A stretch of DNA of 64,000 nucleotides from Terriglobia bacterium (GTDB lineage Bacteria; Acidobacteriota; Vicinamibacteria; Vicinamibacterales; CAVVIG01). This document shows, one piece after another, positions 1 through 64,000 of the stretch; the first letter of the stretch is position 1, and each line of letters starts with the position of its first letter. The DNA lies in contig JAIQFX010000044.1 in assembly GCA_020073005.1 (NCBI GenBank), positions 1 through 64,000 of the forward strand. Reading direction: 5' to 3'. Made by a program: the position numbers and the translations under genes. Under the pieces are notes generated by a model, which made no database searches, was not told the DNA's origin, and saw only the letters and a program-made list of their open reading frames with translations.

Positions 1-747
1 GTCGTGGGCCCGCAGGACGTTCTGACTATCAACTCCTACGATCAGGCCGATCTTTCCGGGAAGTTCACTATCGAGGCGGACGGCACGTTTACGTATCCGA
101 TGATCGGGCGGGTGAAAGCCGGGGGCCTTACGCTGAGAGCCATCGAAGCTGCCATCAAGAAGCAGCTCGTGGACGAAGGCTTCTTCCGGAACCCTCAGAT
201 CACCGTCTCGGTCGAAACGTACAAGAGCCAGAAGATCTTTGTTGTCGGGGAAGTCAGAAGCCCCGGGACGTACCCGCTCTCTGGCGAGATGAACCTTGTG
301 GAAGCGATCGCCCGCGCCGGGTCAACCTTGCCATCAGCCAGCGGTGAAGCCATTATCGTCCACCCCGCGATCAGCGGTGTGTCTGGTCCGACGCTGCCGA
401 ATCAGGACGCCGCCGCAAAGAGCGAGCGGGTCGACCTGCGGGCGATGCAGAATGGGGTGTTCACGCAGACCACCATCCTGCGCGATGGCGACACGATCTT
501 CGTGCCGCGCGCGGAGAGCGTGTACGTGTTCGGCCAGGTGAAGAACCCAGGAGCGTACTCGCTGCAGCAGAAGAACACGACCGTGCTGCAGGCACTGTCC
601 CTGGCGGGCGGCATTACCGACCGGGGTTCGACAGCTCGTGTGCGCATCGTCCGCATCGTCAACGGCGAAAAGAAAGAATTCCGGGTCAAGCTGACCGACG
701 CCGTGCAGCCGAACGATACGATTATCGTGGGCGAGAGGTTCTTCTGA
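1..747 (+). CDS. Polysaccharide export protein, Wza-like (5' partial)
   Basis: Outer-membrane/periplasmic export protein for exopolysaccharide, of the Wza/poly_export family. The window opens inside the gene: the frame is open from base 1 and reads VVGPQDVL, which matches the start of the poly_export domain (usually GPGDVL), so the signal peptide and lipobox lie upstream. The first third (to about residue 75) is the poly_export domain. Two SLBB-type beta-grasp segments follow, near residues 76-170 (KIFVVGEVRSPGTYPL) and 173-235 (VYVFGQVKNPGAYSL). The stop overlaps the next start by one base (TGATG), so it is translationally coupled to the Wzz/BY-kinase gene, the usual pairing in Wzx/Wzy-dependent export. 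GTG at 4 is an internal codon and not the likely start. Confidence 0.9.
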   Translation, partial: VVGPQDVLTINSYDQADLSGKFTIEADGTFTYPMIGRVKAGGLTLRAIEAAIKKQLVDEGFFRNPQITVSVETYKSQKIFVVGEVRSPGTYPLSGEMNLVEAIARAGSTLPSASGEAIIVHPAISGVSGPTLPNQDAAAKSERVDLRAMQNGVFTQTTILRDGDTIFVPRAESVYVFGQVKNPGAYSLQQKNTTVLQALSLAGGITDRGSTARVRIVRIVNGEKKEFRVKLTDAVQPNDTIIVGERFF

Positions 748-3047
748 TGTCCGAGCAGTCAGAGTTCGACCCGGCGTCGGATGTTGATTCGCCCCGCATC
801 GTGATGGCCGGTGACGGCCCCAACGCGCAATCGCCACGGCCGGCCTACGGCTACGGGTCCAATATTCTTGGCGACACCGAGGTGCACCTCCTCGACTACG
901 TCAAGGTGCTGTACAAACGCCGCTGGACGGCGATCACGGCGTTCCTGATCGTCGTGTTGTCTGTTTCCGTCTACACGTTCACCGCGACGCCTATCTTCGA
1001 GGCGCGCGTGCAGATCCTGATCGAGAAGGAGAACACGAACGTCGTCACGTTCAAAGAGGCATTCGAGCAGAACCAGATCACGGACGACTATTACCAGACC
1101 CAGTACAAAATCCTGCAGAGTCGCGCCCTGGCCCGCCGGACGATCGACGCGCTGAAGCTGTGGGATCAGCCGCAGTTCAATCCTCCTCCGGACAACTCAC
1201 TGACCGTGAGAAAGATGTTGCTGGCGCCCGCGGTACTGGTGGCCGGCTGGTTCAACGCGGCAAGCGCCAAGCCTGGCGAGTTGCCGCTGCCGGATGAGAC
1301 GAGGAAACAATCGTCCATCATCGATCGCTTCCTGGGTGCCCTGACGGTGTCACCGGTCCGCAACAGCCGCCTCGTCGACGTCAAGTTCGAGTCGCCAGAC
1401 GCCGTGCTTTCCGCCAGCGTCGCCAACGCGCTGGCCAAGGCGTACATCGAGCAGAACCTCGAGTTCAAGTTTCTGTCGTCGAAAGAAGCCTCCGATTGGC
1501 TCGGAGAGCGACTGGCGGAGCAGCGCAAGCAGGTGGAGGCGAGCGAGCAGGCCGTACAGCGCTACCGCGAGCAGACGGACGCAGTGTCGCTCGAGGAGAA
1601 GCAGAACATCGTCGTGCAGAAGCTCAGCGACTTGAACGCTGCGGTAACGCGTGCGAAGACCGAGCGAATCCAGAAGGAAGCCGCGTACAACCAGATTCGC
1701 ACCCTCCAGAACGATCGCGCCGCGCTGGACACGTTCCCGGCGATTCTCTCCAATTCGTTCATTCAGCAACAGAAGGGAGAGCTTGCCGATCTGCAGCGCC
1801 AGCAGGCGCAATTGTCGGACAAGCTCGGGCCGAATCACCCCGACATGGTCAAACTGGCGTCCGCGATTCGGGCGGCCGAGACGAGGATTCAGGGCGAGAT
1901 CGCCAAAGTCGTGCAGGCAATGCGCAACGATTACCAGCAGTCGATGGCGCAAGAGCAAAGCCTCACCAAAGCGCTGGATCAGCAGAAGAGCGATGCGCTG
2001 GCGCTCAACCGGAAAGGTATCGAGTACGGTGTCCTCGCGCGGGACGCCGCGTCGAACCGTCAGATCTTCGAGAGCCTGATGCAGCGGACAAAGGAAACCG
2101 GCATCTCGGGCGAGTTGAGGACGAGCAACATCCGTGTCGTGGATGCAGCCGAAACACCGCGCCGCCGGTCCTCACCCAATACGCAAACGAACTTGCTACT
2201 CGCCTTGCTCAGCGGCGGCACGCTGGCGGTTGGCCTCGCGTTCTTCTTCGAATACCTCGACAATCGCATCAAAAGTCCGGACGAGATCAAACAACACCTC
2301 GGCCTGCCGTTCCTCGGCATGGTGCCGGCGCTTTTCGACAAGTCTCTCGAGAACCCGCTCATCAGCAACGGCGTACCGAATAACTTCTCGGAGAGCTTCC
2401 GCGCTGTCCGCACGAACGTGCTGTTCTCATCAGCCGCCGACGGCGGCCGCAGCCTTGTCATCACGAGCACCGGGCCTGGCGAGGGCAAGACAATCGTCGC
2501 CACGAACCTCGCCGTGGCGCTGGCCCAAGCCGGCCTCCGGGTATTGCTCGTCGACGCTGACATGCGGAAACCGCGAGTGCACATGGTCTTTGACAAGCCG
2601 CAGGAACCCGGGCTTTCGAACGTCCTCGTCGGCAACGCGAAGGCATCCGAGACCGTGCACGCGGCAGCCGTGCCGGGACTGTGGGTGATGCCGTCCGGCA
2701 TGCACCCGCCCAATCCGGCGGAGCTCCTCGGGTCGAAGCGGTTCAAGGATCTTCTGGGATCGCTGACGCAGCATTTCGACTGGGTGATGATCGACACGCC
2801 GCCTGTGATGGCCGTCACCGACTCGTCGATCGTCTCACACTTGGCCACGGGCGTGCTGTTCGTCGTCGGCGCGGAGATGACAAGCCGTCACGCCGGACAG
2901 CGCGCACTCGAGCAACTCGAGCACGCCCAGGCGAAGTTCACGGGCGTCGTATTGAACCGGGTAGATCTCAAGCACAACGCGTACTACTACTCCCAGTACT
3001 ACCGGCGTGAATACAGCGATTACTACCAGAAAGACGTTCGTACGTAG
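747..3047 (+). CDS. Polysaccharide co-polymerase / BY-kinase fusion (Wzz-Wzc type)
   Basis: Inner-membrane chain-length regulator fused to a bacterial tyrosine autokinase, 766 aa. The N-terminal Wzz domain has one membrane helix near residues 55-80 and a long periplasmic coiled-coil (about 250-430). A second membrane helix lies near 485-505 (LLLALLSGGTLAVGLAFFF). The cytoplasmic kinase carries Walker A (STGPGEGKT, K581), Walker A' (LLVDADMRKPR) and Walker B (WVMIDTPP). The C-terminus is a tyrosine cluster (YYYSQYYRREYSDYY), the autophosphorylation tail typical of Wzc/CpsD. It controls polymer length and export together with the upstream Wza-like protein. The one-base overlap indicates an operon. 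Confidence 0.95.
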   Translation: MSEQSEFDPASDVDSPRIVMAGDGPNAQSPRPAYGYGSNILGDTEVHLLDYVKVLYKRRWTAITAFLIVVLSVSVYTFTATPIFEARVQILIEKENTNVVTFKEAFEQNQITDDYYQTQYKILQSRALARRTIDALKLWDQPQFNPPPDNSLTVRKMLLAPAVLVAGWFNAASAKPGELPLPDETRKQSSIIDRFLGALTVSPVRNSRLVDVKFESPDAVLSASVANALAKAYIEQNLEFKFLSSKEASDWLGERLAEQRKQVEASEQAVQRYREQTDAVSLEEKQNIVVQKLSDLNAAVTRAKTERIQKEAAYNQIRTLQNDRAALDTFPAILSNSFIQQQKGELADLQRQQAQLSDKLGPNHPDMVKLASAIRAAETRIQGEIAKVVQAMRNDYQQSMAQEQSLTKALDQQKSDALALNRKGIEYGVLARDAASNRQIFESLMQRTKETGISGELRTSNIRVVDAAETPRRRSSPNTQTNLLLALLSGGTLAVGLAFFFEYLDNRIKSPDEIKQHLGLPFLGMVPALFDKSLENPLISNGVPNNFSESFRAVRTNVLFSSAADGGRSLVITSTGPGEGKTIVATNLAVALAQAGLRVLLVDADMRKPRVHMVFDKPQEPGLSNVLVGNAKASETVHAAAVPGLWVMPSGMHPPNPAELLGSKRFKDLLGSLTQHFDWVMIDTPPVMAVTDSSIVSHLATGVLFVVGAEMTSRHAGQRALEQLEHAQAKFTGVVLNRVDLKHNAYYYSQYYRREYSDYYQKDVRT

Positions 3048-3269
3048 CCCGCAATCATCTGGTCCACGACGTCGACCGGGAGATCGTTGTTACTGAGTCG
3101 CGGATGAGTACGACCGAACGATCCACTGCCTTCTGGCCGATCCCGCAGATCCCTCAGGCTCCCGCCGAGTCCGCGCGCATCCCCGAACGTGAACACATGT
3201 GGCCGTAGCGGTGCGCAACCATTCTTGGCCTGGAGGGTGTGCTCCCAGGTTAACCGCGAGCGCGCGAAG

Positions 3270-4853
3270 GTGGGCACTCTGCGCGTAAGTGACATTCGGG
3301 GAATATCTTGGCTCTCGACGAAGCAATTGGCCGCGATCGTTATGGCGTTGGCAGTGATCTACCCGCTGTCGTTCTGGGGAATGTACTCGGGCGACGCCGA
3401 GATCCATCTCGTATATGCCAAGAACGCTGCGTCAGGGCATTTCTTCGAGTTCAATCCAGGCGAGAAGTCCGCAGGCGTGACGAGTCCGGGCTATATGCTT
3501 CTGCTCGCGACGTTCTTTCGGGTCTTTCGCGCCCAGTCGGTTCCTCTTGCCGTGAAAATCGTCAACATTCTGACTTGGTACGGTGTCGTCCTCGTAGTCT
3601 ACATCCTCAGTCGCTGCATGCTCGCGAACAACCGGTTGGCGCTCGCGGCCGCCGGCGTGACCGCGGTTCTACCGGGCGCCGTCTACAACGCGACGACCGG
3701 AATGGAGAATGGGCTCTTTGCGTTGGTCGTGCTCAGCTGGGCATGGCTCGTCCTCCGCGTTAAGTGGTTCACCGAGGCTCGCGTCGAGGTTGGCCTGGAG
3801 TTGTTGCTCGGAGTCCTGCTCGGAGCTGCGACTTGGCTGAGACCAGAAGCGGTAGTCGTCGGTGCGGTGGCGGCTGGCTGCCGATTCTGGTACGCGAGAG
3901 GACGACGCCGCGAGCTCAGCGTTTCAGTTGCCTTATTCTGCCTCGCGTTCGCCGTGCCGCTCAGCGTGCTCTTGGGGTTTCACGTGGTCCAGACCGGACA
4001 ATGGCTGCCGGCCTCGGGGCGAGCCAGGGTGATCATGGGTCAGCTGGACTCGTATCGATTCGGGCCCTTGGCAGTGAACACCAAGTTCTTGATCAGAATC
4101 CTCGTCTATCTGCCGCTGACGCTCGCGTGGCTCGCGGGAGCGTGGCGTGTCCTGAAGGGCCAGGACGAGGCCGGTACGCACGGCGTCGCAGGGTTCTTCG
4201 TCGCCGTCTTCATCAGCTTCTTTGTCCTGTACAGCACTGTCCTTGGGGCCGACAGTCTCGCGCGCTACACGATCTTCGTCATGCCGATGATGGTTCTCGT
4301 CGCCATCGATGGCACGCGGTGGGTTTGGCAGAACTGGGAGACACTGGCAGCCCGACGTATCGTCGGGCGCGGTTTTGCGTTCGCGGTGGCCGTCGCGATG
4401 CTTCTGATCGTCTTTGCCGGAGAGACGATCGCCCGTCGCCGGGCGCAGATCGGTCAGGCTGAGTTGAGGCGTGCGATGAACGCCCCGTCCGAGGTCGAGT
4501 CAGCGAGCGATCGACTCTTCAACGAACTGGGACGGCCCTCCAAGCGGCCGATCACAATAGCTACGCAAGAAGTGCAGATCCGATATTGGCTGGATGACCG
4601 GTTCGTCGTCCGCTCGCTAGACGGCCGAGTGGACTCGATGCTGCTGGACTTTATTCACGATGGAAACGTGGACCATGTCGGCTATTTGAAGGCCCGGCGC
4701 GTCGACTTTCTGCTCGAAACACGTAACTACAACCGCGATCCGTCGAAATGGTCGCTAGATGCACTGACCGCACTCCGGACCGGTGAAACCACTGTTGTTG
4801 ATGGCCTCAGCTTTACTCGTCTGTCCCGCCCGATCACGTTTCGTCTCAAGTAA
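3270..4853 (+). CDS. Polytopic membrane protein, GT-C/ArnT-like glycosyltransferase (putative)
   Basis: Integral membrane protein of about 527 aa with roughly ten hydrophobic segments and a soluble C-terminal part after residue ~400. The first extracytoplasmic loop has an acidic motif (MYSGDAEIHLVYAKN) followed by SPGYMLLL, resembling the Asp-containing first loop of GT39/GT-C polyprenyl-phosphate-sugar transferases. It may add a lipid-linked sugar to the polysaccharide on the periplasmic side. The start is uncertain: GTG at 3270 is used here, GTG at 3189 would add 27 residues of unconvincing sequence, and ATG at 3342 would start inside the first helix. No good ribosome binding site marks any of them. 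The 222 bases before 3270 show nothing else recognisable. Confidence 0.6.
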   Translation: MGTLRVSDIRGISWLSTKQLAAIVMALAVIYPLSFWGMYSGDAEIHLVYAKNAASGHFFEFNPGEKSAGVTSPGYMLLLATFFRVFRAQSVPLAVKIVNILTWYGVVLVVYILSRCMLANNRLALAAAGVTAVLPGAVYNATTGMENGLFALVVLSWAWLVLRVKWFTEARVEVGLELLLGVLLGAATWLRPEAVVVGAVAAGCRFWYARGRRRELSVSVALFCLAFAVPLSVLLGFHVVQTGQWLPASGRARVIMGQLDSYRFGPLAVNTKFLIRILVYLPLTLAWLAGAWRVLKGQDEAGTHGVAGFFVAVFISFFVLYSTVLGADSLARYTIFVMPMMVLVAIDGTRWVWQNWETLAARRIVGRGFAFAVAVAMLLIVFAGETIARRRAQIGQAELRRAMNAPSEVESASDRLFNELGRPSKRPITIATQEVQIRYWLDDRFVVRSLDGRVDSMLLDFIHDGNVDHVGYLKARRVDFLLETRNYNRDPSKWSLDALTALRTGETTVVDGLSFTRLSRPITFRLK

Positions 4854-4898
4854 ATCCTGAGCTGATCGAATGGGCACCGCGACTGGTGCCTCAATGGG

Positions 4899-5040
4899 AT
4901 GACGCTTCGAAATCAATACCTGTTCTTGCGACGCAATGCCTCGGGGCCTGTGTCAAAGCCCGACGTGTTGCCGCCGGGATTCTCGATTTGCTTTTGGTGT
5001 CAATCCGGCATCTTCGATACGCCGCCTGGAATCACTCTGC
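4899..5040 (+). pseudogene. Out-of-frame N-terminal segment of the GNAT/methyltransferase gene
   Basis: ATG at 4899 opens a frame (MTLRNQYLFLRR...) whose composition and pattern (two or three strands ending in DTPPGI near residue 47) look like the missing N-terminus of the acetyltransferase domain encoded one frame over by the 4936-6186 gene. The downstream frame in the same interval gives implausible Cys/Arg-rich sequence up to about 5040, after which it becomes convincing (VISRVHITYVF). A +1 frame change plus a small deletion around 5020-5045 would join them. It may be a real mutation or a sequencing error. Confidence 0.45.
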
Positions 5041-6186
5041 GGTGGCGTCATATCGCGTGTGCACATTACTTATGTCTTTCGGCGTTACTTTCGATTCCCT
5101 TTCATGGGCCCGTCCGACCTTCAGATCGGCGCCTTGTGGACCGAACCAGAGTACCGCAACAGAGGTCTCGCCAAAGCTGCTCTCGGTCATACGCTCCTGC
5201 GGTTGCAGAATGAGCGAGAAACGCTTTGGTACATCGTGCGTCGCGACAATGCGCCGAGCGTTGCAGTGGGACGCCACTATGGGTTTGGCGGGAGCCTCGA
5301 GGGAGACCGCAAGCCGCTGCTCGGCATCCCGATACTAGGTGTCTACCGTCTGGCCGACGCGAAACGGCCAGCCCGCGACCGCGAGGTTCAAAAGGCCGGA
5401 AGTGAGTTCGTCGCGGTGTCGGAGACGGCTGGTACGTGGGTGACTGAAGAAGGGGCGCGGATGGCGGCCTCGCGGTATGCATGGGCGGCGAGTTTGGCGC
5501 GTGGCCGCGACGTGCTCGAGGTCGGGTGCGGTTCCGCGCAAGGCGGCATGCTCTTGTCACGCGTAGCCAAACGTTTTGTGGCGGGCGACGTCTCCGAGGA
5601 ACTCCTGGCTCGGGCATCACCCGTTGTCAGGAACGTGAGCCAACTCACTCAATTCTCGGCAGAGCGGTTACCCTTTCGTGATGCCTCATTCGATATGGCG
5701 ATCGTGCTCGAAGCCGTCTACTACATAGGAGACACCAAGGCGGCGCTCAGCGAGATCAGACGTGTTCTTCGTGTCGGCGGGCGCGTCGCAATCGTTTCGG
5801 CGAATCCGACGCGCCGCGGGTTCATCGCATCACCGCATTCCGTCCAATATTTCTCGCCAGCGCAACTTGCGCATCTCCTTGGGCGCTGCGGCTTCTCAGA
5901 GTTTCAGTGCTGGGGCGCATTTCCAATCAAGAATGGGCTCGGCCGGGGACGGTTTGAGCGGCCGGTCGAATTCTCCAGAAGAATTGCGAATCATCTCCGG
6001 CTCGTGCCCCGGACGTTGGAAGGTCGCGCCAGACTGAAGGGGATCTTGTACCGCAAGATGATGAGGCTTCCCGAATACTTCACCAACGACTCCGACACAT
6101 CCTCGGAGCTGGAGCGGAGGCCGATCGAGGCGGATTGGAGCCAATACAAGGTCATCTATTTTGTCGCCCAACGGAATGACGTTTAG
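4936..6186 (+). CDS. GNAT-like acetyltransferase fused to SAM-dependent methyltransferase
   Basis: Two-domain protein. Residues ~35-130 resemble the C-terminal half of a GNAT acetyltransferase, including the acetyl-CoA loop (YRNRGLAKAALG) and a late strand/helix (RRDNAPSVAVGRHYGF). Residues ~165-330 are a class I methyltransferase of the Methyltransf_11 type, with SAM motif I (VLEVGCGSAQGG), an acidic motif II (AGDVSEELL) and FDMAIVLEAVYYIGD. It probably modifies a sugar of the polysaccharide. The first ~35 residues as read from ATG 4936 are Cys/Arg-rich and unlike either family. The real N-terminus probably lies in another frame from ATG 4899, so the acetyltransferase half may be broken while the methyltransferase looks intact. 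The gene overlaps the following glycosyltransferase. Confidence 0.75.
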   Translation: MPRGLCQSPTCCRRDSRFAFGVNPASSIRRLESLCGGVISRVHITYVFRRYFRFPFMGPSDLQIGALWTEPEYRNRGLAKAALGHTLLRLQNERETLWYIVRRDNAPSVAVGRHYGFGGSLEGDRKPLLGIPILGVYRLADAKRPARDREVQKAGSEFVAVSETAGTWVTEEGARMAASRYAWAASLARGRDVLEVGCGSAQGGMLLSRVAKRFVAGDVSEELLARASPVVRNVSQLTQFSAERLPFRDASFDMAIVLEAVYYIGDTKAALSEIRRVLRVGGRVAIVSANPTRRGFIASPHSVQYFSPAQLAHLLGRCGFSEFQCWGAFPIKNGLGRGRFERPVEFSRRIANHLRLVPRTLEGRARLKGILYRKMMRLPEYFTNDSDTSSELERRPIEADWSQYKVIYFVAQRNDV

Positions 6187-7444
6187 CGTGGCGGCTTCCA
6201 ATGCCTCGATCCGCACGATCTTCGTCACGCAGTGGTTCGATCCGGAACCTGGGGCCTCGAGGGGTTTGCCGCTCGCCAAATGGTTGTCCGCACACGGCCA
6301 CGACATCCGAGTGCTGACGGCCTTTCCCAACTACCCAGGAGGCCGTTTGTACCCGGGCTACCGCATGTGCTGGCGGCAATGGGAGACCATGAACGGCGTT
6401 CCTGTGTTGCGCGTTCCTTTGTACCCGAGCCACGAGTACTCGATTGGCGCTCGGCTGATGAACTACGGTAGTTTCGCCCTCTCCGCGTCGACGATTGGCG
6501 CGGCGCTGATCGGACCCGGTGACGTTGGGTTCGTCTACCATCCACCGCCGACCGTTGGCCTGGCCGCCGTTGCGTTGAAAGCCTTTCGCGGAATCCCATT
6601 CGTCTACCACATCTCCGACATGTGGCCCGAATCAGTGGTGGAAAGCGGGGCATTAGGTGACGGGCTTTTCGGAAAAGCCACCGAGCGGGGCATCAGCGGC
6701 TGGTGTGACTTCGTTTATCGACGTGCGTCCGCTATCACCGTGCTTTCTCCGGGATTCCGGAAACTCTTGATCGACCGAGGCGTGCCGGCCGAGAAAGTGC
6801 ATGTGATCTACAACTGGGTCGATGAATCGATATTCACGCCTACGGTTCGTGACGAAAAGCTTGCGCGTGCGCTGGGATTTGCCGGACGGTTCAACGTTAT
6901 GTACGCAGGAAACCTGGGGACGTACCAGGGCCTCGACACCATCATCGATGCCGCCGTTTTGCTGCAGGATGTTCCTGAGGTCCAGATCGTAATTGCAGGA
7001 ACCGGCCCTGACGAAAAACGCATCCGCCTCTTCGCCGCTGATAAAGGCGTCAAGAACATCTTGTTTCTCGAGCGGCGTTCGCAGCGAGAGATGGGCGCGG
7101 TGAACAATCTCGCTGATGTATTGCTAGTCCACCTACTCGATCGGCCGATCTTTCACAGCACGATTCCCGGCAAGGCTGCCGTCGCGATGGCAAGCGGCCG
7201 CCCGATACTGATGGCGGTAAGAGGCGATGCGGCGGACACAGTGCTCCGGAGCGACTGCGGACTCGTAATCCCTCCAGAAGATCCCCATGAAATGGCTGCC
7301 GCAATTCGGCGGATGCATGCCATGAATCCACGCGCACGCGAGGCGATGGGCGACAGGGGAAGGAAGTTCTACCTCGAGCATATGGCCCTCGACTTGGGCG
7401 CGGCCCGAATGGATTCCCTGCTTCGGCAGGTCGCCAGAAGCTGA
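6176..7444 (+). CDS. Glycosyltransferase family 4, WbuB-like
   Basis: Cytoplasmic GT-B glycosyltransferase of about 422 aa. The N-terminal half has the WbuB-type opening (IFVTQWFDPEPGASRG, then LTAFPNYPGGRLYPGY). The C-terminal donor-binding half has NVMYAGNLGTYQGLD, FLERRSQREM and PFHSTIPGKAAVAMASGRPIL. Related WbuB enzymes transfer N-acetylfucosamine-type sugars to O-antigen repeats, but the donor here cannot be read from sequence. ATG 6176 lies inside the end of the methyltransferase gene (11-bp overlap); TTG 6161 is an alternative. A paralogue of the same subfamily is at 26964-28223. Confidence 0.88.
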   Translation: MTFSVAASNASIRTIFVTQWFDPEPGASRGLPLAKWLSAHGHDIRVLTAFPNYPGGRLYPGYRMCWRQWETMNGVPVLRVPLYPSHEYSIGARLMNYGSFALSASTIGAALIGPGDVGFVYHPPPTVGLAAVALKAFRGIPFVYHISDMWPESVVESGALGDGLFGKATERGISGWCDFVYRRASAITVLSPGFRKLLIDRGVPAEKVHVIYNWVDESIFTPTVRDEKLARALGFAGRFNVMYAGNLGTYQGLDTIIDAAVLLQDVPEVQIVIAGTGPDEKRIRLFAADKGVKNILFLERRSQREMGAVNNLADVLLVHLLDRPIFHSTIPGKAAVAMASGRPILMAVRGDAADTVLRSDCGLVIPPEDPHEMAAAIRRMHAMNPRAREAMGDRGRKFYLEHMALDLGAARMDSLLRQVARS

Positions 7445-7460
7445 GGCGCCGGAAGTTCTT

Positions 7461-7982
7461 ATGTTTGTGTATGGCGGTCTCACGATTCGTACGGTGGAGG
7501 AATCGGATCTCGATCGCATCAGACTGCTGCGCAACGACCCGTCCACGTGGAAGATGCTCACGACCATCGGGTTCATCGACGCTGCCTCACAGCGGGCGTG
7601 GTTTGAGCGCATTCAAACCGCTCAAGACCGGCGCTATTACGTAATCTGCGACGACGACAGCGACTTCATTGGCATCGTCAGGATGGACGAGATCGATCCG
7701 GCCAATCGAAGCATCCGCATTGGTGCGGATATCGTGCCGGGCCTCCGCGGACGGGGCTACGGTACTCGTATCTTCACGCTGCTGAAAAAGCACTGCTTCG
7801 ATTATCTGAACATGCACAGAGTGTGGCTGGCCGTGCTTGAGGGAAACGAGCCAGCGAGGCGACTCTACGAGAAGCAAGGGTTCCGCGTGGAAGGCCGGTA
7901 CCGTGAAGCCGTGTTCCGGGACGGCTCCTATCACGATTACATCATCATGTCGCTCCTCGAAGAGGAGTACCGCAAGCAATGA
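7461..7982 (+). CDS. GNAT N-acetyltransferase, RimJ/RimL-like (sugar amine acetylation likely)
   Basis: Complete single-domain GNAT protein of 173 aa, about the usual length. The acetyl-CoA loop is visible as PGLRGRGYGTRIF near residue 100, followed by LAVLEGNEPARRLYEKQGF and a C-terminal strand (YHDYIIMSLL). In sugar clusters such proteins (PseH/WecD-like) acetylate amino sugars made by DegT aminotransferases. The ATGA overlap with the adjacent DegT gene supports that pairing. The acceptor is inferred from context only. Confidence 0.85.
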   Translation: MFVYGGLTIRTVEESDLDRIRLLRNDPSTWKMLTTIGFIDAASQRAWFERIQTAQDRRYYVICDDDSDFIGIVRMDEIDPANRSIRIGADIVPGLRGRGYGTRIFTLLKKHCFDYLNMHRVWLAVLEGNEPARRLYEKQGFRVEGRYREAVFRDGSYHDYIIMSLLEEEYRKQ

Positions 7983-9091
7983 GTGTCCGCAAGATCGCGA
8001 TGTTCCAGCCCTACATTGCCGACGGGGCCGTGGACCGCGTCTGCGAGGTGCTCAAGAGTCGATGGGTGGGGCAAGGCGGGCTCGTCGACGAATTAGAAAA
8101 GGACGTCTCCAAGGCGCTGAAGATTCCGTACGCCGTCGCCGTGAACGCCTCGTCTGCAGCCATTCGCCTGGCGCTCACCATCTGTGGGGTTCGACCAGGC
8201 GACGAGGTTATCACGACGCCGATGACCTGTACGCTGACAAATCATCCAATTCTCGAGCAGTTTGCCCGCATCGTTTTTGCTGACGTCCAGTACGAGACGG
8301 GGAACATCGATCCGGTCGACGTCGAGCGGCGGATCACCCCGCAGACGCGGGCCATCATGTGCACGCACTGGGGTGGTCAGCCCGCGGACTTGCATGAGCT
8401 GAACGAAATCGCAAACCGCCATGGCCTCTCAGTGATCGAAGACGCCTCCGAAGCCTTCGGGGCCACCTATCGAGGAGCGCCGATCGGCGCTGTCTCCCGC
8501 TTCGCGGCGTTCTCGTTCCAGGCTATTCAGATCATCTCGGCCGGCGAGGGCGGCCTCCTCGCCGTCAGGGACGAAGGCGCCTTCCGTCAGGCGCGCACGC
8601 TGCGTTGGTATGGGATCGACCGGGACAACAGGAAAGCCAACGCGCTTGGATACTATGACTTCGACATCACGTCGGTGGGATTTGGTTATCACCTGACGAA
8701 CATCGCAGCCGCCATCGGCGTGGAAAACCTCAAGACGCTGGATGCGCAGCGCGCCCATCGGCGGGGGGTCGTGGCGAAGTACCGGTCATCGTTCGCCACG
8801 GCTCCAGGCGTCACGCTCCTGACGGAGCGGCCCGATCGCGAGTCGTCCAATCATTTCTTCACGATGCACGTCGAGCGTCGCGAGGATTTCTGCCGGAAGA
8901 TGAAGGAGGCCGGGATCGAAACGTCCATCGTGCATTACCGCAACGACGCGTACAACGTATTCGGCGGACTCCGGAGCGACCTGATTGGCCTCGAGCGTTT
9001 CTCGCGCTCGTACATCGGCCTGCCAACCCACATGCATTTGGGACCAGATGATGTCGAGCATGTGGTTGCCACGGTGCGCGCAGGATGGTAG
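7979..9091 (+). CDS. DegT/DnrJ/EryC1/StrS-family protein lacking the PLP lysine
   Basis: Aspartate-aminotransferase-fold sugar aminotransferase homologue of 370 aa. Family landmarks are present: NASSAAIRLAL for the phosphate-binding region, DVQYETGNID, and VIEDASEAFGA with the pyridine-binding Asp. At the position of the Schiff-base lysine the sequence is SFQAIQIISAGEGG, so Gln184 (codon 8528-8530) replaces Lys; the adjacent paralogue reads SFQAIKHVCCGDGG. The protein is therefore probably not a conventional PLP aminotransferase. It could be a regulatory or partner subunit of the next gene product, or a PMP-dependent enzyme of another kind. It overlaps the GNAT gene upstream (ATGA) and the next DegT gene by 7 bp. 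Confidence 0.88.
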   Translation: MSVRKIAMFQPYIADGAVDRVCEVLKSRWVGQGGLVDELEKDVSKALKIPYAVAVNASSAAIRLALTICGVRPGDEVITTPMTCTLTNHPILEQFARIVFADVQYETGNIDPVDVERRITPQTRAIMCTHWGGQPADLHELNEIANRHGLSVIEDASEAFGATYRGAPIGAVSRFAAFSFQAIQIISAGEGGLLAVRDEGAFRQARTLRWYGIDRDNRKANALGYYDFDITSVGFGYHLTNIAAAIGVENLKTLDAQRAHRRGVVAKYRSSFATAPGVTLLTERPDRESSNHFFTMHVERREDFCRKMKEAGIETSIVHYRNDAYNVFGGLRSDLIGLERFSRSYIGLPTHMHLGPDDVEHVVATVRAGW

Positions 9092-10200
9092 CGCCTCGCC
9101 GCATCGACATATTCCGCGTCACGATGAGCGAGGAAGCCGTGGCACTCGCGTCGAGTGTGCTGCGGAGTGGCTATGTCGGCGAGGGGCCGATGGTCGCGAG
9201 GCTCGAATCGGCATTCGCGCAAGTGAGCGGTACCCAATGGAACGCAGCCGTGAACAGCGGTACCTCTGCCCTCCATCTAGCCATGATTGCTGGCGGTGTC
9301 GGCTCCGGCGACGAGGTCATCACGACTGCCCAGACGATGATGGCGACCTCACACGCAATCCTCATGCAGCGCGCCGTTCCTGTGTTCGCCGACGTTCAGC
9401 TCCACACGGGAAACATCGATCCACAGGATATCGAGCATCGGATCACTGAGCGTACGCGAGCCCTTCTGGTGGTGCATTGGGCCGGCTACCCGTGCGACAT
9501 GGAGGAAATCCATGCCGTTGCGCGCAAGCACAAACTGGTTGTCGTCGAGGATGCGGCCCACGCCGTTGGCGCCCGTTATCGTGGAGCGGCCGTTGGGAGT
9601 CTCAGCCCGCTCACGTGCTTTTCTTTCCAGGCGATCAAGCACGTCTGCTGCGGCGACGGCGGGATGCTGAGCACGCTGAACGCCGAACACCGCGAGCGTG
9701 CCGCGCGTCTCCGCTGGTTCGGGATCGACCGAGCGCGGCGTGTGCCGAGCATTCTTGGTGAAGCGGAGTGGAACGTCACGGAACTCGGCTACAAGTACCA
9801 GATGAACGATATTGCGGCCGCGATTGGCGTCGCGAATCTCGCTCACCTCGGCGCCACGCTTGGGCGCCACCGGGAGATCGCGCGGCGGTATCGGCAGGCC
9901 CTCGCGAGCGTGCCCGGCATCACCCTGCTCGACAGCAAGGATGATCGCGAAAGTGCGTGCTGGCTGTTCACGATGCTAGCCGAACGGCGAGTCGATCTGC
10001 TCCGGATGCTCCACGCAAAAGGCATTGCCGGTTCCGTGGTGCACATGCGGATCGACACGAATGACGTCTACGGTGGCCGGCGCGACGATCTGCCGAACCT
10101 CGACCGGTTCACCGAACTCCACGTATCGCTTCCGATCCATACAGGGCTCAGCGATGACGATGTGGACTACGTCATCGCAGCGATCAAGGGTGGATGGTAG
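9085..10200 (+). CDS. DegT/DnrJ/EryC1/StrS-family sugar aminotransferase
   Basis: PLP-dependent sugar-nucleotide aminotransferase, 371 aa, clearly paralogous to the preceding gene along its whole length. The Schiff-base lysine is present (SFQAIKHVCCGDGG, Lys185, codon 9637-9639), as is the pyridine-contacting Asp in VVVEDAAHAVGA. It likely transfers an amino group from glutamate to a keto-sugar nucleotide produced by a dehydratase of this locus, for acetylation by the GNAT protein at 7461-7982. The ATG overlaps the previous stop as ATGGTAG, and its own stop forms the same ATGGTAG junction with the next gene. Confidence 0.93.
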   Translation: MVAPRRIDIFRVTMSEEAVALASSVLRSGYVGEGPMVARLESAFAQVSGTQWNAAVNSGTSALHLAMIAGGVGSGDEVITTAQTMMATSHAILMQRAVPVFADVQLHTGNIDPQDIEHRITERTRALLVVHWAGYPCDMEEIHAVARKHKLVVVEDAAHAVGARYRGAAVGSLSPLTCFSFQAIKHVCCGDGGMLSTLNAEHRERAARLRWFGIDRARRVPSILGEAEWNVTELGYKYQMNDIAAAIGVANLAHLGATLGRHREIARRYRQALASVPGITLLDSKDDRESACWLFTMLAERRVDLLRMLHAKGIAGSVVHMRIDTNDVYGGRRDDLPNLDRFTELHVSLPIHTGLSDDDVDYVIAAIKGGW

Positions 10201-11213
10201 CGCAGAATCCCCTCGTCAGCTTCTGCGTGCCGACCTATGGTCGGGCAGCCTTCATCCAGCAGACGTTGGAAAGCGCGCTCGCGCAGACGATTGAGGACTT
10301 CGAAGTCGTCGTGGTCGACGACTGCTCCCCGGACAACACCGGCGAAATCGTCGCCAGAATCTCCGATGCGCGCGTCCGTTACGTCCGCAACGCGGAGAAT
10401 CTCGGCGTTCCCGAGAACCTCAATCGCTCGATGTCTCTGGCGCGCGGCCAGTACCTCGTGCTGTTAGAGGATCATGACCTGCTCGAGCCGACGTACCTGC
10501 AGGAAACGCTCCGCGTCATGAACCGGTATCCGAGCGTTGGCTTCGTGGCGACGGGGCTCGTCGTGATCGACGAACACGATGTCCCGCGGGAGCAGTACCT
10601 GAACCAACTTCCGGAGTTCACGACCGGGCGGATGTTGCTGAAGCGCCTGCTCACGCGGACGACCTGCCCGTTCTCGGTGACGACGCTCATTCGTCGCTCC
10701 GCGACGGCTGGTATTTCGCCTCTTTTCGACGCACGGTACTGGTGGTACGCCGACCAAGGCCTGTGGCTACGTCTTGCCGCCAGAGCTGACGTTGGCTACG
10801 TTGCACACGCGCTCCTGCGCTTCCGGACGCGCGAAACCGATCACCAGCTCAACGGCCGCGATTGGGAATCGGCGCTGTGTCTGGACAGGATCCGCAGGGA
10901 ACACTGGGCGCTGCTCCATTCCAAGCCGAGCTGGCGGTCCCGATGGGACTGGTTGTCGTACGAGGTGGCCAAACTGAGGCGAACGGCTATGTGGCGGGGA
11001 GGCCGAATATTGCGCGCCGAGCCGTGGACCTCCGAGGACACGCGTTACGCCGAGCAGTACCTCAGCAAGCCGAGTCGCGCCCTCCTGGCTGCCATCGGGA
11101 TGTTCCCTACGTGGGCGGCCGCGGGTTGCCGGAAGGCTTGGCGTTGGCGCATGTTGAGTCATCGTCCCGAAGGAAACCGGGCGACGTCGCCAACGTCTCC
11201 TTCGTCTCGTTGA
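10194..11213 (+). CDS. Glycosyltransferase family 2
   Basis: GT-A fold glycosyltransferase of 339 aa. It opens with the family signature (PLVSFCVPTYGRAAFIQQTLESAL) and has VVVDDCSPDN for nucleotide binding and a DxD-like LEDHDLLEP near residue 100. The C-terminal ~100 residues are Arg/Trp-rich, perhaps for membrane association. It is an assembly enzyme for the polysaccharide repeat; donor and acceptor are unknown. It begins inside the stop of the DegT gene (7-bp overlap). Confidence 0.9.
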   Translation: MVAQNPLVSFCVPTYGRAAFIQQTLESALAQTIEDFEVVVVDDCSPDNTGEIVARISDARVRYVRNAENLGVPENLNRSMSLARGQYLVLLEDHDLLEPTYLQETLRVMNRYPSVGFVATGLVVIDEHDVPREQYLNQLPEFTTGRMLLKRLLTRTTCPFSVTTLIRRSATAGISPLFDARYWWYADQGLWLRLAARADVGYVAHALLRFRTRETDHQLNGRDWESALCLDRIRREHWALLHSKPSWRSRWDWLSYEVAKLRRTAMWRGGRILRAEPWTSEDTRYAEQYLSKPSRALLAAIGMFPTWAAAGCRKAWRWRMLSHRPEGNRATSPTSPSSR

Positions 11214-12076
11214 GCATAACGACAGCGGAGAACGTGGTAGCCGACGTCATGAAGATCGGCCGCTCGCCCGAGGAACACTCGGGTCGCTTGATCGCGGGAG
11301 ATGGCCGGTTCGCGCGGGCGCTGCGGCGTCTCGTGCGATGGCATTACTTCTCGATGATCGAACAGCATGTGTCTCCTGGCAGCGCCGTGCTCGAACTGGG
11401 TTCGGGCGGAGGAGATCGTTGGCTGGCCCGGCAGTATCGGATGACTGCAGCTGAATTGGCGTTCGGATCGGCAAGAGCCAGCCGATCACTGTACGGACGC
11501 GCTGTGAACGCCGATGTTGCAAAGCTGCCGATGCGTTCCTTCAGCTACGATGCTGCCGTATCGAGTTTTGTCTTGGAGCATTTGTCGGAGCCCGTCGCAG
11601 TCGACGGCATCCGCGAGTTGTATCGCGTCCTGCGTCCTGGAGGCGTGCTGCTCTGCCTGTGCGATCTCGAGTGTGATCATCCGCTTCTCGCATGGATTCG
11701 GCGAATGTCTCAGGACGGATATCGTGAAGCGTTCGTCATTGCCCCCGGCCACTTCGGTCTACGGCGGGAGTCCGAATGGTCGAAGATCTTGCGCGACGCC
11801 GGGTTTGTCATCGAACGGTGGGAACTCATGAGCCGTAGTCCCGTGCTGGACCACGGCCCTCTCTGCAACCTCGCCGCTAGCAAGGCCCTGCCGCCGTGGC
11901 TTCGAGTGGTCGGCTGGACGGCCTTTCGCATCTCTCGGGTGCCCCAGCTGGCGGCAGCGTGGTCAGTCGCCGGCACATTCACGGACGATCTCATTCGTTC
12001 ATGGCTGCCGTCCCAATGGGCCTACCGGCTGATATTTGTCGCGCGCCGACCGGCCGATGAGACGGTCATGCGTTGA
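11210..12076 (+). CDS. Class I SAM-dependent methyltransferase
   Basis: About 288 aa, Methyltransf_11 type. SAM motif I is AVLELGSGGGDRW near residue 60. Later motifs read VSSFVLEHLSEPVAVDGI and YRVLRPGGVLLCLCDLE, the typical post-I and post-III regions. It probably methylates a sugar or lipid-linked intermediate. The TTG start at 11210 makes a TTGA overlap with the previous stop, the junction type also seen at 12073 and 29088. GTG 11234, preceded by GGAG, and ATG 11249 are alternatives that only trim the N-terminus. Confidence 0.8.
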   Translation: MSITTAENVVADVMKIGRSPEEHSGRLIAGDGRFARALRRLVRWHYFSMIEQHVSPGSAVLELGSGGGDRWLARQYRMTAAELAFGSARASRSLYGRAVNADVAKLPMRSFSYDAAVSSFVLEHLSEPVAVDGIRELYRVLRPGGVLLCLCDLECDHPLLAWIRRMSQDGYREAFVIAPGHFGLRRESEWSKILRDAGFVIERWELMSRSPVLDHGPLCNLAASKALPPWLRVVGWTAFRISRVPQLAAAWSVAGTFTDDLIRSWLPSQWAYRLIFVARRPADETVMR

Positions 12077-13155
12077 ACGTCTTTCTTTCGTCGCTATCGC
12101 ATGCGGACAAGACGGAGAGCATCCATTTCGTGCGCGTGCTGCAGCGGCTCGGCCACCGCGTCTTCGAGTGCGGCGTGCCTCGCGCGGAGGACGATCTCGA
12201 GCACGGATTCGCCGCAGGAGCCGGCTTCGATCCGCTCACGACTCTCGAGAGCCTGGCGCGTGTCGCGGGATTCGCGCCCGATCTCTTCCTTTACATCGAA
12301 CCACAGGGGCTGATCCCGCGCGGCCTCGAGCGCGCCGGCTGCCCAACAGCGTGCGTCCTATGCGACACTCATCGCGATCTTCCTTCCCGAATCAGACTCG
12401 CACGATTGTTCGATTACGTGTTCCTCTACCATCGAAACTACGTCGGGTCTTTTTGTGAGCACCCACCGGCAAATGTGCGCTGGCTTCCCTACGCCTGTGA
12501 CCTCGAGCTCTTCCGCCCGCTGGGCACGCCAAGAGACTTCGACGTGGCCTTCGTCGGCCATTCGGCACGCAACCGCGCAGCCGTCCTGGACAAGCTCGCC
12601 TCTCGATACCGGATGAACGAGCGGCGGTACTATCTGCAGCGCGAGATCCCGGAGGTCTACTCAAGAGCGAAGATCGTTCTCAACCTCCCTGCTGCCGACG
12701 ATCTCAACTTCCGAACCTTCGAGGCGATGGCATGTGGCGCCCTCCTGCTCACGCGACGAATCGCCAACGGACAGGAAGTCCTGTTCGAAGAAGGACAGCA
12801 CTTCGCGGCGTACAACGACGAGCAGGAGATGTTCGCAAAGGTCCATTACTACCTGACGCACCCCGAGGCGCGCGAGGCCATCGCCGCTGCGGGTCTGGCC
12901 GAGGTGCAGAAGGCCCACCGACTGGAGGAGCGCATCGAAGAGTTACTTGCCGCGGTACATGCCGGCGATCATGGGGCACCCCTTCGGAGTCTGGCGCCCT
13001 ACCAAGTGGATCGACAGTACGCGTGGCTCTACGAGTACGGGCGGATGCTCCAACCCGGCGTTGACCTCATACGCGAGGCTCGCCGACGCGGGCGGCCGTG
13101 GGCCGCCCTCACGCCGCCAGTCCTGCGTTCATTGCTCCGCGCGGTATTGCGATGA
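12073..13155 (+). CDS. CgeB-like glycosyltransferase (GT1-type)
   Basis: 360-aa glycosyltransferase related to spore maturation protein CgeB and Glyco_trans_1_2 proteins. It shows the family arrangement: an N-terminal half with PDLFLYIEPQGL, a central strand (DFDVAFVGHSARNRAAVL), then VYSRAKIVLNLP and a donor-site segment (NFRTFEAMACGALLLTRR). The C-terminus has DEQEMFAKVHYYLTHP and ends Arg-rich. It starts with TTG in a TTGA overlap with the preceding methyltransferase. A second CgeB-like protein is at 18293-19396. Confidence 0.85.
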   Translation: MNVFLSSLSHADKTESIHFVRVLQRLGHRVFECGVPRAEDDLEHGFAAGAGFDPLTTLESLARVAGFAPDLFLYIEPQGLIPRGLERAGCPTACVLCDTHRDLPSRIRLARLFDYVFLYHRNYVGSFCEHPPANVRWLPYACDLELFRPLGTPRDFDVAFVGHSARNRAAVLDKLASRYRMNERRYYLQREIPEVYSRAKIVLNLPAADDLNFRTFEAMACGALLLTRRIANGQEVLFEEGQHFAAYNDEQEMFAKVHYYLTHPEAREAIAAAGLAEVQKAHRLEERIEELLAAVHAGDHGAPLRSLAPYQVDRQYAWLYEYGRMLQPGVDLIREARRRGRPWAALTPPVLRSLLRAVLR

Positions 13156-13197
13156 GCGCTGCTCGTTCGTTTTGCCGTGTGGAGGACTCGGTGTGAG

Positions 13198-14043
13198 GTG
13201 AAGAAGCTCTTCCATCGCATCTACCTCCGGTATGAAGCAGGGTGTCCGATTGCTCGTGGAAAGTACCGTCTCGGCCATCTCATGGACCGGGCCATCGGGC
13301 GAGTCGCGTACACAATCGACGGTCTGGTTCTGATGCTAAGCCCAGTTTCACTGCTCGACCGCAGATTGATTAGGGGCGAGGAATACGATCGATTCGTTGT
13401 GAATGTTGTGACTGGAGCACTTTCGGAGGGGGGGCATTTTATCGACATCGGAGCGAACATCGGCTACGTGTCCCTGGTGGCGGCGAAGTGCCTTGGCACT
13501 CGGGGCACCGTCTTCAGCTTTGAGCCGTCTCCTCGCGAATATGCGCGACTGCGGCAGCACTGCGTCGCAAATTCCACGCGCAATGTTGTCGTCGTGAACA
13601 AAGGTATTGGGGCCGTTACCGAGCGGACAGTCTTGCGCATCGCCGATATCGGGAATCACGGAATGAACTCTCGGCATTCAATCCGGTCCGCCATGAAAGC
13701 GTGCCTGGCCGAGTTCATTCCGATCACCGACGCCTTACCATTACCGGACCTCGCACAGGCGCGATGTGTAAAGATCGACGTGGAGGGAGACGAAATGAAC
13801 GTGCTGCGATCGTTCGAGCCGGTGATGGAGACTCTTCGGTTTGCCGTTTTCGTCGTCGAGATCACACCGTCGTATCTGCGGCTGGCCGGCCATAGTGCGG
13901 CGGATGTGTACAACTTCTTCTCAGCCTATGAGTTTCAACCGCTGCGACCCGCGTCTGTCCGAAGCGCAACGCAGTACGACGAAGTCTTTGCCCATCCCGC
14001 CCGCGGTTCCCTGCGTAGCCTGCGCGATGTCCTTGCTCGCTGA
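13198..14043 (+). CDS. FkbM-family methyltransferase
   Basis: SAM-dependent O-methyltransferase of about 281 aa. The FkbM core begins at GGHFIDIGANIGYVSLVAA, followed by VFSFEPSPREYARL and the late motif CVKIDVEGDEMNVLRSF, all intact. FkbM proteins methylate hydroxyls on sugars and polyketides, so a polysaccharide sugar is the likely target. GTG 13198 is chosen because a GGAGG lies 12 nt upstream; GTG 13177 would add seven residues. Wobble positions are less GC-rich than in the flanking signalling genes. The next gene starts within its last 17 bases. Confidence 0.88.
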   Translation: MKKLFHRIYLRYEAGCPIARGKYRLGHLMDRAIGRVAYTIDGLVLMLSPVSLLDRRLIRGEEYDRFVVNVVTGALSEGGHFIDIGANIGYVSLVAAKCLGTRGTVFSFEPSPREYARLRQHCVANSTRNVVVVNKGIGAVTERTVLRIADIGNHGMNSRHSIRSAMKACLAEFIPITDALPLPDLAQARCVKIDVEGDEMNVLRSFEPVMETLRFAVFVVEITPSYLRLAGHSAADVYNFFSAYEFQPLRPASVRSATQYDEVFAHPARGSLRSLRDVLAR

Positions 14044-15619
14044 GCGCTTCGTGGCTGAGTCGGCTCCCGCAGTTGAATCGCCAGCGACCACATGGGATCG
14101 AGTGTTACGGGGCGTCGCGTCGACCGTCCTGTCTCAAGTGATCGCTGCCGCCAGCGCTATCGCACTCGTTCCGCTGTTCTTAGGTGCGTGGGGCGTCGAA
14201 GGATACGGACGCTGGCTACTCCTGGTGGCCGCGCTGTCTTACCTCAGCCTGTTGGAGCTCGGCGGTCAGAGCCTATTCGGGAACCTGCTCGCGTACGCGT
14301 ACGTCCGTCGAGACGCCGATAGCTTCCGGAGGCGGCTCGCAGAAGCGGTGTCCGTCTTTTCCATTGTGGCCGGGCTCGCGTTCGTCGGGCTTCTGGTCAC
14401 CGTAGCCGTCTGGGGCCAACTAGCTCCGACAGTGCGGTTGACACCAGAAGAGCAGACGATCATTACTTTCCTGGGCGCCGCCTACCTCCTCGCGATTCCC
14501 TCCGGCGTCTATGTCACCGCCTACCGGGCAACAAAACTGTTCACGCGTGGAACGATGATGGGCAATCTGGTCAGTGGGATGGCCCTCATCGCATATGTCG
14601 CAGTTCTCCTCGCTCGTCTAAGCCCTGCTGTGCTCGCCATCACAACGCTCGCGGCTGGTACTATCGGGACTCTAGTCCTCGTGGCCGACATCCGCCGACG
14701 AATCCCCGCCGCGCGCGGGCTCGCGCTCGGCATCGCAGCGGCCGGCGCTGGCGCGCGTCACCTTGGAAGCTCGCTACATTTCTCGCTCCTTTCGATCGCT
14801 GCTGCTGTCAACCAACAGGCGGTGATCCTCGTCCTCGCGGCCAGTGCGGGGCCTGCGGTGGTTGCGCTCTACGCGACGCATCGCACGGCCGCCGGCTTTG
14901 TCGGCTATGTCGCGCGGATCCTCGAGGCCCCACTACGGCCGGAGCTCACCTTCCTTCACGCCGCCGGGAGGGAACATGACCTTCGGCGCGCCGCCCTCCT
15001 GAGCGTGAAGGTCGTCACTCTGCTAAGCGGGACACTGGCAGCTGTCGTCTGGTTCTTTCTGCCCTGGGTGTATCCCCTGTGGACTGGACGCCATCTCAAT
15101 CTCGTATCGGCGCTTATGGGAGTGCTGCTACTCCAGGCAGCGCTTGCAGCGGGCTGGAGCACCGCGGGTTGGCCGCTGTTGGCCTCCAATCGGCATCATC
15201 GGTTGGCGTATTGTGCTGCGCTGAACGCTGGCCTGACAGTGGTGCTAGCCGTGATCCTCGCTCCGCGTTTCGGCGCCGTCGGCGTAGCGGTTGCGTCCCT
15301 CGTGGGCGATGTTGTGTTCGGGGCCTTCGTGTATCCGTGGCTCGCCGCTCGCTCATTGGGGCACGCGCTGGCGACCGGTTACCAAGCGCTCCTGCGACCG
15401 CTCGTCTGGTCCGCCACTGCCGCTATAACCTTGACGATCTTGGGCGCCCTCTTCACTGCTTGGCTATTCGCCCTTGGAGCTGCCTTGGCCGTTGCCGGTT
15501 GTGCTTATGGGGCAATCCGCACGACCTTCGAGGACGATGAACGTGCGGTATTGATGACGAAACTGCGTCAACTCGCGGTACAAGGGATAGCAGGATGCTG
15601 GTCCGTCGCGCGCTCGTGA
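14027..15619 (+). CDS. Wzx-like lipid-linked oligosaccharide flippase (MOP superfamily)
   Basis: Polytopic inner-membrane protein of 530 aa with about 12-14 hydrophobic helices in the regular spacing of polysaccharide-synt/MATE-like flippases. The N-terminus (GVASTVLSQVIAAASAIALVP, then FLGAWGVEGYGRWLL) is typical of Wzx. It would flip the undecaprenyl-linked repeat unit to the periplasm for polymerisation. ATG 14027 overlaps the FkbM gene by 17 bp; the open frame extends further upstream but only as read-through of that gene. It is flanked on both sides by FkbM methyltransferases. Confidence 0.88.
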   Translation: MSLLAERFVAESAPAVESPATTWDRVLRGVASTVLSQVIAAASAIALVPLFLGAWGVEGYGRWLLLVAALSYLSLLELGGQSLFGNLLAYAYVRRDADSFRRRLAEAVSVFSIVAGLAFVGLLVTVAVWGQLAPTVRLTPEEQTIITFLGAAYLLAIPSGVYVTAYRATKLFTRGTMMGNLVSGMALIAYVAVLLARLSPAVLAITTLAAGTIGTLVLVADIRRRIPAARGLALGIAAAGAGARHLGSSLHFSLLSIAAAVNQQAVILVLAASAGPAVVALYATHRTAAGFVGYVARILEAPLRPELTFLHAAGREHDLRRAALLSVKVVTLLSGTLAAVVWFFLPWVYPLWTGRHLNLVSALMGVLLLQAALAAGWSTAGWPLLASNRHHRLAYCAALNAGLTVVLAVILAPRFGAVGVAVASLVGDVVFGAFVYPWLAARSLGHALATGYQALLRPLVWSATAAITLTILGALFTAWLFALGAALAVAGCAYGAIRTTFEDDERAVLMTKLRQLAVQGIAGCWSVARS

Positions 15620-15692
15620 ATCCTGAGATGATTCTACGCTTCGCTCGACTGATCGCCGCGTCGCGCTGCGCTTGCCACGCCGGTGACCACAC

Positions 15693-16661
15693 GTGCCGCT
15701 AGCATCGCGATTCATTCGCCGTCGAGTTGGCAAGAGCTGGCTGGAACCCGTGGATGACCTCCGCAATGATTCAGGGTGTTCCCAAGGGGCCAGAGTGCCT
15801 ATTTGGGTGACGCTCATTTTGTGGGCCGCCAAGCGATTGCCACGCGGAGGCTTCCGGATTGTCTCTGTGCTTGCCGGAGCACGGAAGGAACTTCAGACTT
15901 ACCGCATCAGCCTGTCGCTGGTGCCGCACGCCTTGTTCTGGGGCGATCTGAGGCTCAGCATCTTCTACTCGCTCTTCAAGTTTGGCTGCTATCCACACCA
16001 GCTTAACGAGGATCTTGTGGCCCGCACGATTCTACGGAAGGGCGACGTCGTGTACGACGTCGGAGCGAACATCGGCTATATGACTGTGGTGTACGCAGAC
16101 GCCGTTGGGAGTGGGGGACGAGTTGTGGCCTTTGAGCCGTCGCCGGCGTGCTGTGTGTTCTTGATCAAGAATACGAGCTATTGGTCGACCGCGACAGTGA
16201 TTCCCAAGGCCGTCAGCGATACAGTCGGCAGCTGCATGTTCGAAGAACACCAGTGCCTAGACCTTTCGCGGGTCGTTTTCGGCGCTGTCCAAGACCCGTC
16301 CAATAGAGTGCGACGGGTCGCCGCAACAACGCTCGATGACGTGGTGTCCTCCGGATTTCCCGCTCCGCAGTTTGTCAAAATCGACGTAGAGGGTCATGAG
16401 CTGAACGTTTTCTCAGGGGCGCGCCAGATGCTCCGCAGACACTGCCCAGTTCTCATGTTTGAGGCGTTCGATTCGCGCGCCCTCGACGCGTGCCTCGCGG
16501 CGCTCAAGGAGATCGCGCCAACTGAGTACCAGTTTCGTCGTGTACGTAGTTCGGGTCCTCTCGCTGACGTTTACGCGACAGGCTCGGATATGACCAGTAA
16601 CTATTTCGCCATACCGCGCTGGGCCCTGGGTAGGTTCGGTGCACTTTTGAACGTTGATTAG
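15693..16661 (+). CDS. FkbM-family methyltransferase
   Basis: 322 aa. The core motifs are VVYDVGANIGYMTVVYA (SAM binding), VVAFEPSPACCVFLI and FVKIDVEGHELNVFSGA. The N-terminal ~100 residues are longer than in the 13198-14043 paralogue and contain basic and hydrophobic stretches. It is likely a sugar O-methyltransferase for the polysaccharide. The start is uncertain: GTG 15693 is taken as the longest plausible start, and GTG 15795 is possible. A 73-bp gap separates it from the flippase gene. Confidence 0.85.
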   Translation: MPLASRFIRRRVGKSWLEPVDDLRNDSGCSQGARVPIWVTLILWAAKRLPRGGFRIVSVLAGARKELQTYRISLSLVPHALFWGDLRLSIFYSLFKFGCYPHQLNEDLVARTILRKGDVVYDVGANIGYMTVVYADAVGSGGRVVAFEPSPACCVFLIKNTSYWSTATVIPKAVSDTVGSCMFEEHQCLDLSRVVFGAVQDPSNRVRRVAATTLDDVVSSGFPAPQFVKIDVEGHELNVFSGARQMLRRHCPVLMFEAFDSRALDACLAALKEIAPTEYQFRRVRSSGPLADVYATGSDMTSNYFAIPRWALGRFGALLNVD

Positions 16662-16706
16662 TTCTAATTAGCTGGCCAGATCGGTCCTCAGCAACGTCAG
16701 AGTCAA

Positions 16707-18290
16707 GTGAACAAGTCAGTTCCGTCCGCGTGTCGGCCGAATAGCGGGATGCTCGTCCGTCCAGCGCCTGTGAATTCTGGGGCCGGCGCCATTGAGGCGC
16801 CTCTTCGCAGCTCGAAGACAATGTCATGGTGGATCGCCACACTGGGCATCGGCGCCGGTATTGCCGTTCAGCAGGCCGGGTGGCAGATCGAGGGGCCGGC
16901 GCTCGCTATCGTGGGTTTCGCGCCGCTCATGATCGCCATCGATCAGGATCTGATGCCGGGGTTCTTCATCGGGCCGGCCGGTTACATGTATCTCTACCAC
17001 GTGCTCGGCTGGGCGGTCGGACCGGTTGGGCAGCTTCACGTCACCGGGACGGCGGAGTTTTTCGAGCACGGATTCATGCTCTCTCAGTGGGCGGTTGTCC
17101 TCGGTCTAATGACGTTCGCGCTTATCTATCCTCTGGTCTTTCGCGGCGTTGCGCGTTGGTCTGACCGTCACGCCGTGCAGACCGACGAGTCGGAGAGCGA
17201 TTGGCAACGGTACACTTTGTCGCTCTTGTTGGTGGCGTTTCTGGTGATGGCTTACGGCGTCTACGTTGGCGTCGGTGATCGCTGGCTAGGCAACCAGTTG
17301 GCGTTCAGCGTTGCCCAACAGACGATATTCACAGCATTTGGGTATGTTGAGCAGCCGATGTTCTTCTTCTTGGGTTATCAAGCAGCCCGTCGGGGCGGGA
17401 CTTCCAAGGCGCTGTGGCTTATCGTCCTTGTTAGTCACGCGATCTTCTCGCTCACGCAGGGAGGCCGCGGGTTGCTCGTCAGCGCGGGAGTTGCGTCTGC
17501 CATCGGGCTTGTTTTGGGTGGCGTCTCCAGACAGAAGATCATCGCGGTCGCAGCGCTGATCGCCATTCCTTTTGTACCCTTGGCCGGGATTGTCGATGCC
17601 TACCGTGGCGCGTACGGCGCCGCCGGACAGGACTTTGGCCAGCGGCTGACAGCCTTGGGAGATGCCTCGAGTGATTTCCGGCGTGATGTCGTGACGCGGA
17701 ACGTGCAGAGCTCAGAGGTCTTCTTGCGTCGGGTGACTGCGGAGATGGCCGACCGGGTGTTTGAGATGACGCCTTCGGTGTTTCCCTTCGCGGGGTTTGA
17801 GTCGATTGAAAACGTTCCTTGGGTTTTCGTGCCATCTGTCCTCGCGCCCGACCGGCCCAATCTCTCGGAAGGAAACCAGCTTGCTCTCCAATACGGTGCG
17901 GGAGCAGGGGAGGCGGGGCGCGTTGGGTTCTACATGCCCACGATAGGCGACGCTTATCGTCGCTTTGGGTGGGGAGGCATCCCGTTCTTCTACGCGGTAG
18001 CGAGCGCCGGGACTGCGGCTCTGGCAGGGCTAGCGTGGTCGCGGCGGAGACGACGGCACTGGATGGCCGTGTTGGTACTCGTGACGATGCAGGCGCCGTG
18101 GATCACGTCGGCGACGATGATCGCAATGTTCTGGATGTTGCTTTGGTTCTTCCCGAAGTACGTGGTGTTCTTCTGGGGCGTGAGCGCTGTGCAGCAGCGG
18201 CTCTGGAAGGCACGGCCTGCTGCGCGCCCGGGGCTGGTCGACCGCAGCACCCAGTTGCTGGCGCCGCGACTCGCGCGCGGCCGACACTGA
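16707..18290 (+). CDS. Wzy-like O-antigen polymerase (putative)
   Basis: Polytopic membrane protein of up to 527 aa with about ten hydrophobic segments and a large soluble loop near residues 300-420. Low sequence conservation with two big loops is typical of Wzy polymerases, which join flipped repeat units in the periplasm. The position next to a Wzx-like flippase agrees. The loop contains ENVPWVFVPSVLAPDRPNLSEG, similar to acidobacterial/proteobacterial oligosaccharide repeat-unit polymerases. The start is uncertain (GTG 16707; ATG 16749 or 16824 are possible). Confidence 0.65.
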   Translation: MNKSVPSACRPNSGMLVRPAPVNSGAGAIEAPLRSSKTMSWWIATLGIGAGIAVQQAGWQIEGPALAIVGFAPLMIAIDQDLMPGFFIGPAGYMYLYHVLGWAVGPVGQLHVTGTAEFFEHGFMLSQWAVVLGLMTFALIYPLVFRGVARWSDRHAVQTDESESDWQRYTLSLLLVAFLVMAYGVYVGVGDRWLGNQLAFSVAQQTIFTAFGYVEQPMFFFLGYQAARRGGTSKALWLIVLVSHAIFSLTQGGRGLLVSAGVASAIGLVLGGVSRQKIIAVAALIAIPFVPLAGIVDAYRGAYGAAGQDFGQRLTALGDASSDFRRDVVTRNVQSSEVFLRRVTAEMADRVFEMTPSVFPFAGFESIENVPWVFVPSVLAPDRPNLSEGNQLALQYGAGAGEAGRVGFYMPTIGDAYRRFGWGGIPFFYAVASAGTAALAGLAWSRRRRRHWMAVLVLVTMQAPWITSATMIAMFWMLLWFFPKYVVFFWGVSAVQQRLWKARPAARPGLVDRSTQLLAPRLARGRH

Positions 18291-18292
18291 GC

Positions 18293-19396
18293 ATGGGGCT
18301 GCACCGGCTCCTGTACGTCGGACGTGTCACGCCCACAGAGGCCGCCACCGCCAACACGACCCGGAGCCGCGGCCGTGCTCTTGCCCGACTGGGACTTGAA
18401 GTGATCACGCTGGACACGACTGCGTGGACGGGCGCAGGTGTATGGGCACAGCGGTTCAATCAACGCACCTATCTGGGTTCGAGCGTGCGCGCGATGAACG
18501 TGGCGCTACAGCGTGCCGTCGCGGAGCATCGGCCGGATCTCGTGTGGATGGACAAGGCGATGTGGGCGTATCCGTGGGTCCTGCGGAGATTACGGCGTGA
18601 TGGGCGCTTCGTCGTGCACTACAACACTGATGACGTCTTCGCACCGCGGCATCACTTCTGGCTTCATCGGCTCGGACTGAAGGCCTGCGATCTGTTTCTG
18701 ACGACCAACCGCTTCAACATCAAAGAAATCCGCCGGCGTTACGGCGTTCGCGCTATGCGGGTCGGAATGGGGTACGACCGCGAAATTCATATACCAGCAG
18801 CGCCGGTCGCGGATACCGAGACGCCGTCGCTCGTCTTCGTCGGCCACTGGCAGCCTCAAACGGAGGCGTACATCACTGCTTTGAGAAGTGCTGGCCTCCC
18901 CGTCCGCGTTTGGGGCGCCCAGTGGCACAAGGCACGCGATCGTGGTCTTCGCGCGGTCACCCCGCTCGGCAGCAATTTGTACGTGCGCACGATCGCGCAA
19001 GCGGCCATCGCCCTGTGCATGCTGTCCCACAGCAATCGGAATGAGTCGACCGGACGCTCCTTCGAGATCCCTGCTATCGGGACGTTCATGCTCGCCGAGC
19101 GCACGCACGAGCACGAGTTTCTCTATAGGGACGGAGTCGGCGCCGCGCTGTTCTCCAACGAGCAGGAATTGTTGGAAAAATCTCGCTACTACTTAAACCA
19201 CTTCGACGAGCGCCGTGAGATTGCGAACCGCGGCGCCGCGCGATGCCGCGCTCTGGGGTTGTCGTGGGACGACCATATCCGGCGGGAGTGGCCGCTCGTG
19301 GAACGCGCTATGGGTGGAGACACGACTTGGACTGCTGAGGACGACAGGCCGTTCTGGCCCGGGTTCCGCCGCGGAGAGGATCTCAGCGCTTCGTGA
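18293..19396 (+). CDS. CgeB-like glycosyltransferase (GT1-type)
   Basis: 367 aa. The N-terminus reads HRLLYVGRVTPTEAATANTT (a nucleotide-binding type first strand), the middle has FVVHYNTDDVFAPRHH, and the C-terminal domain has SLVFVGHWQPQTEAY and STGRSFEIPAIGTFMLAER, the CgeB/Glyco_trans_1_2 donor-site signature. It is a cytoplasmic glycosyltransferase of repeat-unit assembly with unknown donor. ATG 18293 follows the previous stop by 2 nt. Its stop overlaps the next gene as GTGA. Confidence 0.83.
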   Translation: MGLHRLLYVGRVTPTEAATANTTRSRGRALARLGLEVITLDTTAWTGAGVWAQRFNQRTYLGSSVRAMNVALQRAVAEHRPDLVWMDKAMWAYPWVLRRLRRDGRFVVHYNTDDVFAPRHHFWLHRLGLKACDLFLTTNRFNIKEIRRRYGVRAMRVGMGYDREIHIPAAPVADTETPSLVFVGHWQPQTEAYITALRSAGLPVRVWGAQWHKARDRGLRAVTPLGSNLYVRTIAQAAIALCMLSHSNRNESTGRSFEIPAIGTFMLAERTHEHEFLYRDGVGAALFSNEQELLEKSRYYLNHFDERREIANRGAARCRALGLSWDDHIRREWPLVERAMGGDTTWTAEDDRPFWPGFRRGEDLSAS

Positions 19397-20637
19397 CGCA
19401 ATTCACGTTCATCTTCTTCCACCATGACGTGCAGGGCCCGTTCCACATCGAACGCCTGCACGCGGGCGCCGTTCCGTATGGTGGCGGAGTGGCGCGGTTG
19501 CGCCTCCTGTTCTCACTCGCGATGCAGGGACACACGGTGTATCTCGTCGGCAACGTGCACGCTGGAGAGTATAGGGGTGTGCGTGCGTTGGCGGGAGAGG
19601 GTGCACTCGAGATGCTCGTGAGAGAACCTGGTCATCCAAAGGTGGTTGTACTAAACAACCCACCCCACAGCGATCGCTGGTCATCGGTAGCCGGACTCCG
19701 CGAGCGATCGACCCGGTTAGTGATGTGGGCCGGAAATCCGTTCCCCGACGTTTGGATGCGCCGGCTGGCGTCGAATGCCGTGGACCGCATTGTATGCGTT
19801 AGCCACGCCCATCGTGAGGAGTATCGGCTGTATCCGGGCTTCGAGCGAACGGAGATGATCTACAGTGGCGCCGACTTCGATCTAATGGAGGCTGCGCCCT
19901 CTGCGATACCGTCCGAGAGCCTGGTGCTCTTCGCCTCTATACCCCGTCGTTCGAAAGGGCTTCACAATCTGTTGCAGGCATGGCCGACTGTTCGGAAAGC
20001 GGTACCGTGTGCGCGGCTGCGCGTAACAGGGTCGGCGCGCATGCATGACCCTGCCGTCGCTGTTGGCCGAACGGGCTTAATAGACGCGGACCTCGAGGCG
20101 GAATTTTCGGAGTTCTTCGGTGACCACCCATCATCCACGGAACACGCGGGCATCCAACTCACTGGACCGCGGCCCGTCGGTGAGGTGTTCTCCGATCTCA
20201 AAGCGGCTGCGGTGGCGGTCGTGAACTGCAACTGGCGGGGTTCGTTCGAAACGTACTGTCGGAGCGCTGTCGAGGCTCAGTTTGTGGGGACCCCTGTCGT
20301 CGGCGCCGCGCGGGGATCGCTACCAGAGGTGATCGCTCACGACAAGACCGGCCTTCTGGTCGATCGTGAAGATCCACGCGCACTCGCCGCCGTCATCGTG
20401 ACCCTCCTGACCGATCCGACTTTGCGCAAGAGGCTCGGCAGCGCAGGACGCGCGTGGGCCCAGCCATTCGGTGACCTCGATCTCCTCGCCGGCGACTGGC
20501 GGGGCGTCGCGCAGCGAGCATGGTCCGGTGAGCCGGCCCCATCGCCTGCCCATCCGCTCCGTGATGCCTTACGACGCGCAGGCTACGGGCGCGGACGTCT
20601 TTGGCTCCGTGACCACGTGCGCGGAACGACACCATGA
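19393..20637 (+). CDS. Glycosyltransferase family 4
   Basis: GT-B glycosyltransferase, 414 aa. The N-terminal domain has the glycine-rich acceptor loop (PYGGGVARLRLLF). The C-terminal domain has LVLFASIPRRSKGLHNLL and the donor-binding signature FETYCRSAVEAQFVGTPVVG followed by LPEVIAHDKTGLLV. It builds the polysaccharide repeat; the sugar is unknown. The GTG start sits in a GTGA overlap with the preceding CgeB-like gene. Confidence 0.88.
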   Translation: MTQFTFIFFHHDVQGPFHIERLHAGAVPYGGGVARLRLLFSLAMQGHTVYLVGNVHAGEYRGVRALAGEGALEMLVREPGHPKVVVLNNPPHSDRWSSVAGLRERSTRLVMWAGNPFPDVWMRRLASNAVDRIVCVSHAHREEYRLYPGFERTEMIYSGADFDLMEAAPSAIPSESLVLFASIPRRSKGLHNLLQAWPTVRKAVPCARLRVTGSARMHDPAVAVGRTGLIDADLEAEFSEFFGDHPSSTEHAGIQLTGPRPVGEVFSDLKAAAVAVVNCNWRGSFETYCRSAVEAQFVGTPVVGAARGSLPEVIAHDKTGLLVDREDPRALAAVIVTLLTDPTLRKRLGSAGRAWAQPFGDLDLLAGDWRGVAQRAWSGEPAPSPAHPLRDALRRAGYGRGRLWLRDHVRGTTP

Positions 20638-20662
20638 GGTTCCTCCGAATGGTTTCACACAA

Positions 20663-21499
20663 ATGAAGATTGTCATCACCGGAACCAGCTCAGGAATAGG
20701 ACGCGCGCTGGCACTTCACTATTGCTCTGCTGGTCATGAGGTATGGGGTGGCGCGCGCCGCGATCAGAGTGAGTTCGTTACTGAACGCGAATGCCACGGC
20801 CAATCATTTCGAGCATCGCGCGTGGATGTTGCTCGATGGGAGGACGTCGACGCGTGGCGGAATCAATTATCGGCTGAATGGCAAAGCATCGATTGCCTGA
20901 TTTGCTGCGCGGGAATTCAAGGTCCGCTGGGCCCCGCGATGAAGATCAACGCGCAAGCGTGGAGCGAGAGCGTGGCGACCAATCTCCACGGCACGTTTAA
21001 CACGCTGCTTGCACTGCACGAGTTGCTGTTGCGCACGGCGCGCCGGGCGAAAATAATCTGCTTTTCTGGCGGCGGCTCGACGGCACCCCGCCCGTTCTTC
21101 ACGCCATACGCGGTGGCCAAGGCAGGCATCGTTCGCATGGTCGAGAATCTCGCCCATGAATGGGCTGCGCTGCCGATCGATATCAATGCGCTTTCCCCAG
21201 GCGCGGTTAACACTCGAATGACCGATGAAGTACTAGCGGCAGGCCCCGCCGTGGTCGGACAGGTGGAATATAGAAAGACACTGGCGCAAAAACAAACCGG
21301 AGCCACGCCACTGGTAAAGGTCAGCGAAGTCAGCGACTTTCTACTTTCGCCGGCATCAGATGGTATTTCGGGCCGCCTGGTCAGCGGACTCTGGGATCCC
21401 TATCACTCTCTGTCTGCAAAGCGGGAGCAACTACGAGAGTCCGACATCTATACGCTGCGGCGTATCGTACCGCAGGACCGCGGCCTGGATTGGAAATGA
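20663..21499 (+). CDS. Short-chain dehydrogenase/reductase
   Basis: Classical SDR of 278 aa. The cofactor motif is TGTSSGIG at the N-terminus, a serine lies in FSGGGS, and the catalytic pair is in YAVAK. The C-terminus carries an unusual tail (SDIYTLRRIVPQDRGLDWK) that is nearly repeated in the second SDR of this locus at 36019-36891, so both belong to one subgroup, probably acting on a sugar nucleotide. Start ATG 20663 follows the previous stop by 25 nt. Codon use is noticeably less GC-rich at wobble positions than in the neighbours, which suggests a separate origin. Confidence 0.88.
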   Translation: MKIVITGTSSGIGRALALHYCSAGHEVWGGARRDQSEFVTERECHGQSFRASRVDVARWEDVDAWRNQLSAEWQSIDCLICCAGIQGPLGPAMKINAQAWSESVATNLHGTFNTLLALHELLLRTARRAKIICFSGGGSTAPRPFFTPYAVAKAGIVRMVENLAHEWAALPIDINALSPGAVNTRMTDEVLAAGPAVVGQVEYRKTLAQKQTGATPLVKVSEVSDFLLSPASDGISGRLVSGLWDPYHSLSAKREQLRESDIYTLRRIVPQDRGLDWK

Positions 21500-21524
21500 G
21501 GGGCAGGTCAATGCCACTGCCGTC

Positions 21525-22697
21525 ATGACGCTTGCCGCAGGTGCACAGGGGCCTGTGGCTGCACACCGGGACGTCCTGGTGCTGATGACCGGTGCGTTCA
21601 GGCTCGGAGGCGGGATTGCGGCGTCGAATCGCCTCGTCCTCAAAGCGCTGTCCGACCCGGCACAGGGTGCGGCACGTCTGACGGTCCTCGCCTTCAACGA
21701 GCCGATCGGCAGCAGAGCCGACGGTGCGTATCTCGATCTCTCCCGTAGCGACTGGCGCGCCTTTGGACGCAGGTATGCAGCCTTCATCGCCGCTGCGTGG
21801 CGGCAGGCCCTCGGCCGTCAATGGGATCTGATTCTAGTCGACCACGTGGGGATCGCGTGCGCGCTCGCGCCGCTCGCGCGCCTGGGACTGTGTTCTTACG
21901 TTCTCATGTGTTACAGAGGCGAGCTGACGCCAAGCGATCTGTCGCCGCGACGCCGCGTCGCCCTCTTCGCGGCCACGCGCCGCATCGCAACGTCCGACGC
22001 TACCGCGGCGTACATCCGGGAACGTTTCCCGACACTGGACGCGGCGGTCAGCGAACTGGCGATCGATCCAGAAACCGCACTCGCGACACCACCGCAAACA
22101 ACGACGCTCGTTCTCGCCAACGTCGCGGGGGAGCAACATCCCATCGGGCCCCGGATGGTGCTGTGCGTCGGACGGATGGAGCGGACCCAGCGCCATAAGG
22201 GTCAGGACGTGCTGATCCGGGCGACGCCGGCGATCCTCCGGCGATTCCCTGACGCACAGATCGTTCTCGCAGGTGGCGGCGACTGGTACGACGAGCTTGC
22301 GCAGGTGGCGCGCGCCGAAGGCGTGTCGAGGTCGGTGTTCCTCACCGGCTTCGTCGCCACGGATCTGCGCGACGAACTATACGGGCGTTGCGCTGTTTTC
22401 GCGATGCCGAGTCATGGGGAAGGTTTCGGGCTCGTGCACCTCGAAGCCATGCGCTGGAGCAAGCCATGTATCGGCGGCGCGCTCGATTCCGCGCGCGATC
22501 TCATCGTGGATGGTGAGACAGGAGTGCTCCTCGCCGACCCCCGGGATTCGGCTCTCGTGGCAAAGGCAATCGTCGATCTGCTCTCCGATCCACAGCTCGC
22601 GGCGGCCTTCGGCGCCGGCGGACGACGACGTCTCGAGGAGCGCTATCTGTTCCCCCATTTCCAAGCACGCTTCTATCGCGCGCTTGGGTGGGCCTGA
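21525..22697 (+). CDS. Glycosyltransferase family 4
   Basis: 390 aa. The N-terminus (VLVLMTGAFRLGGGIAASNRL) is a typical GT4 acceptor loop. The C-terminal half has MVLCVGRMERTQRHKGQDVL, IVLAGGGDWYDELA and the EX7E-type site in PSHGEGFGLVHLEAMRWSKP followed by DLIVDGETGVLL. It is a cytoplasmic mannosyl/glucosyltransferase-like enzyme with unknown specificity. ATG 21525 is preferred; the open frame upstream is read-through of the SDR gene. Confidence 0.87.
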   Translation: MTLAAGAQGPVAAHRDVLVLMTGAFRLGGGIAASNRLVLKALSDPAQGAARLTVLAFNEPIGSRADGAYLDLSRSDWRAFGRRYAAFIAAAWRQALGRQWDLILVDHVGIACALAPLARLGLCSYVLMCYRGELTPSDLSPRRRVALFAATRRIATSDATAAYIRERFPTLDAAVSELAIDPETALATPPQTTTLVLANVAGEQHPIGPRMVLCVGRMERTQRHKGQDVLIRATPAILRRFPDAQIVLAGGGDWYDELAQVARAEGVSRSVFLTGFVATDLRDELYGRCAVFAMPSHGEGFGLVHLEAMRWSKPCIGGALDSARDLIVDGETGVLLADPRDSALVAKAIVDLLSDPQLAAAFGAGGRRRLEERYLFPHFQARFYRALGWA

Positions 22698-22700
22698 GAG

Positions 22701-23912
22701 ATGCGGGTCGGAATCGATGCGTCGAACATTCGTGAGGGCGGCGGCGTGACGCACCTTTGCGAATTGCTCGCCGCGGCCGAGCCGTCGCGCGACGGCGTCT
22801 CTCGCGTCGTCGTCTGGGGCAGTCGCCGCACCCTCGACCTCTTGCCCGAGCGCCCCTGGCTCACACGCGAATGGGTGTCCGCACTCGATGGTGGACTCGT
22901 GGCGCGCGTGGGCTGGCAGCACCATCGATTGCACACGGCAGCGCGCGGCCGGTGCGACGCGCTGTTCATCCCTGGCGGAATGTACACAGGTCCGTGGCGA
23001 CCGTTCGTGGCGATGTCGAGGAACCTGCTGCCGTTCGACGCGCGCGAACGCCGTCGCTACGGATGGTCGGCGGCGCGACTTCGGTTGATGCTGCTCGCGC
23101 GCGCACAGACGTTCACGTTCCGGCGGGCATCGGGCGTGATCTTTCTCACGGAGGCCGCGCGCACGCGCGTGGAGGCGTCGACCGGCCCGTTGGATGCGTC
23201 TGTCGCCATCATCCCGCACGGAGTGTCGGAGCGCTTCCGGGCAGAGCCCAGGAAGCAAGAGCCCATCGAGGCGTACTCGATGGACCGTCCGTTTCGCTGG
23301 TTGTATGTGTCGAGCATCGATCGATACAAGCACCAGTGGCACGTCGCTGAGGCGGTGGCCGCGCTCCGCGCGCGAGGGATGCCGGTCACGCTGGACTTGT
23401 TCGGCGTCGCCGAGCCGACGGCGATGAGGCGCCTCGAATCTGTGATCCAGCGACTGGATCATGATGGTCGCTTCCTCTTCTATCGCGGCCCTATCCGGCA
23501 CGAGGATTTGCCCGCCGCGTACCAGGCGGCGGATGGCTTTGTCTTCGCATCGAGCTGCGAGACGTTCGGCCAGATTCTGGTCGAGGCAATGGCCTCGGGT
23601 CTTCCCATCGCTTCGTCGGATCGCGCGGTCATGCCAGAGATGGCCGGCGACGCCTGCCGGTACTTCGATCCCGAACGCTCCGAAACGATCGCCGATGCCC
23701 TGGCAGGACTGATGACCACGCCCACTCTGCGCGATCGGAACGCATGGGCCGCCTACGAGCGGGCCAAAGCCTATTCGTGGCGGCGCTGCGCTGAGCAGAC
23801 ATTCGACTTCATCGTGTCGACGAGCGCCGGAGGTGTTCATTCCGCCCGGGCCGCCCCGCTATACTCGGAGCCGCAATCACCCGACAGTCTCACATTTGAG
23901 AAGAACCATTGA
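22701..23912 (+). CDS. Glycosyltransferase family 4
   Basis: 403 aa GT-B enzyme. It has MRVGIDASNIREGGGVTHL at the N-terminus, WLYVSSIDRYKHQWHVAEAV at the domain junction, and the donor site SSCETFGQILVEAMASGLPIASS in the C-terminal domain. It begins three bases after the previous stop, with a short GAG before the ATG. Its last ~20 codons (after SARAAPLYSEPQ) look non-domain. It is another repeat-unit assembly enzyme. Confidence 0.87.
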   Translation: MRVGIDASNIREGGGVTHLCELLAAAEPSRDGVSRVVVWGSRRTLDLLPERPWLTREWVSALDGGLVARVGWQHHRLHTAARGRCDALFIPGGMYTGPWRPFVAMSRNLLPFDARERRRYGWSAARLRLMLLARAQTFTFRRASGVIFLTEAARTRVEASTGPLDASVAIIPHGVSERFRAEPRKQEPIEAYSMDRPFRWLYVSSIDRYKHQWHVAEAVAALRARGMPVTLDLFGVAEPTAMRRLESVIQRLDHDGRFLFYRGPIRHEDLPAAYQAADGFVFASSCETFGQILVEAMASGLPIASSDRAVMPEMAGDACRYFDPERSETIADALAGLMTTPTLRDRNAWAAYERAKAYSWRRCAEQTFDFIVSTSAGGVHSARAAPLYSEPQSPDSLTFEKNH

Positions 23913-23919
23913 CCCCATC

Positions 23920-24834
23920 ATGAAGATTCTGATCACTGGGAGCAGAGGCTGCATCGGGCGCACGCTGGTCGCTGAGTTGGAGCGTCGCGGTCACGACGTC
24001 TGGGGCTGTGACCTTGCCCACGCGGGGCGCGCGAGGTACACCCGATGCGATGTCCGCGTGTATCGCCAGCTCGAGCGCCTCTTCGATGAGCACGCCTTCG
24101 AATATGTCTACAACCTTGCCGCCGAGTATGGCCGTTGGAACGGCGAGGACTACTACGAGAATCTCTGGACGAGCAATGTCGTGGGCGCGAAGAACATCCT
24201 GCGGCTCCAGGAACGTCGCCGCTTTCGCCTGATCCAGTTCAGCAGCGCGGAGGTTTACGGCGACTACGACGGGCGCATGGAAGAGTCCGTGATGGATACG
24301 GTGCCCCTCAAGCAGATGAACGACTACGCGATGACGAAGTGGGTGAACGAGATGCAAGTGCTGAACTCCGCCGCCATGTTCGGCACCGAAAGCGTGCGGG
24401 TGCGGCCTGTGAACGTGTACGGGCCCGGCGAGGAATACACGCCGTACCGCGGGGTGGTGCCTGCCTTCATTCACAAGGCGCTCGCTCGGCAGCCCTATAC
24501 GGTGTACCTCGGCCACAAGCGCATCTTTGACTATGTCGAGGACACCTGCCGCACGTTCGCCAACATCGTCGACAACTTCATCCCGGGCGAGGTCTATAAC
24601 GTGGGCGGACCGCAGGAGTGGGAGCACGAAATCAAGTACCTTTCAGACCTCATCCTTGCCCATCTCGGTCTCGATGATTCCCTCGTCACATACAAGGAAG
24701 CGGAACCGTTCACGACCCGCGTCAAGACCATCGATACCACCAAAGCCAAGCGGGATCTCCGGCACGAGTCCCGTATTGACATTGAGGTCGGCATCCCGCG
24801 GACCATCGACTGGATGAAAGCGCAGTCTCGCTGA
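23920..24834 (+). CDS. NAD-dependent epimerase/dehydratase (extended SDR)
   Basis: 304 aa extended SDR. It has the Rossmann motif TGSRGCIG, CDVRVYRQLERLF, the NLAAEYGR region, a serine in QFSSAEVYGDYDG and the catalytic YAMTK. The substrate-side segment RVRPVNVYGPGEEYTPYRG is typical of UDP-sugar epimerases/decarboxylases. It probably interconverts a nucleotide sugar for this locus. ATG 23920 is 7 nt after the previous stop, with a weak GAAC/GAG upstream. The stop overlaps the next gene by one base (TGATG). Confidence 0.9.
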   Translation: MKILITGSRGCIGRTLVAELERRGHDVWGCDLAHAGRARYTRCDVRVYRQLERLFDEHAFEYVYNLAAEYGRWNGEDYYENLWTSNVVGAKNILRLQERRRFRLIQFSSAEVYGDYDGRMEESVMDTVPLKQMNDYAMTKWVNEMQVLNSAAMFGTESVRVRPVNVYGPGEEYTPYRGVVPAFIHKALARQPYTVYLGHKRIFDYVEDTCRTFANIVDNFIPGEVYNVGGPQEWEHEIKYLSDLILAHLGLDDSLVTYKEAEPFTTRVKTIDTTKAKRDLRHESRIDIEVGIPRTIDWMKAQSR

Positions 24835-25862
24835 TGGCAATCTTCGATCCCTCGATGTATGACGGCGAGACGGTCCTCGTGACCGGCGGAGCAGGAGCCA
24901 TCGGCAGCAATCTCACGCGCGCGCTGGCCGAGGCTGGCGCCCGCGTGATTGTGCTCGACGACCTCTCGTCTGGCGAGCGATGGAACGTGCCTTCACTGTC
25001 TCGAGTACTCTTTTCTGAAGGCAGCGTGCTCGACGAGGTGAAGCTCAAGCGCGTCTTCTTCGAGCGTCCCGCCATTGTTTTTCATCTCGCAGCCTTTTTC
25101 GCAAACCAGAACAGCGTAGACCATCCCGAGCACGACCTCATGGTCAACGGGCTGGGCACCCTCCGGCTTCTGCAGTACTCGGCGCTGGCGGGAGTGGAGC
25201 GCTTCGTGTACGCGTCCTCGGGTTGTTCGATCTACGGGAGCGCTGCGCCGTTGCCACTTCGCGAGGAGTTTACGTCGCTCCATCTGAGTTCCCCCTACCA
25301 GATAACCAAGATGCTCGGCGAGCTCTACGCGAACTTCTTCCAGCATCACTACGATCTCAAAGTGGTGAAGCCGCGGTTCTTCAACTCCTATGGTCCTGGA
25401 GAAATCCCCGGCCAGTACCGCAACGTCATCCCCAACTTCATCTACTGGGCCATGCGCGGGGAGCCGCTGCCCATCACCGGTTCCGGCGAGGAGACGCGTG
25501 ACTTCACCTTCGTGGGCGACATCGTGAACGGGCTCCTGCGCGCGGGAGTCATGGAGAGCGCGGTCGGGCAGGAGTTCAATCTCGCCTCGGGACGGGAAAC
25601 GCGGATCGTTGATGTGGCCAACTTGATCCTCGCCGCCACCGGCAGCAAGGCCGGCATCCGCTTCGCGGAGCGTCGGAAGTGGGACACGAAGAGCCGTCTG
25701 CTCGCTTCGATCGATCGCGCCCGCACCGTCATTGGTTACGATCCCCGTACGACGTTCGAGACGGGGCTCGAGCGGACCGTACAGTGGTTCCGCGATCACC
25801 GCGAACGGATTGACGCGGCAGCCCGCTTCGGCCCCGGCGCTTCGTCCGCGGTGAGGAGCTGA
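24834..25862 (+). CDS. NAD-dependent epimerase/dehydratase (UDP-sugar epimerase-like)
   Basis: 342 aa extended SDR with TGGAGAIG, LDDLSSGERWN for cofactor-adenosine binding, SSGCSIYGS and the catalytic YQITK. KPRFFNSYGPGEIPGQYRN matches UDP-glucose/GlcNAc 4-epimerase-like enzymes. It forms a tandem pair with the preceding epimerase and precedes wecB. A 2-gene epimerase set followed by a UDP-GlcNAc 2-epimerase suggests synthesis of a rare HexNAc or its derivative. The C-terminal ~20 residues are variable. Confidence 0.9.
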   Translation: MAIFDPSMYDGETVLVTGGAGAIGSNLTRALAEAGARVIVLDDLSSGERWNVPSLSRVLFSEGSVLDEVKLKRVFFERPAIVFHLAAFFANQNSVDHPEHDLMVNGLGTLRLLQYSALAGVERFVYASSGCSIYGSAAPLPLREEFTSLHLSSPYQITKMLGELYANFFQHHYDLKVVKPRFFNSYGPGEIPGQYRNVIPNFIYWAMRGEPLPITGSGEETRDFTFVGDIVNGLLRAGVMESAVGQEFNLASGRETRIVDVANLILAATGSKAGIRFAERRKWDTKSRLLASIDRARTVIGYDPRTTFETGLERTVQWFRDHRERIDAAARFGPGASSAVRS

Positions 25863-25866
25863 GCCG

Positions 25867-26967
25867 ATAATCTCCGTCCTTGCCGTGTTCGGCACGCGGC
25901 CCGAAGCGATCAAGCTGGCGCCGGTGATCCTCGAGCTGCGCCGACACTCCGACGTCGTGCGCACTGCCGTCTGCGTCACCGCTCAGCACCGCGAGATGCT
26001 CGATCCCGTGCTGACGTGGTTCGACATCGTTCCCGACTACGACCTCAATCTCATGCAGCCAGACCAGAGCCTGGCCGGCTTTGCGAGCCGCTCGCTCATC
26101 GCCATCGACGATGTGCTGGAGAAAGCGCGGCCGGACGTAGTGCTCGTCCAGGGCGACACCACAACCGTAGTGACGGCTGCGCTGGCCGCCTTCTACCGGC
26201 GCATCCCCGTGGGTCATGTGGAGGCCGGGTTGCGCACTGGCGACAACGAAAATCCGTTTCCCGAGGAGATGAACAGGCGGATGGCCGGGGTGCTCGCCGT
26301 CCACCATTTCGCGCCCACCGAGCGGGCGGCGGCGGCCCTGCGCGCCGAGCGCGTGCCCGAGCATCACATCCATGTCACGGGCAACACGGTGGTGGACGCG
26401 CTTCTCATGACGGTGGCGCGCCCCGTGCCGCTCGACTTCGACTTCGACCCCGCAGAGGGACGGATGATTCTCGTTACCGGCCACCGCCGCGAGAGTTTCG
26501 GGGCACCGCTCGAATCGATCTGTCACGCTCTCGTTGACATCGCCGCTCGTCATCCCGACGTGCGGATCGTCTATCCTGTTCACCTCAATCCCAACGTTCG
26601 GGGCCCGGTGCAGCGCCTGCTCGCGGGTCGGGAACGCATCCACCTGATCCCGCCCCAGCGCTACGAGATTTTTGCCGCGCTCATGAAGCGCGCGTATCTC
26701 ATTCTCACCGACTCCGGCGGTATCCAGGAGGAGGCCCCTGTTCTCGGCAAGCCGGTCCTTGTCTTGCGAGACACGACCGAGCGATCGGAAGCCGTCGAAG
26801 CGGGCACTGCACGCCTGGTCGGCACCGATCGCGCGCGCATCGTCGCTGAGACGGAACGACTGCTTACTGACGAGCGTGCCTATCGCTCCATGGCCACCGC
26901 GGGCAGCCCGTTCGGTGACGGCCGCGCGGCCGAGCGCATCGTGAACATCCTGCTCGCCGCCGAGTGA
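25867..26967 (+). CDS. wecB: UDP-N-acetylglucosamine 2-epimerase (non-hydrolysing)
   Basis: Converts UDP-GlcNAc to UDP-ManNAc in the cytoplasm. All family signatures are present: FGTRPEAIKLAPV, VQGDTTTVV, GHVEAGLRTGDN, PEEMNRR, TGNTVVDAL, TGHRRESFG, DSGGIQEEAP and LRDTTERSEAVEAGT. The only standard start, GTG 25885, would give MFGTRPEA and cut the first beta-strand (normally 6-8 residues before FGTRPE). In-frame codons upstream, back to a stop at 25852-25854, include only ATA 25867 and ATC 25870 as near-cognate starts. An AGGAG (25854-25858) lies 8 nt before the ATA. I place the start at ATA 25867 with moderate confidence; the rest of the call is firm. Confidence 0.9.
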   Translation: MISVLAVFGTRPEAIKLAPVILELRRHSDVVRTAVCVTAQHREMLDPVLTWFDIVPDYDLNLMQPDQSLAGFASRSLIAIDDVLEKARPDVVLVQGDTTTVVTAALAAFYRRIPVGHVEAGLRTGDNENPFPEEMNRRMAGVLAVHHFAPTERAAAALRAERVPEHHIHVTGNTVVDALLMTVARPVPLDFDFDPAEGRMILVTGHRRESFGAPLESICHALVDIAARHPDVRIVYPVHLNPNVRGPVQRLLAGRERIHLIPPQRYEIFAALMKRAYLILTDSGGIQEEAPVLGKPVLVLRDTTERSEAVEAGTARLVGTDRARIVAETERLLTDERAYRSMATAGSPFGDGRAAERIVNILLAAE

Positions 26968-28223
26968 ACGACGTGACGGTTCGGCGGATGCGCGTCGCAA
27001 TCCTGTCGCAGACCTACTTTCCTGAGCCGGACCCGAAAATGCAGATCCTCGCCGCGGGCCTCGTCGAGCGCGGCCACACGGTGACGACGATCACCGCGTT
27101 TCCGAACTACCCGGCAGGCAAGATCTATCCCGGCTACCGCCAGCGACCTTGGCAGCGCGAGAAGATCGACGGGGTGGAAGTCGTCCGCTTGCCCATCTAT
27201 CCGGATCGAAGCCGCTCGCCCATCCGGCGCTCGGCAAACTATCTGAGCTTCCCCGCCGTGGCGTCCCTGCTCGGCCCAGTCCTCAGCGGCCCCATGGACG
27301 TCTTACTCGTCTACCACCCGCCGCTCACTCTCGGCATCCCCGCCTGGATCATCAGCCGCCTCAGACGCGCGCCGTTCGTGTTCGAGATCCAGGATATGTG
27401 GCCGGAGACGCTGCCAGCGACCGGCATGGTCGACAATGCCGCCGTACTCGGGGCTCTAGCTCGCCTGGGGACGTTCGTGTATCGGAAGGCGGCGGCCATC
27501 ACGGTGATCTCGCCAGGATTTCGGAAAAATCTCATCGACAAGGGCGTTGCCGTCGGCAAGATCCATGTGTTCCCCAACTGGGCGTACGAAGGCATGTACG
27601 AGACCGTCGCGCGCGACGACTCACTGGCGCGGGAGTTCGGCTTGGCGGGGCGCTTCAACGTGATGTATGCGGGGAACTTCGGGCCGGCCCAGGATCTGGA
27701 CAACGTGCTAAAGGCGGCCGTCCTGCTCCGCGATCTCCCCGAGGTTCAGTTCGTCCTTCTCGGCGACGGTGTCGAGCAAGCCGACCTTGAAACCGCGGCG
27801 CGGACGCGCGGTATCACGAACGTCCGCTTCATCCCGCGGCAGCCCATGCGAGACATGCCGTCGTGGTATGCATGGGCCGACGCGTTGCTCGTGCATCTTC
27901 GGGACGACCCGCTATTCGCCATCACCATTCCTGGCAAGACGCAGTCCTCGCTCGCGAGTGGCCGGCCGGTGATTGCCTGCGTGCGAGGCGATGCCGCCGA
28001 TCTCGTGCTGGAGGCGGACGCCGGGCTGGCGGCTGAACCATCCAATCCAAAGTCCCTCGCCGACGCCGTACGTCGCATGCGCGGCCTTTCCGAGGAACAG
28101 CGAGCGGTGCTGGGAGCGGCTGGCCGTCGGTACTACCGTGAGCACCTTGCGCCCGACGTGCTCATCGGTCGCTACGAGCGCCTGCTGGCCGATGTGGTCA
28201 CGGCCGCGGCGGCGGCGCGGTGA
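26964..28223 (+). CDS. Glycosyltransferase family 4, WbuB-like
   Basis: 419 aa GT-B enzyme, paralogous to 6176-7444. It shares ILSQTYFPEPDPKMQILA, ITAFPNYPAGKIYPGYR, FEIQDMWPETL, NVMYAGNFGPAQDLDN and FAITIPGKTQSSLASGRPVIA. WbuB-type enzymes act on FucNAc-like donors; the adjacent wecB and epimerases are consistent with an N-acetylated 6-deoxy or ManNAc-derived donor. GTG 26964 makes a GTGA overlap with wecB; ATG 26988 is an alternative that begins right at the first strand. Confidence 0.88.
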   Translation: MNDVTVRRMRVAILSQTYFPEPDPKMQILAAGLVERGHTVTTITAFPNYPAGKIYPGYRQRPWQREKIDGVEVVRLPIYPDRSRSPIRRSANYLSFPAVASLLGPVLSGPMDVLLVYHPPLTLGIPAWIISRLRRAPFVFEIQDMWPETLPATGMVDNAAVLGALARLGTFVYRKAAAITVISPGFRKNLIDKGVAVGKIHVFPNWAYEGMYETVARDDSLAREFGLAGRFNVMYAGNFGPAQDLDNVLKAAVLLRDLPEVQFVLLGDGVEQADLETAARTRGITNVRFIPRQPMRDMPSWYAWADALLVHLRDDPLFAITIPGKTQSSLASGRPVIACVRGDAADLVLEADAGLAAEPSNPKSLADAVRRMRGLSEEQRAVLGAAGRRYYREHLAPDVLIGRYERLLADVVTAAAAAR

Positions 28224-28266
28224 CCGAGCGCCAGTAATTCTCCGAAAGCCCATCGCAGAAGACTCG

Positions 28267-29091
28267 ATGTCTCAGCGGATCGAAGATTTCAAAGAGCTGG
28301 CCCGGCATGTTCGGCTGACGGCCGTCAGGATGACCCACGCTGCACCCAGCGCTCACGTCGGAGGCTCATTGTCGATGGCCGACCTCCTGGCGGTGCTCTA
28401 TGCGGGCATACTCCGCGTGGACGCCGCCAATCCGATGTGGGAGGAGCGGGACCGATTCATTCTCAGCAAGGGGCACGCTTGCGCCGGACTCTATGCCGTT
28501 CTTTCCAAGAGGGGGTTCTTTCCGGAGACGTGGTTGGAGTCCTTCTATAAGGACGGCGGGAAGCTATTCGGGCACGCGACGCACACCGGGGTCCCCGGTA
28601 TTGAAGTCTCCACGGGCTCGCTAGGCCACGGCCTTTCGATCGCGTGCGGTATGGCCCTCGCGGCCAGAATCGACGGCCGCAAGCACCGCGTGTATTGCAT
28701 GCTCAGCGATGGCGAGTGCGACGAGGGCTCGACCTGGGAGGCGGCGCTCTTCGCCGGACACCACGGCCTGGACAATCTCGTGGTCATCGTGGACTACAAC
28801 CGGATCCAGAGCCTGGGGCATACGAAAGATGTCCTGGATCTGGATCCCCTAGCCCAGAAGTGGAGAAGCTTCCGCTGGGCCGCCCGCGAAGTCGACGGCC
28901 ATGATGTCAGGTTGATCGACGAAACACTTCAGGAGGTTCCCTTCGAAGTCGGCAGGCCTTCCTGCGTGATCGCTCACACCGTCAAGGGCAAAGGCGTGAG
29001 CTTCATGGAAGACAAGTTGCTCTGGCATTATCGAAACCCGTCGATCGAAGAGTACGCCGCAGCAGTGGCTGAGCTCGAGAGGAAGAGTTGA
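28267..29091 (+). CDS. Transketolase, N-terminal (TPP-binding) subunit
   Basis: 274 aa, the length of stand-alone transketolase N-subunits. It has the conserved SAHVGGSLSMADLLAVLY, FILSKGHACAGLYA, a TPP/Mg motif (MLSDGECDEGSTWEAA ... VDYNRIQ) and HTVKGKGVSFME. It pairs with the next gene to form a split transketolase that moves two-carbon units. In a cluster with GDP-heptose genes it could supply sedoheptulose 7-phosphate; alternatively it could add a C2 branch to a keto-sugar nucleotide. ATG 28267 is chosen; the 43-bp gap before it is mostly coding-like read-through with nothing recognisable. Confidence 0.92.
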   Translation: MSQRIEDFKELARHVRLTAVRMTHAAPSAHVGGSLSMADLLAVLYAGILRVDAANPMWEERDRFILSKGHACAGLYAVLSKRGFFPETWLESFYKDGGKLFGHATHTGVPGIEVSTGSLGHGLSIACGMALAARIDGRKHRVYCMLSDGECDEGSTWEAALFAGHHGLDNLVVIVDYNRIQSLGHTKDVLDLDPLAQKWRSFRWAAREVDGHDVRLIDETLQEVPFEVGRPSCVIAHTVKGKGVSFMEDKLLWHYRNPSIEEYAAAVAELERKS

Positions 29092-30014
29092 GGACCGCGT
29101 TCATCAACGCCCTCGAGGAACTCGCGGCCGAAGACCCTCGCATCACTTTGCTCACCGGAGATCTCGGCTTCTCGGTCTTTGAGCCCTTCATTGCGAGGTT
29201 TCCCAGGCAGTTCCTCAATTGCGGCGTCGCCGAACAGAACATGACCGGCGTAGCGGCGGGCATGGCGCTTTCCGGGAAGGTTGTGTTCACGTACAGCATC
29301 GGCAATTTCTCCACCCTGCGCTGCCTGGAACAGATCCGCAACGATGCGTGCTATCACGGGGCCAATGTCAAAGTGGTGAGCGTGGGTGCGGGTCTCGCGT
29401 ACGGGCCGCTGGGCAGTTCGCACCACGCCCTGGAAGACCTCGCTATCCTGCGCGCTCTTCCTGAAATGACGGTCGTTGCTCCCGGAGATCCGATCGAAGC
29501 CGCTGCAGCCACGAGGGCGCTTGTCAGCCATGACGGTCCTTGTTACCTGCGGCTCGGCAAGTCGGGAGAGCCGCGCGTACATGCTGAAGTCCCGGACTTC
29601 GCTCTCGGACGGGCCATTCGCGTGAGCGACGGCAACGATCTGACGCTGATCGCCACGGGAACGACACTGAAGGCCTGCTGTGATGCCGCCGCGAAGCTGA
29701 GCGCTGAAGGAACGTCAGTCAGGCTCTTGAGCATGCACACGATCAAGCCGCTCGACGTCGAGGCCGTCCGCCGGGCGGCGAAGGAGACGAGCGCCATCGT
29801 GACGGTCGAGGAGCACAGCGTTACCGGAGGATTGGGCGGGGCGGTCGCCGAGGTTCTGGCTCAGTCCGACGGAAGGCGAGTTCCCTTTCTCATCATGGGC
29901 GTTCGTAGTGGATTCTGTCGCGTGGTCGGAAGCCAGGAATATCTCAAGGCGCAGTGCGGGCTGACGGTCGACGACATCGTCGTCAACGCGAACCGACTGA
30001 TTCGCCGACTATGA
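29088..30014 (+). CDS. Transketolase, C-terminal subunit
   Basis: 308 aa, covering the pyrimidine-binding and C-terminal transketolase domains. It has LLTGDLGFSVFEPF, NCGVAEQNMTGVAAGMALSG (with the catalytic Glu of the pyrimidine domain), GPLGSSHHALEDLAILRALP and a C-terminal VTVEEHSVTGGLGG. It starts with TTG in a TTGA overlap with the N-subunit and ends in an ATGA overlap with a DegT aminotransferase, so the three are translationally coupled. Confidence 0.92.
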   Translation: MRTAFINALEELAAEDPRITLLTGDLGFSVFEPFIARFPRQFLNCGVAEQNMTGVAAGMALSGKVVFTYSIGNFSTLRCLEQIRNDACYHGANVKVVSVGAGLAYGPLGSSHHALEDLAILRALPEMTVVAPGDPIEAAAATRALVSHDGPCYLRLGKSGEPRVHAEVPDFALGRAIRVSDGNDLTLIATGTTLKACCDAAAKLSAEGTSVRLLSMHTIKPLDVEAVRRAAKETSAIVTVEEHSVTGGLGGAVAEVLAQSDGRRVPFLIMGVRSGFCRVVGSQEYLKAQCGLTVDDIVVNANRLIRRL

Positions 30015-31141
30015 GTGTAAGAAGAGACACTGTGGAAAGGAAGACCGTCAAGTTCGTCGTTCCCTCACGGACTTATTCCGCCCTGAAGGAAGAACTGGAC
30101 GCCGTCTATTTCGACGTGATGGCCAAAGGTGCTCTGATCGACCGCGAGCATCTCAAGAACTTCGAGGCGAACCTCGCGAACTTTGTAGGTACCAAATACG
30201 CCGTGGGCCTCAATAGCGGCTACGATGCCTTGCACGTGTCGTTGCGCGCTGCCGGCATTGGCCCCGGCGACGAAGTGATTGTTCCGGCCCACACCTTCGT
30301 GGCCACTTGCTCTGCGGTGGTCAACGCCGGCGCGACGCCCGTCCTTGTCGATGTGGCTGACGACTTTAACATCGACGTCACGAAGATTGAGCCGGCGATC
30401 ACTAGCGAGACACGCGGCATCATTCCAGTGCACCTGAGCGGCTGGATGGCAGACATGCCAGCGCTGATGACGATTGCGCGGAAACACGACTTGGTGGTGG
30501 TCGAAGACGCTTGTCAGAGTCTTGGCAGCAGCATCAACGGCAAAGGTGCCGGATCGTGGGGTCTGACCGGTTGCTGGAGCTTCTACCCCTTCAAGATCTT
30601 AGGCGGTTACGGCGACGGTGGGGCTATCACGACCAATGACGAAGAAGTGGCGCTCTACGCACGGCGGATGCGCTACAACGGCGAGGACCGCAAGACCGGC
30701 GAGTATCACGGACATGGATTCACGTGCCTGCTCGACAACTTGCAGGCGGCGTTTCTCGACGTCAAACTGCGGCACTTGCCGTCATCGATCGTGCGCCGCA
30801 AGGCCATCGCCGGACGTTACCGTGACGCGTTATCCGACCTTTCTGATCTGACGCTGCCGCACTACACAAGGCCTGGGTTCGATCATGTTTACCAGAACTA
30901 TACGGTGCGATCCAGGCAAGGGAACGCCTTTTCCGAATACATGAAGATGAACGGCGTGGAAGTTCTCACGCAGTTCCGCAAGCCTTACTATCGCCACGCG
31001 GCGCTGAAGCTGGTCGACCGAGGTTTTCCGGTGACCGAAGCGATTAGCCGCGAAGTGTGCTCGCTGCCGATGGCGGTCGAAACTGCAGACGATGAGGTCG
31101 AGTACGTGATCCAGGTGGCGCGGGCGTTCTACGGGAAGTAA
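30011..31141 (+). CDS. DegT/DnrJ/EryC1/StrS-family aminotransferase
   Basis: 376 aa PLP-dependent sugar aminotransferase. It has NSGYDALHVSLRAAGIGPGDEV, DVADDFNIDVTKIEP, VVVEDACQSLGS, the Schiff-base lysine in SFYPFKILGGYGDGG, and YNGEDRKTGEYHGHGF. It is closer to the WecE/PseC/PerA-like group than to the 7979/9085 pair. It is coupled to the split transketolase by an ATGA overlap, which suggests the transketolase product or a related keto-sugar is its substrate. Confidence 0.92.
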   Translation: MSVRRDTVERKTVKFVVPSRTYSALKEELDAVYFDVMAKGALIDREHLKNFEANLANFVGTKYAVGLNSGYDALHVSLRAAGIGPGDEVIVPAHTFVATCSAVVNAGATPVLVDVADDFNIDVTKIEPAITSETRGIIPVHLSGWMADMPALMTIARKHDLVVVEDACQSLGSSINGKGAGSWGLTGCWSFYPFKILGGYGDGGAITTNDEEVALYARRMRYNGEDRKTGEYHGHGFTCLLDNLQAAFLDVKLRHLPSSIVRRKAIAGRYRDALSDLSDLTLPHYTRPGFDHVYQNYTVRSRQGNAFSEYMKMNGVEVLTQFRKPYYRHAALKLVDRGFPVTEAISREVCSLPMAVETADDEVEYVIQVARAFYGK

Positions 31142-31147
31142 ACACGG

Positions 31148-31894
31148 ATGAAACGCGCGTTGGACGTCGTGGTGTCGGCAGGCGCGCTACTCCTCCTCTC
31201 GCCGCTCCTCGTGATTGTGGGCGTCGCCGTTTGGCTGCAAGACTTCCGCTCGCCGTTCTATGTTGCCCCACGCGTCGCCCGTGGTGGCAGAACGTTCGCG
31301 ATGGTCAAATTTCGCTCGATGACCTCCGGCGCTGACCGATCTCACGTGGACTCCACCGCCGCCAATGACAGTCGGATCACTGCGCTTGGCCGAATCCTGA
31401 GGGCCTACAAACTTGACGAGTTGATGCAGTTGTGGAACGTGCTGAAGGGCGAGATGAGCCTGGTGGGCCCGAGGCCGCAGGTCCGGCGCGACGTGGAGTT
31501 GTACACCGCTGTGGAATTTGATCTGCTCACGGTTCAGCCGGGAATAACGGATCTCTCATCGATCGTCTTTTCGGATGAGGGAGAGATCCTCAGGGGTACC
31601 ATCGATCCAGATCTCGCCTACAACCAGCTCATCCGGCCGTGGAAGAGCCGATTAGGTCTGCTCTATGTGCGGTCTCGATCGCTAAGGCTCGATTTCGAAC
31701 TGATCGGCCTGACCATCGTTGCTTTGTTCTCACGCAGGCGGGCCCTTCTTGGCGTTCAACGCATTCTCGAGCGCCTCGGCGCAGACGAGGCAACGCGCCA
31801 AGCCGCGCGGCGGAACGCGACGCTCGCGCCCCATCCGCCGCCGGGCGCCGCGGATGTCGTCGCATCCCGGTCATTCGTTACGAACCGTCCTTGA
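31148..31894 (+). CDS. Initiating sugar transferase (polyprenyl-phosphate glycosyl-1-phosphate transferase)
   Basis: 248 aa, the short PglC/WcaJ-catalytic-domain type that sits monotopically in the inner membrane through one N-terminal hydrophobic segment (residues ~7-30). Motifs: KFRSMTSGAD, ITALGRILRAYKLDELMQLWNVL and GEMSLVGPRPQVRRD. It transfers a sugar-1-phosphate to undecaprenyl phosphate and so starts repeat-unit assembly. Proximity to a WbpM/PglF-type dehydratase suggests a diNAcBac/QuiNAc/FucNAc-type first sugar. The C-terminal ~60 residues are Arg/Ala-rich and beyond the catalytic core. Confidence 0.92.
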   Translation: MKRALDVVVSAGALLLLSPLLVIVGVAVWLQDFRSPFYVAPRVARGGRTFAMVKFRSMTSGADRSHVDSTAANDSRITALGRILRAYKLDELMQLWNVLKGEMSLVGPRPQVRRDVELYTAVEFDLLTVQPGITDLSSIVFSDEGEILRGTIDPDLAYNQLIRPWKSRLGLLYVRSRSLRLDFELIGLTIVALFSRRRALLGVQRILERLGADEATRQAARRNATLAPHPPPGAADVVASRSFVTNRP

Positions 31895-31899
31895 GTTCA

Positions 31900-33768
31900 A
31901 TGCGAACCGCTTTTTTCAGCCTTGTGGATCGCTACAGGCGTGTCCTCGTTGTCGGTCTCCACATTGCGCTCATCGTCCTGTCTAATTACTTTGCATTCTG
32001 GCTTCGATTTGACGGGCAGATTCCGAACACGGAATTCGGACTCCTTCTCGACATGCTTCCCTGGCTCATCGCCATACGCGCGATCAGCTTTCTCCCCTTC
32101 AGGCTGTACGAAGGACTCTGGCGATACGCCAGCATATGGGACCTGCGAAATATCGTCGCAGGAGTTGCAACCAGCTCCGCGGTCTTCTTCGTGTTTGCGC
32201 ATTCGATTCTCGGACTCACGCGGTATCCGAGATCCGTTTTTCTGATCGATGCGCTCCTTCTCGTGTGCTTCATGGGAGGCGCGCGCCTCGGCCGGCGCAT
32301 CTACCGGGAGCTGGCGCATGTCGATCGCGACAAGCGGGTGCTGATCTATGGCGCCGGCGATGCGGGCGAGATGATCGTCCGCGACATGAAGAACAACGCG
32401 TACTACGACTACGAGCCGATCGGTTTCGTGGACGATGATCCAAGGAAGACGGGCGCCCGGATCCACGGCGTGGCGGTGCTCGGCACTCGCATGGCGTTGC
32501 CATCGATCATCGAGGCACATCGGCCGCACGAAGTGCTGGTCGCGATGCCGTCCGCCGGCGCGGCCACCATTCGAGAGGTCGTCCGTGCGCTCGAGCCTTA
32601 CAAGGTTGCGATCAAGACGCTGCCGGGCCTTCCCGATGTGATGGACGGCCGTCTGCTCGTCAGCCAGATCCGCAACTTGAAGATCGAAGATCTGCTGGCG
32701 CGCGCGCCGGTCGGTCTGGACACCGCGCCGCTCTCACGCCTCATCAAGGGCAAGCGCGTGCTGGTGACGGGCGCCGGCGGCTCCATTGGCTCGGAGCTGT
32801 GTCGTCAGATCGCACAGCTCGAACCTGAGACGCTGACCCTATACGAGCGATATGAGAACGGTCTGTTCGCTGTCGCGAACGATCTGGCGACTCGCAATTT
32901 GCGTTGCACCGTGCAGTCTCTGGTAGGCGACATCACAGACAGGAATCGGCTCGATACCGTGATGGACGCCTGCCGGCCAGCCATCATCTTTCATGCCGCC
33001 GCGCACAAGCACGTGCCGCTGATGGAGGGGAATCCCTGCGAGGCCGTGAAGAACAATGTCATCGGCACTCGCACCGTGATGGAGGTTGCCGCCAGCCATG
33101 GCGTGGAGCGATTCATCCTGATCTCGAGCGACAAGGCCGTGAATCCCTCGAGCGTGATGGGCACCACTAAACGAGTGGCCGAATTACTTGTCCAGGCGAT
33201 GAACCGGCAAGGCCGAACGGCATTTCTCGCTGTCAGATTCGGAAACGTCCTGGCCAGCAACGGAAGCGTCGTGCTGACGTTCATGGAACAGATCAAAGCC
33301 GGCGGCCCGGTGACGGTCACCCATCCCGACATGCGCCGCTACTTCATGTTGATCTCGGAGGCGGTGCAATTGGTGCTCAACGCCGCCGCGCTTGCCGAGG
33401 CGGGCGCGGTGTACGTCCTCGAAATGGGCGATCAGGTGAAGCTCGTGGACATGGCGCGCAATCTGATCCGCTTGTCGGGTTTCGTTCCAGACGAGGAGAT
33501 TCCGATCGTCTTCACCGGCCTTCGCCCGGGCGAGAAGCTCTTCGAGGAGATTGCCGGGGACGACGAGCGCGCAGAACCATCTGGCCTCGAGAAGGTCCTT
33601 CGCGTGCGGCCGCTCGCCTCCCGAAGCTTCGATGCCATCACGGTACAGATCGACAAGCTCGAACGCCTCGCGACCGACGGGGACGTCCCCGGCACGCTCC
33701 GGCAGCTCGGCCAGATCGTCCCCGCGTTCCAGCGAGTTGCTGCACCTGCAACGTCCGTCGCGCCGTGA
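31900..33768 (+). CDS. UDP-HexNAc 4,6-dehydratase, CapD/WbpM/PglF type
   Basis: 622 aa membrane-anchored nucleoside-diphosphate-sugar epimerase/dehydratase. The N-terminus has about four transmembrane helices. A CoA-binding-like Rossmann domain follows (VLIYGAGDAGEMIVRDM), then the catalytic SDR domain with VTGAGGSIGSELCRQI, HAAAHKHVPLMEGNP and SSDKAVNPSSVMGTTKR. Met in place of the usual catalytic Tyr is normal for this family. It makes UDP-4-keto-6-deoxy-HexNAc, the precursor for the DegT aminotransferases and acetyltransferases of the locus. TTG 31891 (TTGA overlap) is an alternative start. Confidence 0.93.
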   Translation: MRTAFFSLVDRYRRVLVVGLHIALIVLSNYFAFWLRFDGQIPNTEFGLLLDMLPWLIAIRAISFLPFRLYEGLWRYASIWDLRNIVAGVATSSAVFFVFAHSILGLTRYPRSVFLIDALLLVCFMGGARLGRRIYRELAHVDRDKRVLIYGAGDAGEMIVRDMKNNAYYDYEPIGFVDDDPRKTGARIHGVAVLGTRMALPSIIEAHRPHEVLVAMPSAGAATIREVVRALEPYKVAIKTLPGLPDVMDGRLLVSQIRNLKIEDLLARAPVGLDTAPLSRLIKGKRVLVTGAGGSIGSELCRQIAQLEPETLTLYERYENGLFAVANDLATRNLRCTVQSLVGDITDRNRLDTVMDACRPAIIFHAAAHKHVPLMEGNPCEAVKNNVIGTRTVMEVAASHGVERFILISSDKAVNPSSVMGTTKRVAELLVQAMNRQGRTAFLAVRFGNVLASNGSVVLTFMEQIKAGGPVTVTHPDMRRYFMLISEAVQLVLNAAALAEAGAVYVLEMGDQVKLVDMARNLIRLSGFVPDEEIPIVFTGLRPGEKLFEEIAGDDERAEPSGLEKVLRVRPLASRSFDAITVQIDKLERLATDGDVPGTLRQLGQIVPAFQRVAAPATSVAP

Positions 33769-34724
33769 ACACGTACTTCGTTACTGGTGCGGGCGGCTTC
33801 ATTGGCAGCAACCTGGTGGACAGCCTCATTGCCGGCCGCCACCAGGTCGTCGGCTACGACAACTTCTCGACCGGCCAGCAGCTGTTTCTCGGTCTTGCAT
33901 CGCCCTCGCCGTCATTCCGACTTGTTCGGGGCGACGTTCTCGACCTGCCACTGATGACGGAGGCGATGAAGGGCTGCGATTTCGTCTTCCATCTGGCGGC
34001 AAACGCCGACGTTCGTTTCGGAACCGAACATCCGCGAAAAGATCTCGAGCAGAACACGGTCGCCACCTTCAATGTACTCGAAGGGATGCGCGCCAACGGC
34101 ATTCGGCGGATCGCGTTCTCTTCGACCGGCTCCATCTACGGTGAGCCGGACATCCATCCGACGCCTGAGACAGCGCCCTTTCCGGTACAGACCTCGCTCT
34201 ACGGCGCGTCGAAGCTCGCCTGCGAGGGACTGATCCAAGCGTACTGTGAAGGCTTCGGATTCCAAGGCTACATCTTCCGCTTCGTGTCGATTCTAGGCGA
34301 GCGGTACTCGCACGGCCACGTTTTCGATTTCTATCGAAGCCTGCGTGCAAATCCGAACGAGCTGCGTGTGCTCGGCGACGGCCGACAGCGCAAGTCGTAC
34401 CTCTACGTTCAGGACTGCATCGACGCCATGCGCATCGCCATCGAGAAGGCGCAAGACAGGGTGAACGTTTTTAACCTTGGCACAGATGAGTACTGTCAGG
34501 TGACGGACTCAATCGGTTGGATCACCAGTCACCTTGGGATCGACCCGGTGAGGCGCTACACCGGAGGCGAGCGCGGATGGATCGGCGACAGCCCGTTCAT
34601 CTTCCTCGACACCACGAAGATCCGATCGCTCGGCTGGAAGCCGAAGCTGTCGATTCGCGATGGCATCATCAGGACGCTGGACTACCTCAAAGAAAACTCC
34701 TGGCTGTTCGACGAGCGTTCATGA
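33765..34724 (+). CDS. NAD-dependent epimerase/dehydratase (extended SDR)
   Basis: 319 aa with TGAGGFIGSNLVDSL, YDNFSTGQQLFL, FHLAANADVRFG, FSSTGSIYGEPD and the catalytic YGASK. It resembles UDP-glucose 4-epimerase/UDP-glucuronate decarboxylase-like enzymes. It is coupled to the dehydratase by a GTGA overlap and to the next dehydrogenase homologue by an ATGA overlap. The specific sugar cannot be assigned. Confidence 0.9.
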   Translation: MNTYFVTGAGGFIGSNLVDSLIAGRHQVVGYDNFSTGQQLFLGLASPSPSFRLVRGDVLDLPLMTEAMKGCDFVFHLAANADVRFGTEHPRKDLEQNTVATFNVLEGMRANGIRRIAFSSTGSIYGEPDIHPTPETAPFPVQTSLYGASKLACEGLIQAYCEGFGFQGYIFRFVSILGERYSHGHVFDFYRSLRANPNELRVLGDGRQRKSYLYVQDCIDAMRIAIEKAQDRVNVFNLGTDEYCQVTDSIGWITSHLGIDPVRRYTGGERGWIGDSPFIFLDTTKIRSLGWKPKLSIRDGIIRTLDYLKENSWLFDERS

Positions 34725-36022
34725 AGGTGTGCGTGCTCGGGCTCTGGCACTTAGGCACGGTAACCGCCGCCTGCCTGGCGTCGGCCGGCCACGATGTGAC
34801 TGGCATCGACTTCGACCCGGCTGTCGTCGCAGGCCTCGCCGGCGGCACGCCGCCGGTGTTTGAGCCTGGACTTGAAGATCTGGTCAAGACTGGTCTCGCC
34901 AGCTTTCGCTTGCGCTTCACGACCGATGTCGCCGCTGTAGCGGGCGCCGACGCGGTCTGGATTGCGTGGGACACTCCGATAGACGACGAGGACCGGGCGG
35001 ACGTGGAGTACGTGATCGAACGGACCGCCAGACTGTTTCCGCATCTTCGCAACGGTGCGTTCGTTCTCGTATCGTCACAGGTGCCCGTCGGAACGACGCG
35101 GCGCCTCGAGCAGGCATTTGCGAGCGAGTCGCAAGGCCGCGTCGTTGGGTTCGCCTACTCTCCGGAGAATCTGCGGCTCGGCAGGTCGATCGCAGTGTTC
35201 ACGCAGCCCGACCGCGTCGTCGTTGGCGTGCGTACGTCCGCTGACCGGGAGAACGTGACGATGCTGCTGCGGCCGTTCGCCGAACGGATCGAGTGGATGT
35301 CGGTCGAATCGGCCGAGATGACCAAGCATGCGCTCAACGCGTTCCTCGCCACTTCGATCACCTTCATCAACGAGATTGCGGCAGTGTGCGAACAGGTCGG
35401 CGCCGACGCGAGCGAAGTGGAGCGCGGGCTCAAGTCCGAGTCTCGGATCGGGCCGAAGGCCTATCTCTCGCCAGGAAGTGCGTTCGCCGGCGGCACGCTC
35501 GCGCGTGACGTCGTGTTTTTCTCGCAGCTCGGTCAGGCACACGGTGTGGCCACGCATCTCCTGTCGTCCGTCAAGGCGAGCAATGACGCGCACAGAACGT
35601 GGGCCGCACAGCGGCTCGACCAGTCGCTCAAGGGCGTGTCTGGGAAGGCGGTTGCTGTCTGGGGTCTTACCTACAAACCGGGTACCGACACGCTGAGGCG
35701 ATCGAGCTCCATTGAGCTGTGTCAGTGGCTCATCGCTCGGGGCGCGACCGTTCGCGCACACGACCCAGCAGTGCGAGCCCTTCCGGCAGGTTTCGTCGAC
35801 CACTTCAGTCTTGCCGAGAACGCCCTCTCTGCGGTGCAGGGGGCGTCGGCGCTGGTTGTCGCCACGCCATGGCCTGAGTATGGAGAGATCGCCGCCGAAG
35901 ACGTGACCGCGCGGATGATTCGACCGTTGGTGATTGACGCGAATCGCTCGACCGGCAAGACCCTCGGTGCGTGCGCCGACATCGAATACGTGAGCGTGGG
36001 GAAGGCCGGCACAAGAAGATGA
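34721..36022 (+). CDS. UDP-glucose/nucleotide-sugar dehydrogenase homologue lacking the catalytic Cys
   Basis: 433 aa, full length for the UGD/MviM-type dehydrogenase family. The N-terminal Rossmann domain is intact (VLGLWHLGTVTAACLASAGHDVTGID). The middle domain keeps the Lys-x3-Asn pair (EMTKHALNAF), and the C-terminal domain has GLTYKPGTDTLRRSSS. The active-site motif, normally FGGxCxPKD, reads FAGGTLARD: Thr259 replaces the nucleophilic Cys and Arg262 the Lys. Conventional four-electron oxidation to a uronate through a thiohemiacetal therefore looks impossible. A two-electron or other reaction on a nucleotide sugar is conceivable. Confidence 0.85.
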   Translation: MKVCVLGLWHLGTVTAACLASAGHDVTGIDFDPAVVAGLAGGTPPVFEPGLEDLVKTGLASFRLRFTTDVAAVAGADAVWIAWDTPIDDEDRADVEYVIERTARLFPHLRNGAFVLVSSQVPVGTTRRLEQAFASESQGRVVGFAYSPENLRLGRSIAVFTQPDRVVVGVRTSADRENVTMLLRPFAERIEWMSVESAEMTKHALNAFLATSITFINEIAAVCEQVGADASEVERGLKSESRIGPKAYLSPGSAFAGGTLARDVVFFSQLGQAHGVATHLLSSVKASNDAHRTWAAQRLDQSLKGVSGKAVAVWGLTYKPGTDTLRRSSSIELCQWLIARGATVRAHDPAVRALPAGFVDHFSLAENALSAVQGASALVVATPWPEYGEIAAEDVTARMIRPLVIDANRSTGKTLGACADIEYVSVGKAGTRR

Positions 36023-36891
36023 CGAGACCGCTCGAAGGACGCACCGCGCTCATTACCGGAGCCAATCAAGGGCTGGGCCTCGCTATCGCTCGCGCCTACG
36101 TCGAAGCTGGCGCCAGTGTGTTCATGTGCGCCCGTGGCGTCGCACTGCTGGAAGAAGCCCGCACGGAGGTTGCCGCCGTCGCGAGGCACGACCAGGTGGT
36201 CCTGGCTCGCACCGCAGACGTCTCCCGGCAGAAAGACGTCGACGAGTTGGCGCATGCGGTACTCGAAGCGTTTCCGCAACTGCACGTGCTCGTCAACAAT
36301 GCTGGTGTGTACGGCCCAATGGGCCCCATCGAGGATGTGGACTGGGACGCCTGGGTGCGCGCGATCGAGATCAACCTGTTCGGATCGATCCTGATGTGTC
36401 GTGCGCTGCTGCCGCATTTCAAGGCGCAACGCTACGGCAAGATCGTTCAACTGTCAGGCGGCGGCGCAACCAACCCGCTGCCCCGTATCAGCGCGTACGC
36501 CGCCTCGAAAGCGGCCATCGTCCGCTTCGCGGAGACGCTCGCCGAAGAAGTGCGCGATGAGCGCATCGACGTCAATTCGATTGCGCCCGGCGCGCTGAAC
36601 ACGCGGCTGCTCGATGAGGTGCTGGCGGCTGGGCCCCGGGCAGTCGGCAAGGAGTTCCACGAGCGCATGGTGAAGACGAAGGCGCAAGGCGGCACTCCGC
36701 TGGAGAAGGGCGCCGCTCTCGCGGTGTTTCTCGGATCAGCCGCGAGCGACGGGGTCACCGGTAAGTTGCTGAGCGCGGTGTGGGATCCGTGGGAGACACT
36801 ACCGCAGCATCGCGATGACCTCCAGCAGACCGATGTCTACACGCTCCGACGCATCACGCCAGCGGACCGCGGTCTGTCATGGGGCAAATGA
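36019..36891 (+). CDS. Short-chain dehydrogenase/reductase
   Basis: 290 aa SDR with TGANQGLGLAIARAY, NNAGVYGPMGPI, a serine in QLSGGGATN and the catalytic YAASK. Its C-terminal tail (TDVYTLRRITPADRGLSWGK) is nearly the same as in the SDR at 20663-21499, so the two form a subgroup duplicated within the locus. It is coupled to the dehydrogenase homologue (ATGA overlap) and to the following Gfo/Idh/MocA gene, so it probably acts on the same sugar nucleotide. Confidence 0.9.
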   Translation: MTRPLEGRTALITGANQGLGLAIARAYVEAGASVFMCARGVALLEEARTEVAAVARHDQVVLARTADVSRQKDVDELAHAVLEAFPQLHVLVNNAGVYGPMGPIEDVDWDAWVRAIEINLFGSILMCRALLPHFKAQRYGKIVQLSGGGATNPLPRISAYAASKAAIVRFAETLAEEVRDERIDVNSIAPGALNTRLLDEVLAAGPRAVGKEFHERMVKTKAQGGTPLEKGAALAVFLGSAASDGVTGKLLSAVWDPWETLPQHRDDLQQTDVYTLRRITPADRGLSWGK

Positions 36892-37892
36892 CGGGCAGCG
36901 CGGGGCTTTCGGCTGAGCGTGCTGGCGTTGCCATCGTTGGCTGCGGCGCGATCGGTCAGAAGCGCGCGCGGGCCCTGGCCGGCTCACGGCTCGTCGCATG
37001 CGCTGACATCGACCGCGGCCTGGCCGATTCGTTGGCGCGCACCGCGCCTGGAGTGGTCGCAACAGACGACTGGCGAGCCGCAGTCGATCGCGGTGACGTC
37101 GATGTCGTCGTCGTGTCGACGACGAACGACCGGCTGAAGGAGATCGCATGCGGTGCGATTGCGGCCGGCAAACACGTGCTCGTCGAGAAACCAGCAGGCC
37201 GGTCGGTGGCGGAGATCGACGCGTTGATTCAAACGGCGACCCGGTACCGCCGGTTGGTCCGGGTCGGCTTCAATCATCGATACCATCCTGCGCTCCTGAA
37301 GGCGCGTGAACTCTTCGACTCAGGCGCGCTCGGCGAGATGATGTTCGTCCGTGGCCGTTACGGACACGGCGGCCGCCTCGGGTACGAGAAGGAATGGCGT
37401 GCCAATCCCGCGCTGTCAGGCGGCGGTGAGTTGATCGACCAGGGCGTGCACCTGATCGACCTGTCGCGCTGGTTTCTCGGCGACTTCACGGTGGTGGACG
37501 GATTTGCCCACACCTACTTCTGGCAGATGCCGGTGGACGACAATGCGTTCTTGCTTCTCCGGACTGCGCAAGATCAGGCGGCGTTCCTCCACGTCAGCTG
37601 CACCGAATGGAAGAACCTGTTCTCTTTCGAGATCTATGGAAAGGACGCAAAGCTTCACGTGGAGGGGCTCGGCGGCAGTTACGGCGTCGAACGACTGACG
37701 CTCTACAAGATGCTGCCGGAGATGGGACCGCCGGAGACGACCATCTGGGAATACCCACGCGGGGATCAATCGTGGGAGCTCGAGTTTGCAGAATTCCTCG
37801 ATGACATCCGCCTAGACCGCACGCCATCGGCCAGTCTCACCGACGCACGGGCGACGTTGACCATCGTCGAGGAAGTGTATCGCCACCGATGA
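36888..37892 (+). CDS. Gfo/Idh/MocA-family oxidoreductase
   Basis: 334 aa NAD(P)-dependent sugar oxidoreductase. The Rossmann motif is AIVGCGAIGQKRARALA, the family lysine is in LVEKPAGRSVAEID, and the C-terminal beta-sheet domain includes GGGELIDQGVHLIDLSRWF with the conserved His. In polysaccharide loci such enzymes reduce or oxidise nucleotide sugars. ATG 36888 gives an ATGA overlap like the neighbouring junctions; ATG 36879 would add three residues. It ends in an ATGA overlap with the heptose kinase gene. Confidence 0.9.
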   Translation: MTGSAGLSAERAGVAIVGCGAIGQKRARALAGSRLVACADIDRGLADSLARTAPGVVATDDWRAAVDRGDVDVVVVSTTNDRLKEIACGAIAAGKHVLVEKPAGRSVAEIDALIQTATRYRRLVRVGFNHRYHPALLKARELFDSGALGEMMFVRGRYGHGGRLGYEKEWRANPALSGGGELIDQGVHLIDLSRWFLGDFTVVDGFAHTYFWQMPVDDNAFLLLRTAQDQAAFLHVSCTEWKNLFSFEIYGKDAKLHVEGLGGSYGVERLTLYKMLPEMGPPETTIWEYPRGDQSWELEFAEFLDDIRLDRTPSASLTDARATLTIVEEVYRHR

Positions 37893-38869
37893 TCATCACG
37901 CGCAGCCCTCTGCGAATCACATTGGGCGGTGGAGGAACCGACCTTCCGTCGTACTACCGGCAGCACGGCGGATTCCTGATTGCCGCGGCCATCGACAAGT
38001 ATGTCTACGTCACGGTCATGCGGCCGTTCTCGGAAGGGATCTACCTCAAGTACTCGAAGCTCGAACACGTAGAGAAGACAGACGAGATCCAGCACCCGAT
38101 CATTCGTGAAGCGATTCAGATGCTCGGGTTCAACACACCACAAGTTGAGATTACGACGCTGGCTGACATTCCGGCCGGAACCGGCCTCGGCTCGTCGGGG
38201 AGCTTCTCGACCGCGCTGCTGAAGGCGTTGTACGCGCACCGGCGCCGGCTGCTGCATCCGAGCGAGCTGGCGGAGCTGGCGTGCGAGATCGAGATCAACC
38301 GTCTCGGCGAGCCGATCGGCAAGCAGGATCAGTACGCCGCGGCCTACGGCGGAGTTACCTGCTTCACCTTCAATCCGGACGGACGTGTCGATGCGCGTCC
38401 GCTGAAGGTGAGCATCGATGGCCTTTTCGAGCTCGAAGACAACTTGCTCCTCTTCTTCACTGGATTCTCACGCAATGCGGGCTCGATTCTTGCCGACCAG
38501 AAGCAGCGCACAGAGCGGTCTGACGCGGCGATGCTCGAGAACCTCCACTACGTGAAGGAGCTCGGCCTACGGAGTCTGAACGCACTCGAAAGTGAGAAGG
38601 TTGCGTTGTTTGGGGAGTTGATGCACGAGCATTGGGAGCACAAGAAGCGCCGGTCCGACGGCATGAGCAACCCGAAGATCGACGAGTGGTACGAGCTCGG
38701 CCGGAAGAATGGCGCCATCGGCGGAAAGCTGGTCGGCGCAGGCGGCGGCGGGTTTCTTCTCTTCTATTCCGAGGATCACAAACGTCTGAGGGCGGCGATG
38801 GCCAAGGCGGGGCTCGAAGAAGTGCGTTTCCGCTTCGACTTCGAAGGCACGAAGGTGCTGTTCGGATGA
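37889..38869 (+). CDS. hddA: D-glycero-D-manno-heptose 7-phosphate kinase (GHMP kinase)
   Basis: 326 aa. It phosphorylates D-glycero-alpha-D-manno-heptose 7-phosphate at C1 in GDP-heptose synthesis. GHMP landmarks: SPLRITLGGGGTDLPSYY at the N-terminus, the phosphate-binding loop IPAGTGLGSSGSFSTALL, GKQDQYAAAYGG, and the C-terminal motif KLVGAGGGGFLLFY. The assignment over other GHMP kinases rests on family resemblance and on the next three genes encoding the rest of the pathway. All junctions are ATGA overlaps. Confidence 0.88.
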   Translation: MIITRSPLRITLGGGGTDLPSYYRQHGGFLIAAAIDKYVYVTVMRPFSEGIYLKYSKLEHVEKTDEIQHPIIREAIQMLGFNTPQVEITTLADIPAGTGLGSSGSFSTALLKALYAHRRRLLHPSELAELACEIEINRLGEPIGKQDQYAAAYGGVTCFTFNPDGRVDARPLKVSIDGLFELEDNLLLFFTGFSRNAGSILADQKQRTERSDAAMLENLHYVKELGLRSLNALESEKVALFGELMHEHWEHKKRRSDGMSNPKIDEWYELGRKNGAIGGKLVGAGGGGFLLFYSEDHKRLRAAMAKAGLEEVRFRFDFEGTKVLFG

Positions 38870-39576
38870 TCCTGCCGGTAGTCGTTCTGGCCGGCGGCCT
38901 GGCCAGGCGCTTGGGGCCTGTGACGGAACGTATTCCAAAGTCGCTCGTGGACGTTGCTGGCGAACCGTTTGCCGTCCGCCAGATCGAATTGTTGAGCCGC
39001 CACGGGCTCACCGACATCACGTTCCTGGTCGGTCACCTTGGCGAGATGATCGCTGACCGCCTGGGCGACGGCAGCCGATGGAATGTGCGCGTGAGCCACG
39101 TGTTCGACGGCCCACGTCCGCTGGGCACCGGGGGGGCGATTTGCAGAGCGCTGCCCGCGCTGGGCGATTCGTTCTTCGTGCTCTACGGTGATTCGTACCT
39201 GGAGTGCGATTACGATGCGATCGAGCGGGCGTTCCTCGCGAGCGACAAGCGCGGCCTGATGACCGTCTACCGCAACGAGAATCGGCTGGATCGCAGCAAC
39301 GTTCTCTATGCCGATGGCCGCATCGCTCGCTACGACAAGCAGCACCGCACGCCGGATATGCGGCACATCGATTATGGCCTTGGCGCCTTCCGGAAATCTG
39401 CGTTCGCCGGCCGCGGCGAGGAGGCCTTCGACCTCGTCACCGTCTACCAGGATCTGCTCGCGAACGACGATCTTGCCGGGTTCGAAGTGCCGGACCGCTT
39501 CTACGAGATCGGCTCACCCGAAGGTCTCGAAGAGACCCGGGCGTATCTTGCTGCGAAGGGAATCGTCGCTCGATGA
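38866..39576 (+). CDS. hddC: D-glycero-alpha-D-manno-heptose 1-phosphate guanylyltransferase
   Basis: 236 aa NTP_transferase. It uses GTP to make GDP-heptose. The nucleotide-binding signature is VVVLAGGLARRLGPVTERIPKSLVDVAG, with LGTGGAICRALP and the metal-binding Asp in VLYGDSYLECD. Length and order (kinase, guanylyltransferase, isomerase, phosphatase) match known GDP-heptose operons. It is coupled to hddA and gmhA by ATGA overlaps. Confidence 0.87.
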   Translation: MILPVVVLAGGLARRLGPVTERIPKSLVDVAGEPFAVRQIELLSRHGLTDITFLVGHLGEMIADRLGDGSRWNVRVSHVFDGPRPLGTGGAICRALPALGDSFFVLYGDSYLECDYDAIERAFLASDKRGLMTVYRNENRLDRSNVLYADGRIARYDKQHRTPDMRHIDYGLGAFRKSAFAGRGEEAFDLVTVYQDLLANDDLAGFEVPDRFYEIGSPEGLEETRAYLAAKGIVAR

Positions 39577-40205
39577 GCTACGCCAGACAACATCTTGACG
39601 AAACGGCCCGCGTGATCGCCGGCCTCGACGCGATGGAAATCGAGAAGATGGTCACGTTGCTGGTCGATTTGCGTGCGCGCGGGGGCCGCCTCTTCTTTCT
39701 GGGTGTCGGCGGCAGCGCCGCCAACTGTTCGCATGCGGTGAACGACTTCAGGAAGATCGCTGGAATCGAAGCGTACACACCCGTCGACAACGTGTCCGAG
39801 TTGACGGCTCGCACGAACGACGAGGGATGGGAGCACGTCTTTGCAGCCTGGTTGAAGGGCAGTCGCCTGCAGGCGAAGGACATGGTGTTCGTCTTCTCAG
39901 TCGGCGGCGGCAGCCTCGAGCGCAACATCAGCCCGAACATTGTGCTCGCCCTCCAGTACGCGCGGCAGGTGGGTTCGCAGATCGTAGGCGTCGTCGGACG
40001 CGACGGCGGTTACACCGCGCAGGTGGCACACGCCTGCGTGATCGTGCCGACGGTCAATCCGGACACCATCACCCCGCACACGGAAGCGTTTCAGGCGGTC
40101 GTGTGGCACCTCCTCGTCTCGCATCCCGCGCTCAAGGCGGCGCAGACAAAATGGGAATCGACGTCGGCCGTCGTCGCGCCGTCTTCCTCGACAGAGACGG
40201 CGTAA
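39573..40205 (+). CDS. gmhA: Sedoheptulose 7-phosphate isomerase (SIS domain)
   Basis: 210 aa SIS-domain protein. It isomerises sedoheptulose 7-phosphate to glycero-manno-heptose 7-phosphate, the first committed step to GDP-heptose. Phosphate-binding loops are visible in FFLGVGGSAANCSHAVNDF and VFVFSVGGGSLERN. The C-terminus has PHTEAFQAVVWHLL, which contains the usual helix with a conserved His. Beyond residue ~190 the tail is Ser/Thr-rich and lies in the 55-bp overlap with gmhB, an unusually long overlap in this locus. Confidence 0.87.
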   Translation: MSYARQHLDETARVIAGLDAMEIEKMVTLLVDLRARGGRLFFLGVGGSAANCSHAVNDFRKIAGIEAYTPVDNVSELTARTNDEGWEHVFAAWLKGSRLQAKDMVFVFSVGGGSLERNISPNIVLALQYARQVGSQIVGVVGRDGGYTAQVAHACVIVPTVNPDTITPHTEAFQAVVWHLLVSHPALKAAQTKWESTSAVVAPSSSTETA

Positions 40206-40711
40206 TCAACCGCGCCGTCGTGCGCGATGGAAAGCCGCATCCGCCAACAGACGCCGATCACGTCGACGTGCTCCCGGGCGTCGCTGCGGCGTTGGGACGC
40301 CTGAAGGCCGCCGGATACCTGCTGATCGTGGTCACCAACCAACCTGACGTGGCGCGCGGCACACAATCCCGCGAAGCGGTCGAAGCGATTCACGCGCGTC
40401 TGGCCTCGGAGTTGCCGATCGACGACTTCCGGGCCTGTTATCACGACGATCGTGATGCCTGTGCGTGTAGAAAGCCGAAGCCCGGACTCATCATTGATGC
40501 GGCACTCGCCCATGGCGTGGACTTGCGGGAGAGCGTCATGGTTGGAGACCGCTGGCGCGACATCGAAGCCGGCCGGCGGGCCGGCTGCCAGACAGTGTTC
40601 GTGAACCACGAGTACGAGGAACGGAAGCCGGAGAAACCGGATGCCGTCGTGGGGGCGCTCGAAGAAGCTGCGACGTGGATCCTCTCAGATCCTGGGGGCC
40701 GGCCTTCATGA
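40151..40711 (+). CDS. gmhB: D-glycero-D-manno-heptose 1,7-bisphosphate 7-phosphatase (HAD)
   Basis: 186 aa HAD-IIIA phosphatase. Motif I is VFLDRDGVINRAV, motif II is VVTNQPD, the zinc loop is CYHDDRDACACRKPKPG (Cys-x-His ... Cys-x-Cys), and motif IV is MVGDRWRDIEAG. It removes the C7 phosphate after the HddA step. ATG 40151 lies inside gmhA and overlaps it by 55 bp; no later start keeps motif I. Confidence 0.9.
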   Translation: MGIDVGRRRAVFLDRDGVINRAVVRDGKPHPPTDADHVDVLPGVAAALGRLKAAGYLLIVVTNQPDVARGTQSREAVEAIHARLASELPIDDFRACYHDDRDACACRKPKPGLIIDAALAHGVDLRESVMVGDRWRDIEAGRRAGCQTVFVNHEYEERKPEKPDAVVGALEEAATWILSDPGGRPS

Positions 40712-41424
40712 AACCGCTCGATCAGTTGTCGGTGAAGATCTTCGCGGACGGAGCGGACCTGCCGGGCATGCTTGAAATGTACCGTACGCCGTTTATCAAG
40801 GGATTCACCACCAATCCGACGCTGATGAACAAGGCCGGCATTCGTGATTATCGCGCCTTCGCGCGGCAGGTGCTGGACGCGATCCCGGACCGGCCGATCT
40901 CTTTTGAGGTGTTCTCCGACGACTTCGCTGAGATGGGGCGCCAGGCTCGTGAAATTGCCGGATGGGGCCAGAACGTTTACGTCAAGATTCCGATCACGAA
41001 CACGAGGAGAGAACCCGCCTACGATCTGGTACACACACTGAGTCACGCTGGCGTCAAGGTCAACGTCACCGCGCTAATGACGCTGGAGCAGGTCCGCGAT
41101 GTTGGTTGCGCCGTCGCGGGCGGCGCACCATCGTGCGTCTCCATGTTCGCTGGACGCATCGCCGACACCGGGCGCGATCCCGTCCCTATGATGGCGACCG
41201 CGGTCGAGATGCTGCAGGTGGCACCTGAAGCCGAACTCATCTGGGCCAGTCCGCGCGAGCTGCTCAACATCTTCCACGCCGAGTCGGTCGGGTGCCACAT
41301 CATCACTGTGACGAACGACATCCTGAAGAAGCTCGCAATCGTGGGAAAGGACCTCGCCGACTACTCGCTCGACACAGTGAAGATGTTCTTCGACGATGCC
41401 AGCGAGGCCGGCTTTGATCTCTAG
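40708..41424 (+). CDS. Transaldolase
   Basis: 238 aa, the short TalC/MipB-type length. The Schiff-base lysine lies in NVYVKIPITNTRRE. Other landmarks are IKGFTTNPTLMNKAG, VNVTALMTLEQV, SMFAGRIADTGRDP and IWASPRELLNIFHAESVGCHIITVT. It transfers a dihydroxyacetone unit between sugar phosphates, including sedoheptulose 7-phosphate. It sits directly after gmhB (ATGA overlap) and presumably helps set the sedoheptulose 7-phosphate pool for the GDP-heptose pathway. Confidence 0.9.
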   Translation: MKPLDQLSVKIFADGADLPGMLEMYRTPFIKGFTTNPTLMNKAGIRDYRAFARQVLDAIPDRPISFEVFSDDFAEMGRQAREIAGWGQNVYVKIPITNTRREPAYDLVHTLSHAGVKVNVTALMTLEQVRDVGCAVAGGAPSCVSMFAGRIADTGRDPVPMMATAVEMLQVAPEAELIWASPRELLNIFHAESVGCHIITVTNDILKKLAIVGKDLADYSLDTVKMFFDDASEAGFDL

Positions 41425-41442
41425 GAACCGAAGACTCCTCAG

Positions 41443-42885
41443 GTGACATCGCCGGCACATTTCGAAGTGTCCTGGCGCGTCGTCGCTGCACTCGTGCTGG
41501 CTTCGTGGGGAGCGCTCACCTTCGGAGCGGTGTACCCCTGGGCATTCCTACCGCTGTTTGCGGGATGTGCAGTCGTCGGTACCGCGACGATGCTGCAGCG
41601 CACGGGCGGCGGAAGGACGGAAATACTTCTCGCGGCTTCGTTGGCTGTTGTCGTCGTGGCCATCGGCGTGCAACTCATTCCCCTACCTGTCGAGAGCGTG
41701 CGCTGGCTCAGTCCGGAAACCGACGTGTTCCTGCGGCGCTACGAAATCAGCTATCCCGGATCGCTGCAGTATCATCCGCTCTCGATCAAACCGCACGTGA
41801 CAGTTCTCGCCCTGATGGCGACTGCGGCTCTGGGCGTGTTGCTGGTCGGACTGGCGCGCACGCTCACGCGCGACGATATCCTGCAGATTCCCCGTGGCGT
41901 GAGCATCCTTGGTGTCGTGCTCGCGGTTGTGGGCGTGGCGCAGAAGGCCATGTGGAACGGCAAGATCTACGGCTTCTGGACGCCGATCGACGTGGGCGAT
42001 TCGTTCGGTCCGTTCGTCAACCGCAACCACTTCGCGGGCTGGATGCTGATGGCGCTGCCACTCGTGGTCGGTTACTTCGCCGCGCGCGTGGCTCGCGGGA
42101 TGCGACAGGTCAAGCCAGGCTGGAGAAACCGCCTGGTCTGGTTCTCGTCCGCTGATGCGAGCGAGACGATACTGGTGGGCTTCGCCGTGCTCCTGATGGC
42201 GCTCGCCCTGACGCTGACCACGTCGAGATCCGGCATGCTGGGCCTGCTGGCGGCCTTGGTCATCTCGGGATGGTTCGTCGCGCGGCGGCAGGCCACAGGT
42301 TCTCGACGGGTGATCGCAGGGGGCTACCTGATGTTCGTGGCGCTCGTGGCCGCAGGCTGGACCGGCTTCGATCGGATTGCCGCTCGCTTCGCCGAAGGCA
42401 ACGCCGCTGATGCCGGTGGCCGTCTGGGAATCTGGGGCGATACGTGGCGTCTGGCCAGCCGGTTTCCGATCGCGGGCACCGGCCTCAACACCTTCGGTGT
42501 GGCCACGCTCTTCTACCAGACGGGTGATCTGAAGGAACACTTCGCGGAGGCGCACAACGATTACCTTCAACTCCTGGCTGAAGGCGGAGCGCTCGTGTGC
42601 ATCCCGGCGGCCCTCGCGATCCTCGCCTTCGCGTGGACTGTCCATCGTCGATTCCGCGAGGTGTCCGTCGAGAGCTCCGACTACTGGATCCGGGTCGGAG
42701 CCGTCACTGGTATTCTGGCGATCGCGCTGCAGGAGTTCAGCGACTTCAGCTTGCAGATGCCCGGCAACGCGGTGCTCTTCTGTGTGCTGCTCGCAGTCGC
42801 CGTTCGCCATTCGGGGCCGGGACGCCGGATCTCCGCACGGGCCTGGACGCCCGCACACAACTCTGCAAATTGTGAAGGTGCATGA
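41443..42885 (+). CDS. O-antigen ligase/polymerase (Wzy_C domain) membrane protein
   Basis: 480 aa polytopic inner-membrane protein with ten or more hydrophobic segments. The Wzy_C/WaaL-type region has FVNRNHFAGWMLMALPLVVG in the middle and the periplasmic loop FPIAGTGLNTFGVATLF followed by EAHNDYLQLLAEGG, the His-containing signature of O-antigen ligases. It either ligates the finished glycan to an acceptor or polymerises repeat units; another Wzy-like protein is at 16707-18290. GTG 41443, preceded by CTCAG, is the start. It is the last plus-strand biosynthetic gene of the locus. Confidence 0.82.
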   Translation: MTSPAHFEVSWRVVAALVLASWGALTFGAVYPWAFLPLFAGCAVVGTATMLQRTGGGRTEILLAASLAVVVVAIGVQLIPLPVESVRWLSPETDVFLRRYEISYPGSLQYHPLSIKPHVTVLALMATAALGVLLVGLARTLTRDDILQIPRGVSILGVVLAVVGVAQKAMWNGKIYGFWTPIDVGDSFGPFVNRNHFAGWMLMALPLVVGYFAARVARGMRQVKPGWRNRLVWFSSADASETILVGFAVLLMALALTLTTSRSGMLGLLAALVISGWFVARRQATGSRRVIAGGYLMFVALVAAGWTGFDRIAARFAEGNAADAGGRLGIWGDTWRLASRFPIAGTGLNTFGVATLFYQTGDLKEHFAEAHNDYLQLLAEGGALVCIPAALAILAFAWTVHRRFREVSVESSDYWIRVGAVTGILAIALQEFSDFSLQMPGNAVLFCVLLAVAVRHSGPGRRISARAWTPAHNSANCEGA

Positions 42886-43198
42886 ATTGCAGCAGTGTCC
42901 CCGATGCCGGTCGCAGGAGATTCATTGCTCGCGCTCGAAAACCAGATGGGAGATGTGGCGGAAAGCGATCACCGGCAAGCGACCTTACCGCTGTCGAGCC
43001 TGCGGATGGCGCGGGTGGGGGGTCGATCCTGGCCCCAAGTTCGATGCCCTTCAAGTTGAACTCGCCACACGCGCGCTTGCCCCGGAACCCCCGAATCTCA
43101 AGGGCACCGCGCTCGCGCCGCAAGAGAGCACGTCTGTCGTCGACCTGAAGGAACTCGATTCCTTCGCGAGCAGCAGGCAGAAGCCGGACTCAGACTGA
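42878..43198 (+). CDS. Small zinc-ribbon protein
   Basis: 106 aa. Two Cys pairs (CPRC near residue 7 and YRCRACGWRGWG near residue 40) form a probable zinc ribbon separated by a basic stretch (RSKTRWEMWRKAITGKR). The acidic/Ser-rich C-terminal tail has no recognisable domain. No known function. A paralogue with the same layout follows at 43276-43554, so this is a tandem duplication. GTG 42878 overlaps the O-antigen ligase gene by 8 bp; GTG 42872 is an alternative. Confidence 0.7.
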   Translation: MHELQQCPRCRSQEIHCSRSKTRWEMWRKAITGKRPYRCRACGWRGWGVDPGPKFDALQVELATRALAPEPPNLKGTALAPQESTSVVDLKELDSFASSRQKPDSD

Positions 43199-43275
43199 AC
43201 GCAGGCCTTCTCACGCTATATATAGATGTTGCCCATTCCCCGTGGTAGTCTAAAGACGACCATAAAGTGCTTTTA
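43199..43275 (+). promoter_or_regulatory. Possible promoter between the zinc-ribbon genes
   Basis: This AT-richer spacer contains TATATATA (43218-43225) and a weak sigma-70-like pair: TTGCCC at 43229-43234 and TAAAGA at 43251-43256, spacer 16 nt. Matches are partial (about 4/6 and 3/6). It stands out against the GC-rich surroundings, and it is the only gap of note after the long polysaccharide operon. Confidence 0.3.
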
Positions 43276-43554
43276 ATGACCGAATGTCCAAAATGCGGGT
43301 CCGCGGAGGTTCATCGTTCTCGGGCCCGAAATACGTGGGAGCAGTGGCGCAAGACAGTCACGAGCAGGCGGCCGTATCGATGTCACGCCTGCAACTGGCG
43401 TGGCTGGGCCGCCGACAGTGGGCCGCGATTCCCTCAAAGTGAAGTTGACTACGCCAACCGCTCGTTGAGCCCACGACATCCCAATCTCGAGGACGCGGAT
43501 CTCGACCGCCTGGATTATTCAGAACCCGCCGGCCGCAAAACGGAAGTGAGCTAG
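43276..43554 (+). CDS. Small zinc-ribbon protein (paralogue)
   Basis: 92 aa. It has the same arrangement as the upstream gene: CPKC near residue 5, basic WEQWRKTVTSRRP, then YRCHACNWRGW near residue 37, and a divergent acidic tail. The two proteins share the spacing and the Trp-containing linker but differ at many positions, so the duplication is not recent. A DNA/RNA or protein-binding role is plausible from the basic zinc-ribbon fold but not shown. ATG 43276 is preferred to GTG 43267. Confidence 0.7.
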   Translation: MTECPKCGSAEVHRSRARNTWEQWRKTVTSRRPYRCHACNWRGWAADSGPRFPQSEVDYANRSLSPRHPNLEDADLDRLDYSEPAGRKTEVS

Positions 43555-43561
43555 CTGCTCG

Positions 43562-44293
43562 TTGCCCCTTCGCATCGCATTCGACCTCGACGGCGTCCTC
43601 GCGGACATGGACACCGAGCTCGTCCGCCACGCCGAGGCCCTCTTCGGCGAGCCGATGACGCGCAAACTCGAAGAGCGCACGGCCGATGCCGAAGATCCCG
43701 CCAAGCCCGGCGACGCGAAAACAGCCGTCGACGATGTGCCGGTCAGTACGCGCCTGCACATGACCGCGCGCCAGACGCGACGGCTGTGGCAACACGTCGG
43801 GTCGATCAACGGCTTCTGGGAAGGCTTGAAAGAAATCGAACCGGGTACCGTTGCACGGCTGGCCGCCGTCGCCGCCGATCGCCGCTGGGAAGTCATCTTC
43901 CTCACCAAGCGGCCGGACACGGTCGGCGCCATCGCCCAGGTCCAGAGCCAGCGCTGGCTCGAGGCGAAAGGCTTCGCACTGCCCAGCGTCTACGTCGTTC
44001 AGGGATCGCGAGGGCTCATCGCCGCCGCGCTGCACCTGGACATCGTCGTCGACGACCGCCCCGAGAATTGCCTCGACGTCGTCGTCGACTCGAAAGCGCG
44101 CGCGATTCTCGTCTGGCGCGACGATGAGAAGAACCTGCCGGCCACGGCGCGTCGCCTGGGAATCGGCGCCGTGAAGACCGTCGCCGAGTGCCTGGATATC
44201 CTGACGAAAGTCGACTCGCCGGAAGGCGATCAGCCTGGCATCATGGCGCGCGTGATGAAACTGCTCGGCCTAAACGAAACCGCCCGCGTCTAG
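43562..44293 (+). CDS. HAD-superfamily phosphatase, 5'(3')-deoxyribonucleotidase-like
   Basis: 243 aa. Motif I (LRIAFDLDGVLADMD) is complete with both Asp. Motif II/III regions are VIFLTKRPDTVG and IVVDDRPENCLDVV, resembling the NT5C group, with a long helical cap between residues ~20 and 95. The substrate is unknown, probably a nucleotide or small phosphate ester. It starts at TTG 43562, the only start that keeps motif I; no clear ribosome binding site. It converges with the Dabb gene and overlaps its end by 24 bp. Confidence 0.7.
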   Translation: MPLRIAFDLDGVLADMDTELVRHAEALFGEPMTRKLEERTADAEDPAKPGDAKTAVDDVPVSTRLHMTARQTRRLWQHVGSINGFWEGLKEIEPGTVARLAAVAADRRWEVIFLTKRPDTVGAIAQVQSQRWLEAKGFALPSVYVVQGSRGLIAAALHLDIVVDDRPENCLDVVVDSKARAILVWRDDEKNLPATARRLGIGAVKTVAECLDILTKVDSPEGDQPGIMARVMKLLGLNETARV

Positions 44294-44626
44294 CGCACTA
44301 AGCCCCGCCTCTCCCACCTCGAAGTCGTACACCCACGCTGAACTGAACGACAGACCGAACCGCGCGCCGAGCTCCGCGTGCGAGGGATGCCGGAGGTACG
44401 TCTGCACGCCGGCGACATCGTCGAACTCGATGACGGCGATGTAATCGGCGGCGTCGGGCGTGCCGTGCTCGTACCCGGCGCCGTGCGTGACGCGCTTGCC
44501 GACACGCACGCCGCGCACGGTCGGAATCTCGCGGACGGCCCGCTTGAACGCGTCCACGAACGCCGTCCGATCGGCGGGCGCGAGATCAGGTTTGCGCTTC
44601 ATCAAAACGACATGCCAGAGCATCAC
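44270..44626 (-). CDS. Dabb (stress-responsive alpha/beta-barrel) domain protein
   Basis: 118 aa. The whole protein is a ferredoxin-like Dabb domain: it opens with MLWHVVLMKRKPDL, has TVRGVRVGKRV and DYIAVIEFDDVAGVQTYLRHPSHAELG, where the His after the YL-x-HP turn is conserved in the family. Function in bacteria is generally unknown. It is coupled to the YdcF-like gene (ATGA overlap, 44623-44626) and overlaps the convergent HAD gene by 24 bp. Confidence 0.82.
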   Translation of the reverse strand: MMLWHVVLMKRKPDLAPADRTAFVDAFKRAVREIPTVRGVRVGKRVTHGAGYEHGTPDAADYIAVIEFDDVAGVQTYLRHPSHAELGARFGLSFSSAWVYDFEVGEAGLSALDAGGFV

Positions 44627-45402
44627 TCACTCCGATACCAGCCGCGCCACCAGTAGTACGGAATCCCAATCAGCTCGTGGACGACGCCGTTGCTGAACTC
44701 CAGGCCGGCGCGCGACGGCTCCAGCCAGTCTGCCCAGGAGTCCTGAAAGTACGCATTGGGCGCGATTGCAGGGATCGCCTTGATTCCCTGTGCATGAAAT
44801 ACTCCCAGCGAGCGACGCATGTGCACGTCAGACGTGACGAGCACCACATGCTCGATGCCGCGCTCGCGCAGCATCTCCGCGATGATGACGGCTTCGTCGT
44901 GCGTGTCGCGCGAATCATTCTCGACGAGGATGCGCGACGGCGAGACGCCAAGGCCGACCAGGAGATCGCGCATCATCGTGCCGCTCGGCACCTTGGCGCG
45001 TTCCGTCGGAAGGTTGCCCCCCGAACTGACGATGACCGCATCCGGCAGCAGCCGCGCCACACGCGCGGCCTCGAGTGTCCGCGCGGCGCTGGATTCGTTG
45101 GACACGCCGAGCCGCTGATGCTCAAAGCCGGAGACCGTGATGCCGCCGCCGCCGAGCAGCACGATGGCCGTCCGCCCCGCCGGCACATCGGCCTTCGTGA
45201 ACTCGTGATACCCGGCGGCGAGGACGCGCGTGACGCCGGCGGGAACGGCATACACGCTCGCGACGCCGAACCAGATCACGACAGCCAGCAGACAACGACG
45301 CGGCCACAGCGATCGCGGACGGATTAGTCCGAGCACGGCGACGACCAGCATCGCCGTCAGGCATCCGTTGATTGTGAAGAGGAACGAAACGACTCGAGAC
45401 AT
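44623..45402 (-). CDS. YdcF/ElyC/SanA-family membrane protein (DUF218)
   Basis: 259 aa. Two N-terminal membrane helices (residues ~7-30 and ~37-60) are followed by a DUF218 Rossmann-like domain with AIVLLGGGGITVSG, VIVSSGGNLPTERA, ENDSRDTHDEAVIIAEML and VVLVTSDVHMRRSLGVF. Family members are linked to envelope and peptidoglycan homeostasis (ElyC, SanA). It is the upstream partner of the Dabb gene and lies 12 bp after the basic repeat protein gene, so the three may be co-transcribed. Confidence 0.88.
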   Translation of the reverse strand: MSRVVSFLFTINGCLTAMLVVAVLGLIRPRSLWPRRCLLAVVIWFGVASVYAVPAGVTRVLAAGYHEFTKADVPAGRTAIVLLGGGGITVSGFEHQRLGVSNESSAARTLEAARVARLLPDAVIVSSGGNLPTERAKVPSGTMMRDLLVGLGVSPSRILVENDSRDTHDEAVIIAEMLRERGIEHVVLVTSDVHMRRSLGVFHAQGIKAIPAIAPNAYFQDSWADWLEPSRAGLEFSNGVVHELIGIPYYWWRGWYRSE

Positions 45403-45414
45403 CGAGCGCGCGTC

Positions 45415-45984
45415 CTAACTGTGCTCGGGGGGCTCGTCGTCGCGCTTCTTGCGCGGCCAGCTCTGCGTGGGCCCGGTGTGTGGGCGGAACGGCTTGCGCC
45501 CGCTCGTGGAATTCTTACCCTGCCACGGTTTTCGCGGTCCTCCCGGGCCAGCGGGTTTGCCCTGGGCTCCGCCGAGAGGTTTGCCCTGCCAGGGTCTTCT
45601 TTGAGCCCGCGGCCCGGTCGGCTTCGTCTGCCACGGGCGATCGCCAGACGGCTTTGCTGGCTTTCCTGACCAGGCCCGTTTGTCGCCGCGCGGCGGCTTG
45701 CCGCTCCACGGTCGATCGCGTCGCGTTGGACCCGGCGGTTTCGGTGTCCACGGACGCGCCTCGCGCGGCGGACCGAGTTTCTCGCGATCGGCGCGCAGGT
45801 CCGGTTTGTCCGACCACGCACGCTCCGGCCGATTCTTTTTCTTGAACCGATCGCGCGGATCCTTGTGCGCGCCGCCCGGCCGCCAGTCGCGGCCGCGCTT
45901 CTCCATCGGCGGCTTCGGTCGCTGCTTCGCCGCGAGCTCGGCCTCCGGCGAGTCCCACACCTTGCCACGAGCGAACCACTTCAT
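45415..45984 (-). CDS. Highly basic, disordered Trp-Lys-Pro repeat protein
   Basis: 189 aa, no known domain. After a short N-terminal segment (MKWFARGKVWDSPEAELAA) the protein is almost entirely Pro, Lys, Arg and Gly, with about eight degenerate repeats of the form R-P-W-x-x-K-P: RAWSDKP, RPWTPKP, RPWSGKP, RAWSGKP, RPWQTKP, RPWQGKP, KPWQGK, QSWPRK. Such basic tails are typical of RNA-binding proteins, so a nucleic-acid or ribosome-associated role is possible. ATG 45984 is chosen; the open frame continues 20 codons upstream but is Cys/Ser-rich there. It has no obvious hydrophobic segments. Confidence 0.6.
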   Translation of the reverse strand: MKWFARGKVWDSPEAELAAKQRPKPPMEKRGRDWRPGGAHKDPRDRFKKKNRPERAWSDKPDLRADREKLGPPREARPWTPKPPGPTRRDRPWSGKPPRGDKRAWSGKPAKPSGDRPWQTKPTGPRAQRRPWQGKPLGGAQGKPAGPGGPRKPWQGKNSTSGRKPFRPHTGPTQSWPRKKRDDEPPEHS

Positions 45985-46026
45985 GACGACGTTCGTGCTC
46001 TTGCGCTGGAGCCGCGCCGATGTCGA

Positions 46027-46056
46027 TGGACATGTGCTGCACATGCAAAATATCCT
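46027..46056 (+). promoter_or_regulatory. Putative toxin-antitoxin promoter with operator inverted repeat
   Basis: A perfect inverted repeat, CATGTGC-T-GCACATG (46031-46045), sits between a -35-like TGGACA (46027-46032) and a -10-like TATCCT (46051-46056), spacer 18 nt. It lies just before the antitoxin start at 46063. Antitoxins of the FitA/VapB type bind such palindromes to repress their own operon. Transcription from this -10 would start near 46063, giving a leaderless mRNA, consistent with no ribosome binding site before the ATG. Confidence 0.45.
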
Positions 46057-46062
46057 GATTGC

Positions 46063-46293
46063 ATGTCACGCATGATTCAGCTGCGGGATGTTCCCGATGC
46101 GCTGCACCGGACGCTGAAGGCCCGCGCGGCGCTGGCCGGCATGTCGCTCTCGGACTATCTTCTGGCGGAGATTCGTCACGTCGCCGAGCGGCCAACACTC
46201 AGCGAACTGCGCCAACGTCTACAGCGACGCGAGCGCATCACGCTGCCGCAGCCGGCCGCCCGCGCCGTTCGCGCCGAACGGGACGCCCGGTGA
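46063..46293 (+). CDS. FitA/VapB-like antitoxin (ribbon-helix-helix)
   Basis: 76 aa. The N-terminus MIQLRDVPDALHRTLKARAALAGMSLSDYLLAEI is a typical FitA-like RHH DNA-binding unit; ERPTLSELRQRL and the following basic tail match the toxin-wrapping part. It neutralises the VapC-like PIN protein of the next gene and represses the operon. ATG 46063 (MSRMIQ) or 46072 are both possible. It overlaps the toxin gene as GTGA. Confidence 0.85.
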   Translation: MSRMIQLRDVPDALHRTLKARAALAGMSLSDYLLAEIRHVAERPTLSELRQRLQRRERITLPQPAARAVRAERDAR

Positions 46294-46607
46294 TCGTCCT
46301 CGATGGCTCTGCCGCCATCGAATGGCTGCTTCGGACGGACACCGGGCTGCGGGTCGAAGAACGCATCTTCGCGCGCGCCGTCACGGCATTGCGCGGGAAG
46401 GACGCGCTCGACGACCTCTCCGACCTCGCGCTCACCCGCTATCCCGATGATGTCCTGCTCGGGCGGATGTGGGAACTGCGCGACAACCTGACCGCATACG
46501 ACGCAGCGTACGTCGCCCTGGCGGAAGCGCTCGACGCCCCGTTGGTGACGTGCGACGCCAAACTCGCGTCGGCCCCAGGTCATCGTGCCCGTATCGAGGC
46601 GGTGTAG
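46290..46607 (+). CDS. VapC-like PIN-domain toxin, apparently internally deleted
   Basis: 105 aa, against about 130 for the family. The first catalytic Asp (MIVLDGSAAIEWLL, D5) and the late acidic residues (LTAYDAAYVALAEAL and LVTCDAKL) are present. The stretch normally reading HAPHLLDVEV...VLRRL, which contains the second catalytic acidic residue (Glu), is missing between EERIFA and VTALRGKDALDDL. The frame is kept. PIN RNases need this Glu for metal binding, so the toxin is probably inactive while the antitoxin remains. GTG start in a GTGA overlap. Confidence 0.8.
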   Translation: MIVLDGSAAIEWLLRTDTGLRVEERIFARAVTALRGKDALDDLSDLALTRYPDDVLLGRMWELRDNLTAYDAAYVALAEALDAPLVTCDAKLASAPGHRARIEAV

Positions 46608-46781
46608 CGCGGATGACGCGCCCCGCCGGGTCGCTTCACGATCATGGCAATTCGCTCCAACAGTGATGCGCAATCGCTAGGCAAAGATCGCCACAGTTCC
46701 CGACTCGGCCACGGATTTTCTGGAGATTTCGCGCGGCATACCGAATGCACGAGCCGCAGCGACGATCAGAACGGACCGTCA

Positions 46782-47369
46782 ATGGCCAATGCTAGAATCA
46801 CGACCAGGATGGACGTTCGCGAACGGTTGTTCACTGCGGACGAGTATCATCGCCTCGCCGAGGTTGGCATCCTCCACGAGGACGATCGGGTCGAGCTGCT
46901 CGACGGGGTCATCGTCGAGATGAGTCCCATAGGCGTCAGCCACGCCTCCTGTGTCGATCGACTGATGGCCCTCCTGCAGCGCCGCTACGGCGATCGCGCC
47001 ATCATCCGCGTCCAGGGGCCGATTCGGCTGAACATGTACTCCGAGCCACAGCCGGACCTGTCGATCCTGAAGCCGCGCGCCGACTTTTACGGCGGCGCGC
47101 ATCCCGGTCCGAGCGATGTCCTGGCGGTGATCGAAGTCGCCGATACATCGCTGCGGTTCGACCGCGACGTCAAGATGCCGCTGTACGCTCGCGCAGGAAT
47201 CGCCGAATGCTGGCTGATCGATCTCGGAACCGACACGGTGGAGGTGTTCACCCAGCCGAGCTCCACCGGGTATCTGGCTTCGCACGTTGCCTCGCGGGGC
47301 GACCGTCTGCCCACGCACGCATTGGCGAGCATCGATCTCACGGTCACCGATGTTCTCGGCGACCGCTGA
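46782..47369 (+). CDS. Uma2-family putative restriction endonuclease-like protein (DUF820)
   Basis: 195 aa. PD-(D/E)xK fold of the Uma2 family: FTADEYHRLAEVGILHEDDR with VELLDGVIVEMSP, then EPQPDLSIL, the acidic/Lys centre VLAVIEVADTSLRFDRDVKMPLYARAGIAECWLID. Family members are very common in cyanobacteria and some Acidobacteria; the function is not established. ATG 46782 is chosen (ATG 46809 possible). The 174 bp between the toxin gene and this start hold nothing I can name. Confidence 0.85.
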   Translation: MANARITTRMDVRERLFTADEYHRLAEVGILHEDDRVELLDGVIVEMSPIGVSHASCVDRLMALLQRRYGDRAIIRVQGPIRLNMYSEPQPDLSILKPRADFYGGAHPGPSDVLAVIEVADTSLRFDRDVKMPLYARAGIAECWLIDLGTDTVEVFTQPSSTGYLASHVASRGDRLPTHALASIDLTVTDVLGDR

Positions 47370-47465
47370 CGTTCCCCACGCCGAGTCGAATCCCGGAGCG
47401 CCGTCAGATTTGCGTTGATCCCGGCGTCACGTACTTGGACAATACGCCGAGAATCGAGGCCCCCC

Positions 47466-47981
47466 ATGCTGCGGCGTATCTCCTCGCTCGCGCTCGTGTG
47501 TGCGTTGCTGGCGGCCGGCGTGCCGGTCTCAGCCGCAGTCAAGACCAGACAGGCCGAGGGCACCGGCCGGATCAGCGGCACGGCCAAGGACGCCAAAGGC
47601 GTCAACCTGGCGAATCACACCGCGAGACTGCGGAATATTTCGACCGGACAGATCGCCGGTGAAACGACGACCAACGCCAGCGGGCAGTGGTCGTTCGCCG
47701 GCCTGAATCCCGGTCAGTACGTCGTCGAGATCGTCAACCCGGCAGGCCTCGTCGTCGCGACGACCACGCCGATTTCGCTGACCGTCGGCGCCATGGTGGC
47801 GGCGGGCGTCAGCATCACGGCGTCCGCTGCCGCGGCCGGCACCGCCGGAGCAGTTGCCGCCGCCGCGGCGGCCGGCGGCGGATTCTTCGGCAGCACCGCC
47901 GGCGCCGTGCTGCTGGCCGCGGTCGGCGCGGGCATCGGCACCACGGTCGCCGTCGTGCAGACCGCCAGTCCCTCTCGATAA
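47466..47981 (+). CDS. Secreted protein with carboxypeptidase-regulatory-like (CnaB) domain
   Basis: 171 aa. A signal peptide (basic MLRR, hydrophobic core LALVCALLAAGVPVSA) is followed by one beta-sandwich of the CarboxypepD_reg/CnaB type: GRISGTAKDAKGVNLANHTARL through ASGQWSFAGLNPGQYVVEIV. The C-terminal third is almost pure Ala/Gly/Val (ASAAAAGTAGAVAAAA, then AVLLAAVGAGIGTTVAVV) and could be a membrane-inserting or glycine-zipper-like segment. It may be a structural or envelope protein; no catalytic residues are visible. It is not obviously linked to its neighbours. Confidence 0.75.
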   Translation: MLRRISSLALVCALLAAGVPVSAAVKTRQAEGTGRISGTAKDAKGVNLANHTARLRNISTGQIAGETTTNASGQWSFAGLNPGQYVVEIVNPAGLVVATTTPISLTVGAMVAAGVSITASAAAAGTAGAVAAAAAAGGGFFGSTAGAVLLAAVGAGIGTTVAVVQTASPSR

Positions 47982-48012
47982 CTGCCGCCGCTCGCGAGCG
48001 AGCCCGCAGCCG

Positions 48013-51000
48013 TCACTTCGCGCCGCGTCGCGCCGCCGCGGTGTGACGCGCAATCAGCCCGAAGTTCTTCGGCGTCGCGTCCCGCTCGAGCGCCTGCAGG
48101 CGCGCCACGCCCGCGGCAGTCTGGCCCGACTGCATCTCGATCTCGCCCAAGGCGAGCCGCGCCTCGAACTGCGGCCACACCATCAGCCCTTTGGTCGCGG
48201 TCGCGAGCGTTGCGTTCAGCGCTCTTATTCCATCAGCGCTCTTACCGGTGGCGGCCGCCGTTCGCGCGCCCGTAATGTCGAACACCAGTCGCGTGTCGCG
48301 CGGCAACGTGGCGAGAGCCGCCGCCGGCAGCGACTGCGCACGGGCCACCGCCTTTGCGGCCTCGACCGCCTTTCCTTCTGCGAGCAGAGCTCGCGCGACC
48401 GCGTCGAGCGCGAGCGCTTCACCGTCGGCGCGCTTTTGCGCGGCGAACTGATCGGCGATCGTGCGCGCCGCAGTCTCAGCGTCGGCAGGCCGGCCTTCCT
48501 CGATCGCAATCTGGGCGAGCGCGATCTGCGTCTGCGCCGCGCCGAATTTGTCGCCGAGCTGCTGCCAGCCCGCGAGCGCCGCCTCGTAGGTCTTCCGCGC
48601 CGCAGGCACATCTCCCTGGAGCATCAAGACCTGACCCAGGCGCGACTGCGCGCTGAGCGTGCGACCGCGGCTCGCGTTGGCCGCGAGCGCGTCGTCGAAC
48701 GCCTTCTTCGCCTCGGCGAGCCGACCTTGCTGCTGCAGCCCGATACCGCTGTTGGTCAGCGCGCTCGCCACGCCCTCCTGATCCTTCAGGTCGCGATACA
48801 CCGCCACGGCTTCGTCGAAGTTCTTCGCCGCCGCCGCGTAGTCGCCTTCCTGCAACAACGCGAACCCGAGATTGGTGAGCGCGCCGCCGATGCCGGTCTT
48901 CCTGCCGATCTCGCGCTGAATCTTCAAGGCGTCCGCAAACAGCGGCCGCGCGCCAGCGGCATCGCCGCTGTTGAGGAGCAGGCTCGCAAGGTTGTTCAGA
49001 ATGTCCGCCTCGCCGCTCTTGTTGCCAACGTCGCGATAGCTGGCGAGCGCGTCCTCGTACATCTTTCTGGCGCCAGGCAGATCGCCCTGGTAGACGCTGA
49101 CGTTGCCCATGTTCTGCTGCGTCTGCGCGATGCCGGTCCGGTTGCCGATCTGCCGGTACGTCGTGAGCGCCTGCGCGTGCATGTCACGCGCCTCGGCGAG
49201 CTGGCCCCGCTGCCACAGAATCGTGCCGATGTTGTTCATCGTCGCGGCGACGCCGGCGAGGTCGCCGATCGCGCGCCGGATCGTCAGCGCCTGCTGGAAC
49301 ATTTCACGCGCCTGATCGAGATAGCCCTGATCCTTCAGCAGCAGCCCTTGGTAGTTCACGGCGCGCGCGACGCCCCCGCGGTCGCTCGCCGTGACGAAGA
49401 TCGACTTGGCGTCCTCGAGCGCGGCGGCGGCGTCCGGCAGCTGCCCCAGATTCCGCAGCGCCCACCCTTCCGCGAGCCTGGCGTTGCCCACGATCAACCG
49501 CGCGCCAGTTTTCGTCCCCTTGGCGGCCGCGTTCGCCGCGGCCGTCCGTTCGCGCTTGAAGTCGGAGAGGGCCGCCGCTGTATTCGCTTCAGCGAGGTCG
49601 ATGCGCGGATCGTCGTTCGCCGGCGCCGGCAGCTTGCGAAGGGCGTCGAGCGTCCCCAGCGCTTCACGGCCCTTGCCTGCCGCCGTCTGCGAGCTGGCCA
49701 GCCGCAGCCCGTAGTCCAGACTGTCGGGAAAGAAGCCGAACAGCTTTTCGTACGTCGCGGCCGCCTGATCCCATTCCTGCGCCGCTTCGTGGTACCGCGC
49801 TTCGACGACGTAGCGATCCTCGCGGCTGGCGCTCGTGGACAGATCGAACGCCTTCTTCGCTTCAGCGCGGGAGTTCCCGTCGTAGCCCATCGCGGACCAG
49901 GCCGCCGCGAGCGCCGTGTGCGCAAGCGCATGCTTCGGATCCGCGATCACCGCGCGCTCGAGCAGACCCTTCGCGCCCAGCGCGTCGGCCACGCGCAGCT
50001 TGGCCACGCCTTCGGCGTACAGCCGGGCGGCTTCGGCGTTCGCCGGCAGCGCCGCCTGTACGCTCTGCGCGTCCGCGGCCGAGAGCGCGCCGAGCCCGAG
50101 CTTGGCGCGCAGCTGCTCACCGGCTCGCGTCGCCAGATCGATGAGGTCGGATTCACCGACGGTTTCGCCGACGGTCGCGATCGTCTCGCCTGATGTCGTG
50201 TCCTGCATGCGCAGATCGAGACGGACTCTTCCGCCGCTGGCGAGATACGACCCGAGCACGATCACGTCCGTTCCAAGATTTGCGCGAATCCGGCCGAGCG
50301 TGTCCTTCGGATACGCGTCAGCCTCGCTCAGCCCCAGGTCCGTCTTCACGCGCGCCACGGTGTCGCTGCTGCTCGTCTGCAACTGTTCGCCGGCGCCGAG
50401 CTCCGTGGTGAGCATTTCGGAAAGCGCCGTCGAGATCCACGCGCTCTCCGGCTTCGCGGAGCTGTTCTTGAAACCGATCACGGCGACGCCGCGCCGCGCC
50501 TTCACGGCCGCTGCCGCGGGACGTCCGGCGTTTCCAGCGGAACTCGCCTGCGATCGGACGAGCGACGGGACGTAGCGAACGCCGAGCGCCGTCACAACCA
50601 GGAGCGCAGCCGCGCCCGCGCCGATGACGAGCGCGCGCTGTTTTCGCCGCCGCCGCTCATCGAGCTCGCGCCGGCCGGCGGCGACTTCACCGCCCGCGAG
50701 CGCCTTGAGGACGTCGCCCGCGCTGGAAAAGCGATCCGCCGGATTGCGTTCGAGACACCGCAGGATGGTCGCTTCCCAGCGCTGGTCGAGATCCTTCACA
50801 TGCGTCCGCGGAGGCGGCGGCGGCTCGCTCAGTCTCTTGACCGCGGTCGTCAACGGCGAGTCGCTCGTGAAGGGGCGCCGTCCCGTGACCATCTCGTACA
50901 TGACGATGCCGAGCGCGTAGATGTCCGCGGCCTCGGTGATCGTGCCGCCGGTGACCTGCTCCGGCGCCATGTAGTCCGGCGTGCCGAGCGTGTCGCCGTA

Positions 51001-51678
51001 CGTCGTCAGCGCCGTCCTCATCGTCGTGCCGCCACTGCCGCCGCTATAGGCCAGCCCGAAGTCGGTGACGACGGCCCGTACATCCTGTCCACTCTTGGAC
51101 GGGACGAGCATCACGTTCGCGCTTTTCAGATCGCGGTGCACGATGCCGGCCGCGTGCGCGGCGTCGAGCGCGGCGGTGACCTGCGCGATGATCGCGATCG
51201 CATCCGCGGGCGCCATGCGGCCTTCGCGTTCGAGCCGCTCGTGCAGCGTTTCACCGCTGAGCAGTTCCATCGTCAGGAACGTGAGCCGCTCGACGTCGTC
51301 TGAACGCTCCGCAACGTCGCTTGGGCGCTCGGGCTCCGGCCACTGGTGATGGAAGATGTCGAAAATGCGCGAGACGTTGGGATGCGTGACCTTGCGCGCC
51401 AGCTGGATCTCGCGCTTGAAGCGCGCCAGCGCCATCGGGTCTTCCGCGATGTCTGGACGGATCGTCTTGAGCGCGACGTTCTCGTTCAGCTCGATGTCGT
51501 GCGCTTCGTAGACTTCGCCCATGCCGCCGCGGGCGATGAAGCGCACGATCGTGAAGCGCTCGGCGAGCACCAGTCCGGCCTCGAGCGCAGGGGGCGCGAC
51601 ACGCGGCGCGCGGTTGACGCGTCCCGACTGGCTGAGCCGCAGCGTCGCGCGATCGTCCGGAACGTTCTCGTTAGACAC
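48013..51678 (-). CDS. Membrane Ser/Thr protein kinase with TPR sensor region
   Basis: 1221 aa. A Hanks-type kinase domain occupies residues ~40-320 with GGMGEVYEAHDIE, catalytic Lys71, HRDLKSAN (Asp183, Asn188) and DFG at 206-208, all intact. A single membrane helix follows near 365-385 (ALVIGAGAAALLVVTALGV). The extracytoplasmic part starts with a TolB-N/FlgO-like module (GVAVIGFKNSSAKPES...ALSEMLTTELG), then about 16 TPR repeats with runs such as NNIGTILWQRGQLAEARDMH. It likely senses an envelope signal and phosphorylates cytoplasmic targets. The last 8 bp overlap the downstream FHA-HD-GYP gene, an attractive partner because FHA domains bind phosphothreonine. Confidence 0.93.
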   Translation of the reverse strand: MSNENVPDDRATLRLSQSGRVNRAPRVAPPALEAGLVLAERFTIVRFIARGGMGEVYEAHDIELNENVALKTIRPDIAEDPMALARFKREIQLARKVTHPNVSRIFDIFHHQWPEPERPSDVAERSDDVERLTFLTMELLSGETLHERLEREGRMAPADAIAIIAQVTAALDAAHAAGIVHRDLKSANVMLVPSKSGQDVRAVVTDFGLAYSGGSGGTTMRTALTTYGDTLGTPDYMAPEQVTGGTITEAADIYALGIVMYEMVTGRRPFTSDSPLTTAVKRLSEPPPPPRTHVKDLDQRWEATILRCLERNPADRFSSAGDVLKALAGGEVAAGRRELDERRRRKQRALVIGAGAAALLVVTALGVRYVPSLVRSQASSAGNAGRPAAAAVKARRGVAVIGFKNSSAKPESAWISTALSEMLTTELGAGEQLQTSSSDTVARVKTDLGLSEADAYPKDTLGRIRANLGTDVIVLGSYLASGGRVRLDLRMQDTTSGETIATVGETVGESDLIDLATRAGEQLRAKLGLGALSAADAQSVQAALPANAEAARLYAEGVAKLRVADALGAKGLLERAVIADPKHALAHTALAAAWSAMGYDGNSRAEAKKAFDLSTSASREDRYVVEARYHEAAQEWDQAAATYEKLFGFFPDSLDYGLRLASSQTAAGKGREALGTLDALRKLPAPANDDPRIDLAEANTAAALSDFKRERTAAANAAAKGTKTGARLIVGNARLAEGWALRNLGQLPDAAAALEDAKSIFVTASDRGGVARAVNYQGLLLKDQGYLDQAREMFQQALTIRRAIGDLAGVAATMNNIGTILWQRGQLAEARDMHAQALTTYRQIGNRTGIAQTQQNMGNVSVYQGDLPGARKMYEDALASYRDVGNKSGEADILNNLASLLLNSGDAAGARPLFADALKIQREIGRKTGIGGALTNLGFALLQEGDYAAAAKNFDEAVAVYRDLKDQEGVASALTNSGIGLQQQGRLAEAKKAFDDALAANASRGRTLSAQSRLGQVLMLQGDVPAARKTYEAALAGWQQLGDKFGAAQTQIALAQIAIEEGRPADAETAARTIADQFAAQKRADGEALALDAVARALLAEGKAVEAAKAVARAQSLPAAALATLPRDTRLVFDITGARTAAATGKSADGIRALNATLATATKGLMVWPQFEARLALGEIEMQSGQTAAGVARLQALERDATPKNFGLIARHTAAARRGAK

Positions 51679-53173
51679 GAGTGCCTGCTGCAGGCTGTCG
51701 AGCCGCCATCATCTTCGCGCGGATCTGGATGATTTCATCCTCGCACCGGTCGAAGGCCTCGACGACGGCGGGATCGAACTGCTTGCCGGGCTCGGCGCGG
51801 ATGCGCCGGCCGGCTTCGTCGGCGGGAAGCCCGGCGCGATACGGACGATCCGACGTCATCGCGTCGTAGGTGTCGGCCACGGCCATCAACCGCGCGTGCA
51901 GATGGATGCGTTCGCCGGCGAGGGCGTCCGGATAGCCCTTCCCGTCCCATCGCTCGTGATGGCCGCGAATCGAGGGCAGCGATTCCTGCAGGAACGGCAG
52001 ACCCGACAGCATCTCGTGACCGATCGTGACGTGACTTTCCATCATCGCGCGTTCGTCCGGATCGAGATGCCCGGGCTTCTGCAACACGCGGTCGGGAATG
52101 CCGACCTTGCCGATGTCGTGCAGCATGCCGGCGCGACGGATGATCTCGAGCGCGGGCGCGTCGAGTCCGGTGAATCTCGCGAGGGCGAGCGTGTACGCGG
52201 TCACGCGCTCCGAATGACCGGCCGTGTAGCGATCTCTGGCTTCGATCGACTTCGCAAACGCCTCGAGCGTCGATCGGAAATGCGCCTCGCGATCGGCGTA
52301 CAGCTTGCCGGTCTCGAGCGCGGTGGCGGCATGCGCGGCAAAGCCGGAGGCGTACTCGACGTCGGCGGGCGCGAATCCCGCGCCGCCATGACGGTCCGCG
52401 TACAGCGCGCCGATCGGGCCGGTGCGGCCGAGCAACGGTACGCAGATGATGCTGCGCGCACCGGCCTTCATGATGCTCATGGCGTCCTGAAACCGGCGAT
52501 CGCCGCGCACGTCCACGAGGACGACGGCCTCACGGGCGTCGATCGCTTCGCGCACGACTGTCGCGCTGGCGAATTCCGATACCGACGCGTATTCGCCCGC
52601 CGGACGCACGGCCCGCGGCGCGAGCGTCCCGGTCCCGGCGTCGTAGAACAGGATGGCGCTGCGGTGCGGCTTCAGGATCTCGGTCAGCCGGTCGAGCACG
52701 TGCTCGAGCAGGACACCCAGATCGGCAAACGCCATCAGCTCCCGGCTGGTGGCCAGAAGCGCCTCGAGCACGCGCCGATCGACCTTCGTGTGGGCGTCGG
52801 GCGCCATCGCAAAGCGCGTCATCGATCCCCACGCCGGCGCGTCAGCGACGCTGCGGGACGGCGCGGTGCCGTTGTCGGCGAGGAACTCGAGGGCGCCGAT
52901 CGTCAGCTGATCGCCGGCGGCGATTCGCGCCGTGGAGACGCGCGCGCCGTTGACGAAAATGCCGTTCGTGCTGCCGAGATCCTCCGCCGTCACCTCGCCG
53001 TCGCCGGCCATCGTCAGCCGCATGTGCTGCCGGGACAGGCTGATGTCGTCGATGGAGATATCCGCGCTCGCCCCGCGGCCCACGACCTTCGATTCACCGG
53101 GATTGACGACGATCGTCGGCACCGCGCGATGCGCCGTCAGCGGTCTCAGCCGGATGAGCGGCATCGGGTCCAT
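51671..53173 (-). CDS. FHA-GAF-HD-GYP cyclic-di-GMP phosphodiesterase
   Basis: 500 aa. Domain order: FHA (residues ~15-100; KVVGRGASADISIDDISLSRQH and LGSTNGIFVNG), GAF (~150-290), then HD-GYP (~300-480) with GHSERV, MLHDIGKVGIPD, HHERWDGKGYP and VADTYDAMTSDRPYR. The GYP signature and HD metal residues are intact, so it should cleave c-di-GMP. The FHA module predicts regulation by the Ser/Thr kinase encoded 8 bp overlapping downstream on the same strand. The start lies 3 bp after the NtrC-type regulator gene, making a probable three-gene operon. Confidence 0.92.
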   Translation of the reverse strand: MDPMPLIRLRPLTAHRAVPTIVVNPGESKVVGRGASADISIDDISLSRQHMRLTMAGDGEVTAEDLGSTNGIFVNGARVSTARIAAGDQLTIGALEFLADNGTAPSRSVADAPAWGSMTRFAMAPDAHTKVDRRVLEALLATSRELMAFADLGVLLEHVLDRLTEILKPHRSAILFYDAGTGTLAPRAVRPAGEYASVSEFASATVVREAIDAREAVVLVDVRGDRRFQDAMSIMKAGARSIICVPLLGRTGPIGALYADRHGGAGFAPADVEYASGFAAHAATALETGKLYADREAHFRSTLEAFAKSIEARDRYTAGHSERVTAYTLALARFTGLDAPALEIIRRAGMLHDIGKVGIPDRVLQKPGHLDPDERAMMESHVTIGHEMLSGLPFLQESLPSIRGHHERWDGKGYPDALAGERIHLHARLMAVADTYDAMTSDRPYRAGLPADEAGRRIRAEPGKQFDPAVVEAFDRCEDEIIQIRAKMMAARQPAAGTRV

Positions 53174-53176
53174 TCT

Positions 53177-54646
53177 CTACGCTCTTTCGATCCGCTTGAG
53201 TTTTTCGACGAGCGTGGTGCGCTTCAGATTGAGCAGCTTCGCGGCCTGCCCTTTGTTCCCGCCCGTGCGCTCGAGCGCGCGCTGCACGAGGTCGCGCTCG
53301 ATCCCGCCGATGAAGTCGTCCAGGTCCAGTCCGCCTTCGGGCAGCGTGACCGCCGACGCCAGCGCCGCTTCCTGCGCCTGCTGAATCTCGTTCGGCAGAT
53401 CGCCGGCGTCGATCTGCGCGCGGCCCGCGCTGAAGGCGACCGCGCGCTCGACCGCGTTCTCGAGCTGCCGCACGTTGCCCGGCCAGTGGTACGCCATCAG
53501 CCGGCGCATCGCGTCCTGCGACACGCTTTTGCGGACAGATCGCTCGCCTGAAAGACTCGCGCTACGTTCGCCCGCGCTACGTTCGCTCGCGCTACGTTCG
53601 CCCGCGCTACGTTCGCCCGCGCTGCGATCGCCGCTGGCGAGCTTGTCGAGGAAATGCTGGACCAGCAGCGGGATGTCCTCTTTGCGCTCGCGCAGCGGCG
53701 GCAGCTGGACCGGAATCACGTTCAGCCGGTAGAACAGGTCCTCGCGAAACGTCCCCTCGGCCACGAGCCGTCCGAGATCGCTGTTCGTTGCCGCGATCAC
53801 GCGCACATCCACCTTGATGGTGTGATTCGAGTCGCCGACGCGCTCGAACTCACGCTCCTGCAGCACGCGCAGCAGCTTCATCTGCAGCGCCGCGCTCATC
53901 GTGCCGACTTCGTCGAGGAACAGCGTGCCTTTGTGCGCCTGCTCGAGCCGGCCCTGCCGGTTGCCGACGGCGCCCGTGAACGCGCCGCGGACGTGGCCGA
54001 ACAGTTCGGCCTCGAGCAGCGTCTCGGGAATGGCGCTGCAATTGAGCGCGACGAACCGGTGCAGGCGCCGCGGACTGCCCTGATGGATCGCGCGCGCCAC
54101 GACTTCCTTGCCGGTCCCGGTTTCGCCAGTAATAAGGATGGTGCTGCCCGTGGGCGCGACGGTTTCGAGCAGCTGAAACAGCCGCGACATCGCCTGCCCG
54201 CGTCCGACGACGCCTTCGAAGCGATCGCGTTTCTCGAGCTGCGCCCGCAGGTACGCGTTTTCCGATTTCAGCCGGCGCTGTTCGATCGCCGAGTCGAGCA
54301 CGTGGAGCAGCTCGTCGATCTGAAACGGCTTGCTGACGAAATCCCACGCGCCGCGCTTGATGGCTTCGACCGCGTCCTTCACGGTGCCGTAGCCGGTGAC
54401 GACGATCGCGATGATGTCCGGATACCGTTCGACGGCGCCTTCGACGACGGCCGAACCGTCGACGCCGGGCAAACGGAGATCAGTAATGATGATGTCGAAC
54501 GCGAAGTCGGCCAGCTTGGCGAGCGCCGCTTCGCCCGTGTCGACCTGCTCGACCTGATAGCCGCGGTCCGCCAGCTGCTCCGCGATCGCCACCCGCAGAG
54601 GGGCCTCGTCTTCGACCAGCAAGAGATGTTTTGTAGAATCAGTCAT
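53177..54646 (-). CDS. NtrC-family sigma-54-dependent response regulator
   Basis: 489 aa. The N-terminal receiver domain has phospho-acceptor Asp56 (IIITDLRLPGVDG) and VVTGYGTVKDAVEAIKRGAWDF. The AAA+ domain (~145-380) has Walker A GETGTGKE, the sigma-54 contact loop GAFTGA and Walker B GTLFLDEVG. A Fis-type HTH ends the protein (ERTGGNKGQAAKLLNLKRTTL). Between the AAA+ core and the lid there is an insertion of about 30 residues made of Gly/Ser-Glu-Arg-Ser-Ala repeats (see the repeat entry). It activates sigma-54 promoters; the paired kinase may be the hybrid kinase at 56450-57973. Confidence 0.94.
   Translation of the reverse strand: MTDSTKHLLLVEDEAPLRVAIAEQLADRGYQVEQVDTGEAALAKLADFAFDIIITDLRLPGVDGSAVVEGAVERYPDIIAIVVTGYGTVKDAVEAIKRGAWDFVSKPFQIDELLHVLDSAIEQRRLKSENAYLRAQLEKRDRFEGVVGRGQAMSRLFQLLETVAPTGSTILITGETGTGKEVVARAIHQGSPRRLHRFVALNCSAIPETLLEAELFGHVRGAFTGAVGNRQGRLEQAHKGTLFLDEVGTMSAALQMKLLRVLQEREFERVGDSNHTIKVDVRVIAATNSDLGRLVAEGTFREDLFYRLNVIPVQLPPLRERKEDIPLLVQHFLDKLASGDRSAGERSAGERSASERSAGERSASLSGERSVRKSVSQDAMRRLMAYHWPGNVRQLENAVERAVAFSAGRAQIDAGDLPNEIQQAQEAALASAVTLPEGGLDLDDFIGGIERDLVQRALERTGGNKGQAAKLLNLKRTTLVEKLKRIERA
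53559..53633 (+). repeat. 15-bp tandem repeat inside the NtrC-type gene
   Basis: Five adjacent 15-bp units; the first four read GCGCTACGTTCGCCC with one change (unit 2 has CTC at its end) and the fifth is degenerate. On the coding strand they give the pentapeptide repeat GERSA/SERSA in the response regulator. The unit length is a multiple of three, so copy-number changes keep the frame. Confidence 0.85.
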
Positions 54647-54772
54647 TTAGCGGAGCGCCAGTATTTTGACACTCGGCGGCCCCCCGTGTCCATATCCGGT
54701 CGTTCGCCTTCTTCACGTCCTGACTATTCCCGGCCCGGCCTCCCACCGATAGAGGGGGCTGGAGGAAAGAAC
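54647..54772 (+). promoter_or_regulatory. Divergent intergenic region with candidate promoter and strong RBS
   Basis: The spacer between the NtrC-type regulator (minus) and the small HTH gene (plus) contains a consensus -35 hexamer TTGACA (54666-54671). The best -10-like sequence 18-19 nt further is CATATC, a poor match, so the promoter assignment is tentative. Just before the HTH gene is a strong Shine-Dalgarno, GGAGGA at 54761-54766, 6 nt from GTG 54773. Confidence 0.4.
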
Positions 54773-54991
54773 GTGGAGCGAAAAACCATCTCGATCATGA
54801 AGGCCTGTGAGCTGGTCGGCGTCAGCCGCCGCACGATTTACAATTGGCTCTCGAGCGGCAAGATCGAATACGTGCGCACGGCCGGCGGTTCAGTACGCAT
54901 CTTCGTCGACACGCTGTGGCGCGACCCGAACAACGCCAGTCGCCCCGCGGTCCAGACGATGTGGCAGACCGAAGGCCGGAATCAGGCCTGA
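54773..54991 (+). CDS. Small helix-turn-helix DNA-binding protein (excisionase/BldC-like)
   Basis: 72 aa. MerR-like HTH of the HTH_17 type: ISIMKACELVGVSRRTIYNWLSSGKIEYV followed by a wing (RTAGGSVRIFVDTLWR). This is the shape of BldC/excisionase-like regulators, which bind DNA as small single-domain proteins. The start is firm because GGAGGA lies 6 nt before GTG 54773. It is coupled to the next small gene by a one-base overlap (TGATG), so the two are likely to work together, and it is divergent from the NtrC-type regulator. Confidence 0.85.
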   Translation: MERKTISIMKACELVGVSRRTIYNWLSSGKIEYVRTAGGSVRIFVDTLWRDPNNASRPAVQTMWQTEGRNQA

Positions 54992-55245
54992 TGCCGCGTC
55001 CGTTCAGCGTCGAGGAACTGCTCGCCAGGGGACCAATGGACGAATCACCCGAATTGCGTCTCCTGTTCCACCGCCTCAACAATCAGCTCGGGATCATCCT
55101 GGCGCACGCAGAATTGCTCGAAGCGAAAGCGCCCGACGACATGAATCGGGCGCGAGCGGGCCAGGTTGTCTCGAGCGCGCTCGAGGCGATGGGCACCGCC
55201 AAGGAAATCCGACGTCTCGCCGCCCCTTCGGTCGATCCCCAGTAA
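54991..55245 (+). CDS. Orphan histidine-kinase DHp-like small protein
   Basis: 84 aa. The centre, LLFHRLNNQLGIILAHAELLEA (residues ~24-45), resembles the H-box helix of histidine kinases; the hybrid kinase in this window has HELNNPLATILSWAERL at the same place. A second helix follows (RARAGQVVSSALEAMGTAKEI), giving a DHp-like hairpin, but there is no ATPase domain. It could be a phospho-His shuttle, a dimerisation decoy or a kinase inhibitor. It is coupled to the HTH gene by one base. Confidence in the family resemblance is moderate. Confidence 0.65.
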   Translation: MPRPFSVEELLARGPMDESPELRLLFHRLNNQLGIILAHAELLEAKAPDDMNRARAGQVVSSALEAMGTAKEIRRLAAPSVDPQ

Positions 55246-55299
55246 ACTCACACAATAACGTAATTCAGCCGTCATTTTTTTGGCTGACTGGACCTGTAA

Positions 55300-55319
55300 A
55301 TCGTCAAACAATTGACGAT
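55300..55319. repeat. Inverted repeat, operator-like or transcript hairpin
   Basis: Perfect 8-bp arms, ATCGTCAA and TTGACGAT, separated by ACAA. It lies 55 bp after the DHp-like gene and about 180 bp before the sigma factor gene, within a 256-bp gap. It has no following T-run, so an intrinsic terminator is less likely than a protein-binding site. A run of seven T (55274-55281 region) precedes it. Confidence 0.45.
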
Positions 55320-55501
55320 ATTGCGCTCGTTCGGACGCCATTCCGCAGCCGGGTCCAGAAATAGACCACGCCGATAAATACCTGAAATAAAGCGTCTTAG
55401 CGTGTACTTCGTCGCGTTAGTGGTGAGCTCCAGAACACGAGCCCAATTGTTGGTACCGGCGTTGCGATAGCGCGCAACTGTCGGAAACCAGGAGACACCA
55501 C

Positions 55502-56446
55502 ATGCGTGTTCAGCCCGTTGCCGCCAATCAGAACCGCCGTATCGTCGCCAGCTTGCCGTTTGTCGAGGCGCTGGCTCGACGAATGGCTGCGTCGATGCCG
55601 AATTCGATCGACATCGGCGATCTCGTGCAGGACGGCGTGCTCGGTCTCATCGATGCCGCGCATCGCTTCGATGAAGATCGCGGCATCAAGTTCGAGACGT
55701 TCGCGGAACGGCGCGTGCGCGGCGCGATGATCGACGCGCTTCGCAAGGACGCGTGGCCCCGCGGCGTCCGCCGCCAGCGGCGCGAGCTCGACGCGGCCCG
55801 CGAAGCGCTGCGCCGCGAGCTGGGACACGAGCCGTCGATGGCCGACCTCGCCGCGCGCGTCGGCTCGGACGAGAAACGGCTGAGCCGGACCATCGTGCGC
55901 ATCAACACGATCGAAGCGACGTCGCCGCTCGCGACGGGCGAGCACATGGACGAGAACTCGCTGCCGACCGTGCTCGTGCCGTCGGAGCCCGACGCGCCGG
56001 ACATGGCCTACGAAAAGGCCGAGACGCGCGACCGCGTGCGCGCCGCGATTCAATCGCTCCCCTGGCGCGAGCGGAAAGTGATCGGGCTCTACTACTACGG
56101 CGAAGTGACGATGAAGCAGATCGGCGCCGAGATCGGCGTCAACGAATCGCGCGTCTCGCAGCTTCATGCGCGCGCGATCCGCCGCCTGCGCGACGCGATC
56201 GGCGACATGAACCCGCAGAAGATCGCCGAGATGCGCCGTCAGCTGATCGCGTTCGCGGTGAAGAAGCCGGTGATGGCGAAGGCGGACGTTCGCTCTGCGT
56301 ATAAGCCGGACGCGACGATGACCGCCGAGACGGTCGCCACGCCGCACGCCGTCGTCCTGCCGTACAAGGCGACGAAACGTACGGCGCCCGTGAAGGCGAC
56401 GCTCAAGATGGCGCGGTCGCGGCAGGCAGTCGCGGCGGCGAGGTAG
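55502..56446 (+). CDS. RNA polymerase sigma factor, sigma-28/FliA-like, with C-terminal extension
   Basis: 314 aa. Sigma region 2 is clear (IDIGDLVQDGVLGLIDAAHRFDEDRGIKFETFAERRVRGAMID), region 3 is RRQRRELDAAREALRRELGHEPSMADLA, and region 4 has LPWRERKVIGLYYYGEVTMKQIGAEIGVNESRVSQLHARAI. This ordering and the wording of region 2 match FliA/SigD-type factors. The last ~85 residues (after MNPQKIAE) are basic and not part of the sigma fold. AGGAGA lies 8 nt before the ATG, so the start is well supported. No flagellar genes are visible nearby. Confidence 0.9.
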   Translation: MRVQPVAANQNRRIVASLPFVEALARRMAASMPNSIDIGDLVQDGVLGLIDAAHRFDEDRGIKFETFAERRVRGAMIDALRKDAWPRGVRRQRRELDAAREALRRELGHEPSMADLAARVGSDEKRLSRTIVRINTIEATSPLATGEHMDENSLPTVLVPSEPDAPDMAYEKAETRDRVRAAIQSLPWRERKVIGLYYYGEVTMKQIGAEIGVNESRVSQLHARAIRRLRDAIGDMNPQKIAEMRRQLIAFAVKKPVMAKADVRSAYKPDATMTAETVATPHAVVLPYKATKRTAPVKATLKMARSRQAVAAAR

Positions 56447-56449
56447 CGG

Positions 56450-57973
56450 TCAGGAGAGGCCGTCGCGCACCGCGCGCAGCAGGTCGCCCAGGCGGAACGG
56501 TTTCGCCAGCCACCGGCAGCCGCTCTCCTGAAGAAACTTCTCCGCGTCGGTGCCGGCCACGTCACCCGTGACGAAGATCACGCGTTTGGCCAGCGCCGGC
56601 GCCGCGGACGCGAGCTCGCGCGAGAACGACTGGCCGTCGAGCCGCGGCATCTTCAAGTCACAAATCACCAGATCGAACGGCTCGGCTTTGATCTTCGCGA
56701 GCGCCTCGATGCCGTCCACCGCGTGCTGGACGACGTAGCCCGCGTCGCGCAGCGCGTCGACGACGGCGCTCGCCAGCTTCGTCTCATCCTCGACGACGAG
56801 AATCGCCGCGCCGACGACCGCCTTGACGGGCTCGGACAGGCGCGCCTTCATGCCGCCCTCCGGCCCGAGCTTCCTGCCGCTGACCGGGACCTCGACGAAG
56901 AATGACGCGCCGGCGTTCGGACGCGACTCGAGCCGGATGCGGCCGCCGTGCTCCTGCACGATCGCGTACGCGACGGTCAAGCCGAGTCCCGTCCCCTTGC
57001 CGACTTCCTTCGTGGTGAAGAACGGATCGAAGATCTTCGGCTGCAGCTCGTCCGGAATCCCAGGGCCATCGTCGTTGATCTCGAGAATGACGGATTCCTG
57101 CTCGGCGTTGTGCCACGTGCGCACGACGAGGACGCCGCGTCCGTGCGCCGACAGCATCGCCTGCTCGGCGTTGATCACGAGATTCAGCAGCACCTGCTGG
57201 AGCTGATGGCCGTCCGCGAACACCTGCGGCAGGCCGGCGGCCAGCGCGTCGATCACGCTGATGTTGGTGACGCGCTGATCGTACGCGCGCAGCGCCAGCG
57301 TTTCGCGGACCACTTGATTGATGTCCACCATCGCGCGCGTCGTCTGACGCTTGCGGGCGAAGGTGAGCAGGTTGCGGACGATCCGTGCGGCGCGTTCGGC
57401 CTCCGACTGGATCGTCTCCACGCCGCGGCGCACCGGATCGTCGAGCGTGCGCTGCGACAACCGCTCGGCCCAGCTGAGGATCGTCGCCAGCGGATTGTTC
57501 AGCTCGTGCGCGACGCCGGACATCGTCTGGCCGAGCGCGGCCATCTTCTCCGCCTGCAGCAGCTGGTGATAAATGTCGCGCGTCTCGTCGTCGAGCTTCT
57601 TGCGCTCGCTCACGTCGCGGATCAGCGCCTCGACGCGGACCGTGCCGTCCTCCGCCGGCGGATCCGCGCGCGCCGTCAGCTCCACCCAGGCGGGATTGCC
57701 GTCCGCGCGGCGCAGGCGCATCAGATAGTTGTTCACCGATCCATCGGTCGAGAGACGCTCGACGAGCGCGACGCGCGCCTGCGGATCGACGAATCGCTCG
57801 TGATCGAACGGACGGACGTCGCCCTCCGGCGCCTCGCTCGGGTACCCGAAGATCAGTTTGAGGTGGGGATTGGCGGCAATCGTCGACGTGGTCGCGGGAC
57901 CGATCGTCCCGATGTACACGCCTTCGTGCACGGCCTCGAACAGCCGCGCGAATGCCGATGCGCGTCGCTCCAC
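56450..57973 (-). CDS. Hybrid sensor histidine kinase (PAS-HisKA-HATPase-REC)
   Basis: 507 aa, no membrane helix, so cytoplasmic. A PAS/PAC sensor spans residues ~8-125 (VRVEALIRDVSERKK at its end). HisKA has phospho-His156 in SGVAHELNNPLATIL. HATPase_c follows with VLLNLVINAEQAM, EINDDGPGIP, FFTTKEVGKGTGLGL. The C-terminal receiver has the phospho-Asp in LVICDLKMPRLDG and VTGDVAGTDAEKF with KPF near the end. It may pass phosphate to the NtrC-type regulator or the orphan DHp-like protein. It converges on the sigma gene with a 3-bp gap. Confidence 0.93.
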   Translation of the reverse strand: MERRASAFARLFEAVHEGVYIGTIGPATTSTIAANPHLKLIFGYPSEAPEGDVRPFDHERFVDPQARVALVERLSTDGSVNNYLMRLRRADGNPAWVELTARADPPAEDGTVRVEALIRDVSERKKLDDETRDIYHQLLQAEKMAALGQTMSGVAHELNNPLATILSWAERLSQRTLDDPVRRGVETIQSEAERAARIVRNLLTFARKRQTTRAMVDINQVVRETLALRAYDQRVTNISVIDALAAGLPQVFADGHQLQQVLLNLVINAEQAMLSAHGRGVLVVRTWHNAEQESVILEINDDGPGIPDELQPKIFDPFFTTKEVGKGTGLGLTVAYAIVQEHGGRIRLESRPNAGASFFVEVPVSGRKLGPEGGMKARLSEPVKAVVGAAILVVEDETKLASAVVDALRDAGYVVQHAVDGIEALAKIKAEPFDLVICDLKMPRLDGQSFSRELASAAPALAKRVIFVTGDVAGTDAEKFLQESGCRWLAKPFRLGDLLRAVRDGLS

Positions 57974-57992
57974 TGTCGGATTATACGGGCTT

Positions 57993-58020
57993 GGTGACTG
58001 GTGACTGGTGACTGGTGACT
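57993..58020. repeat. 7-bp tandem repeat (GGTGACT x4)
   Basis: Four perfect head-to-tail copies of GGTGACT in the 87-bp gap upstream of the hybrid kinase and downstream of the PCYCGC gene. A shorter related run (CCAGCCACCAGCCACCA) follows at about 58040. This is intergenic simple-sequence DNA; no coding role is seen. Confidence 0.9.
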
Positions 58021-58060
58021 AAAGACGGGTGCGTTCTTTCCAGCCACCAGCCACCAACCC

Positions 58061-58684
58061 TCACTTCGTCGGCGCCGGCGCCGTCGGCGTATGCGTCGGA
58101 TAGGTGCCCGACCACTTTTTTTCGTTCGCGGCCCGAATGTCCCGCACCGAGGCGCCCGAGTTGTACATCTGCATCGCGTCACGCGCGACGTCCAGGCAGA
58201 TGGCTCATGTCATGCCGTGCGGCTCCCACTGCGTCACGTCGCCCTTCGCGTCCCGGGCCGTGACGAAGCAATCTTCGTTGCCGCGATGTCCGGAATGCTC
58301 GCAGCCGCAGTAGCACGGCACGTAGCTCAACACTTCCGGATGCTCGGCGGCGAACTTGTACGCCGCGCGCACGGTTTCCATCGGCCGCGCCGGCGGCTCG
58401 GGATCGAAGGGCAGCGGCGGCAGATTCTCCTGAGGATGCGGACCGAGCTTCGCCGATTCCGGCGGATCGACCACGGCCGGCAGTGGCGCCGTTTGCGCGG
58501 CCGGCTGCGTCGCAGCGGGACCCGACGATCGCATGTAGACCAGCGCGCCGCCGATCACGAGAATCAGCGCGGCGCCCGCGAGCATCATCGGCATCGATGA
58601 TCGCGGCGGCTCTGCCGGTGGTGTCGAGGATGCCCCCGGCCGGGCCTGCGCTTTGGCGGAAGATTTGCGACCCATCATTTTCAT
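58061..58684 (-). CDS. PCYCGC-motif membrane protein, candidate selenoprotein (in-frame TGA)
   Basis: 207 residues if the internal TGA is decoded. An N-terminal basic region and one membrane helix (MLAGAALILVIGGALVYM, residues ~34-51) put the rest outside the membrane. The PCYCGC family signature is at 123-128, followed by HSGHRGNEDCF (Cys139) and QWEPHGMT. Codon 160 is TGA (58205-58207) where the family has the first Cys of C-x-x-C, and the frame continues AICLDVARDAMQMYNSGASVRDIR through to a genuine TGA at 58061-58063. The downstream part matches the family's C-terminal helices, so a truncated product ending at T159 is unlikely to be the full protein. A SECIS-like hairpin follows. The alternatives are a real nonsense mutation or a base error. 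ATG 58684 is used; 58696 or 58675 are possible. Function of the family is unknown; U-x-x-C suggests redox or metal binding. Confidence 0.8.
58166..58202 (-). promoter_or_regulatory. Candidate bacterial SECIS hairpin
   Basis: In the mRNA, two nt after the in-frame UGA of the PCYCGC gene, CAUCUGC (58202-58196) pairs perfectly with GCAGAUG (58172-58166). Above a six-nt bulge (CUGGAC), GUCGCG pairs with CGCGAU (one G-U) and leaves a five-nt loop CGUGA (58183-58179). The loop begins 21 nt after the UGA and has G among its first two bases, as known for bacterial SECIS elements read by SelB. The hairpin lies entirely within coding sequence. Confidence 0.6.
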
Positions 58685-58726
58685 TTTACCGTGCATTCCG
58701 CTTTGGGCTAAAGTGCGATCGGTCCC

Positions 58727-59926
58727 ATGAATCTTGTTGGGCGTCAGGACCGCCTGTTGCTCGGCGGTCTGGCCGTCGCCGTGATCGTCGTCTTCGCGCG
58801 GCCGATCGAGCGCTACGGCCTCAGCCTGGCGCGCGAAGCCGAGCGCAGCTCCGGCCTCGCCCTCGTGCCCGCGCTGCTGATTCTGGTCGCGGTTTTCCTC
58901 TTCCATCAGCAAGGCAAACGTCAGGAAGCGAGAGCGCGCACCACGGCGGCGGAAGCCGACGCGAAACAGGCGGGCGCGCGCGCCGCGGAGATGGAGCGGC
59001 TCGTCAATCTCGGTCAGGCGCTCGCCCGATCGCTCGATCTGGAAACGATTCGCGACGCCGTGCTGCAGCACCTGCCCAAGCTCGCGGGCACCGAGGACGT
59101 CTGGATCCTTCTGCGCGTGAGCGGCCACTGGCAGGCGCTGGTCGGCCCGGCGCGCGACACGCGCCGCGAGATCGAGCGCGCGCGCGAGCACGTGGCCGAT
59201 CGCGCGCTGGCCGGCGATCTCGCACCCGAGGGTCTGGCCGCCGACGGACAGTATTGCCTGCGGCTCACGGCGGGCGGGGACATCGTCGGCGTGCTCGGCG
59301 TGCCCGAGACCGACGGCCCGATCCAGGAGGCGCGGAAGCGCGTGCTGGCGACGGCCGGGGCGCTGCTCGGCATCTCGCTTCGCAACGCGCAGCTGTTCCA
59401 CGAAATCCGCGAGACCAGCCTCCGCGACGGCCTGACCGGCTGCTACAACCGCACGCACGCGCTCGAAGTGATCGACTCGGAGCTGCGCCGCGCCCGGCGA
59501 TCGCAGATGCCGATGTCGCTCATCATGTTCGATCTCGATCACTTCAAGGACGTCAACGATCGCTACGGCCATCTCTGCGGCGACGCGGTGCTGGCGGGCG
59601 TCGGCGTCAAGATGCGCGACGCCCTCCGCGGCAGCGATCTGAAATGCCGGTACGGCGGCGAAGAATTTCTCGTGCTGCTGCCGGAGACGCCGCTCGAAGG
59701 CGCCAAGCGCGTCGCGGACTCGCTGCGCCGCGAGCTCGCGGACATGCGCATCACGTGGAAGGACGATTCGCTCACGGTGACGGCGAGCTTCGGCGTCTCC
59801 GTCGCGCTGCCGGCCGAAGTCGACGGCCAGGCGCTCATCGCCCGCGCGGACGCGGCCCTCTACCGCGCCAAAGATCAGGGACGCAACTGCGTCCGCCTTT
59901 CGATCGAAACCGCCGTCGTCGCATAA
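58727..59926 (+). CDS. GGDEF diguanylate cyclase with membrane anchor and GAF-like domain
   Basis: 399 aa. Two N-terminal hydrophobic helices (residues ~10-25 and 43-60), a short coiled coil, a GAF-like domain (~85-215) and a C-terminal GGDEF domain. The active site is RYGGEEF, with an inhibitory I-site RxxD (RGSD) five residues upstream, and FDLDHFKDVNDRYGH for metal/GTP binding. It should synthesise c-di-GMP with product inhibition. It is divergent from the candidate selenoprotein gene (42 bp between starts) and opposes the HD-GYP phosphodiesterase at 51671-53173 in function. Confidence 0.93.
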   Translation: MNLVGRQDRLLLGGLAVAVIVVFARPIERYGLSLAREAERSSGLALVPALLILVAVFLFHQQGKRQEARARTTAAEADAKQAGARAAEMERLVNLGQALARSLDLETIRDAVLQHLPKLAGTEDVWILLRVSGHWQALVGPARDTRREIERAREHVADRALAGDLAPEGLAADGQYCLRLTAGGDIVGVLGVPETDGPIQEARKRVLATAGALLGISLRNAQLFHEIRETSLRDGLTGCYNRTHALEVIDSELRRARRSQMPMSLIMFDLDHFKDVNDRYGHLCGDAVLAGVGVKMRDALRGSDLKCRYGGEEFLVLLPETPLEGAKRVADSLRRELADMRITWKDDSLTVTASFGVSVALPAEVDGQALIARADAALYRAKDQGRNCVRLSIETAVVA

Positions 59927-59955
59927 GCCCCACGCGCACGTGGTACCGTAATTCG

Positions 59956-60858
59956 GTGTCACACACGACCCGGCGCGCGTATCTGGCCTGGATCGCCGTG
60001 TGCCTGATCTGGGGCACGACGTATCTCGCCATCCGCATCTCGCTCGAGACCATTCCGCCGCTGCTGATGGCGGCGATCAGATGGATCGTCGCGGGCACGC
60101 TGCTCATCACGATCCTCAAGATCCGCGGCGAGCGCCTGCCGGGGCCGCGCGCGTGGCCGTCGCTCGCCATCCTCGGCGTACTGCTGCTCGGCTTCGGCAA
60201 CGGCGCGGTCGTCTGGGCCGAGCAGACCGTGCCGAGCGGCCTGACGGCCGTGCTCGTCGCCACCTGTCCGTTCTGGATGGTCGGCATCGACGCGGTGATG
60301 CCGGACGGCGCGCGCCTGACGATCACGCGCGTGGCCGGACTGGCGGTCGGGTTCGGCGGCATCGTCATTCTGGTCTGGCCGGAAATCCACGCGAGCGACG
60401 CCGGCGGCCGCGCGTTCCTCGGCGGCGTGATTGCGGCGCAGATCGCGTGCGTCGGCTGGGCGATCGGATCGTCGTACGCCCGCCACCGCGGGCGCGGTCA
60501 CGCGCGCGACGAAAACGTCCTCGCGACGGCGGCGTTCGAGATGCTGTTCGGCGGCATCGTGCTGCTCGTCGCCGGACTCGTCTTGCGCGAAGCCTCGCAC
60601 CTGGCCTTCACGCCGAGGACGACAGCCGCGCTCGTCTACCTGATCTTCTTCGGCGCGATCGGCGGCTTCACGGCGTACGCGTACGCGCTCAAGCATCTTC
60701 CCGTCGCCACGGTGTCGCTCTACGCGTACGTCAATCCGATCATCGCGGTCGTGCTCGGGACGATCGTGCTCAGCGAGCCGCTGAATGCGCGGATGGTGAT
60801 CGCCGCAGCGGTCGTGCTGGGCGGAATGGCGATGGTCAGGGCTGAAGCGAGAGCCTAG
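59956..60858 (+). CDS. EamA/DMT-superfamily transporter
   Basis: 300 aa with ten predicted membrane helices in two EamA repeats. The first repeat has AWIAVCLIWGTTYLAIRISL and PPLLMAAIRWIVAGTLL; the second has FFGAIGGFTAYAYALKHLPV and SLYAYVNPIIAVVLGTIVLSEPL, both classic for RhaT/YedA-like exporters of small metabolites. Substrate unknown. GTG 59956 is the start; the open frame upstream is read-through of the GGDEF gene. It ends at 60858, and the repeats at 60858-60885 follow directly. Confidence 0.9.
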   Translation: MSHTTRRAYLAWIAVCLIWGTTYLAIRISLETIPPLLMAAIRWIVAGTLLITILKIRGERLPGPRAWPSLAILGVLLLGFGNGAVVWAEQTVPSGLTAVLVATCPFWMVGIDAVMPDGARLTITRVAGLAVGFGGIVILVWPEIHASDAGGRAFLGGVIAAQIACVGWAIGSSYARHRGRGHARDENVLATAAFEMLFGGIVLLVAGLVLREASHLAFTPRTTAALVYLIFFGAIGGFTAYAYALKHLPVATVSLYAYVNPIIAVVLGTIVLSEPLNARMVIAAAVVLGGMAMVRAEARA

Positions 60859-60885
60859 AAGTCAGAACTGAGAAGTTGGAACTGA
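60858..60885. repeat. 14-bp imperfect tandem repeat
   Basis: Two adjacent 14-bp units, GAAGTCAGAACTGA and GAAGTTGGAACTGA, differing at two positions, in the short gap between the DMT transporter and the HExxH protein gene. The first base is the last of the transporter's TAG. Confidence 0.8.
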
Positions 60886-60888
60886 AAA

Positions 60889-61530
60889 GTGAAGACGCGC
60901 ACACGTTTTGTCATCGTCCTGATCTCCGCGCTCCTGACGCCAGCTGCATCACTCGCACAGGACGCGGCACCGCCTTCTTCGCCGCAGACTGATACGAGGG
61001 GCCGCGTCGTGGATGCCGTGCAGTTTCTCGCCGGCGGCGCGCTCGGGTTGGCGATGCACGAGAGCGGGCATCTGATCGTCGACGGGATGTTCGACGCGCA
61101 GCCGCGACTCGAAGGCATCCGGTTCGGGCCGTTTCCGTTCTTCGCGATCACTCACAACGCGAACGTGTCGCCTCGGCGCGAGTTCACGATCTCGTCCGCG
61201 GGATTCTGGGTGCAAAGCCTGTCGAGCGAGTGGCTGCTCACGCGCGATCGCCTTCGCGAGGAGCACGCGCCGGTCGCCAAGGGCGTGCTCGCGTTCAACG
61301 TCCTCGATTCGGTGGGCTACGCCGCGGTGGCGCTGGCGAAAGCCGGCCCCGTCGAGCGCGACACGCGAGGGATGGCGTCGGGAATCGACGTGGACGAACG
61401 TGCCGTCGCGCTCGTCGTGCTCGCGCCGGCGGCGTTCGACGCGTATCGGTATTTCCATCCGGACGCGCGCTGGGCGGTGTGGGCGTCGCGGATCGCGAAG
61501 ATCGGTTCGGTGACGCTCGTTGTGAAATGA
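60889..61530 (+). CDS. Secreted/membrane protein with HExxH motif
   Basis: 213 aa. A signal peptide (VIVLISALLTPAASLAQ) is followed by VDAVQFLAGGALGLAMHESGHLIVD, which places a zinc-metallopeptidase-type HESGH inside a hydrophobic segment, as in M50 site-2 proteases. A second hydrophobic stretch, RAVALVVLAPAAFDAYRYF, has an Asp near the C-terminus that could be the third ligand. No exact family is recognised. It may be an inactive or novel membrane peptidase. GTG 60889 is the start. It converges on the FabZ-like gene with a 3-bp gap. Confidence 0.65.
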   Translation: MKTRTRFVIVLISALLTPAASLAQDAAPPSSPQTDTRGRVVDAVQFLAGGALGLAMHESGHLIVDGMFDAQPRLEGIRFGPFPFFAITHNANVSPRREFTISSAGFWVQSLSSEWLLTRDRLREEHAPVAKGVLAFNVLDSVGYAAVALAKAGPVERDTRGMASGIDVDERAVALVVLAPAAFDAYRYFHPDARWAVWASRIAKIGSVTLVVK

Positions 61531-61533
61531 CGC

Positions 61534-61989
61534 CTACGTCTCTTCCGGCTTCGGCCCGAGCGCGAACGTCATCGAGCCTTCGGCGACCGTGATTCCGTTC
61601 ACCGTCGCGACGCCTTTGAGCAGTCCCATCCGGGTGCGCAGCCGCACGACGTTGGCTTCGATCACGACGACGTCGCCCGGGTGCACGGCGCGGCGGTAGC
61701 GCACGCGCTCGATGCCCGCGAAGAAGGGCAGGCGCTGGCGGTTCTCGGGCTTGGCGAGGATGAGGATCGCGCCGACCTGCGCCACGGCCTCGGTGAGGAT
61801 CGTCGGCGGCATCACGGGCGGGCCCTGCGTCGAGTACGACAGGTAGCGTTCGTTGTGCGAAACGTTCTTGATGCCGACGATGCGCTTGTCGACTTCGAAT
61901 TCGATGATGCGGTCGACCAGCAGGAACGGATAGCGGTGCGGCAGGATCCGTTCGATGTCGGCGTGGTCGAGCGGCAGCTTCAGGTCCAT
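61534..61989 (-). CDS. FabZ-like (3R)-hydroxyacyl-ACP dehydratase family protein, catalytic His replaced
   Basis: 151 aa hot-dog fold protein. The N-terminus (IERILPHRYPFLLVDRIIEFE) is a textbook FabZ opening, and the catalytic Glu67 in ILTEAVAQVGAIL is present. In the region where FabZ has NExFFxGHFPGxPxMPG the sequence reads NERYLSYSTQGPPVMPP, so Ser53 stands in the place of the catalytic His. It may be a FabZ relative with a different activity. ATG 61989 is chosen because it places the FabZ start correctly. It is divergent from the GAF-PP2C gene. Confidence 0.85.
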   Translation of the reverse strand: MDLKLPLDHADIERILPHRYPFLLVDRIIEFEVDKRIVGIKNVSHNERYLSYSTQGPPVMPPTILTEAVAQVGAILILAKPENRQRLPFFAGIERVRYRRAVHPGDVVVIEANVVRLRTRMGLLKGVATVNGITVAEGSMTFALGPKPEET

Positions 61990-62030
61990 GGGAAGGAAGC
62001 GATTATACTTCGGGGTGAGTTCTCGCCCTG

Positions 62031-63800
62031 ATGTCGACACCCGGCAACACCGCCCACACCGCGACCACCAACGACCAGCTCACGACGCTGTTCGCGCTCG
62101 GGCGCGAGGTGGCGTCGGTCCTCGATCTCGACGAGCTGCTCCGCAAGATTCCCGAGCTGATCGCGCGCCTGACGAAGTTCAAGGCGTTCGCGGTGTACCT
62201 GCTGGAGCCGAAGAAGGGCGAGCTGACGATCGCGTACTCGGTCGGCTATCCCGACGCGGCCAAGAAGCTGCACGTCAAGGTCGGGCGCGGTCTGGTCGGC
62301 GCCGCCGTCGCCGAGGGTCAGCCGATTCTCGTCAACGACGTCCTGACGGATCCGCGGTACGTCGAAGCCGTCCCCGGATCGCGCGCCGAGCTCGTCGTGC
62401 CGCTCCGCCGCAAGGGGCGCGTGATCGGCGCCCTCAATCTGTTGAGCGACACGCCACACCAGTTCACCGAGACCGACGAGACGATGCTGCGGCAGTTCGG
62501 CGCGTACGTGGCGGTGTCGATCGAGAACGCGCTGCTCATCGAGCACGATCGCGAGTACACGGCGACGCTCGAGACGCTCGCGGAAATCGCGCACGAGTTC
62601 GCGGCGATTCTCGATCTCGACGAGCTGCTGACCCGCCTGGCGCAGCTGACGCGCCGCGTGATCGACTACCGCACGTTCGGCATCTTCCTGCTGAACGAGG
62701 AGATGGGCGAGCTCGAGATGAAAGCGGCCGTGCGCTACGGCGATCGCGTGAACGCGCCGCGCGTGAAGCTCGGCCTGGGGCTCGTCGGCTACGCCGCGCT
62801 GCACAAGGAGGTCGTCCTCGTGCCGGACGTCTCGGCCGACCCCCGCTACATCAAGGTCGTCCACGATGCGCGGTCCGAGCTCGTGATCCCGCTGATGGTG
62901 CACGATCGCTGCATCGGCGTCTTCGATCTGGAGAGCCCGGAGCTCGACGCGTTCACGAAGAGCCACGCCGAGATCCTCACGCTGCTCGCGAGCCAGGCGG
63001 CCGTCGCCATCGAGAACGCGCGCCTGTATCAGACGATCCGCGCGAACGAGATCCGTCTCGAGAAGGAGATCCGGTTCGCCCAGCGCGTGCAGATGGCGCT
63101 GTTGCCGACGGAGCTGCCCAAGCGCATGAAGCACGTGGACGTCGCCGCGCGCTTCGAGCCCGCGCGCGGACTCGGCGGCGATCTCTACGACTTCCTCGCG
63201 CCCGAGCCCAACACGCTCGCGGTCGCCGTCGGCGACGTCTCGGGCAAGGGCGTGCCGGCCGCGCTCTACAGCGCGTTCGCCGGCGAGCTGATTCGATCGC
63301 GCACGTTCCGGCGCCGCTACGCGCTCGATCGCTTCACGCCGGCGGGCATCCTCGAGTCGACCAACATGATTCTCTGCGAGCGGCAGCTCGAGGAGTATTT
63401 CTGCACGCTCTGCTACGCGCTCTTCGATTTCAAGCGGCGCAGCGTCACGATCGCGAACTCCGGACTTCCGTATCCCGTGCGCTGTCGCGGCGACGAGGTC
63501 CACCAGATCGTGCTGCCGGGCATTCCACTCGGCGCGCTGGCCGGATCGAAGTACGACGAGCTGACGTTCGATCTCGCGGCGGGGGACGTGTTCGTGTTCT
63601 GCTCGGACGGCGTGTTCGAAGCCAACGACGCGGGCGGCCGGGAGTTCGGCGCCGAGCGGCTGCTGCAGGTGGTCGGCGACACGCGCCAGAAAGCCGCGAA
63701 AGAGATCGTCGCCGCGATTCTGGCCGCTGTTCAGGAATTCCGCGGAGGCGCGCCGCCGAACGACGACTTGACGACCGTCGCGGTGAAGATCACGACGTGA
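62031..63800 (+). CDS. GAF-GAF-PP2C (SpoIIE/RsbU-type) serine phosphatase
   Basis: 589 aa cytoplasmic. The first GAF spans residues ~30-165 and the second ~180-335; both show the usual VGRGLVG/LGLGLVG, DP and ELVVPL motifs. The C-terminal PP2C_SIG/SpoIIE domain (~345-585) has ARGLGGDLYDFLAPEP, VAVGDVSGKGVPAALYSAF (metal-binding Asp) and FCSDGVFEANDAGGREFG, then NDDLTTVAVKI. Such proteins dephosphorylate anti-sigma-factor antagonists in general stress or biofilm control. No antagonist gene is seen in the window. Confidence 0.92.
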   Translation: MSTPGNTAHTATTNDQLTTLFALGREVASVLDLDELLRKIPELIARLTKFKAFAVYLLEPKKGELTIAYSVGYPDAAKKLHVKVGRGLVGAAVAEGQPILVNDVLTDPRYVEAVPGSRAELVVPLRRKGRVIGALNLLSDTPHQFTETDETMLRQFGAYVAVSIENALLIEHDREYTATLETLAEIAHEFAAILDLDELLTRLAQLTRRVIDYRTFGIFLLNEEMGELEMKAAVRYGDRVNAPRVKLGLGLVGYAALHKEVVLVPDVSADPRYIKVVHDARSELVIPLMVHDRCIGVFDLESPELDAFTKSHAEILTLLASQAAVAIENARLYQTIRANEIRLEKEIRFAQRVQMALLPTELPKRMKHVDVAARFEPARGLGGDLYDFLAPEPNTLAVAVGDVSGKGVPAALYSAFAGELIRSRTFRRRYALDRFTPAGILESTNMILCERQLEEYFCTLCYALFDFKRRSVTIANSGLPYPVRCRGDEVHQIVLPGIPLGALAGSKYDELTFDLAAGDVFVFCSDGVFEANDAGGREFGAERLLQVVGDTRQKAAKEIVAAILAAVQEFRGGAPPNDDLTTVAVKITT

Positions 63801-63802
63801 TT

Positions 63803-63850
63803 TGAGGATCTGAGGATCTGAGGATTTGAGGATCTGAGGAAGTGAGGAAG
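63803..63850. repeat. 8-bp tandem repeat (TGAGGATC type, 6 copies)
   Basis: Six adjacent 8-bp units right after the phosphatase stop: TGAGGATC, TGAGGATC, TGAGGATT, TGAGGATC, TGAGGAAG, TGAGGAAG. They begin 3 bp after the stop. The remaining 150 bp to the window end have no gene or signal I can identify. Confidence 0.85.
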
Positions 63851-64000
63851 TGGTCGCGCCGAATCGTGAGTGAAGACCGAGGTGCGGCGATGCCAGCGCC
63901 TGCCTGAAGTTACGCACCCCGTGATTCGACGCGACCGGTGATCCCTACATCAAATCGCGTGCCCGAAAACCGGCGCGAAAATGGCCGAAAAACGCTGATT

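What the first reader, a model, noticed from the sequence alone, without database searches (positions are those of the whole stretch)
58061..58684. Candidate selenoprotein: PCYCGC-family protein with UGA in place of a conserved Cys (U-x-x-C)
Seen: minus-strand translation gives the PCYCGC motif and then HGM-T-TGA-A-I-C, and the reading frame continues with helix-forming family-like sequence for 47 codons to a true stop. Established: PCYCGC-motif proteins of firmicutes and other bacteria have a C-x-x-C at this place, so the TGA sits on the first Cys. Inference: Sec insertion would give U160-x-x-C163, a redox motif. A gene finder would stop at 58205 and lose the C-terminus.
Basis: partly seen in the sequence, partly recalled or inferred. 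Interest (0 to 1): 0.95.

Follow-up and report, generated by a model that had tools for sequence, protein, structure and literature searches.

The report
Acidobacterial PCYCGC selenoprotein, swapped with cysteine
An uncultured acidobacterium has a gene for a small cysteine-rich protein, predicted to be membrane-anchored, in which an internal UGA stop codon followed by a conserved RNA hairpin is likely read as selenocysteine at a predicted redox site; the protein family is already listed as a selenoprotein, so this extends a known case.

Summary
In detail: 58061-58684 (-) encodes a PF13798 (PCYCGC) protein with TGA at codon 160, aligned on a family cysteine (UxxC). The selenocysteine reading is strongly supported. 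The genome has tRNA-Sec, selA, selB and a selD with its own in-frame TGA. Among 109 PF13798 genes in 101 of 193 genomes searched in the class, the column is TGA (46) or Cys (63) and nothing else. TGA genes keep one synonymous spelling (GTCGCGCGTGAC: 35 of 46; Cys genes 0 of 63) exactly where a bacterial SECIS apical hairpin belongs. The kind is not new: a 2026 review lists 'CYCXC family protein (OS_HP4), PF13798, UxxC' as a selenoprotein. The window protein scores below NCBI's cut-off for that model (71 against 90 bits), so it is a divergent branch. New here: the Sec form in nine families of the order; Sec and Cys forms in the same syntenic locus, with a single Sec clade rejected (p-AU 0.008), so they were probably exchanged in place more than once; and remote likeness to the cytochrome c maturation thiol protein CcmH. 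Most likely it is an extracytoplasmic CcmH-like thiol/selenol redox or metal-handling protein; that function is inferred.

The parts
58061..58684 (-). PF13798 (PCYCGC) selenoprotein gene, 207 residues if the internal TGA is read through
58205..58207 (-). in-frame TGA, codon 160, predicted selenocysteine
   Evidence: column is TGA in 46 and Cys in 63 of 109 genes of the class
58196..58207 (-). U-A-I-C motif (residues 160-163), predicted redox pair
   Evidence: start of a predicted helix
58172..58190 (-). predicted SECIS apical hairpin CGUCGCG[CGUGA]CGCGAUG, loop 21 nt after the TGA
58301..58318 (-). PCYCGC motif (residues 123-128)
   Evidence: its three Cys are near-invariant
58529..58591 (-). 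predicted N-terminal membrane helix (residues 32-52)
   Evidence: helix in the model, low confidence there; hydrophobic run in the translation
56450..57973 (-). histidine kinase with a receiver domain, next gene on the same strand, conserved neighbour
55502..56446 (+). sigma-70 family sigma factor, conserved neighbour
53177..54646 (-). NtrC-type response regulator, conserved neighbour
58727..59926 (+). GGDEF protein, divergent upstream neighbour, in 6 of 23 loci examined

Best explanation
The gene carries an in-frame UGA at the place of a conserved family cysteine, followed by a conserved hairpin sequence, and is likely translated through it with selenocysteine at residue 160 (U160-A-I-C163). 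SelB would bind the hairpin CGUCGCG[CGUGA]CGCGAUG, whose loop starts 21 nt after the UGA, and deliver Sec-tRNA(Sec) made with the genome's own SelA and SelD. The product is predicted to be an N-terminally anchored extracytoplasmic protein with Sec-x-x-Cys at the start of a helix, a CxCxC cluster and one more conserved Cys. From its remote likeness to CcmH it most likely acts as a thiol/selenol-disulfide oxidoreductase on extracytoplasmic thiols, possibly linked to metals. Shown: the TGA, the Cys/TGA column, the machinery genes, the frozen codons, the synteny. Inferred: Sec insertion itself, topology and enzymatic role (role alone about 0.4).
For: Homology runs through the TGA. Column TGA 46, Cys 63, other 0, of 109 genes. 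tRNA-Sec, selB, selA, selD in the genome. 44 of 46 TGA genes lie in genomes with a selA hit. Codons +6 to +9 after the TGA are frozen: the 12-mer GTCGCGCGTGAC is in 35 of 46 TGA and 0 of 63 Cys genes, and with one gene per genus same-codon pairs are 0.97 (21 TGA genes) against 0.47 (35 Cys genes). A hairpin fitting the published bSECIS shape is found in 46 of 46 TGA and 16 of 63 Cys genes. Two double-sided base-pair changes, both in L119. Purifying selection after the TGA. For the role: profile score 36.9 (P 7.9e-5, probability 61%) with CcmH against at most 18.9 in 20 column shuffles and 23.8 in 22 other families; CcmH domains second and third in the structural second look.
Confidence: 0.93

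Rival explanations
1. The protein is mainly an extracytoplasmic metal (copper or similar) binding protein: CxCxC, the fourth Cys and Sec/Cys are ligands, and Sec tunes the metal site rather than doing thiol exchange. (Rival for the role, not for Sec.)
For: CxCxC next to further conserved Cys. In L152 (G191, a Sec form outside the usual locus) the gene starts 2 nt after a CusA/CzcA-family heavy-metal efflux gene; in L052 (Ilumatobacteraceae, Cys form) a multicopper oxidase lies about 2.6 kb away. A Parageobacillus family member lies beside an iron-binding-protein gene (PMC13068155, passage).
Against: Only these scattered neighbours; in 21 of 23 loci of the class the neighbours are regulators. 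UxxC at a helix start is a redox-motif arrangement.
Confidence: 0.3
2. The TGA is a genuine stop and the product is a 159-residue protein; the downstream part is decayed.
For: Gene finders end two near relatives there.
Against: dN/dS 0.05-0.23 after the TGA in nine pairs; TGA only ever replaces Cys; frozen codons after it.
Confidence: 0.02
3. UGA is read as another residue (Trp, Cys or Arg) by general recoding or suppression, not as Sec.
For: An open frame alone would allow it.
Against: TGA ends this same gene and the neighbouring kinase; the alternative state is always Cys; Sec machinery is present; SECIS-like constraint.
Confidence: 0.03

Closest known systems
CYCXC family (seleno)protein, hypothetical protein OS_HP4 (PF13798; NCBIfam NF041379)
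   Same: Same Pfam family; Sec in a UxxC motif, as listed in two reviews. A TGA member from another family of the class (L128, f18) passes NF041379 with 98.7 bits.
   Different: The window protein (71 bits) and eight further TGA proteins of its order (61-76 bits) fall below the NF041379 cut-off of 90. Their hairpin has a CGUGA loop, the f18 one a GUC loop.
CcmH (PF03918), cytochrome c maturation thiol protein
   Different: No Pfam CcmH match; an extra strand pair and the UxxC motif; the genome's own CcmH is elsewhere, fused to a CcmF-like frame.
Cys-containing PCYCGC orthologues of the same order
   Same: Same locus and neighbours (8 Cys and 13 Sec loci); about 60-66% identical to the window protein in the closest.
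   Different: Cys in place of Sec and none has the frozen 12-mer (0 of 63).

Membership tests
PF13798 (PCYCGC) | score over the Pfam gathering cut-off (25 bits) | tested here: met
   92 bits
Bacterial selenoprotein | in-frame TGA aligned with Cys in homologues, with TGA-containing homologues in other organisms | tested here: met
   46 TGA and 63 Cys of 109
Bacterial selenoprotein | SECIS hairpin after the TGA (published bSECIS shape: loop 3-9 nt, upper stem 4-16 bp, G in the first two loop positions, spacing 16-37 nt) | tested here: met
   7-bp stem, loop CGUGA, spacing 21, -8.8 kcal/mol; constraint in codons
Bacterial selenoprotein | selA, selB, selC, selD in the genome | tested here: met
Bacterial selenoprotein | selenium found in the protein | not testable with these tools
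   needs 75Se labelling or mass spectrometry
NF041379 (OS_HP4 CYCXC equivalog) | score over the curated cut-off (90 bits) | tested here: not met
   71 bits; so not filed under this equivalog, only under PF13798 with the same Sec site
CcmH (PF03918) | Pfam model match | tested here: not met
   not listed at E up to 10 in 8 family proteins
CcmH (PF03918) | CcmH fold | tested here: inconclusive

The most novel reading that the evidence does not exclude
The PCYCGC family is an offshoot of CcmH that handles extracytoplasmic thiols or metals, and in one order of acidobacteria its active residue has been exchanged between selenocysteine and cysteine several times in the same chromosomal locus, with the SECIS hairpin erased at each loss: a ready-made natural series for asking what selenium buys an enzyme.
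Probability: 0.35. Interest if true: 0.65.

Novelty: new member of a known kind. Interest (0 to 1): 0.42.

Why it matters
The Sec form of this family is seen here in nine families of one acidobacterial order, one more family of the class and at least four further genomes' worth of other families in the phylum; the members of the order that were scored fall below NCBI's cut-off, so they are probably truncated in databases. Because Sec and Cys orthologues sit in the same locus, they can be compared directly. The CcmH likeness gives a testable biochemical hypothesis for an uncharacterised selenoprotein family. In this genome none of the 15 hits of the formate dehydrogenase model has an in-frame TGA, so this protein may be one reason the Sec machinery is kept; other selenoproteins besides SelD were not searched for.

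Tried and rejected
Rfam and tRNA scans of the window found nothing. Folding energy as a SECIS test was negative. The alternative apical fold CGUC[GCGCGU]GACG has no double-sided change and one broken pair, so the 7-bp stem is preferred, although that support is two changes in one sequence. A single Sec clade is rejected on a reduced quick tree (p-AU 0.008, 5 changes, 3 forced by strongly supported branches; 86 of 109 rows: 12 long, odd or partial rows and the 11 rows of families f18-f19 left out; Sec column and codons +6 to +10 masked). The full quick tree needs 10 changes, 2 of them forced. Gain or loss cannot be told from either tree. PDB sequence search: one hit at E 0.97, no relative. Of six TGA rows outside the class, one (L168) is an ordinary stop and has Cys at the column. 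CcmH with selenoprotein in papers: 2 papers, listing only, unrelated titles. The 2007 paper that named OS_HP4 is not held and was not read.

Full report
OBSERVATION. The minus strand of 58684-58061 encodes a 207-residue protein if the TGA at 58207-58205 is read through. It matches PF13798 (PCYCGC) with E 4.6e-26 over residues 103-201, on both sides of the TGA, and NCBIfam NF041379 'CYCXC family (seleno)protein' with 71 bits, below that model's cut-off of 90. The PF13798 search of the genome found this gene alone. The two closest database proteins end where the TGA lies.

HOST. The window lies in a 5.86 Mb, 179-contig assembly, 100% complete and 4.6% contaminated. Of six named contigs with a relative, five are 'Acidobacteria bacterium', two of them labelled gp6; one named relative of the genome's CcmH is a 'Vicinamibacterales bacterium' (P0198). 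That the window is from this group is an inference from these. The gene order around the gene is that of the genus relative L047, so the contig does not look mis-binned.

MACHINERY. tRNA-Sec 60.4 bits (cut-off 47), anticodon TCA by ARAGORN. SelB 347.6 bits (cut-off 242), SelA 541 (268), SelD 349 (125). The control genomes in those calls also give weak hits, so only hits over the cut-off were counted. SelD has one in-frame TGA, residue 11 of the translated stretch, followed by a strong hairpin (z -2.33). None of the 15 formate dehydrogenase model hits has a stop inside.

COLUMN TEST. In the class 193 genomes were searched; 101 have PF13798, with 109 genes. All 109 were fetched and aligned to a family HMM. 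The Sec160 column is TGA in 46 and Cys in 63. The other Cys columns: 108 with one gap, 109, 109 (PCYCGC), 109 (Cys139), 107 (Cys163). SelA was found at E 1e-60 or better in 149 of 193 genomes; 44 of 46 TGA genes lie in such genomes, the two others in MAGs of 81 and 90% completeness. Of the 55 genomes with Cys genes only, 35 have selA (Fisher p 7e-5, not corrected for relatedness). Three genomes hold both a Sec and a Cys gene. In a phylum sample of 396 genomes 81 have a match; six TGA rows lie outside the class, five of them with the TGA at this column.

SECIS. Folding energy does not separate TGA from Cys genes. Codon choice does: codons +6 to +9 after the TGA are frozen as GTC GCG CGT GAC (entropy 0.00, 0.00, 0.18, 0.00 bits; the same residues in Cys genes 1.30, 1.43, 1.37, 0.76). 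The exact 12-mer is in 35 of 46 TGA and 0 of 63 Cys genes. With one gene per genus (21 TGA genes of nine families, 35 Cys genes; families f18-f19 not used) same-codon pairs are 0.97 against 0.47; elsewhere in the TGA genes the mean is 0.52 and the highest window 0.76. The nine TGA genes of family f18 carry another hairpin with loop GUC; four of the five outside the class show by eye a similar AAGGAG...CUCCUU arrangement, and the fifth, L167, a 6-bp hairpin with loop UGGAC. The stem CGUCGCG/CGCGAUG is paired in 99.5% of cells over 31 distinct sequences (32 of the 37 TGA genes outside f18 were given), with two double-sided changes, both in L119. A hairpin fitting the published bSECIS shape (PMC13188914, passages) exists in 46 of 46 TGA and 16 of 63 Cys genes; with apical energy -7.5 or lower 28 and 3. 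In the window: 7 bp, loop CGUGA, 21 nt from the TGA, -8.8 kcal/mol.

SELECTION AFTER THE TGA. dN/dS 0.05-0.23 over 45-51 codons in nine pairs of TGA genes.

EVOLUTION. In 21 of 23 loci of the class examined (window, L047, L051 and 20 fetched for their long contigs) the gene is followed 10-205 nt downstream on the same strand by a histidine kinase, then by a sigma factor on the other strand and an NtrC-type regulator on the same strand. Thirteen of these carry Sec and eight Cys; the two exceptions (L152, L153) carry Sec. So Sec and Cys forms are orthologues in one locus. One Sec clade is rejected on the reduced tree. Exchange in place more than once follows, with the caution that the trees are quick ones; the direction is not resolved, and the shared 12-mer favours an old Sec form with several losses (inference).

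NOVELTY. A 2026 review lists 'CYCXC family protein (hypothetical protein OS_HP4), PF13798, UxxC' among prokaryotic selenoproteins (PMC13188914, passages); a 2022 review lists OS_HP4 with UxxC and cites the Olavius algarvensis paper (PMC9312934, passages). In the held library, selenoprotein with Vicinamibacter gave 0 papers; selenoprotein, Acidobacteri and selenocysteine gave 16, 15 of them listed, of which passages of two were read; CYCXC, PF13798, OS_HP4 or NF041379 gave 8, of which passages of three were read. I saw no account of this acidobacterial branch there; most subscription papers are not held. It is a new, divergent member of a known kind.

Noticed in passing
window 53177-54646 (-): The NtrC-type regulator has an in-frame SAGER-like repeat (GERSAGERSAGERSASERSAGERSAS) in its linker that the genus relative in L047 lacks.
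   Followed up: no
window about 58000-58060: Repeated CACCAGT and complementary GGCTGGTG stretches lie between the selenoprotein gene and the kinase.
   Followed up: no
L018 1531-1580: The genome's selD itself carries an in-frame TGA with a strong hairpin after it.
   Followed up: partly
G012, G013, G068 (L046/L032, L044/L024, L104/L100): Three genomes carry both a Sec and a Cys gene of the family.
   Followed up: no
L152 4774-8485: A Sec form starts 2 nt after a CusA/CzcA-family heavy-metal efflux gene.
   Followed up: partly
L165 28-1887: The genome's CcmH domain is fused to a CcmF-like frame.
   Followed up: no
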